Source of the DNA: a virus
Length of the DNA stretch: 27,718 bases
Strand: one strand, 5' to 3'
Virus record (IMG/VR): IMGVR_UViG_3300018080_000502
Coordinates: 1 to 27,718 of that record
The number at the start of each line of letters is the position of its first letter. Position 1 is the first letter of the stretch. The translations under genes were made by a program, and so were the position numbers. Under the pieces are notes generated by a model. It saw nothing but the letters and a program-made list of their open reading frames with translations, did not search any database and had not been told where the DNA came from. This document shows positions 1 through 27,718 of the stretch, in pieces.

Positions 1-2121
1 CCATGGTTAATACCAGACGAAGCATTCGAAACCCTAAATAATGCATATAACTTTCGTGGCCGCATTAAAAAAAGAGTTGGTGCATTAAATGTCGGAGAAT
101 TTACTGATGCTAATGCTGTATCTTCGAGATTGCGCATTAAGGTTGGAACAACTAATGGCGGAGGGGATTTGGCGGGAACAGTACCTGGAGGAGCAGGAGG
201 CATTGGTGCTATAGGGCAGATGTTCTCTATAGGTACAGAGTTTTTTACGGTGTATCAGGCTAATGGCAACATGTATACTAACAGCGGAACGGCTACAGTA
301 TATACATATAATACTGCAACTGGCGCATATGATATTCAGACCAGTGTTGCTGCTACAGATGTATATTTTTATCCTGCTAAGCCTGTTATGGGCTTTGTAT
401 CATATGAGCAACAGGAAATAAATGATGAAGATACCTATGCTTTTGATACTTTCTTTAACTATAAGCTGCTTGCTACAGGATGGGAAAGAGTTGATGGCGA
501 GACAAATCCGGGCGACGCGCAATGGGCCGGAACAGATAGCGAGTTTTTTTGGAGCACTACTTGGAGGGGCACTGATGATTACACTTATATATTGTTTACA
601 ACAAATTATAATTCTGCAGAGCGCCTAAGATATTTTGATGGAACAAACTGGACATCATGGCGACCTCAATATGCATCGAATGCAAACGAAACAATTGAAT
701 CGTGTCGAATAATTATCCCTTTTCAGAATAGGCTTCTTTTGCTTAATACTGTTGAGAGAAACGCAGCAGGAAATCCTTTCACATACGTAAATCGATGCAG
801 ATATTCTAGAATTGGTAGTCCTATAGCTGCAAACTCTTATAGAGAAGATATAGGTGGCGAAGGTTCTTTTATAGATGCGCCGACTAGAGAGGCAATTGTA
901 AGCGCTTCAATATTAAAAAATAGACTTATTGTTTTCTTCGAGCGAAGCACATATGAGCTAATGTACACTGGAAACCAGGTGTATCCATTTAGATGGCAAC
1001 AAATTAACTCAACACTAGGATGCGAGTCGACATTCTCGATTGTTAACTTTGATAAAGTCGTACTTGGAATTGGTCAGACTGGAATTCATGCATGCACCGG
1101 TGCAAATGTTGAGAGAATCGATAGTAAAATCCCAGACGAAGTGTTTGAGTTTCATAATAATGATGAAGGAGTCTTTCGTGTACACGGAATAAGGGATTAT
1201 TATAATGAGATGGTTTATTGGTCTGTGCCCTACAAAGAAAAACACAAAAATTATCCCAACAGAATCCTTGCATATAATTATAGCAATAATACATGGGCCT
1301 TTTTTGATGATAGCATAACCGCATATGGTTATCATCAAACAACGGAAGACTTAACGTGGTCTGAAATTCCAAACCAATGGGAGTCATATGGCTTTGAGTG
1401 GAACGACGGACCAATTGAGGCAAAATTTAGACTAGTAATTGCCGGAAATCAACAGGGCTATACATTTGTCGTAAATGGTGACTATTCTGAAAATGCTATA
1501 GCGCAGCAGATTACAGACATACAGGAAATCGCCTCAACCGTTATCGTTACTTCAATCGATCATAACCTTTCATCAGGCGACTTTATACGTATAAAAAATG
1601 CAGAAGGTATTACTAACCTTAATGATAGAAGCTTTGAGGTTAGATACGTCTCAGATGATGAGGTTGCTTTAGACTTCGCCCCAGGTCTTACAGGCACATA
1701 TGCTGGTGGTGGGAATATTGAGTTGGTAAGCAAAGTTGATATATATACCAAGAGATTTAACTTCTATACACAAGAGGGAATGAACACAAACATAGAAAAA
1801 ACAGATTTTCTTATCGACAAGGTTGACAGCGGTGAGTTAACAATCGACTATCTTGTTTCATCATCAGAATTGTCTATGCGAGATGCGGGCATTGCCACAG
1901 GGTCTATGTTGGGTACTAGCGAGCTTATTATGGATGCCTTTACAACTCTTGAAGAGTCACAGAAGCGCTTCTGGCATGCGGTATATCTACAGGCTCAGGG
2001 TGAATCAATACAACTTCGAATATATTGGACTGATGATCAAATGCGAGATAATATTATCCCATTTTTAGGATTCGAACTTCATGGAATTATCTTTCATGCA
2101 TCTCCTACTCAAGAATTATGA
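1..2121 (+). CDS. Head-to-tail stabilisation/connector protein, P22 gp10-like (5' end outside window)
   Basis: The reading frame is open from base 1 and has no stop before its TGA at 2119-2121, so this is the 3' part of a longer gene of at least 706 codons. The first visible residues (PWLIPDEAFETLNNAY, then RGRIKKRVG) resemble the N-terminus of phage connector/stabilisation proteins, so only a few dozen residues are probably missing. The middle carries a stretch like P22 gp10 (LIVFFERSTYEL, then YPFRWQQINSTLGCES), which in that family forms a beta-propeller sealing the portal/tail junction after DNA packaging. The rest is beta-rich with many aromatic residues and has no signal peptide or membrane segment. 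It is the first gene of the visible late block and is followed by a hairpin. The family assignment rests on remembered motifs; a tail-tube-type protein is the main alternative. Confidence 0.6.
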   Translation, partial: PWLIPDEAFETLNNAYNFRGRIKKRVGALNVGEFTDANAVSSRLRIKVGTTNGGGDLAGTVPGGAGGIGAIGQMFSIGTEFFTVYQANGNMYTNSGTATVYTYNTATGAYDIQTSVAATDVYFYPAKPVMGFVSYEQQEINDEDTYAFDTFFNYKLLATGWERVDGETNPGDAQWAGTDSEFFWSTTWRGTDDYTYILFTTNYNSAERLRYFDGTNWTSWRPQYASNANETIESCRIIIPFQNRLLLLNTVERNAAGNPFTYVNRCRYSRIGSPIAANSYREDIGGEGSFIDAPTREAIVSASILKNRLIVFFERSTYELMYTGNQVYPFRWQQINSTLGCESTFSIVNFDKVVLGIGQTGIHACTGANVERIDSKIPDEVFEFHNNDEGVFRVHGIRDYYNEMVYWSVPYKEKHKNYPNRILAYNYSNNTWAFFDDSITAYGYHQTTEDLTWSEIPNQWESYGFEWNDGPIEAKFRLVIAGNQQGYTFVVNGDYSENAIAQQITDIQEIASTVIVTSIDHNLSSGDFIRIKNAEGITNLNDRSFEVRYVSDDEVALDFAPGLTGTYAGGGNIELVSKVDIYTKRFNFYTQEGMNTNIEKTDFLIDKVDSGELTIDYLVSSSELSMRDAGIATGSMLGTSELIMDAFTTLEESQKRFWHAVYLQAQGESIQLRIYWTDDQMRDNIIPFLGFELHGIIFHASPTQEL

Positions 2122-2122
2122 T

Positions 2123-2150
2123 AAAAGCCGTGATGAGCGCTCATCACGGC
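2123..2150 (-). terminator. Perfect 24-nt palindrome between convergent genes; terminator
   Basis: GCCGTGATGAGC is followed at once by its exact reverse complement (2127-2150). It lies six bases after the stop of the left gene and 52 bases beyond the stop of the converging gene 2202-2747. The T-tract (TTTTAT) follows the hairpin on the minus strand, so it serves the minus-strand gene best. On the plus strand an A-tract precedes the hairpin but no T-tract follows, so termination there would be weaker. Confidence 0.7.
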
Positions 2151-2201
2151 CTAAAAAGGAGAGTAGTAATGAAGTCTCGCGACTAAACACACATATATAG
2201 T

Positions 2202-2747
2202 CTATTCCTTAATATATTCAAGCACAACATATGTTGTTGTATAAGCTACTCGATTGACTCCGGTGGTTATAGACACATTAGTATTATCAACGCTTAGTTC
2301 AATAATGTTTGCTGCAGTTGCAGACGCGTATGGAATTGGCAAATAGCTACCTGCGGTTGGATCAGTCGACGCGCCATATATTCTTGTGAAGCTATATGTG
2401 TTTGGTGCTGGAAACGTGATTCCATGAGCAACATTTTTAGTTGCAGTATTTGGAAGCGCTCCAAAATTTATAACCTTTCTAAAGACTTGTCTAGCAGTTG
2501 GCTTTCTCGTTGTCTGACTTGATAGTGCTGGATCTGGAAACCAAATTTGACCACATACAAATTCTTCTGGATCATATATGCCCGTGTCCTTAATGTTTAA
2601 AATAGTTGACTGGTTGTTTAGTATTTGCCTCAACCTAACTAGAAAGTCTTTATACTCTGGACTATTAATATCGATTTGACCTAGGTTTTCTATCTCAAAT
2701 ATTTCTGTTAGTGGTACAAATGCGCCATATCTCGTGTCTACTGCCAT
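2202..2747 (-). CDS. Putative virion (tail-associated) protein on the opposite strand
   Basis: This 181-aa protein has a good Shine-Dalgarno site (AAGGAATCAATT before ATG). It begins MAVDTRYGAFVPLTEIFEIE and contains a stretch (FRKVINFGALPNTATKNVAH) of the kind seen in small phage structural proteins encoded near tail genes. The C-terminal half is predicted beta-rich, with many T, V, I and Y residues and no membrane segment. A function beyond probable virion component cannot be read from the sequence. Unusually it is transcribed against the structural genes on both sides and is bounded by its own terminator hairpin and a palindromic upstream region, so it behaves like an independent transcription unit. 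Reading frame and start are secure; the role is inferred. Confidence 0.7.
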   Translation of the reverse strand: MAVDTRYGAFVPLTEIFEIENLGQIDINSPEYKDFLVRLRQILNNQSTILNIKDTGIYDPEEFVCGQIWFPDPALSSQTTRKPTARQVFRKVINFGALPNTATKNVAHGITFPAPNTYSFTRIYGASTDPTAGSYLPIPYASATAANIIELSVDNTNVSITTGVNRVAYTTTYVVLEYIKE

Positions 2748-2770
2748 AATTGATTCCTTTTTTTTGAATT

Positions 2771-2801
2771 CTCATACTATACTAGCTAGTAGTATACTAT
2801 A
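2771..2801. promoter_or_regulatory. Palindromic intergenic region between divergent genes
   Basis: The 94-bp gap between the divergent starts at 2747 and 2842 contains the perfect 12-nt palindrome TACTAGCTAGTA. It is flanked by imperfectly mirrored TATACT/AGTATA blocks. Several TATACT-like -10 boxes exist on both strands, but none has a convincing -35 at 16-18 bp, so this may be an operator or a phage-type promoter. No binding protein can be assigned. Confidence 0.35.
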
Positions 2802-2841
2802 TGTGGTGGTGTTTGGTTGACCTTTTAAGATAGGAAGTATT

Positions 2842-3744
2842 ATGGCCATAGGAGCAATTGCTGGATTAATAGCCAAATTTGGCATACCAATCGTTGGAGG
2901 ATTTATAGCGAATAAGTTAGCTGGTAGAAGGGCAAGAAGAGCTGGTCGTCGAGGTGCTGGAGGCACAGAATTGCCAGGAGGGGGAACAGCCACTCAAATT
3001 CCAAAGCTAGATCCAAAAACACAGAAAGCACTCGAAGATGCCTATCCTAAAATTATTGAAGAACTTTTTAAGGAGCCAGAGAAATTTCCAGAACTAACAG
3101 ATATACTTCAGCAGCAAGCTGAGGCATTTGGTCCGCAACCAGAATTGCCACCGGAAGTGCCTATTAATCTGCCAGGAATGGAAGAATTACAACAATTAGA
3201 TTTCGCTCCGATAGAAGCACAAGCTAGACAAAAGTTTGCGCAAGAAACAATTCCTGGATTGGCCGAAAGATTTACTGCGCTTACTGGAGGAGGCCAACGT
3301 GCTGGGGCATTTGAACGACAAAAAGCTCAAGCTGGCACTGAACTAGAAACAGGATTAGCAGCTTTAAGGGCACAAATGGAGCCTGAATATGCTATGCGCA
3401 GAGCGCAATTTGGTTTAAAAAGGGGTGAAGCTGCCGGAAGATTAGGGTTACTACAACAACAACTTCGAGGGGGACTGCAGCAACAGGGAAGAGCACAGAG
3501 ACTCTCAGAGGCTCAGTTTGCTATGCAGCGAGCAGGAGCAGCTCAGGCGCCAGGTCAGCAGCGACTTCAAATGTTATCTAGACTTCTAGGAGGAGGTGTT
3601 GCATCTCCATATGACACAGTTGTACAGCCACCACGACCAGGATTTTGGCAAGGAGCAGCTCCTGGCATAGGAGGGCTTCTTGGTGGATTAGGTCAAGCAG
3701 CAGGGCAATATTTGTTTGGTGGCCAGAGCGGTCTATTTAAATAG
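2842..3744 (+). CDS. Putative internal virion / DNA-ejection protein
   Basis: A 300-aa protein starting MAIGAIAGLIAKFGIPIVGG, a hydrophobic and glycine-rich N-terminus of about 28 residues followed by an Arg/Gly-rich patch. The centre (about residues 110-250) is a long Q/A/R-rich, probably helical stretch including ARQKFAQETIPGLAERFTAL. The C-terminus is again glycine-rich and hydrophobic (GGLLGGLGQAAGQYLFGG). This layout is typical of podovirus internal proteins that are ejected with the genome and form a conduit through the envelope. The Shine-Dalgarno site is TAGGAAG, five bases before ATG. The next gene starts nine bases downstream and looks functionally paired. I recognise no named family, so the role is inferred from composition and position after the connector gene. 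Confidence 0.6.
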   Translation: MAIGAIAGLIAKFGIPIVGGFIANKLAGRRARRAGRRGAGGTELPGGGTATQIPKLDPKTQKALEDAYPKIIEELFKEPEKFPELTDILQQQAEAFGPQPELPPEVPINLPGMEELQQLDFAPIEAQARQKFAQETIPGLAERFTALTGGGQRAGAFERQKAQAGTELETGLAALRAQMEPEYAMRRAQFGLKRGEAAGRLGLLQQQLRGGLQQQGRAQRLSEAQFAMQRAGAAQAPGQQRLQMLSRLLGGGVASPYDTVVQPPRPGFWQGAAPGIGGLLGGLGQAAGQYLFGGQSGLFK

Positions 3745-3752
3745 GAGAAAAA

Positions 3753-5081
3753 ATGGCTATAGTAACACTACCATCACAACCAACCGCAGGATATGGTATG
3801 GGGCAGGCGCTCGGAGGAGCAGCTGCAGGACTTGGAGAGGGAATATCAAATATTGTTAACCTAAAGCTTCAACGAATGCAAAAAGAACAGCAGCGGAAAA
3901 GCTTAGAAGAAAGCTTAATGCCTATAGTTGGCCCCGAAAAAGCCGGCTTATATTCTGCATTAGGAGCTGAGAGCCCTCAGACATTGGGCCAGTTACTTAA
4001 AATGGAAACGGAGGCTCCACAGCAAAGATTTTATGAAAGTGTAATGGGTGGTATGCCGACAGAAGTCACACAACCAGCCCCTGGTGCCATGGCAGCTCCA
4101 GCTGGATTACAACAATTACAACCGGTTGAGCAACCAGCTGCACCAGAAAAAGTTGGTGAAGCTTCAGCAACTGATAAAAAGCCCTCTAGGTTAGGTAATA
4201 TTACTAGCAGGCTCGAGTCGGATATACAGCGCTATGACAGTGCGATGCGCAGCGGAAGATTGGCCGGCAAAAATTTCGAGAAGGTTTTGCGTGCTAAAGA
4301 AAAAGCAGAGAAAACGTTTTCAAATTTACTTATAAACGAAAAAAAGGAAGCAGCTGCAGCAGACAGATTTGATAAAAAATTTAAGCTCCAAGAAAGAGCG
4401 CAAGATCTTAAAGAAAAAAGGCACTTTGATTCAATGTCTTCTGAAAAGAGAAAAGAGGCAATTGCAGAGCAAAAAGAAATTGATAAACAGTCGATGCCGA
4501 CATACAAAAAAGTGCTTGATCAAGCTAAAGCTACTAAAGCAAATGAGATGAGATTAGATAGAATGTCTGAATTAAATAAAAAAGGACATATGGGGTCTCA
4601 GTTAATTAATTCGGCCGTTAGCACTGTAGGAAAAGGAATAGGTGGCAAACTTCTAGGCAATATAGGATTAAATCTAGATTTCTTAATGACAGAAGATGCA
4701 CAGGAATTTCGTAAATTAAGTCAAGATTTTTTAAAAAATGTAAAATCTATATTTGGTGCCAGAGTAACACAACAAGAAGTTCAAATGTATCTACAAACTA
4801 TTCCAAATCTTTATCAGAGTCAGGGTGGAAGAAATCGAGTAATCAACAACTTAAAGCAATTCAACAAGATTCCGCTTCTTAGAGAAAAGGCAATGAATAA
4901 GCTTCTTAAGAAAAACAATGGTAGATTGCCTAGAAATCTCGAATCAAAGATAGAGAAAAAAATAGGACCAGAACTTGATAGAATAGCTAAAATATTTAAA
5001 GCATCGGCAGTTAAGCCAAAAGGCTGGGGACGAGCAATATTCGAAGCTCCACAGTATTTATTGTCATCGATTGGACTTTAG
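3753..5081 (+). CDS. Putative internal virion protein, helical
   Basis: A 442-aa protein with Shine-Dalgarno AGGAG and ATG at 3753. The N-terminus (MAIVTLPSQPTAGYGMGQAL, then GGAAAGLGEGISN) is glycine/alanine-rich. A Pro/Ala/Gln-rich linker follows at about 100-140, then a strongly charged Lys/Glu-rich coiled-coil region at about 150-280. The C-terminal domain (about 280-440) is basic and predicted helical. There is no signal peptide. With the preceding gene it forms a two-gene block that matches the ejection-protein block of short-tailed phages. Its last 18 bases overlap the end of a minus-strand micro-gene (5064-5198), an unusual convergent overlap. No named family is recognised. Confidence 0.6.
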   Translation: MAIVTLPSQPTAGYGMGQALGGAAAGLGEGISNIVNLKLQRMQKEQQRKSLEESLMPIVGPEKAGLYSALGAESPQTLGQLLKMETEAPQQRFYESVMGGMPTEVTQPAPGAMAAPAGLQQLQPVEQPAAPEKVGEASATDKKPSRLGNITSRLESDIQRYDSAMRSGRLAGKNFEKVLRAKEKAEKTFSNLLINEKKEAAAADRFDKKFKLQERAQDLKEKRHFDSMSSEKRKEAIAEQKEIDKQSMPTYKKVLDQAKATKANEMRLDRMSELNKKGHMGSQLINSAVSTVGKGIGGKLLGNIGLNLDFLMTEDAQEFRKLSQDFLKNVKSIFGARVTQQEVQMYLQTIPNLYQSQGGRNRVINNLKQFNKIPLLREKAMNKLLKKNNGRLPRNLESKIEKKIGPELDRIAKIFKASAVKPKGWGRAIFEAPQYLLSSIGL

Positions 5082-5198
5082 AGCTCTGTATATCCAATAA
5101 AATGGGTGCATTAATATTTGTAGTTTAAAAATGTAATATATCAGTAGCGCTGGTATTAATATAGGCGATACCATAGTGTATAAAATATATTTTTTCAT
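5064..5198 (-). CDS. 44-aa membrane protein, third gene of the ribbon-helix-helix micro-operon
   Basis: This short reading frame starts MKKYILYTMVSPILIPALLI and ends KSNR. It has an excellent Shine-Dalgarno site (AGGAGAAAGCG before ATG) nine bases after the upstream stop. Residues about 4-32 form one long hydrophobic segment with a positively charged N-terminus, so it is a single-pass membrane peptide. Its last codons overlap the 3' end of the convergent internal virion gene by 18 bases. Small hydrophobic phage proteins like this can be holins, superinfection-exclusion factors or toxins; nothing in the sequence decides which. Confidence 0.65.
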   Translation of the reverse strand: MKKYILYTMVSPILIPALLIYYIFKLQILMHPFYWIYRALKSNR

Positions 5199-5207
5199 CG
5201 CTTTCTC

Positions 5208-5360
5208 CTATTGGTAACTCGTTTCATCGTTCAACAGTGTATACATGATCATACTAGCTAGCATTATAAAAAGTATCTCTGGATGTCTAGCGATATATGC
5301 GCCTAAATAAACAAACAATTCAATTAATGCTTCAAAAAATCCTCCAACTGACTCTTCCAA
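5208..5360 (-). CDS. 50-aa membrane protein with TTG start, second gene of the micro-operon
   Basis: The frame reads (M)EESVGGFFEALIELFVYLG and continues AYIARHPEILFIMLASMIMY, giving one long or two short membrane-spanning segments. No in-frame ATG or GTG exists between the upstream in-frame stop and the hydrophobic part. The best start is TTG at 5360, preceded by AGGAAGGG only three to four bases away. It begins eight bases after the stop of the ribbon-helix-helix gene, so the two are probably translationally coupled. An in-frame extension without a usual start codon also overlaps that gene. Evidence for coding is position, ribosome site and a coherent membrane profile; the exact start is uncertain. 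Confidence 0.5.
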   Translation of the reverse strand: MEESVGGFFEALIELFVYLGAYIARHPEILFIMLASMIMYTLLNDETSYQ

Positions 5361-5368
5361 TGCCCTTC

Positions 5369-5530
5369 CTATTCCAGCTTTCTTTCTTTGTTTATTGCCT
5401 CCACTAATATTATCGTCAACATTCGAACTTTTGTAATATTTCTTCTTTTTGCCATTAGCTCGAGTTGATCATGCAACGGCACTAATAAGTCAACTGTAAG
5501 CCTTTTTCTGCCTTTTCTTTGTTTAAACAT
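5369..5530 (-). CDS. 53-aa ribbon-helix-helix (Arc/CopG-type) DNA-binding regulator
   Basis: The protein starts MFKQRKGRKRLTVDLLVPLH and continues DQLELMAKRRNITKVRMLTI. This matches the ribbon-helix-helix pattern: a basic arm, a short beta-strand (RLTVDLLV), helix A (PLHDQLELMAKRR), a turn (NIT) and helix B (KVRMLTIILVEAINKE). Such proteins bind DNA as dimers through the strand and usually autoregulate. The Shine-Dalgarno is GAAAGG, six bases before ATG. It is the first gene of a three-gene minus-strand operon whose promoter spacer contains a perfect 10-bp palindrome, a plausible operator. It could be an antitoxin-like partner of the two membrane peptides behind it or a phage control protein. 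Confidence 0.75.
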   Translation of the reverse strand: MFKQRKGRKRLTVDLLVPLHDQLELMAKRRNITKVRMLTIILVEAINKERKLE

Positions 5531-5548
5531 TTCAAACCTTTCATACAC

Positions 5549-5577
5549 ATAGTAACACGATTGTAATTACATGTCAA
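5549..5577 (-). promoter_or_regulatory. Sigma-70 promoter with palindromic operator for the micro-operon
   Basis: On the minus strand TTGACA (5577-5572) is followed after exactly 17 bp by TACTAT (5554-5549). The start of transcription would fall near 5542, about a dozen bases before the regulator gene. The perfect palindrome TGTAATTACA (5562-5571) abuts the -35 box inside the spacer, where a bound repressor would block polymerase. This placement fits autoregulation by the 53-aa regulator. Confidence 0.75.
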
Positions 5578-5667
5578 ACGTTTTCTTGCCTTATTTTATA
5601 ATTATATGTTTAAATTGGATGACAGTATTTTATTAATTTTTCTAATAGAAAACTTAAGGAAACAATT

Positions 5668-8184
5668 ATGCCTACAAGAAGTATAAACAGAAATATTTCA
5701 TATGGTTTGGGGCAACCCCTTATAACTGGAGCGCCACCACCAATAGTCGCGCAGAGGGCTCCTACGGCGAATGATTTCGCACCCATTTCCACAATATGGG
5801 TAGATCAGCCAAACGACGACAATTATATTCTTACACGCGTTGTTGCAAATGCTGCTACCTGGATTAATGCAGGTGGTGGAGGCGGTGTTTTTGACACAGT
5901 CACTACTGTTAATGGAATAGTTTGTGGTACTACATTGACAGTTGGTACAACACTTAATGTGACAGGCAATACCACATTAAATACAGGCCTTGGTGTAGTG
6001 TTATCGTCAGCCGCTGGCCTAATTACGGCAGCAGATGGTACAGATGGCCAAGTGCTTATTGCCTCAACTGGTGCCGCGGCACCGGCATGGGCAGCAATAA
6101 CAGCAGGCGTAGGAATCAACATCACAAACGGTGCTGGATCTATTCAGGTTGATGCAACCGGTGCTACAGCTGTCAGCTATCCTACAGATGTTGCTGGACC
6201 AGTTGTTCCGACCGGAGGTGGTGCTGTAAATGTTCTTGGTGGAACAAATATGACCACCGATGGAACTGTTGCAAATACAATAACCATTGATCTAGATGAT
6301 GACGTTGTATTGGTAGGTGGCCTAACTGCCGGACATGATCTATTAATGAATGGCGGATCAATGACAATTACCGCAGATGATGATTTAGCACAGTGTATAT
6401 ATATACATGCTGACGCTGGAACAAATGAAACCATCGAGATTCACGCTGATCAAGGTACAGGCGTAGATTCAATCGAAATACACTCTGATTTAGGTGGAAT
6501 CAATATTGAGTCTGGTCTTTCAACAATCGATGCTATCAACATTACTGCAATCGATCCTGCAGGTGGAATCGATTTGCTTGCTGGTACAAGTGGATTTGAT
6601 TTAGATTGTACTGGTGGACCAATTCTTCTAGATGCTGCAGCAGATTCAAACTTCACCGTTACAGGAGCGTTTGATCTAACTTTAGATTCGAGCTTGGGGT
6701 CTGTAAATATAGATGGTGGAGAAGCAGCTGCCGATGCGATTAGCATACAAGCATCCAATGCAGCCGGCGGAATCGATATAGACTGTGGCACAGGCGGATA
6801 TAGCATGGTTTGTGCAAATGGTACTGTTGCAATCGAATCTGGAACAGGAGCCATAAATATAGGAACTGATGCTGCAGCAAAAACCGTTACCTTGGGTAGT
6901 GTAACAGGCGCAGCCACAACTGTTATACAGTCGGGCACAGGCGACGTTAGTGTTACCTCTACAGACGCGATCTTGCTAGATGCTACTGGTGTACTTGAGC
7001 TTAACTCAAGCGGTGGAATTATAGGTATAGGAAATGATGCTGTGGCTCAGAATATCAATATAGCAACTGGAGCTGCGGCTAGAACTCTTACTCTTGGAAA
7101 TGCAACAGGCGCAACGGCCGTTGCTATTAATTCTGGTTCTGGTGATATTACAGCGACTGCCACTCTTGGTTCAATTATATTAGAATCAACAGAAAACGTA
7201 GCAGATGCAATATACCTACATACTGATGCTGGTATAACCGAACAAATTCGTCTTCATTCTGATCAAGGAACAGCAGCTGCATCTATTCTGCTACAGTCCG
7301 ATGTTGGTGGCGTAACTCTTAACGGTGGAATTGCTGGTGCAGGAGCTCTAACTCTTGTTGCGTCAGATGCTGCTGGTGGAATCGACATCGACTACGGTAC
7401 CGGCGGAATGACGATAGATGCTACAAATGGTGCATTTACCCTACAAACTGGAACTGGTGCAATTAGCCTGGGAACTGATGCAGTTGCAAAAACTGTCACT
7501 GTGGGCAGCACAACAGGCGCTGCAGATACTGTAATCCAATCTGGAACAGGTAACACATCTGTAACATCAACCGGAGCAATATTGCTCGATAGTGCTGGCG
7601 TTCTAGAAATTAATTCAAGCGGTGGAATTATAGGAATTGGGAATGATGCAGTTGCACAAAATGTCAACATATCAACCGGGGCAGCAGCAAGAACAACCAC
7701 AATCGGTAACACGACTGGCGCTAGCTCTGTTGTCGTCGACGTGGGAACCGGAGCGGCTTCATTTGGTGCATCTGCAACGGCTCATACCACAACTATAGGT
7801 AGCACAAACACAACGTGTGATACCACAATTAACGCGGGAACTGGCGGAATCTCACTTGAAGCTGCTGGTATCGTTGATATCGTTCCTGCTACTGACTCTC
7901 AAGCAGCTGCAGCAGTTACCATCAACGCCAATGTGGGTGTCGGTACTTTCACTGGACAAACACCTGGCGCAGGAGCTCAATTTACGCTCACAGTTACAAA
8001 TAGTGTATGTACTGCTAGCTCTGCAATACTTTGCAGCGTGTCAAATTTGGGAGCGAATGACTGTAGACTTTCTATTGAGCGTGTTACACCGGCGGCTGGA
8101 TCATTTACGGTACAGTGCCAGAACAACGGTGGGGCTGCGTGCAATGGCGATATCATTTTGACGTTCTTTATCATAGCTGCATAG
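5668..8184 (+). CDS. Large repeat-built tail fibre protein
   Basis: An 838-aa protein (Shine-Dalgarno AAGGAAA). The N-terminal 70 residues look like a virion-anchoring domain: RAPTANDFAPISTIWVDQP, then NYILTRVVANAATWI. A very similar anchor opens the fibre at 14997. From about residue 80 to 760 it is almost entirely G/T/A/D/V/I-rich and predicted beta-structure, in short repeats such as GTGAINIGTDAAAKTVTLG and NSSGGIIGIGNDAVAQN. A block of about 115 residues starting near 368 recurs near 571. The C-terminal 80 residues (rich in S, T and C, ending GDIILTFFIIAA) form a distinct tip domain. The likely role is a trimeric beta-helical fibre for host attachment. There is no enzymatic signature. The preceding intergenic region also holds the divergent micro-operon promoter. 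Confidence 0.8.
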   Translation: MPTRSINRNISYGLGQPLITGAPPPIVAQRAPTANDFAPISTIWVDQPNDDNYILTRVVANAATWINAGGGGGVFDTVTTVNGIVCGTTLTVGTTLNVTGNTTLNTGLGVVLSSAAGLITAADGTDGQVLIASTGAAAPAWAAITAGVGINITNGAGSIQVDATGATAVSYPTDVAGPVVPTGGGAVNVLGGTNMTTDGTVANTITIDLDDDVVLVGGLTAGHDLLMNGGSMTITADDDLAQCIYIHADAGTNETIEIHADQGTGVDSIEIHSDLGGINIESGLSTIDAINITAIDPAGGIDLLAGTSGFDLDCTGGPILLDAAADSNFTVTGAFDLTLDSSLGSVNIDGGEAAADAISIQASNAAGGIDIDCGTGGYSMVCANGTVAIESGTGAINIGTDAAAKTVTLGSVTGAATTVIQSGTGDVSVTSTDAILLDATGVLELNSSGGIIGIGNDAVAQNINIATGAAARTLTLGNATGATAVAINSGSGDITATATLGSIILESTENVADAIYLHTDAGITEQIRLHSDQGTAAASILLQSDVGGVTLNGGIAGAGALTLVASDAAGGIDIDYGTGGMTIDATNGAFTLQTGTGAISLGTDAVAKTVTVGSTTGAADTVIQSGTGNTSVTSTGAILLDSAGVLEINSSGGIIGIGNDAVAQNVNISTGAAARTTTIGNTTGASSVVVDVGTGAASFGASATAHTTTIGSTNTTCDTTINAGTGGISLEAAGIVDIVPATDSQAAAAVTINANVGVGTFTGQTPGAGAQFTLTVTNSVCTASSAILCSVSNLGANDCRLSIERVTPAAGSFTVQCQNNGGAACNGDIILTFFIIAA

Positions 8185-8228
8185 GTTTTTTACATAAAGG
8201 TTGCCATATGCCTGCATACACGTTATTA

Positions 8229-8260
8229 TAATAATATACGTATATTATTAATTGATCAAT
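8229..8260. promoter_or_regulatory. Two adjacent perfect palindromes before the HNH gene
   Basis: A 22-nt perfect palindrome centred on ATACGTAT (8229-8250) is followed immediately by a 10-nt one, ATTGATCAAT (8251-8260). They sit between the fibre stop (8184) and the ribosome site of the homing gene (AACGAAAGGA, 8261-8270). They could form an AU-rich hairpin in the mRNA leader or be protein-binding sites. No T-tract marks them as a terminator. Confidence 0.45.
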
Positions 8261-8278
8261 AACGAAAGGATGTTGCAT

Positions 8279-8989
8279 ATGGCAACAAAGATAAGTAGAA
8301 GGCCTATTAGATGGGCAACGGCAACAAAAGAAGAAAAACTTGCGCGTATGAAGGAGTTGCTATATAAAAGAGTTGTAAAAAAAAGAAATGGCTGTTGGGA
8401 TTTTATAGGATACATAAATAAATGGGGATACGGAGAAATACATATCGGTGGAAAGGTAAATGCATCTCATCATAACGCGCATAGGATATCATATATAGTT
8501 CATAAGGGAGAAATTCCTGATGGATTCTTTGTTTGTCATTCCTGTGACAACAGGGTCTGCTGTAATCCGGAGCATCTTTTTCTTGGGACGCCTAAAGAAA
8601 ATATGGATGACATGTACCAGAAGGGAAGGAATACTCATCTTAAAGGTGAAGCATGTTCATGGGCAACTCTAAAAAATGAAGATGTATTAAAAATGCTTAA
8701 ATTATTTGAGAAAGGTTTTAACGCGTCCCAAGTTGCTAAAAAGTTTAATATAAGCCGAGCTCACGCTCGAGATATAAAGCTAGGTAAAAGGTGGGGTCAT
8801 ATTGGTGATCGATCAAAAATAGAAAAAGTTAAGCCATTTAAAAAAATTATGACAGAGTCTATCGTTAAGGAAATAAAAGAAAAGTTTCGAAATGGTGTAC
8901 GAATTTGCGATATCTGTAAAGAATATGGCTTTTCTAGGTCAACAGTCGACGATATAAAAAAAGAAAGAACCTGGCGTCACGTTAAATAA
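8279..8989 (+). CDS. HNH homing endonuclease with two C-terminal DNA-binding modules
   Basis: A 236-aa protein. I chose ATG 8279 (MATKISRR) because AAAGGA lies eight bases upstream; the ATG at 8270 overlaps that site. Residues about 37-115 form an HNH_3-type nuclease domain: NGCWDFIGY, then AHRISYIVHKGEIPDG with H68, the CHSC cluster around 86-89, CCNPEHLFLGTPKENM with N96 and H99. Two helix-turn-helix modules follow, one around LKLFEKGFNASQVAKKF and one around RNGVRICDICKEYGFS, of the kind that position homing enzymes on their target. It sits alone between two tail genes, as free-standing phage homing endonuclease genes do. The C-terminal module resembles that of the protein at 26262. Confidence 0.85.
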   Translation: MATKISRRPIRWATATKEEKLARMKELLYKRVVKKRNGCWDFIGYINKWGYGEIHIGGKVNASHHNAHRISYIVHKGEIPDGFFVCHSCDNRVCCNPEHLFLGTPKENMDDMYQKGRNTHLKGEACSWATLKNEDVLKMLKLFEKGFNASQVAKKFNISRAHARDIKLGKRWGHIGDRSKIEKVKPFKKIMTESIVKEIKEKFRNGVRICDICKEYGFSRSTVDDIKKERTWRHVK

Positions 8990-9059
8990 TTGTCCCGCCA
9001 ATCCATACTTGCTATTCTATTGCTGTTAAACAATTTAAATCTTTCAACGAAAGGACATC

Positions 9060-9296
9060 ATGAAAGAAGAACTTAAATACGTACTAGAGCTCAAAATTGA
9101 CGACGCTGTATACACATTTAGTTCACCAGGAGGAGCTCCGATTACAGCAGGTGTTGATGCTGCTATGCATTTTTATATGGTAATGAAGAAAAAACTTGAT
9201 GAATATCATGCAAAGCTTGAAGAAGAAGGAAAAGCTGTCGAGATTAAGACAGATGATGACCTTGTTAAAGAAGAAGAAGTTAAAGAAGAAGAATAG
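9060..9296 (+). CDS. Small acidic phage protein of the tail region
   Basis: A 78-aa protein with Shine-Dalgarno AAAGGA four bases before ATG. It starts MKEELKYVLELKIDDAVYTF and has SSPGGAPITAGVDAAMHFYM in the middle, then a Lys/Glu coiled coil. It ends in a very acidic tail (KEEEVKEEE). The pattern of a short beta part, then 'G.P...AYDA', then a helix, is one I associate with small conserved phage proteins near tail fibres, but I know no function for them. There is no signal peptide or membrane segment. It lies 70 bases after the HNH gene and 27 before the next virion gene. Confidence 0.65.
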   Translation: MKEELKYVLELKIDDAVYTFSSPGGAPITAGVDAAMHFYMVMKKKLDEYHAKLEEEGKAVEIKTDDDLVKEEEVKEEE

Positions 9297-9303
9297 TTTT
9301 AAG

Positions 9304-9318
9304 CTCCTTAATAAGGAG
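9304..9318 (+). promoter_or_regulatory. Inverted repeat containing the ribosome-binding site
   Basis: CTCCTTA and TAAGGAG are exact inverse copies around one central base. The second arm is the Shine-Dalgarno sequence (AAGGAGG) of the gene at 9324. The small hairpin could shade the ribosome site and lower initiation until translation from the upstream gene, whose stop is eight bases before, opens it. Confidence 0.4.
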
Positions 9319-9323
9319 GAATA

Positions 9324-9662
9324 ATGGCTAAAAATGCTATTTTGCCAATTGAAATGGAAGCATTTGATAGTGCTGGACTAACTGGAATTGGAACATTTGA
9401 TGCGCTCAATCCGGATGGTTTGGATCATTCGGTATTTTTGCTGAGAATTATTAATGATAGTGATACAGATGTACTCCTAAGTTATGATGGCAATCTTGAC
9501 CATGATTTTTTGCCCGCTGGTGAGACTTTGCAAATTGATTTTCAACCAAGTACACAAATAGGATCATCTATAGCAGCAATCCGTCAAGGAACTGTTATAT
9601 ATGCAGAAGGTGTTGCTGGTGTCGGGTTTATATACGTGACAGGGTACTATAGATCAGATTAG
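9324..9662 (+). CDS. 112-aa virion-associated protein, paralogue of the gene at 9882
   Basis: The protein begins MAKNAILPIEMEAFDSAGLT and is predicted all-beta. It aligns along its length with the equally long product of 9882-10220: VFLLRIINDSDTDVLLSYDG against MLIIQNLTDAAVLFSFDG, then GTVIYAEGVAGVGFIYVTGY against GTRIYVKRSGVPTTGSVYVS. Both therefore arose by tandem duplication. Such small beta proteins beside fibre genes are usually minor virion components; the exact role is unknown. Its Shine-Dalgarno site is very strong (AAGGAGG) but sits in an inverted repeat. Confidence 0.7.
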   Translation: MAKNAILPIEMEAFDSAGLTGIGTFDALNPDGLDHSVFLLRIINDSDTDVLLSYDGNLDHDFLPAGETLQIDFQPSTQIGSSIAAIRQGTVIYAEGVAGVGFIYVTGYYRSD

Positions 9663-9675
9663 TAGGGAGAAGCGA

Positions 9676-9885
9676 ATGGGATTCAGTATTTTAAATATTG
9701 TTATTATTGTTGGGGCTTTGGTTGCTGGGATAGGTTCGACTCTTTATTTTAAGATGAAAAAAGATAATCCTGTTGAAGAAATCGCTGAAGAGGTGATAAA
9801 ACAAAAGACTGGATTTGATATAGACTTGAGTCCTGGGACACCAGAGAAGTCTAAAAAAGATAAAAAAGATAAGGATAAAAAATGA
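9676..9885 (+). CDS. Small single-pass membrane protein
   Basis: A 69-aa protein (Shine-Dalgarno GGGAG). Residues 4-25 are a clear membrane segment (ILNIVIIVGALVAGIGSTLY). A cytoplasmic-type region follows (NPVEEIAEEVIKQKTGFDID), ending in a lysine-rich tail (KSKKDKKDKDKK). Proteins with a membrane anchor and a similar 'NP.E..AEEVIK..TG.D.D' stretch occur in tail regions of many phages, but I know no proven role; holin-like or injection-related functions are possible. It sits between the two paralogous 112-aa genes and overlaps the second by four bases (ATGA), so the pair is translationally coupled. Confidence 0.7.
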   Translation: MGFSILNIVIIVGALVAGIGSTLYFKMKKDNPVEEIAEEVIKQKTGFDIDLSPGTPEKSKKDKKDKDKK

Positions 9886-10220
9886 GTAATGATATTAAGC
9901 TGCTCCCAGAAACGCTTCGTTCGCTTGCTTTTGGTTCTATTGGTGCGGCATATATGGGTGTGGGTACGGCGCTTGATAATCCATCTAGAATGTTGATAAT
10001 TCAAAATCTTACTGATGCCGCAGTGCTATTTTCATTTGATGGAGTGAATGATCATTTGGTGTTGGACGATGGTGTCTCACTTGTTATGGATATAACTGCA
10101 AATAAAAGTATTAGTCATGGCTTCTATATAGCTGCGGGCACTCGCATATATGTAAAGCGCTCTGGTGTTCCAACTACTGGTTCTGTGTATGTAAGCAGCT
10201 TTTATGGCGGAGGTGTGTAA
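9882..10220 (+). CDS. 112-aa virion-associated protein, paralogue of the gene at 9324
   Basis: It begins MSNDIKLLPETLRSLAFGSI, is predicted all-beta and has the same length as the paralogue at 9324. Shared features are a central 'L.S.DG.NDH' turn and a C-terminal 'GT.IY......G..YV..(Y/F)Y' end, so a common fold is likely. The start overlaps the membrane-protein stop (ATGA), and its TAA overlaps the A of the next ATG (TAATG), so four genes from 9324 to 10220 form one tightly coupled unit. A minor tail or fibre-attachment protein is most likely. Confidence 0.7.
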   Translation: MSNDIKLLPETLRSLAFGSIGAAYMGVGTALDNPSRMLIIQNLTDAAVLFSFDGVNDHLVLDDGVSLVMDITANKSISHGFYIAAGTRIYVKRSGVPTTGSVYVSSFYGGGV

Positions 10221-13200
10221 TGTCACAAATATTGGGTGCCGGTGGTGGTGGAGGTATAGCAACTCCAGTATCAGTGCCAAATGGTGGAACCGGTTTAACT
10301 ACGATTACAGATCATGCAGTGATGATTGGTTCTGGGGTCGCCGCGGTTACTCCAGTTGGTCCCGGCACGAATGGTCAGTTGTTAATCGGATCGACCGGAG
10401 CAGATCCAGCATGGGCTGCGCTTACCTCTTCTGGTGGAACAATTACTGTCACAGGTGGCGCAGGAACTCTTAATATAGAAACTGCCGGATCGATTCCAGC
10501 TTCTTTTCCAACAGATGCTGGGACTGCAACACCTGCTCTTGGCGTACTAAACATTCTTGGATTGGCTGGTGCGAATATTGCAACGTCAGGCGCTGGGAAT
10601 ACGGTTTCTGTTGCAGTTTCTGGTACGACACAATACGCAGTACAAGTTGGTGATGCGACGGGAAGTCTAGACTCGTTGCCGGTTGGAACAACAAATACGG
10701 TGCTGCTTGGAAACACAGGTGCTAATCCGTCCTGGGGCCAGGTAGACCTTACTACAGATGTTACTGGTATTCTTCCTGTTCCGAATGGAGGTACTGGTCT
10801 ATCAACTATTACAGATCACGCCATTATGCTTGGTTCTGGCGTTGGAGCTGTTACGCCGCTTGGAGTTGCTGGAAATGGAGAGATTCCTATAGGATCTGCT
10901 GGTGCAGACCCTGTTTTAGGAAATATAACATCCACAGATGGAACACTTACAGTAACAAATGGTGCTGGAACAATAGACATTGAGGCTGGAACAGCGCTTA
11001 GGATTATGTCAGGATTCGAAGCGTGGTCAGGTGGAGCTCCATATTTTGATGATACAACGTTAGGGCAGTTTACTGTTTCTCAGGCTGGCACAGGATATAT
11101 ACAGGGTGAGCCTGTGTCGTGGGCCGGAGGTCAAACTGAAACTGGACTAACAGCTGGTAATACATACTACATATATATGGACAACACTGGAACAATAGGT
11201 AAAACAACAACATACAGTGAGGCGCTTTTTAGTGATAACGTTGTTTTGTTTGAGTGTATGCGTGATTCTACATCTGGAACAAACAACCAGGTAACAGTTA
11301 AAGAAAATCATCCGTACCAGTTTCCATGGGCTACATCTGTTTGGGCTCATGACACTATAGGGCCAGTAATAGCTGATAATCAAGGTGGCGCAAATATTAC
11401 GCTGAATGGCTCTCAAAAGATAGAAATTTCTGGAGCAGATGAACTTGAAGACCACGGGCTAGAAACAACAATACCAGATAGTGGTGGCGTTGCGGAGGTG
11501 TTTGAGCAGTATTATACGCTTGGCACTGGAAAATGGGCTCGCTATGCTCAGTCTGATACATTTGACGGAACTTGGAATAACGCAGGCACTCCAACAGCAT
11601 TAGGCGCAAACAAGTATTCTGTTAACAGGCTTTATGTATCAAAAGACAATTTAAACTCTGCTACACCAGTATATTTTTCTGTAATGGGTGATGCCCAGTA
11701 TAACAACTTGGCGCAGGCTGATACTGCAATTGCTAATGATTCAATACCAACCGCAACAGCTGAGCTAGCTATGTTGGAATTAGCTCAACTTGGGTACATA
11801 GTATTTGAAGAATCTTCCACCTCAATTGTTCAGGTTGTTATTGCAAAAGAAACTGCTCGCACTAGCTTTTCAGGTTCTACGGCATCTATCGCATCACTTA
11901 TACTTACAGATACAACAAACTTTGATCATATTTTAAGTGCAGCAGATACAACAGTACAGTCGGCTCTTGAAACAATCGACGACCTTACGCTAGCGGGAGA
12001 TGCTGGAACCTCTCAGGCGTCATCAGCTGTATTTACTATAGCTGGTGGAAATGACATTGCTACTAGTGCAGCAGGTTCAACTGTTACGGTAGCCCTTACA
12101 GGTACAACACAATATGGTGTTCAAGTTGGCGACGCAACCGGTGGTATAGCATCGGTTGCTGTAGGTGCAACCGGTGAAACACTGATGGGAAACACTGGAG
12201 CCAATCCGTCTTGGACTGGAAGTCCTTCTTTTTCAGGGTCTGTGACAGCTGGAACTGGCTTAATTGTAACAACAGGCGATGCAACAATATCTGCTGGCAA
12301 CTTAAACCTCCCAACAACAAATGCGGCACTTACTGAGGGCGTTATAGAGGTTAACAGTGTGCGCTGGGCGCATAGTTATGGTACAAATAACTTATTTATA
12401 GGGGCTGGTGCCGGAAATGGAACTACTTCTGGGTCAGGCGTCAATATTGGAATTGGCAATAATAGCATGGACGCCTTGACAACTGGAACGCAAAATGTTG
12501 CCCTTGGATTTGACGCTCTTACCGATTGCCAAGATGGATCATATAACTGTGCGCTTGGAGCAAATGCGCTTGCAAACTGTACATCTGGCGGAAGAAATAT
12601 GGCAATTGGCTATACAACCATGTTTGTTCTTACAACAGGAAGTTATAACGTCGGTGTTGGCGCATCATGCCTAGGTAGCCTTGTATCCGGTAGTTATAAT
12701 ATTGTTTTCGGCCATCAGGCTGGAAATAGCTTAACAACCAATGATAGCGACAATATATTTTTTAGCAATGTGGGTGTAGCTGGAGACAACAATACTATTC
12801 GACTTGGCACCCAAGGAACTGGTGATAAACAACAAGACAAGTGCTTCATAGCTGGTATATACAATACAGCTCCATCGGGCGGAACAGATCAATCAGTAAT
12901 CATCGATTCAAATGGGCAACTTGGTGCAATAACAGCGTTTCCTATTACGTGGTCTGAGGTAACGGGTACATCTCAATCTGCTAGCGTTAACAGCGGCTAC
13001 ATCTCAAATAATGCCTCACAGGTGGTTATAACGTTACCAGATACCGCCGCTGTCGGATCAATATTGCGCGTCACAGGTAAGGGCGCTGGCGGCTGGAAAA
13101 TAGCGCAAAATGCCGGAGAAACGATTACATGGGACGAATCAAACTCAACGACAACTGGTGTAGGCGGCTATTTGGAATCGTCAGATGACTACGATTCTGT

Positions 13201-13273
13201 AGAGCTAATTTGTTTAACTGCGAACACTTTATGGGGAATTTTAAGCTCGAAGGGGAATATTACGATCGTATAA
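10220..13273 (+). CDS. Very large modular tail fibre protein
   Basis: A 1017-aa protein with start TAATG overlapping the previous stop and GGAGG upstream. The N-terminal 250 residues are tail-fibre repeats seen twice: VPNGGTGLTTITDHAVMIGS and VPNGGTGLSTITDHAIMLGS. A receptor-binding-like domain follows at about 255-560. A second repeat series comes next (TTQYGVQVGDATGG, GNTGANPSW), matching one near residue 140. Residues about 720-880 are the 'IGAGAGN...GSGVNIGIGN' series common in fibres with trimerising tips, closing with FIAGIYN and VIIDSNGQLG. The last 110 residues are a separate C-terminal domain (WSEVTGTSQSASVNSGYISN, GKGAGGWKIAQNAGETI). No S74-type chaperone end follows. It is very probably the main receptor-binding fibre. 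Confidence 0.8.
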   Translation: MSQILGAGGGGGIATPVSVPNGGTGLTTITDHAVMIGSGVAAVTPVGPGTNGQLLIGSTGADPAWAALTSSGGTITVTGGAGTLNIETAGSIPASFPTDAGTATPALGVLNILGLAGANIATSGAGNTVSVAVSGTTQYAVQVGDATGSLDSLPVGTTNTVLLGNTGANPSWGQVDLTTDVTGILPVPNGGTGLSTITDHAIMLGSGVGAVTPLGVAGNGEIPIGSAGADPVLGNITSTDGTLTVTNGAGTIDIEAGTALRIMSGFEAWSGGAPYFDDTTLGQFTVSQAGTGYIQGEPVSWAGGQTETGLTAGNTYYIYMDNTGTIGKTTTYSEALFSDNVVLFECMRDSTSGTNNQVTVKENHPYQFPWATSVWAHDTIGPVIADNQGGANITLNGSQKIEISGADELEDHGLETTIPDSGGVAEVFEQYYTLGTGKWARYAQSDTFDGTWNNAGTPTALGANKYSVNRLYVSKDNLNSATPVYFSVMGDAQYNNLAQADTAIANDSIPTATAELAMLELAQLGYIVFEESSTSIVQVVIAKETARTSFSGSTASIASLILTDTTNFDHILSAADTTVQSALETIDDLTLAGDAGTSQASSAVFTIAGGNDIATSAAGSTVTVALTGTTQYGVQVGDATGGIASVAVGATGETLMGNTGANPSWTGSPSFSGSVTAGTGLIVTTGDATISAGNLNLPTTNAALTEGVIEVNSVRWAHSYGTNNLFIGAGAGNGTTSGSGVNIGIGNNSMDALTTGTQNVALGFDALTDCQDGSYNCALGANALANCTSGGRNMAIGYTTMFVLTTGSYNVGVGASCLGSLVSGSYNIVFGHQAGNSLTTNDSDNIFFSNVGVAGDNNTIRLGTQGTGDKQQDKCFIAGIYNTAPSGGTDQSVIIDSNGQLGAITAFPITWSEVTGTSQSASVNSGYISNNASQVVITLPDTAAVGSILRVTGKGAGGWKIAQNAGETITWDESNSTTTGVGGYLESSDDYDSVELICLTANTLWGILSSKGNITIV

Positions 13274-13330
13274 CGCTGGAATTGTAACACAATCTTTATT
13301 TGTTTATAATTATTGTGAAAGGATTTAATT

Positions 13331-13945
13331 ATGAAAACATGTAAAGATTGTAAAACTGAAAAGCCGTATAGTAGTTTTTATACATATGGCGGCGGCAGAT
13401 GGTATAGAGGAAGATGTAAAAAGTGTCATAATTTGAAATTTAGACCACCAAAGGGCATAAATACCGGATGTTTTAAAAAGGGAAATACTCCTTGGAATAA
13501 AGGCCTCAGAAACACTGAATTTAAGCCTACAAATGGGTTTACTAAGGGCCACACTAGAACAAAAGGCATAAAGAAAAGTGCTGAGCACGTAAGAAAAATG
13601 AAGGCAACAAAATATGCGCGATCAATAAGCAGGCATTGCAAAAAACACAGGGACTGGAAGCATGCGGTATGGGAAAGAGATGATTATAAATGTGTAAAAT
13701 GTGGATCAATAGAAAAAATATGTGCGCACCATATAAAACCATGGAAGGAGTACCCGGAGTTGAGATTTGATATAGATAATGGGCTAACGTTATGTTGTTC
13801 TTGTCATACAATATTACACTGTAAAGGACGTATGCTTACAGATGAACATCGCAAGAAGCTTAGTGATGCGCATAAAGGGAAAAAGCTTTCAATGGAACAT
13901 CGCAAGAACATTAGTAAGTCGCTTCGTGCTTTTTATGGGAGTTAA
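13331..13945 (+). CDS. HNH homing endonuclease with NUMOD3-type repeats
   Basis: A 204-aa protein with Shine-Dalgarno GAAAGGA, seven bases before ATG. N-terminal zinc ribbon: C4, C7, C29, C32. A basic G/K-rich linker (NTPWNKGLR, FTKGHTRTKG) is NUMOD3-like. The HNH nuclease spans about 108-163: HAVWERDDYKCVKCGS (C121, C124), AHHIKPW (H133, H134), DNGLTLCCSCH (N150, C158, H159), H163. The C-terminus holds two NUMOD3-type modules: LTDEHRKKLSDAHKGKKLS and MEHRKNISKSLRAF. All metal-binding and catalytic positions expected of HNH proteins are present, so it looks active. It is inserted between the large fibre and the C1q-like gene; the latter's ribosome site lies in its last codons. Confidence 0.88.
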   Translation: MKTCKDCKTEKPYSSFYTYGGGRWYRGRCKKCHNLKFRPPKGINTGCFKKGNTPWNKGLRNTEFKPTNGFTKGHTRTKGIKKSAEHVRKMKATKYARSISRHCKKHRDWKHAVWERDDYKCVKCGSIEKICAHHIKPWKEYPELRFDIDNGLTLCCSCHTILHCKGRMLTDEHRKKLSDAHKGKKLSMEHRKNISKSLRAFYGS

Positions 13946-13947
13946 TT

Positions 13948-14607
13948 ATGGCGAAAATTAATAGCTTAAACAATAAATCTAGTGAGTTGACTATAGATCC
14001 AGGAGCATCGGGAGATTCATTTCTCCAATTTTCAATTAATACGACTGGAGAATTTCGAATTGGTGTCGATGATGATGCGGGAGATGCATTTAAGATTAGC
14101 CAGGGGTCTGCTTTGGGATCCAATGATACATTTATAATGACAGCGGCTGGCGAAAGGACTCTTCCGCTTAACCCTTGTTTTTTAGCTTATTTAGGTTCTG
14201 ATGATAATAATGTTACCGGGAATGGTACTGCATATACAGTGGGTACGAATGTAGCCCTTACCGAAGTATTTGATCAAAATGGCGATTTTAATACTAATGG
14301 AACATTTACGGCCCCTGTAACAGGAAGATATTTATTTTCTTATTCGATATATTACAACAATATGACTAGCGCAGCTACAACTATAAATTCTAGAATTGTA
14401 GCCTCTAACAGGGGAGCACAACTTGTAGTCGACCCTAATGGTGTAACATTTCAAGGAACATCGATGAATGTAATTCTTGATATGGATGCATCTGACACAT
14501 GTACTTTTGTTGCAAGAGTTAGTGGGGAGGCTGGTGATGTTGTAGATCTTCCTGGTGCGGGCGGAACTCTTTATAATACGCATATGAGTGGTTGTTTAAT
14601 AAGTTAA
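13948..14607 (+). CDS. Fibre protein with C-terminal C1q/TNF-like domain
   Basis: A 219-aa protein. The N-terminal 75 residues (FLQFSINTTGEFRIGVDDDA) are the usual shaft-type beta motif. From about residue 80 it is a C1q-like jelly roll: CFLAYLGSDDNNVTGNGTAY, then FDQNGDFNTNGTFTAPVTGR, YLFSYSIYY, and a tail GDVVDLPGAGG. In phages and bacteria this trimeric domain serves as a fibre tip or ligand-binding head. The start codon is two bases after the HNH stop; GGGAG inside the HNH end is its ribosome site. Its role with the large fibre (accessory tip or second fibre) cannot be told. Confidence 0.8.
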   Translation: MAKINSLNNKSSELTIDPGASGDSFLQFSINTTGEFRIGVDDDAGDAFKISQGSALGSNDTFIMTAAGERTLPLNPCFLAYLGSDDNNVTGNGTAYTVGTNVALTEVFDQNGDFNTNGTFTAPVTGRYLFSYSIYYNNMTSAATTINSRIVASNRGAQLVVDPNGVTFQGTSMNVILDMDASDTCTFVARVSGEAGDVVDLPGAGGTLYNTHMSGCLIS

Positions 14608-14621
14608 GATTGGAATTAATT

Positions 14622-14927
14622 ATGAAAATACAAATTGATGGAAAAGATCTCTTTGAGCTTACAGAAACTCAAAAAAAAGTTATTAAGAATGATATTAAGT
14701 CAGAGATATTCGAAGAAGATATGAAGCGTCGTATTTTTTACATCATCAATCACAAATATGAGCAGTGCTTTAAAAGATTAAAAGCTGAATGGGAGCCAAA
14801 ATTGGCCGCTAAGGGCGTAGAGTCTATTCCAACAGGTAAAGCTGCCTTTGCGCAACTAGTGTTCTCACAGCCGGAATATAAGGACAGAAGTGCGAGAGAA
14901 TTAGAAGCTAAAACTTTAGAAAAGTAA
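14622..14927 (+). CDS. Conserved small phage protein of the tail region
   Basis: A 101-aa protein. I prefer ATG 14622 (MKIQIDGKDLFELTETQKKV) because the upstream TTG at 14592 lies within the preceding gene. The sequence is charged and helical: KNDIKSEIFEEDMKRRIFYI, then NHKYEQCFKRLKAEWEPKLA. This block is familiar to me from small phage proteins encoded among tail-fibre genes, with no known function. There is no membrane segment. It is followed by a short insertion that duplicated the start of the next gene. Confidence 0.7.
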   Translation: MKIQIDGKDLFELTETQKKVIKNDIKSEIFEEDMKRRIFYIINHKYEQCFKRLKAEWEPKLAAKGVESIPTGKAAFAQLVFSQPEYKDRSARELEAKTLEK

Positions 14928-14936
14928 GGATAGAAT

Positions 14937-14972
14937 ATGGCTACAAGGACCCTTCGACAAGCTCAGGACTGA
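14937..14972 (+). pseudogene. Aborted duplicate of the next gene's start
   Basis: ATGGCTACAAGGA here nearly repeats the true start at 14997 (ATGGCTACGAGGA), with similar leaders (GAT/TTA before AGAAT or AAAT). After four codons it runs into a REP-like element and stops: M-A-T-R-T-L-R-Q-A-Q-D. It is read with its own ribosome site (AAGGATAGA). It is best explained as the old start of the fibre gene, separated from its body by an insertion that brought a new copy of the first codons. Confidence 0.6.
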
Positions 14973-14985
14973 TCGAATTAAGGAA
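14950..14985. repeat. REP-like element, copy 1 (CCCTTCGACAAGCTCAGG type)
   Basis: CCCTTCGACAAGCTCAGG is followed by ACTGATCGAATTAAGGAA. The same outer parts occur at 16841 (CCCTTCGACAGGCTC and GATCGGGTTAAGGAA). TTCGA and TCGAA form a stem inside it. Sequences of the CCCTTCGACARGCTCAGG type are, from memory, common dispersed extragenic repeats in many bacterial genomes, so this looks acquired from a host chromosome. It supplies the ribosome site (AAGGAAAGG) of the next gene. Confidence 0.65.
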
Positions 14986-14996
14986 AGGTATTAAAT

Positions 14997-16832
14997 ATGG
15001 CTACGAGGAAAGATAGTAGGCGTACGGGTCTTTGGCCGTTAGCCTACATGGGAGTAGAGCCAGTATCTCCTCCATTGTTGTTAACTGATAATCGTGCTCC
15101 TACTGTTAACGATTATAAAAACTTTAATGTTGGTACCTGGTGGATAAATAGAGCTACAGCTCCATCTGAAGAAGTATGGATCTTGGTTAATAAAGATGCA
15201 AATGTTGCAAGATGGATTCAGTTTGCAACAGGACTTGGCCTAAGAACATTAACTGGTGATGTCGGTGCAGCAGTGCCTGGTGATCCCGTTGGTCAAAATA
15301 TCGATATTAATGCTGCTGGTGGCACGCCATATGAGTTTGTTGGTTATCCAGCTTCGTACGCTCTAGAGCTAAGGGATGATGGTACGATCGCTTATGATTA
15401 TGATTGCGATGTTGGTACAGCTACTCCAGCTGCTAATATTCTTGAGGTCCTAGGTGGAACTCGATGTTCCACTACAGGGGCTGGCAATGTTATAACGATC
15501 GATGTTGATGCTAGCAACCTTGCAGATTCATTTATAACAGATGCAGGCACTGCTATTCCAAATGCCGCTGGCGAGTTGAATGTTTTAGGTGGCACTCGAT
15601 GCTCCACTACGGGTGCTGGCAACACTGTTACTGTCAATGTTGATGTAAGCAACTTAGCAGCTTCATTTGTAACAGATGCGGGAACTGCGACACCTGATGC
15701 GTTAGGTGTATTGAATGATCTAGGTGGTGAGCTGATTAATACCGCAGGAGCTGGTAATACTGTTACTACAAATTTAGATCGCGGAACTGATGGTCAGGTC
15801 ATTATAGGCGCAACTGGGTTGCCAAGTGCTTATGCGAATATTACTTCCGCTGGCGCAACTATAACTATAACCAACGGCCCCAACACAATTAATCTAGAAT
15901 CTGCCGCAACCGGTGGGGGCACAAAGATTACAACATTTACTTCATCTGGAACATGGACCAAGGACGCCAATGCTCAAAACATAGAGTTTTATGTGTGGAA
16001 TGGTGGTTCTGGAGGAGGCTCTGGTCGTCGTGGCGCATCAACAGCTGCGGGCGGAGGATCTGGAGGTTCAGTTGGTGGCAACTATTTTTTTGTTGGTCCT
16101 GCTGATAGATTTCCTGCGTCTGCCTCTGTAGTTGTCGGGTCTGGAGGTGCTGGCGGAGTATTGCAGACTGTTGATAATACGGATGGAAACTCTGGTAGCA
16201 TTGCTACTTATACGACATTTTTGTTTGTAGATTTTCCACCGGCCAATGGACCTCTAGGAGGAACTGGGGGCGACTTTAATGGTGCTACATCAACTGCTCC
16301 AATTCGAGGCCCAAGATATAATCAGTGGAATAGTTCTCGAGGTACCTCTGCCAATGAGATTGGACCTAAGTCAGGAAACGGTGGTGTAGCAGCGGGAGGT
16401 ACCGCAAATCATCTTGGAACAGATTTTTCTAGCACTGGTGGTCCGTGTAGATATAATTTTGCTGGCGCTGCTGGAGGTGGCGCTGGAGCTGACGCTGTAA
16501 CTGAGCGTCAAGGAGGAGCAGGAAGCGATATAGTTACCACATCTGGCACCGTTCAAATATATGCTCCAGCTGCAGGAGGTCTTGAATCTACCGGTATAGA
16601 TGGAGCAGATGGCGCAGATGCATCTTCTATTTCTCTTGGTATACCTTGTGGGGGCCTAGGTGGTGGAGGCGGAGGCGGCCAATCTGTTGGGGGTGTTGCG
16701 GGTGATGGTGGCGATGGCGGAGCTCCTGGGGGTGCCGGCGGCGGAGGAGGTGGCAGCCTCAATGGTACTAACTCTGGAGCTGGCGGACCTGGTGGTCGCG
16801 GTGAAGTCGTTATAATTGAATACCTGGGATAA
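14997..16832 (+). CDS. Tail fibre with glycine-rich adhesin end
   Basis: A 611-aa protein. Residues about 25-80 are an anchor like that of the 838-aa fibre (DNRAPTVNDYKNFNVGTWWI, then VWILVNKDANVARWIQ). Residues 110-300 carry repeats also found in the other fibres: TDAGTAIPNAAGELNVLGGT, STTGAGNTVTVNVD, and GTDGQVIIGATG. From about 310 comes a motif typical of glycine-rich phage tail proteins (TFTSSGTWTKDANAQ). The last 280 residues are full of glycine runs, a polyglycine-type adhesin comparable in style to short receptor-binding adhesins of T-even phages. It probably contacts the host surface. Its start has been rebuilt by an insertion just upstream. Confidence 0.78.
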   Translation: MATRKDSRRTGLWPLAYMGVEPVSPPLLLTDNRAPTVNDYKNFNVGTWWINRATAPSEEVWILVNKDANVARWIQFATGLGLRTLTGDVGAAVPGDPVGQNIDINAAGGTPYEFVGYPASYALELRDDGTIAYDYDCDVGTATPAANILEVLGGTRCSTTGAGNVITIDVDASNLADSFITDAGTAIPNAAGELNVLGGTRCSTTGAGNTVTVNVDVSNLAASFVTDAGTATPDALGVLNDLGGELINTAGAGNTVTTNLDRGTDGQVIIGATGLPSAYANITSAGATITITNGPNTINLESAATGGGTKITTFTSSGTWTKDANAQNIEFYVWNGGSGGGSGRRGASTAAGGGSGGSVGGNYFFVGPADRFPASASVVVGSGGAGGVLQTVDNTDGNSGSIATYTTFLFVDFPPANGPLGGTGGDFNGATSTAPIRGPRYNQWNSSRGTSANEIGPKSGNGGVAAGGTANHLGTDFSSTGGPCRYNFAGAAGGGAGADAVTERQGGAGSDIVTTSGTVQIYAPAAGGLESTGIDGADGADASSISLGIPCGGLGGGGGGGQSVGGVAGDGGDGGAPGGAGGGGGGSLNGTNSGAGGPGGRGEVVIIEYLG

Positions 16833-16840
16833 GCACATGT

Positions 16841-16904
16841 CCCTTCGACAGGCTCCCGCCGACGCTAAAGCTATGGCGGACAGGCAGGATGATCGGGTTA
16901 AGGA
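16841..16904. repeat. REP-like element, copy 2, with a second palindrome nested inside
   Basis: The outer element (CCCTTCGACAGGCT, resumed as AGGATGATCGGG) matches copy 1 at 14950. It is split by a hairpin element: CCGCC, GACGCTAAAGCTAT, GGCGG, with arms CCGCC/GGCGG and GCT/AGC. The hexamer ACAGGC occurs at both junctions (16848-16853 and 16880-16885), as a target-site duplication would. It lies nine bases after the fibre stop and provides AAGGAATA as ribosome site of the next gene. Confidence 0.65.
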
Positions 16905-16911
16905 ATAAGTT

Positions 16912-17130
16912 ATGAATGAATTTGAATTTGATATTAAAGAAAATAGATGGGCCCAAGTTAATGACAGGCATGAAGTGGTTAATGTCATTGAATGGGATGG
17001 TAAGACGGAGATTAAAGGTTTTCCACCTAAAGGCCACTCACTTATTAAGTGTAGCAAGTTTGTTGGCATTGGAGATACGTATGCTCCACTAGAAAATGCT
17101 TTTATTAAGGGAAAAATTCTGTTAAAATGA
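16912..17130 (+). CDS. Small conserved phage protein after the fibre gene
   Basis: A 72-aa protein: MNEFEFDIKENRWAQVNDRH, then EVVNVIEWDGKTEIKGFPP and FVGIGDTYAPLENAF. The 'W....V.NVIEWDG....P' and 'VGIGDTY' stretches are a pattern I know from short proteins encoded next to phage tail fibres, with no clear function; an assembly helper is one possibility. There is no membrane segment. It is the last gene of the plus-strand tail block, followed by a hairpin shared with the converging recombination operon. Confidence 0.65.
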   Translation: MNEFEFDIKENRWAQVNDRHEVVNVIEWDGKTEIKGFPPKGHSLIKCSKFVGIGDTYAPLENAFIKGKILLK

Positions 17131-17145
17131 GACCACTCGTTTCAT

Positions 17146-17171
17146 AAAAGCAGGGGACCTATTGGTCCCCT
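17146..17171 (-). terminator. Hairpin terminator between tail block and recombination operon
   Basis: AGGGGACC and GGTCCCCT form an 8-bp stem around TATT. The T-tract (GCTTTTAT) follows on the minus strand, so it ends the recombination operon whose last stop is at 17207. A second 6-bp hairpin (CTTCAC/GTGAAG, 17181-17196) lies between. On the plus strand only an A-tract precedes the stem. Confidence 0.65.
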
Positions 17172-17206
17172 CAGCAGTATCTTCACCATTGTGAAGGAGT
17201 ATTATC

Positions 17207-17563
17207 TTAATCTGTGCTCCACTCACTTCTATGTTTGTCTTTGTGTTTATTGTATACGTCAAGTGCTTCCTTGAGTGTTTCTACCTTTTCATACTCTTCT
17301 CGAAAATCGCCGTTTAAGACGTAGTGATCACAGCCTGGCTGGTTTTCATCGTCTGGAATTGTGGCAAGAGATGTTTCTTTGCCTGCTCCAGCCGCCCATG
17401 CTGGCAAAAGGTTGGTGTATGGATTATAAGATATGTAGAAATGTTCACCAGTGTTCTTGTCTTTTTTTCTCATTACGACGTTCAGTTCTCCGTCTACCCA
17501 TTCATCAAATACAACTTCTGGATCGCTTTCGTCGTACATTGTTTTTGGTTTCTTATTTTCCAT
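17207..17563 (-). CDS. Uncharacterised early protein, last gene of recombination operon
   Basis: A 118-aa acidic protein: MENKKPKTMYDESDPEVVFD, then EWVDGELNVVMRKKDKNTGE and HFYISYNPYTNLLP. It has a beta-rich centre with many aromatic residues and a charged helical C-terminus. There is no membrane segment and no family that I recognise. Its start overlaps the ERF stop by 11 bases (ATGGAAAATAA), so it is translated by coupling. An accessory role in recombination or replication is suggested only by position. Confidence 0.65.
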   Translation of the reverse strand: MENKKPKTMYDESDPEVVFDEWVDGELNVVMRKKDKNTGEHFYISYNPYTNLLPAWAAGAGKETSLATIPDDENQPGCDHYVLNGDFREEYEKVETLKEALDVYNKHKDKHRSEWSTD

Positions 17564-18305
17564 CTCGTTTTCTCACAATTTCTCTTATTCTTTTTATTGA
17601 CGGTAAGAATTTTGACTTCGGCATATCAGAGAGCGACTGTATCTTCATTTTTTCTAGAATTTCCTCTGCAAGATCGGTATGTGACTTGAGCTCATATCTA
17701 AGTTCTTCTAGTTGCTCCTTGGTTATTGTTTCATATGATTGCTCTTTTGGATTGTATTTGTGGTTTAACCCTGTTCCCTTGTTGAAGTTCTCTCTGTGTT
17801 CGTGTACTGCCACCTCACCATCATCATCTTCATCGGATGCTACGACGCCCACGAGGGAGCCATAAGCGTATCTCTTTAGGTACGTGATGTAACTCCCCAT
17901 TGATTGGACGTCGTTTTTCGGAGGTACTATACGCATTCGTGACTCTATCCATTGGCCACTGCTGTGTAATAGTATCGTATTTAATATATTTTGGCCTTCT
18001 TCGTTTTGTACTACTTGTTGTATAACTGAGAGACCATTTTTAGATAGAGCTGGCCTTGAGACCCGTATCATCTCAGCAAGGTCCGCATAACGCGATTTAA
18101 AATATGGGTTCTCTTTCGTAAGGCCAGCAATTTTGATCTCAGACTGAGCTTTTGCTATCGCCGCACATAGATCCTTAATTTCCTTAGATCGTGCGGGAGC
18201 GACTAATTTTGGCGGCTTCTCGTCTTTTTTATCCGCAAGCTTGGACACCTGTGCTGAAAGTTTGGCGAGCGCTTCAAGTATTGTGACTAAATCTTTATTT
18301 TCCAT
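17553..18305 (-). CDS. erf: ERF-family single-strand annealing recombinase
   Basis: A 250-aa protein with the ERF core at about residues 40-170: IAKAQSEIKIAGLTKENPYF, then KSRYADLAEMIRVSRPALSK, NGLSVIQQVV, HSSGQWIES and GSYITYLKRYAYGSLVGVVA. An acidic DEDDDGE ends the core. This family anneals complementary single strands and is used by phages for genome circularisation and recombination. The first 35 residues are a helical, lysine-rich extension, and the C-terminus (about 180-250) is charged and helical, as is usual for this family. The start ATG has AAGGGA upstream and overlaps the previous stop by 11 bases. It is the central gene of the minus-strand early operon. Confidence 0.93.
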   Translation of the reverse strand: MENKDLVTILEALAKLSAQVSKLADKKDEKPPKLVAPARSKEIKDLCAAIAKAQSEIKIAGLTKENPYFKSRYADLAEMIRVSRPALSKNGLSVIQQVVQNEEGQNILNTILLHSSGQWIESRMRIVPPKNDVQSMGSYITYLKRYAYGSLVGVVASDEDDDGEVAVHEHRENFNKGTGLNHKYNPKEQSYETITKEQLEELRYELKSHTDLAEEILEKMKIQSLSDMPKSKFLPSIKRIREIVRKRDGK

Positions 18306-18651
18306 TAATTTCCCTTTTGGTTTTCTGGAGAATACTAGCTAAGTGTGGAAACTCTTTTTGGTTACTCCCAACATAGAGTGCAAAAATTGGCCAGAACTGA
18401 CCTACAACTGAATCACAATCTACCTTTTTGTTCTCTAAAATTGGTAGCAGATTTAACATTGCAGCTTTTATATTGTGTTCTGATTCCGAAAAGGCCTTCT
18501 TTAGATTTTTTCTTTCGGCTTCATCTAGGCTATTAGCATGAGCATCTTTATAAAGGGCAATTGAGGCGATCGCGCATACTCCATGCAATAAGTAACTTAT
18601 TGAATCCTGAATAATTTCTCCAACATCTTCTATTGTAGATTTATTTTTCAT
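18295..18651 (-). CDS. Uncharacterised early protein upstream of ERF
   Basis: A 118-aa protein. I chose ATG 18651 (MKNKSTIEDVGEIIQDSISY) because it overlaps the previous stop by 11 bases, as do the two following junctions; a longer frame to 18720 would run deep into the upstream gene. It is helical, with LLHGVCAIASIALYKDAHAN and AAMLNLLPILENKK; LHGVCAIASIAL is hydrophobic but too short and mixed for a confident membrane call. No family is recognised. Position suggests a recombination or host-takeover accessory. Confidence 0.6.
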   Translation of the reverse strand: MKNKSTIEDVGEIIQDSISYLLHGVCAIASIALYKDAHANSLDEAERKNLKKAFSESEHNIKAAMLNLLPILENKKVDCDSVVGQFWPIFALYVGSNQKEFPHLASILQKTKREINGK

Positions 18652-18874
18652 CTTTATACCCCAATAATGCATCAAATAATTCTGCCTTCTCTGGATGCTG
18701 AGCCTTGATGAGCGACTCAACTGGTTTTAATTCGTGAAGGATTGCGCTCATCTCTTGGTGTGTTTTTTCTAGTCTCTTAGCCTGTTCTTTTGCTTTCTTG
18801 CCGAGAAATGAGAATGCGTTCATCTTTTCATCGATTAGCTTTTGTAGGTCTACCGCTAGTTTTTCTATAGACAT
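18641..18874 (-). CDS. Small helical early protein
   Basis: A 77-aa, highly charged, coiled-coil-like protein: MSIEKLAVDLQKLIDEKMNA, then KKAKEQAKRLEKTHQEMSAI. GGAG lies upstream of its ATG. It starts one base after the stop of the first operon gene and overlaps the next start by 11 bases. No family is recognised. Confidence 0.65.
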   Translation of the reverse strand: MSIEKLAVDLQKLIDEKMNAFSFLGKKAKEQAKRLEKTHQEMSAILHELKPVESLIKAQHPEKAELFDALLGYKDEK

Positions 18875-18875
18875 T

Positions 18876-19283
18876 TTATACTCCTGCTTTCATGGTTGCC
18901 GCATCGAAGTTCTTAAGTGTTACAAATACTTCTATTTCTTTAAACAAATACTTCTCTTGTATCTTTAATATTTCTTCATCACACACAAGTCTTTGCTCGT
19001 GTTTTTTGAAAGTTTCTAGAGATGACTTAATCTCGTTTAGCTTTATGTCGGCATTTTTCTTTTTTTCAAGTTCAACTCGGCGTCGTTCTGCGTTTGAGAA
19101 TTTAACTTTTGATACTTCAGCTGAAGCTCGTTGAACTTCGTATTCAAACTCTACTTTTATTGTGTGTGTTCTATCGTGCAAATTTGCCTCTGTGTTTACG
19201 ATTTGCTCTCTGATGATACGCAGCTCAGCCTTGAGCTTTTCTCGTTTATAGCGCAGATTTTTGAGCTTGTCTGCATAGACCAT
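18876..19283 (-). CDS. Coiled-coil early protein, first gene of recombination operon
   Basis: A 135-aa protein with Shine-Dalgarno AGGAG. It is lysine/glutamate-rich and almost wholly helical: MVYADKLKNLRYKREKLKAE, then SNAERRRVELEKKKNADIKL and DEEILKIQEKYLFKEIEVFV. The long coiled coil resembles small helper or nuclease-inhibitor-type proteins encoded beside phage recombinases, but I cannot assign a function. It lies directly behind the strong minus-strand promoter at 19327-19355, with a leader of about 35 bases. Confidence 0.65.
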   Translation of the reverse strand: MVYADKLKNLRYKREKLKAELRIIREQIVNTEANLHDRTHTIKVEFEYEVQRASAEVSKVKFSNAERRRVELEKKKNADIKLNEIKSSLETFKKHEQRLVCDEEILKIQEKYLFKEIEVFVTLKNFDAATMKAGV

Positions 19284-19326
19284 AATAATACTCCTATATG
19301 TGTGTTATACTACTGACTTCTCCACC

Positions 19327-19355
19327 ATCATAACACTAACAATATACAATGTCAA
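19327..19355 (-). promoter_or_regulatory. Strong sigma-70 promoter of the recombination operon
   Basis: On the minus strand TTGACA (19355-19350) and TATGAT (19332-19327) are separated by exactly 17 bp, with GTGT before the -10. Five of six -10 bases match consensus. Transcription would begin near 19320, about 37 bases before the first start codon. Confidence 0.85.
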
Positions 19356-19377
19356 GGGGATAATATATATTTATTGC

Positions 19378-19406
19378 TTGACATTCGAAAAGGCCTGTGA
19401 TAGGGT
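19378..19406 (+). promoter_or_regulatory. Divergent promoter towards the replication-type gene
   Basis: Perfect TTGACA (19378-19383), 17-bp spacer, then TAGGGT (19401-19406), a weak -10 with TGTGA before it. It lies back to back with the leftward promoter, 22 bp between the two -35 boxes. The heptamer GCTTGAC recurs at about 19420, giving a second partial -35. It would produce a leader of about 285 bases before 19698. Confidence 0.55.
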
Positions 19407-19495
19407 ATATGCGAGATTTGCTTGACTACAGTTCCTTCTTAGCTCAAATTTGAAATTGTTAGTTAGGGCAACAAAACTCTCCTTTTTTTAGTTTT

Positions 19496-19536
19496 CGCCT
19501 GGTGTGGTGTGGTATCTCCATGCTAGGCGTTTTATT
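19496..19536 (+). terminator. Possible attenuator in the leader of the replication gene
   Basis: CGCCT and AGGCG pair across a 24-base loop that can fold further (TGG/CCA), followed directly by TTTTATT. The stem is short, so only a weak or conditional terminator is supported. It lies between the rightward promoter and the gene at 19698. The 19284-19697 gap holds no convincing gene; its other content is the divergent promoters and the minus-strand terminator below. Confidence 0.35.
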
Positions 19537-19540
19537 GCAT

Positions 19541-19640
19541 AAAAAAAGAGAGCACTTTCGTGCCCCCCTAGAATCTTTTTGATTTTTTACGTATAATTTT
19601 TCCATATATTGACATCTCGGGATTGGATTAGAATTGAAAA
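19541..19640 (-). ncRNA. Candidate small antisense RNA ending at a strong terminator
   Basis: On the minus strand GGGGGCAC, loop GAAA, GTGCTCTC (G-U pairs included) forms an 8-bp stem followed by seven T: a textbook intrinsic terminator ending at 19541. No gene upstream needs it. About 100 bases before lies TTGATT-17 bp-TATTGT (19675-19647), a moderate promoter. Together they would make an RNA of about 100 bases complementary to the leader of the replication-type gene, like lambda OOP or plasmid copy-control RNAs. The terminator is solid; the RNA is inferred. Confidence 0.45.
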
Positions 19641-19697
19641 ACCAACACAATAGAAAAAGTTTTTTCAAAAATCAAAAAACATAACACAAGGACTATA

Positions 19698-20249
19698 ATG
19701 CCACAAAGCTCACAAACATGTCAAGAAAAAGTTTCAAAAAAAGAAACATTTCTTTTTAATCATCTTAACCAAGAGTTTTGGAAATTTAGAAAGTTTTTCA
19801 GAAAGAAATCGGATAGTTACATTTTAACCCTTATAGGTTTGCTTTATTATAGGGGCAAAAACAAGGTTTGCTATCCCTCAGTTCCTACTCTAGCCAATCT
19901 TATCGGCGTGTGTGACAGAACAGTTCAAAGATCCATTGATGAAATAGAGGCTGATGGATTGGTTGCAGTTTACAACCCCTACAAGGAGGGTAAGTGCTAC
20001 AGGCCCAATTCCTATCTGCTCTCTCAGGTATTTAATCTTACACGTGTGCAGAAAAAAATTTTTTCCACCCTAAAATCTTCTCTATCTGAGTATGTCACCC
20101 TATTAAAAGATTCTCTCTTATCTCTTTATAGAAATATGATACAGATACTTGTTTCTAATATAAGATACTCTTACTTAGAAAAGAGAAAGATACTAAGGGT
20201 CAAAAACGTCCGAACGAATCTTTCTGATAGAAACAAGCATCCGACCTAA
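19698..20249 (+). CDS. Winged-helix (HTH_36-type) replication-initiator-like protein
   Basis: A 183-aa protein starting MPQSSQTCQEKVSKKETFLF. The core at about 45-115 is a winged helix as in phage and plasmid replication initiators: ILTLIGLLYYRGKNKVCYPS, then VPTLANLIGVCDRTVQRSID, EIEADGLVAVYN and YRPNSYLL. The C-terminus (about 120-183) is basic and helical without further motif. Full DnaD-type or helicase-loader parts are absent, so it may act as initiator or as a regulator. Shine-Dalgarno AAGGA lies six bases before ATG. It stands alone after a long AT-rich leader with a possible antisense RNA and before two inverted repeats, a setting suited to replication control. Confidence 0.65.
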   Translation: MPQSSQTCQEKVSKKETFLFNHLNQEFWKFRKFFRKKSDSYILTLIGLLYYRGKNKVCYPSVPTLANLIGVCDRTVQRSIDEIEADGLVAVYNPYKEGKCYRPNSYLLSQVFNLTRVQKKIFSTLKSSLSEYVTLLKDSLLSLYRNMIQILVSNIRYSYLEKRKILRVKNVRTNLSDRNKHPT

Positions 20250-20298
20250 AAAATTAAAAAAGATTCAAAAAGAAATGTCCTGCGCTAGAATCAAAAAA

Positions 20299-20362
20299 GC
20301 CATAGAGAAGCTTTATCTTTAAGCAATTCTATGGCATACTAATTACGATAGAATAATTAGTA
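20299..20362. repeat. Two consecutive inverted repeats between replication gene and next gene
   Basis: GCCATAGA (20299) pairs with TCTATGGC (20328), with an inner GCTT/AAGC stem. Immediately after, TACTAATTA (20337) pairs with TAATTAGTA (20354). Both are perfect 8- and 9-bp stems in AT-rich DNA. The 140-bp gap otherwise holds no gene. They could be an origin of replication, an operator or mRNA hairpins; no T-tract follows the first stem. Confidence 0.45.
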
Positions 20363-20389
20363 ACCATATCTTATAAGAAAGCTTCAAAT

Positions 20390-21109
20390 ATGCCAATCAA
20401 AATATCCCGTGTCATAGAAACAAAGCTTCGCTTTTTAAAGTTAAATCGTGCTGGAAAAATAAGACTTTGTGTATTTTCAGATAAGATTCTTTACAAGGCT
20501 CTCTCTCTTTTTCAGAGAAATTTTGACACAATCCCAGAAAACCCATTCAACACATATTTCACTTTATGTCTTTTAGAAGCACAACGATTGCAGTTAGAGG
20601 CAGATTGGAACGCGATGGATGACTTTCCCAACTTTGATCAAGATGGTCCAGTTACCCTTGAAGATGAGTTATTCGACATGAAGCTTTGCCATAAAATCAT
20701 GCACGACTGGCAACAAAAAAAGATGCGGCCAAAGGCAAAGCAATTTCCATTGGTTAATAGCAGGCAGCCGAGAGGTCAATATTCTCCTACTTTTAGCCAG
20801 GGACTAACATACTGGAAATATGGCAAAGAGTATCCATATCCGGATCAAGCAATAGATGAAAACACAAATCCCACCAAAAAAGATCCAAATTGGACACCTC
20901 CGCTTCCGCAAGATCACCCATCAAGGCTCGAGCTCAACCAGGAAGAAGAGCTCAAAAAAGCAATAAGAAGTGGTGGAATGAGCAAGAAGGGGCTAGCGCT
21001 TCTTCGGGAAACATTTGCGCAAACAAAGCCACAATTAATTCCAATAATTGACGCTTATATTTCAGGAGAGGCAACTCCGGACGATTCTCAGGCTGATATT
21101 CCATTTTAG
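20390..21109 (+). CDS. Uncharacterised protein with SSB-like C-terminal tip
   Basis: A 239-aa protein: MPIKISRVIETKLRFLKLNR, then LFQRNFDTIPENPFNTYFTL and CLLEAQRLQLEADWNAMDDF. The N-terminal half is helical, the middle is Pro/Gln/Tyr-rich and probably disordered, and the end is SQADIPF after an acidic stretch. A final D-I-P-F/acidic tip is the protein-docking tail of single-strand DNA-binding proteins, but no OB-fold pattern is visible here. Weak ribosome site (AAGAAAG). Position between the initiator-like and RusA-like genes suggests a replication or repair role. Confidence 0.6.
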   Translation: MPIKISRVIETKLRFLKLNRAGKIRLCVFSDKILYKALSLFQRNFDTIPENPFNTYFTLCLLEAQRLQLEADWNAMDDFPNFDQDGPVTLEDELFDMKLCHKIMHDWQQKKMRPKAKQFPLVNSRQPRGQYSPTFSQGLTYWKYGKEYPYPDQAIDENTNPTKKDPNWTPPLPQDHPSRLELNQEEELKKAIRSGGMSKKGLALLRETFAQTKPQLIPIIDAYISGEATPDDSQADIPF

Positions 21110-21173
21110 CCTGATCAGGTATATCATAGGTGTAGCAAGTAGTCATAGTATAACTGTAGTTCAAAGGAGCGCT

Positions 21174-21527
21174 ATGGCACAAAAAACCTATATATATACA
21201 ATTCAAGGTGAACCGCCAGCATATGCCAAAGTAGTAGATACAGAGCCCAGAATCTGGGACCATTACAAACAAGCTAAATTCAATTACCTACAGACCCTCC
21301 GCAACCAACATAACTGCCGACAATTCGTCGACGGACCAATAAAAATAGAAGCAACATTCTTTACAAAACCATCCAATCACTCAAAGATGATCAATATGTT
21401 CTGCTTTTTGAACCAGGCCATCCGTGGTATCATCTGTAGAAAAGATTGTGAAGTGAAAGGAGTCAACTTGAAACAAGTAAGCGACTATAAGCCACGTACC
21501 GAAATTAAAATAATGAGACTATCATGA
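21174..21527 (+). CDS. rusA: RusA-like Holliday-junction resolvase family protein, degenerate active site
   Basis: A 117-aa protein; ATG 21174 has AAAGGAG seven bases upstream. The family shape is clear: an opening strand with YTIQGEPPAYAKV, a central FTKPSNHSKMINMFCFLNQA, then IRGIICRKDCEV, and a closing YKPRTEIKI. In active RusA the central part reads 'KPD.DN..K...D.L', with two catalytic aspartates; here that position reads KPSNHSK, and only the later acidic position (RKDCEV) is kept. It may be inactive, may use other residues, or may belong to a sister subfamily. Resolvases of this type process branched phage DNA before packaging, which fits the terminase genes next to it (ATGA overlap). 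Confidence 0.65.
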   Translation: MAQKTYIYTIQGEPPAYAKVVDTEPRIWDHYKQAKFNYLQTLRNQHNCRQFVDGPIKIEATFFTKPSNHSKMINMFCFLNQAIRGIICRKDCEVKGVNLKQVSDYKPRTEIKIMRLS

Positions 21528-22042
21528 ATAAAGCAATAAACAGTAAGCATAGCACGCTAGCGTCGAAAGAAACTAAAGATTGGAAAAAGGACAAACACTG
21601 CATTAATGACCAATTAGCTGCGCAACAAGGTATATGTACATTTAGAGAAATTCCACTAAATAATACAATTGCAAACAACCTAGCAGACGAATTTATCGGG
21701 TTTTGCGAAGACGAAAAATTTGGCGTCACAATCGAGCGCTTTTGCAAGCTAAAAGGTATTGCGAGAAGCACATTCGAATTCTGGTGCACGAAATATCCTA
21801 GGCTAGCGGCCGCTAAGAAAATTGGGAAGCGCTTTGTTGGCGATAACAGAGAAGTGGGAGCAATCACCAAAAGCTTTGACTATAAGGCAGTTGCACACCG
21901 ACAACATCAATACGATGAAAAGTATGATATGGCAGACAAATATCAAGCAGCACTCAAAAAATCTGACAAAGAAGACTCAAATCAGACAATACACGTACAC
22001 CTTCCAGAGAACAAACGAGTAATAGATAAGGAGAAAGAATGA
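21524..22042 (+). CDS. Putative terminase small subunit
   Basis: A 172-aa protein overlapping the RusA-like stop (ATGA). The centre (about 60-105) is a helix-turn-helix: IERFCKLKGIARSTFEFWCT, then KYPRLAAAKKIGKRFVGD. That pattern is typical of small terminase N-terminal DNA-binding domains. A helical region (YDEKYDMADKYQAALKKSDK) and a charged tail (LPENKRVIDKEKE) follow. Small subunits recognise the packaging site and recruit the large subunit, whose gene lies 0.7 kb downstream in the same coupled operon. A different HTH protein cannot be excluded. Confidence 0.6.
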   Translation: MNKAINSKHSTLASKETKDWKKDKHCINDQLAAQQGICTFREIPLNNTIANNLADEFIGFCEDEKFGVTIERFCKLKGIARSTFEFWCTKYPRLAAAKKIGKRFVGDNREVGAITKSFDYKAVAHRQHQYDEKYDMADKYQAALKKSDKEDSNQTIHVHLPENKRVIDKEKE

Positions 22043-22263
22043 GCTGCAGCTGCGATCCATGCGACAAAGATCACTTTTGCTGGCAATGCAAATCGTGGGG
22101 CCAATGCCATAACGAGGGTTGCTCCGAGCATATAGAATGTACCAAGCTATGGGAGGCAGAGCGCATCGAGCGTTATAACAGACCCATAGGCGAAATAGCT
22201 GAGAAAAAACATATTTGCACTATAGTTAGTGATCAATATATCGTTGATAAGGAAAAAAAATGA
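22039..22263 (+). CDS. Small cysteine-rich, probably zinc-binding protein
   Basis: A 74-aa protein: MSCSCDPCDKDHFCWQCKSW, then GQCHNEGCSEHIECTKLWEA. Nine cysteines and three histidines fall in the first 34 residues, so at least one zinc site is likely. The remainder is a charged helix and a short strand. It overlaps both neighbours by four bases (ATGA), a strong sign that it is translated. The function is unknown. Confidence 0.6.
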   Translation: MSCSCDPCDKDHFCWQCKSWGQCHNEGCSEHIECTKLWEAERIERYNRPIGEIAEKKHICTIVSDQYIVDKEKK

Positions 22264-22499
22264 CTGTTGAATTATACCTGCTCATTTCAGCCGTTTTGCT
22301 GCTTATAGCAAATGGAGTCATAACCATCATGACACACAAGAGCTATGAGAAAGACCTAGACGAGCTAGACCACAGAATCAACTCGGAGTTTGAAAATATA
22401 TACGCAAATTTGCATGATACAGCGCTTGAAGTCGACAGGCTTAAGTCAAACAGTATACATAAGCGCAAACCCGGTCGACCTAGAAAGGACCAGAAGTGA
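22260..22499 (+). CDS. Membrane-anchored coiled coil with AT-hook-like tail
   Basis: A 79-aa protein. Residues 3-25 are a membrane segment (VELYLLISAVLLLIANGVIT), 30-63 a coiled coil (YEKDLDELDHRINSEFENIY), and the end is KRKPGRPRKDQK, which matches the AT-hook core (basic-GRP-basic). It could be an i-spanin- or holin-like lysis protein with a basic tail, or a protein that tethers DNA to the membrane. It overlaps both neighbours by four bases. Confidence 0.6.
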   Translation: MTVELYLLISAVLLLIANGVITIMTHKSYEKDLDELDHRINSEFENIYANLHDTALEVDRLKSNSIHKRKPGRPRKDQK

Positions 22500-22771
22500 G
22501 ATATTACTTACCATATATGGCAATCATTCTCCTCCTTCCCCTTTTTGGAATGGAAAGAGCCCCAGCTTGGGGAACGGAAGAATGGAGAAAGGCACGTGCT
22601 GAAGTAGAAGATACTGTTCGAACAGTAGAGCGTAGAGAGCGAGAAAAAGAACGCAAGAGAAGAGCAGCGGAGCGTATACTAAGAGAGCGAGTTGCACTAG
22701 CGATGCAGATTAAAGAGTCGAGAAGGTCCTATGACAGATCTAACTCCAGAGATTCACGTCCATCTGAATAA
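22496..22771 (+). CDS. Small exported or membrane-anchored basic helical protein, GTG start
   Basis: A 91-aa protein starting at GTG within GTGA of the previous stop, with AAAGGA upstream. The first 25 residues look like a signal or anchor sequence (RYYLPYMAIILLLPLFGMER). The rest is a long Arg/Glu-rich helix (ERREREKERKRRAAERILRE). No lipobox cysteine is present, so it is not a standard o-spanin. The last 41 bases overlap the start of the large terminase gene. The function is unknown; a lysis-related pair with the preceding membrane protein is one possibility. Confidence 0.55.
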   Translation: MRYYLPYMAIILLLPLFGMERAPAWGTEEWRKARAEVEDTVRTVERREREKERKRRAAERILRERVALAMQIKESRRSYDRSNSRDSRPSE

Positions 22772-24101
22772 GTTTAAACCGAGAGCCTATCAAGAATGTA
22801 TAGCTGACGCCATATTCAACCATGGATTCAAAAAGATTATGGCAATCTGGCCTCGGAGAGCAGGGAAAGATTTGACGGCATGGAATATATGCATACAGGC
22901 TATGCTTCGCGATATCATGACCATATATTATGTATTTCCCACTTACTCATCCGGACGCCGAATTCTTTGGGATGCGATTAACAATGATGGCTATCGTATC
23001 TTAGATTATTTGCCAAAAGAACTGATTGAATCTAAGAATGAGCAAATGATGCGAATTAAACTAAAAAATGGTTCTGTCTTTCAGATCGTTGGATCAGATA
23101 ATTATGATAATGCACTAGTAGGTACTAACCCCAAGGGCATAGTTTTCTCTGAGTTTGCAATAAGTAATCCAATGGCTTATTCATTTGTGAGGCCTATCTT
23201 GTCCGCAAACGGTGGGTGGGCACTCATTGTGAGTACTCCACGTGGGCGCAACTTTATGTATGAAATGTATCAAATAGCATTGCACAACCCTAAATCATGG
23301 TTTGTTTCAAAACTTACGGTCGATGATACTTGCCATATACCAATCGAGGAAATAGAAAGAGAGCGAGCGGAAGGGGAGATGTCTGAAGATTTGCAGCTAC
23401 AGGAATATTGGACATCGTTCGAAATGGGTATAGAGGGTGCATATTATACAAAATATATGGACAAGGCGCGCTTAGATGGAAGGATTGGCGATGTTCCGTG
23501 GGAGCCAAATTTTAAAGTACATACGGCTTTTGATTTAGGTGTTTCTGACTCCACCGCTATCATATTTTTTCAAATTGTTGGGACAGCTGTTCGCGTTATA
23601 GATAGCTATGAAAATTCAAAGGTTGGATTAGAGCACTACGTTAACGTATTAAAAAATAAGCCGTACACATATGGCAAGCATATTGCTCCCCATGATATCA
23701 AGGTACAGGAGCTTGGATCAGGGATTACTCGTCTAGCAAAGGCCAGGGAGCTGGGAATTAACTTTACTGTGGCCGAAAAAGCACTTATACTTGATGGCAT
23801 AGAAGCTGTTAGGTCGTCTTTGGGTAAAATGTGGTTCGATAAAAATAACTGCGCGCAGCTTATTAAGGCAATAGAAAACTATCGGCAGGAGTTTGACCAC
23901 AAAAAGAAAGTGTATAAACCGAAGCCACTCCACAACTGGGCGTCTCACTACTGTGACGCTCTCAGGTACCTGGCAATATCTTTGCCCAAAATGAGCGACC
24001 ACCTAAGGCCTGAAGATATAGAGCGAAACTATAGAGAGGCAATGTATGGAAAAGAGGCATTCCCAAACTTTTTCGAAGACAGACATCAAAAGTTTTATTA
24101 G
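22731..24101 (+). CDS. terL: Terminase large subunit
   Basis: A 456-aa DNA-packaging motor. ATPase part: Walker A WPRRAGKD at 40-47, Walker B GIVFSEF at 136-142 (S in place of the usual D, followed by the catalytic E141, a variant common in this group), coupling motif STPRG at 168-172. RNase-H-like nuclease part: FDLGVSDSTAI (D268, D273), then HYCDALRYL near 430 with the last metal-binding aspartate. All key motifs are intact and the length is typical of short-tailed phages. GAAGG lies upstream of the ATG. It translocates DNA into the prohead through the portal, whose gene lies 2.85 kb downstream beyond accessory insertions. The C-terminus overlaps a homing-type gene by 56 bases. Confidence 0.95.
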   Translation: MTDLTPEIHVHLNKFKPRAYQECIADAIFNHGFKKIMAIWPRRAGKDLTAWNICIQAMLRDIMTIYYVFPTYSSGRRILWDAINNDGYRILDYLPKELIESKNEQMMRIKLKNGSVFQIVGSDNYDNALVGTNPKGIVFSEFAISNPMAYSFVRPILSANGGWALIVSTPRGRNFMYEMYQIALHNPKSWFVSKLTVDDTCHIPIEEIERERAEGEMSEDLQLQEYWTSFEMGIEGAYYTKYMDKARLDGRIGDVPWEPNFKVHTAFDLGVSDSTAIIFFQIVGTAVRVIDSYENSKVGLEHYVNVLKNKPYTYGKHIAPHDIKVQELGSGITRLAKARELGINFTVAEKALILDGIEAVRSSLGKMWFDKNNCAQLIKAIENYRQEFDHKKKVYKPKPLHNWASHYCDALRYLAISLPKMSDHLRPEDIERNYREAMYGKEAFPNFFEDRHQKFY

Positions 24102-24774
24102 AAAGAAGATTAATTCTTGGACAATTGTTGCGGAGGCAGGCTGGAACAATAGTGGTAGGCGATTATGGTTGGTTCGTTGTGATTGTGGAACAGAGACCAA
24201 AAAGAGGGCTGATCAAATAAAGCTGTCCCGTGGTTGTGTTGAGTGTGGCAAAAAACGGGTGACGAAGTATAGCTATAGTCCACTAGAATGCATTCACAAA
24301 TGGACGGTACTGCATAAAACAGGTCTATCCGGAAACATATATCGTTGCCGCTGTAAATGCGGCCGAGAGTCTAATGTTGCTGCGAAGGACTTGAGTTCGG
24401 GGGCTTCGAAGGGATGTAGGTCGTGCCACACAGCCTCGAGAAATAAAACTCATGGATTTTCAAGAACAAAAATATATCGCGTTTGGGCTGGAATTAAGTC
24501 TAGATGCTATAACAAGAACAACCAAGATTATAGGCGTTACGGAGGACGGGGAATAAAGGTGAGCCAACGATGGTTAGATTTTAAAAACTTTTTGGCTGAT
24601 ATGGGGGAGCCTGCTCCTGGAATGACTATTGATCGAATCGATTCGAACGGAGATTACTGTAAAAAAAACTGCAGATGGATTAGTAGGTCAGACAATGCAA
24701 AAAGGATGCATTCAGAATATATTCATATAAGTAAGTTATGCGAGTCTTGCAAGAAAAAGAATACTAGTCCGTGA
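24046..24774 (+). CDS. Zinc-ribbon protein with HNH/AP2-like homing domain
   Basis: A 242-aa protein overlapping the terminase end by 56 bases (AGAGAGG upstream of its ATG). Two zinc ribbons come first: RCDCGTETKKRADQIKLSRG with CVECG, then CRCKCGRESNVAAKDLSSGA with CRSC. From about 135 a domain widely found in phage homing-type genes follows: FSRTKIYRVWAGIKSRCYNK, then YRRYGGRGIKVSQRWLDFKN, FLADMGEPAPGMTIDRID and NGDYCKKNCRWI. The D-R-I-D-N/S and N-C-R-W elements are its hallmark. It probably cuts or binds DNA; the nuclease class is not certain. It resembles the 26262 protein in its ribbons. Confidence 0.7.
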   Translation: MEKRHSQTFSKTDIKSFIRKKINSWTIVAEAGWNNSGRRLWLVRCDCGTETKKRADQIKLSRGCVECGKKRVTKYSYSPLECIHKWTVLHKTGLSGNIYRCRCKCGRESNVAAKDLSSGASKGCRSCHTASRNKTHGFSRTKIYRVWAGIKSRCYNKNNQDYRRYGGRGIKVSQRWLDFKNFLADMGEPAPGMTIDRIDSNGDYCKKNCRWISRSDNAKRMHSEYIHISKLCESCKKKNTSP

Positions 24775-24810
24775 CGTTTTGTCACAACCTGTGATATTTT
24801 GTCACACCTT
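24771..24810. repeat. Tandem 20-bp repeats, each a dyad
   Basis: GTGACGTTTTGTCACAACCT is followed directly by GTGATATTTTGTCACACCTT: 16 of 20 bases agree. The first is a perfect dyad (GTGAC/GTCAC), the second has one mismatch. Spacing is two helical turns, as for cooperative operators. They overlap the stop codon of the gene at 24046 and lie between convergent genes. Confidence 0.55.
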
Positions 24811-24835
24811 GAAATCTCGAACTTTAACTCCGGAT

Positions 24836-24861
24836 TAACAAGGACGCCCCGAAGGACGCCC
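24836..24861 (-). terminator. Intrinsic terminator with UUCG tetraloop
   Basis: On the minus strand GGGCGTCC, TTCG, GGGCGTCC pairs along all eight positions (two G-U pairs), giving a C(UUCG)G tetraloop hairpin, followed by TTGTTAAT. It lies 16 bases beyond the stop of the secreted-protein gene 24877-25392. On the plus strand the same bases pair poorly, so it acts leftward. Confidence 0.65.
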
Positions 24862-24876
24862 TGAAACAAGCTTGAC

Positions 24877-25392
24877 TTAAATTTCACTTCTTGTTTTTAT
24901 AATCTCTCTACAGTGTCTACGATATCTAGCGCGTCCCAATGCTGGAGAAAGATTCTTTTTGTTTCTGCCTGGATAATCAGACCTTGCAGATCTAAATGCT
25001 ATAACATGTGCAGCAACCTGGGCAACATTCTTTTCTGTTTCAGTTGCTACTAGCGCTGAAGCCTCAGCCAGTCGACCACGTTCTGCGCTAGCCTTAAATG
25101 CGCGTAAGTTATCTCTTGCTTCTGCAGAAAGATTGCGGTTGCTCCCTTTTCCGCTGTTCGGATCATCCGGCGGCGTTGGTGCAGCCATTAAAGATCCGAC
25201 CAAGCTGCACGCAGCGCTTCCGATAGCCCACACAGCTTTAAATGGAAGTGCTATTACTGTTCCAATTAATTCTCCCATTGCCTCTCCCGCTTGTGTAGCA
25301 GAAGATGTTTGCTCCTCTTGTTGCTGCATCATGGCATTTGCCTGTATCGATATCAACAGGCTTAAGCTAATAATTGAAAATAATCGTTTCAT
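24877..25392 (-). CDS. Secreted protein of unknown function
   Basis: A 171-aa protein with Shine-Dalgarno AAAGGA and a clear signal peptide (MKRLFSIISLSLLISIQANA, cleaved after ANA). The mature part has a Q/E-rich start, a hydrophobic stretch (GELIGTVIALPFKAVWAIGS, then AACSLVGSLMAAPTPP) that could insert into a membrane, an alanine-rich helix and a basic tail (RARYRRHCREIIKTRSEI). No family is recognised. It is the second gene of a leftward unit with its own promoter and terminator, in a place where phages carry cargo genes. Possible roles include altering the host envelope, superinfection exclusion or host interaction. Confidence 0.7.
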   Translation of the reverse strand: MKRLFSIISLSLLISIQANAMMQQQEEQTSSATQAGEAMGELIGTVIALPFKAVWAIGSAACSLVGSLMAAPTPPDDPNSGKGSNRNLSAEARDNLRAFKASAERGRLAEASALVATETEKNVAQVAAHVIAFRSARSDYPGRNKKNLSPALGRARYRRHCREIIKTRSEI

Positions 25393-25443
25393 CGATTATC
25401 CTTTCGTTTAAATATGGTTAAAAAAACACTTACTTGCTTTTCT

Positions 25444-25469
25444 CGGGGGCTATATAGCCCCCGTTTTTT
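25444..25469 (+). terminator. 20-nt perfect palindrome with T-tract on the plus strand
   Basis: CGGGGGCTATATAGCCCCCG is self-complementary throughout and followed by six T on the plus strand. It starts four bases beyond the stop of the leftward gene 25468-25836. It is best viewed as a terminator for plus-strand read-through entering the cassette; leftward it could cause pausing or partial termination between the two secreted-protein genes. Confidence 0.65.
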
Positions 25470-25836
25470 AAACTCCGTGACAATATTGGCCACATTGTTG
25501 ACAATATCCGTCGCACCCAGCACAATGCCTATCACACTGTCTGTGTACGCCTCGTACTTCATTATAATGATGCCTGTGTAGATATCCGTGCCTGTATAGT
25601 ACCTGCGCATATCTAACAGCCCGGCCATATTCAATTGACCTAAGATAGTCAACCAGCGCTCGAGCCATTCTTCCAAATGCTACACCAGCGTCTGTTAAAG
25701 CTTTGCAAAGCTGATAAACAACCTCGCCTTCTGTAGATCTACGTCTCAGCTCTGTTGGAGCGTTAACGCGAGCTTCCGCGGTAAATGCGCAAAAAGCTGC
25801 TCCCAGCATGAACGCATGCATTAGTTTGACGAACAT
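25468..25836 (-). CDS. Secreted protein with cysteine-heptad tail
   Basis: A 122-aa protein with a very strong Shine-Dalgarno (AAGGAGG) and a signal peptide (MFVKLMHAFMLGAAFCAFTA, cleaved near AEA). The mature part is helical and Arg-rich (LCKALTDAGVAFGRMARALV, then DYLRSIEYGRAVRYAQVLYR). The end is H/C-rich with cysteines spaced C-x3-C-x2 three times (CDRHCAGCDGYCQQCGQYC). A second open frame, 25389-25676, covers this end; it has only a TTG start without a ribosome site, but its stop overlaps the next ATG (ATGA). A frameshift joining the two cannot be excluded. First gene after the leftward promoter of the cassette; function unknown. Confidence 0.6.
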   Translation of the reverse strand: MFVKLMHAFMLGAAFCAFTAEARVNAPTELRRRSTEGEVVYQLCKALTDAGVAFGRMARALVDYLRSIEYGRAVRYAQVLYRHGYLHRHHYNEVRGVHRQCDRHCAGCDGYCQQCGQYCHGV

Positions 25837-25863
25837 AGTGTTCCTCCTTGGTTATGTGTGTTT

Positions 25864-25898
25864 ATAAAAGAGGCGCCCAAAGGGGACGAGCGCACCTC
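25864..25898 (-). terminator. Attenuator-like hairpin in the leader of the secreted-protein unit
   Basis: On the minus strand GAGGTGC and GCGCCTC form a 7-bp stem (one G-U), followed by TTTTAT. It lies between the promoter (25918-25946) and the ribosome site near 25847, so transcripts would have to pass it before reaching the gene. It could be a conditional attenuator or an insulating terminator. Confidence 0.5.
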
Positions 25899-25917
25899 AA
25901 AACCATTATACGCTCTT

Positions 25918-25946
25918 ATCTTAATATATATATTATATAGTGTCAA
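25918..25946 (-). promoter_or_regulatory. Leftward sigma-70 promoter of the secreted-protein unit
   Basis: TTGACA (25946-25941), 17-bp AT-rich spacer, TAAGAT (25923-25918) on the minus strand. A perfect TATAAT also occurs at 25910-25905 but without a -35. The -35 box faces that of the rightward promoter six bases away. Confidence 0.7.
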
Positions 25947-25952
25947 CTGGGT

Positions 25953-25980
25953 TTGACGTCAAAGATATATGTGGTATATT
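25953..25980 (+). promoter_or_regulatory. Rightward promoter and palindromic operator of the second RHH gene
   Basis: TTGACG (25953-25958), 16-bp spacer, TATATT (25975-25980). The -35 is embedded in the perfect palindrome TTGACGTCAA (25953-25962). Together with GTCAA at 25942-25946 this makes alternating half-sites GTCAA, TTGAC, GTCAA across both promoters, so one repressor could control both directions. Confidence 0.65.
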
Positions 25981-26014
25981 ATATATAATATTAGCAATTA
26001 ATAGAGGAAGATAT

Positions 26015-26230
26015 ATGGAAGAAAAAAAGCGTCCTGGACGTGCAAAAGATGATCCACCAAAAGCAAAGCTTACACATTATTTGCCAGTTGAGGTGAAAAA
26101 GAAATTTAATAAACTATATGCGATGCAAGTCTTAAGCGAAAGCAAAGAGAATCGATCTGACTTGGTTGTTCGGGCCATTAATATGTTGTACGATAGTGTG
26201 TTTGCTGAAAATCAACGAAAGGAAACATAA
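26015..26230 (+). CDS. 71-aa ribbon-helix-helix-type regulator
   Basis: I chose ATG 26015 (MEEKKRPGRAKDDPPKAKLT) because AGAGGAAG lies seven bases upstream; the longer frame from 25940 would begin upstream of the promoter. The core follows the ribbon-helix-helix pattern: basic arm, strand KAKLTHYLP, helix A VEVKKKFNKLYAMQVLSE, turn ENRS, helix B DLVVRAINMLYDSV. The insertion between the helices is longer than usual, so the match is good but not perfect. It is divergent from the two secreted-protein genes and separated from them by palindromic promoter DNA, as an autoregulating repressor would be. Confidence 0.65.
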   Translation: MEEKKRPGRAKDDPPKAKLTHYLPVEVKKKFNKLYAMQVLSESKENRSDLVVRAINMLYDSVFAENQRKET

Positions 26231-26235
26231 TTAAC

Positions 26236-26262
26236 CTTGTCTTGAAAGGCTAGCCATTCTAA
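26236..26262. repeat. Left direct repeat flanking the zinc-ribbon/HTH gene
   Basis: CTTGTCTTGAA, four variable bases, TAGCC, one variable base, TTCTAA. The same 27-base frame recurs at 26830-26856 with 22 of 27 bases equal. It ends on the first base of the start codon of the enclosed gene. Confidence 0.6.
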
Positions 26263-26828
26263 TGAAGAGGATTTTAAAAAAGGGTGACAAGATACATTGG
26301 TGGACTGTTTTAGGCGATGCGCCCGATCGTTACTATACGAGGAAAACAGGAAAGCTAGCAGGATATACTGAAGCACACCCTTTTTTTTATGTTGAATGTA
26401 GATGTGGCCATAGAAGAGAGATTTCCCAAGAGTGTCTTAAGCGTGCGGGTAAGCCATCCGGATCCACAAAGTGTATTGATTGCTCTAACAAGCTTAAAGG
26501 TCCTTCGCTAAGAAAACTTGATCTTAAAAAGCGATACGGCACTTGGAATGTTCTTTTTGATATCAAAATAGAAAAGAAAAAGACTCTTTGTTTGTGTGAA
26601 TGCGACTGTGGGTACAGAAGTTACATCGATACATATTTATTGAGAGTTGGGAGGTCAAAGGGGTGTAAGAAGTGTCAGCGTTTTAAAGTTGCCAAATATA
26701 GTCTCGAGACTGTTAACAAAATAAAAGCATTGCTAGCAGATAATATGAGAATTTGCGACGTATCTAAAAAATTAAACGTGCCTTACGCGACTGTTAAGAA
26801 TATAAAATATGGAAAGGCTTGGAAATAA
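26262..26828 (+). CDS. Zinc-ribbon/helix-turn-helix protein of homing-endonuclease type, without nuclease domain
   Basis: A 188-aa protein. Two zinc ribbons: CRCGHRREISQECLKRAG with CIDC, and CECDCGYRSYIDTYLLRVGR with CKKC. The C-terminal 45 residues are a helix-turn-helix (TVNKIKALLADNMRICDVSK, then KLNVPYATVKNIKYGKAW) close to the last module of the HNH protein at 8279. No HNH, GIY-YIG or other catalytic motif is seen, so it may be a DNA-binding remnant of a homing gene or a regulator. The ribosome site is poor (GAAAGG at 13 bases). Flanking 27-base direct repeats suggest it arrived as a unit. Confidence 0.7.
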   Translation: MKRILKKGDKIHWWTVLGDAPDRYYTRKTGKLAGYTEAHPFFYVECRCGHRREISQECLKRAGKPSGSTKCIDCSNKLKGPSLRKLDLKKRYGTWNVLFDIKIEKKKTLCLCECDCGYRSYIDTYLLRVGRSKGCKKCQRFKVAKYSLETVNKIKALLADNMRICDVSKKLNVPYATVKNIKYGKAWK

Positions 26829-26829
26829 T

Positions 26830-26856
26830 CTTGTCTTGAATAATTAGCCGTTCTAA
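26830..26856. repeat. Right direct repeat flanking the zinc-ribbon/HTH gene
   Basis: CTTGTCTTGAA, TAAT, TAGCC, G, TTCTAA, beginning one base after the stop codon. It matches the left copy at 26236 outside five positions. Confidence 0.6.
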
Positions 26857-26876
26857 ACTAGTGTTGTTAAGTGGCT

Positions 26877-26917
26877 GAGAGGGTTAATTAGGATCTATAA
26901 AAATACACTACCCTCTC
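26877..26917 (+). promoter_or_regulatory. Hairpin in the portal gene leader
   Basis: GAGAGGGT pairs perfectly with ACCCTCTC across a 25-base AT-rich loop. No T-tract follows; the portal ribosome site (AGGAAGGAAAG) begins about 18 bases downstream. An mRNA-stability, processing or operator role is possible. Confidence 0.4.
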
Positions 26918-26950
26918 TCCTCGTTTAAATTCATTAGGAAGGAAAGAAGA

Positions 26951-27718
26951 ATGGCATTATTTCCTCAGATCGGCCGGCAATATTATGACGCAAAAGACAA
27001 GGGTATATTAGAACGAATGGAATCATTCTATAGCGAAGCAATCTCTATCAACCAGGCTTTTTGGTCAGAAGCGGATACGGACACCAGATTTGAGGCAGGC
27101 GACCAGACTTTATGGAATGACCTATATGGCAGCCTCCCTTTAAATCGTCGACGTCAGTTTAATTTTAATCGTATACGGCGCGTTAAGAACATGATCGGTG
27201 GTTATCAAAGAAGAAATAGAAAGTCGACAATCTGTGTGCCAGTTGAAAATGGAGACGAACAAACTTCAGATCAATTTTCAAAGATTATGTCATGGATTAC
27301 ACAACAAGAAGGCGTGCTAGAAACAATTTCTGATTCATTCGATGGAGCGTTGACAACTGGAATGAATCTTCTACAGGTCTGGGTTGATTATCGATCCGAT
27401 CCCGTTTCAGGAAATATTAAAGTTAATAACTGTAGCTATAATAGTTTTCTTATCGATCCATTTTTCAGAAAACATGATCTGTCTGATTGTAAAGCACTTT
27501 GGAAACGCTCATTTCTAACGAAAACAGAGTGTGCTTCTCTTCTTCCTGATTACAGAGAAGAAATCGTCGGGCTCTCTGGCAATGATACGCGAGACAATAA
27601 GTTCCAATTTATGCCTGAAAATTATAATTATGGACCAAAAAATCTATTAACATACGATGAATTTTACTATCGCGATTATAGAAAACAGAAGATGCTCGTT
27701 GATTCGCAGACTGGCGAG
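26951..27718 (+). CDS. Portal protein, P22-type (3' end outside window)
   Basis: An open frame of 256 codons with no stop before the window edge, starting MALFPQIGRQYYDAKDKGIL behind AGGAAGGAAAG. Recognisable elements are QFNFNRIRRVKNMIGGYQRR with NRKSTICVPVE, a signature of podovirus portals, then SDSFDGALTTGMNLLQVW and CSYNSFLIDPFFRK. Portals form the dodecameric ring at the capsid vertex, dock the terminase during packaging and later hold the tail. Full-length family members are about 600-750 aa, so more than half is missing. Position after the terminase genes supports the call. Confidence 0.85.
   Translation, partial: MALFPQIGRQYYDAKDKGILERMESFYSEAISINQAFWSEADTDTRFEAGDQTLWNDLYGSLPLNRRRQFNFNRIRRVKNMIGGYQRRNRKSTICVPVENGDEQTSDQFSKIMSWITQQEGVLETISDSFDGALTTGMNLLQVWVDYRSDPVSGNIKVNNCSYNSFLIDPFFRKHDLSDCKALWKRSFLTKTECASLLPDYREEIVGLSGNDTRDNKFQFMPENYNYGPKNLLTYDEFYYRDYRKQKMLVDSQTGE

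Follow-up and report, generated by a model that had tools for sequence, protein, structure and literature searches.

The interval between the terminase and portal genes of the 27.7 kb virus record IMGVR_UViG_3300018080_000502 from IMG/VR (the whole stretch analysed, 27,718 nt, is referred to as the window) probably holds an autonomous accessory cassette of the moron or P22-immI kind, regulated by a ribbon-helix-helix (RHH) protein and encoding products that would act in the envelope. In agreement with the original prediction, the open reading frames and a signal-peptide rule place two genes for signal-peptide proteins (SP1 and SP2) on one side and a divergent RHH-like gene on the other, between terminase and portal. 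The features of the region are as follows.

22731–24101: TerL (terminase), the left-hand core neighbour of the cassette.
24046–24774, plus strand: HNH endonuclease gene (phrog_374, E 4.5e-53), on the terminase side of the cassette.
About 24839–24863, minus strand: terminator-like hairpin 3' of SP1 (z −2.0).
24877–25392, minus strand: SP1, 171 aa, second gene of the leftward unit (open reading frame, signal-peptide rule, homologues in L011 and L015).
25444–25463, plus strand: strong hairpin with a plus-strand T run, between SP2 and SP1 (z −3.7).
25468–25836, minus strand: SP2, 122 aa, first gene of the leftward unit (open reading frame, Shine-Dalgarno sequence, signal-peptide rule).
25946–25918, minus strand: leftward sigma-70-like promoter, TTGACA-17-TAAGAT (consensus match 10/12).
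25942–25962, no strand assigned: back-to-back −35 boxes, GTCAA-N6-TTGAC, plus a window-specific GTCAA; candidate regulator site.
25953–25980, plus strand: rightward sigma-70-like promoter, TTGACG-16-TATATT, with extended −10 (consensus match).
26015–26230, plus strand: RHH-like regulator gene, 71 aa, divergent from SP2 (family alignment, AF2 model, weak profile matches).
26262–26828, plus strand: HNH-related zinc-cluster protein (phrog_374, E 1.1e-5), on the portal side of the cassette.
From 26951: P22-type portal (Pfam P22_portal, E 2e-24).

The SP2 gene starts with ATG and is preceded by a strong Shine-Dalgarno sequence (AAGGAGGAACACTATG), and plausible ribosome-binding sites are present for the SP1 gene (AAAGGATAATCGATG) and the RHH-like gene (GAGGAAGATATATG). 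The HNH endonuclease gene overlaps the end of TerL (24101), and immediately 3' of its stop codon GTGAYRTTTTGTCAC occurs twice in tandem (24771–24805); GTGAC-N4-TGTCAC words resembling these repeats are present in several relatives. Altogether, the window contains four HNH or HNH-related genes (8252–8989, 13331–13945, 24046–24774 and 26262–26828), two of which border the cassette. A short signal-peptide protein is also encoded just 5' of the terminase, both in the window (22496–22771) and in two relatives (L002 7856–8071, L015 1940–2146).

Signal peptides were called by a simple home-made, heuristic rule, which is passed by SP1, SP2 and just one other of the 35 genes in the window, and by ∼2% of shuffled sequences. 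Both proteins have a predicted N-terminal signal peptide with an AxA-type site, as expected of Sec/SPase I substrates, and inspection by eye revealed no lipobox in either. Behind its signal peptide (MKR..ANA), SP1 has a hydrophobic helix and, after a PTPP linker, a basic end that is probably helical. SP2 contains a signal peptide (..TAEA) and a His/Cys-rich C-terminus with cysteines in heptad spacing; six of these (window 25477–25540) are spaced 4,3,4,3,4 (CDRHCAGCDGYCQQCGQYC) and perhaps serve in disulphide formation or metal binding following export. Homologues of SP1 with 34–35% identity are found in L011 and L015, and between these two the dN/dS ratio is ∼0.33, with changes biased to third positions. 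The homologues and this substitution pattern identify SP1 as a real gene, which, by the same measure, is under purifying selection.

That the exported proteins match no known family, as originally stated, holds for both: searches of Pfam, PHROGs, NCBIfam and PADLOC gave no significant match for SP1 or SP2, and the PADLOC defence models likewise match neither the RHH protein nor the proteins of L015. No homologue of SP2 was found. Searches of viral contigs with the single SP1 and SP2 sequences gave no homologue of either protein, and the SP1 alignment used as query recovers the L015 contig alone and nothing further. Two marginal matches to SP1 were obtained in 234 Chlamydiota genomes; the better of these was rejected, as the surrounding open frames encode unrelated enzymes and no SP1-like protein. 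The structure model of SP1 has a pLDDT of 51, which is too poor for a fold search.

The back-to-back promoters that had been proposed are borne out by the two divergent sites listed above. The leftward promoter of L011 and L015 reads TTGACA-16-TATAAT, matching the consensus at 12/12 positions, and the leftward unit ends in an intrinsic terminator. The position of the leftward promoter is conserved in L007, L011 and L015, and divergent promoter-like sites are also present in L007 and L002, such that four relatives (L002, L007, L011 and L015) show divergent sites with minus-strand genes behind them. The promoter scans consist of consensus matching only, and shuffled sequence yields about as many promoter-like sites in total as the window and L011/L015 do; the promoter argument therefore stands on the conserved location of the sites and not on how many there are.

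The palindromic half-sites described earlier, such as GTCAA, are present in this region, but they mostly represent the two promoter −35 boxes, and the extra GTCAA that completes TTGACGTCAA is confined to the window and absent from relatives. With one mismatch permitted, TTGACGTCAA is found once in the window versus 0.96 times expected, which is chance level. Since it is missing in relatives, TTGACGTCAA was rejected as a conserved operator. Comparison of the sequences shows conservation of the −35 pair, not of the TTGACGTCAA palindrome. GTCAA-N6/7-TTGAC occurs once each in the window, G011, G012 and L007, always just 5' of the RHH gene; this amounts to four occurrences versus 0.18 expected in 96 kb, two of them (G011 and G012) from close relatives and hence not independent. 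The segment 25942–25962 is a probable regulator site.

Of the terminators ascribed to the unit, the hairpin at about 24839–24863 has the leftward orientation and folds well in the leftward RNA only, although its U tract is weak. The strong hairpin at 25444–25463 has the opposite orientation; it would terminate rightward rather than leftward transcription and so block read-through from the terminase. This predicted terminator also bears on the main rival explanation, according to which the RHH gene heads the portal operon and its protein tunes the structural genes, with SP2–SP1 being passengers that share the regulated promoter region. Besides the upstream terminator that cuts terminase read-through, two observations fit this explanation: in the window, the stretch from the RHH promoter to the portal yielded neither a further rightward promoter-like site nor a terminator, and in L011 and L015 plus-strand genes run from RHH up to the portal. 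Because no other rightward promoter-like site precedes the portal, the RHH promoter may also serve the portal. However, L011 has an additional weak promoter-like site before the portal (again a consensus match only), and the portal can do without RHH, since many relatives have the portal close behind TerL and no RHH gene (85 bp gap in L005). A dedicated role of the RHH gene in the portal operon is thus regarded as doubtful, and an accessory cassette with its own regulator is preferred.

The 71-aa protein is very likely an RHH protein, as judged from its sequence pattern together with weak profile matches and a structure model. It can be aligned with proteins of eight relatives. The AF2 monomer model has a pLDDT of 83 (91–94 across the core) and consists of helices 25–41 and 47–70 with an extended stretch ahead, which is the layout expected of a ribbon-helix-helix monomer. 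The window protein has no Pfam match and a weak match to phrog_876, a phage repressor family (E 0.004), and the proteins of the relatives give weak RHH_1 matches (best E 0.011). A PDB sequence search using the RHH profile gave no match. No ribbon-helix-helix chain stands out when the model is searched with Foldseek and given a second look with VIA, the top VIA rows being mitoribosomal, with Z ∼6, under the trust level. The family alignment is too diverse to serve for a collection scan. When the close pair L011/L015 (RHH 97%) is left out, the RHH proteins are 26–59% identical where the portals are 84–90% identical, a difference that would fit fast divergence or exchange of the regulator.

Relatives were gathered by a terminase scan, which gave five loci, and a portal scan, which gave eighty. 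In the clade with portals 85–88% identical to that of the window, the RHH gene is kept in the terminase–portal interval; it is located there, or just before the portal on partial contigs, in L002, L007/L008, L009, L010, L011, L012 and L015. In L011 and L015 the SP1 homologues are on the minus strand, divergent from RHH, and L015 encodes one more signal-peptide protein. Other minus-strand genes sit at the place of SP1 and SP2 in L002 and L007; in L010 a signal-peptide gene is found on the plus strand. Terminase and portal had been taken to be normally adjacent, which is true of P22, where the two genes overlap by one base, but not of this phage group, in which the gap ranges from 85 to 4797 bp with a median of 1517 bp (64 intervals). 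By the home-made rule, a signal-peptide open reading frame is present in 16 of the 64 intervals; the window, L011 and L015 are the only ones with such a frame on the minus strand. Given the differing cargo and the variable gap over these intervals, SP1 and SP2 are accessory and the interval is a cargo slot; the comparison, which the original prediction had called for, rejects the two genes as core late genes.

Several other gene arrangements were observed in these phages. A phage-encoded GroES adjoins the terminase in L015 (3527–3817) and L011 (3622–3945), and more GroES-like open reading frames are found in L023, L031, L039, L040, L059, L063 and L067. Another late-region minus-strand mini-operon is located downstream of the portal in G006, G010 and G011 (e.g., L102 11690–13128); in it, short proteins with signal-peptide-like starts are encoded next to a RuvC-like resolvase. 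In L095, a portal relative from a genome of the Chlamydiota phylum, a minus-strand group directly before the portal (82–1361) encodes a signal-peptide-like protein, a small membrane protein and a kinase-like protein, functions that were judged by eye.

The HNH genes raise the alternative that the interval is a homing-endonuclease landing site, which the flanking HNH genes mobilise and in which the small genes are hitch-hikers without selected function. Such an origin agrees with the HNH or HNH-related genes at both borders, with HNH-like matches in the intervals of many relatives, and with intein-like insertions at approximately residue 44 of TerL in L003, L004, L006 and L011. It is nevertheless very improbable in view of the purifying selection on SP1, the conservation of the switch and promoters, and the presence of SP1 and RHH in L011 and L015, where the interval has no HNH match. 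The intein-like interruption of TerL in the four relatives is near the Walker A motif.

Among known systems, the nearest arrangement is, by analogy, the immI/sieA region of P22 (sieA, mnt, arc, ant). Like the cassette, it occupies a variable slot inside the late gene region, and its expression is largely separate from the late message (PMC8022706); it likewise combines divergently transcribed RHH-type regulators with a minus-strand gene for an envelope protein. In P22, genes 16 and 9 flank the slot, which holds mnt and sieA together with arc, the latter transcribed divergently from the other two, whereas the slot of the cassette is between TerL and portal. Unlike the cassette, the P22 slot has an antirepressor and two RHH genes, and P22 has an integrase, while no tyrosine or serine integrase was found in 19 records of the window group. 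Comparison of the cassette proteins with Arc, Mnt and SieA by hhalign, as single sequences, gave no significant match. The cassette looks, and probably works, like the P22 immI/sieA slot.

Morons are horizontally exchanged and are transcribed independently of the phage genes, properties that the cassette would share with these elements of temperate phages, its own transcription being predicted (PMC6469090). Its accessory genes are flanked by core genes and are absent or different in relatives; by consensus match it has its own promoter (10/12 in the window, 12/12 in L011 and L015), and good terminators of its own are present in L011 and L015, with the weaker U tract in the leftward hairpin of the window. 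Unlike morons, the cassette carries its own regulator, and while morons are defined in prophages, the cassette group shows no sign of integration. No tyrosine (PF00589) or serine (PF00239) integrase was found in the window record and 18 related records, which are mostly 33–43 kb and possibly incomplete, and an integrated prophage state is consequently without support. Of the lysogenic-conversion (moron) cassette that had been proposed, the accessory, by prediction separately transcribed cassette stands, but lysogenic conversion is unsupported, incomplete records or other modes of lysogeny, such as transposition or plasmid-like prophages, being possible. That the cassette is a lysogenic-conversion moron in the strict sense and is expressed from a prophage would be consistent with the autonomous predicted promoter and the orientation opposite to the late genes (PMC6469090), but is improbable given the missing integrases in these possibly incomplete records.

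With respect to the host, 10 of 234 Chlamydiota genomes contain portal relatives, versus 2 of 299 sampled Pseudomonadota genomes (Fisher p 0.007), a difference that is not seen for the strongest portal matches alone; several of the host-genome matches are on short contigs of draft genomes, where mis-binning is possible. Named phages searched with the N-terminus of the window portal gave no match.

In the preferred reading, an autonomous RHH-regulated cassette, the sigma-70-like promoter would drive SP2–SP1 leftward, against the late genes, to the terminator, and the back-to-back promoter would drive the RHH gene rightward. The RHH protein would bind the shared −35/spacer region and repress both promoters, and so also its own synthesis. 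In this way, synthesis of the exported proteins would not depend on the late transcript and might occur as a burst when the DNA enters, or steadily at a low level; SP1 and SP2 would be exported through the Sec pathway to act in the envelope. This reading is supported by the retention of RHH genes in the intervals of relatives, the divergent arrangement of RHH and the SP1 homologues in L011 and L015 and the conserved back-to-back promoters, by the restriction of the −35 pair to the region 5' of RHH and the selection on SP1, and by the exchange of cargo together with the P22 precedent, in which RHH genes and an exclusion gene share a variable late-region slot. Against it are the lack of an SP2 homologue, the poor leftward terminator of the window, the absence of an integrase from the 19 records, the weak profile matches and monomer model on which the RHH assignment rests, and the lack of a PADLOC match in favour of exclusion.

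Position and precedent tentatively suggest superinfection exclusion, or a similar protective surface change, as the role of SP1 and SP2. Phage-encoded envelope proteins for superinfection exclusion include P22 SieA (PMC10883804) and the Ltp lipoproteins (PMC3952083). Like these, SP1 and SP2 are small, predicted envelope proteins encoded by the phage apart from its virion genes, but no sequence relation was detected, and the lipobox is lacking by eye. As a long shot, a little-studied group of phages with P22-type portals and no detectable integrase may keep the RHH two-way switch as a plug-in slot for envelope-directed cargo that protects infected cells, with intracellular bacteria such as Chlamydiota as possible hosts; SP1 and SP2 would then be founders of new exclusion families.

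The cassette is an add-on of a type already known for phages, while its cargo families, SP1 and SP2, are new and orphan. In several uncultured phages, the combination of terminase, RHH gene and back-to-back promoter marks a place to seek new envelope-acting phage proteins. If SP1 and SP2 do not block superinfection, the interval would reflect ordinary accessory-gene exchange; if they do, it would constitute a regulated exclusion cassette in phages that apparently do not integrate.
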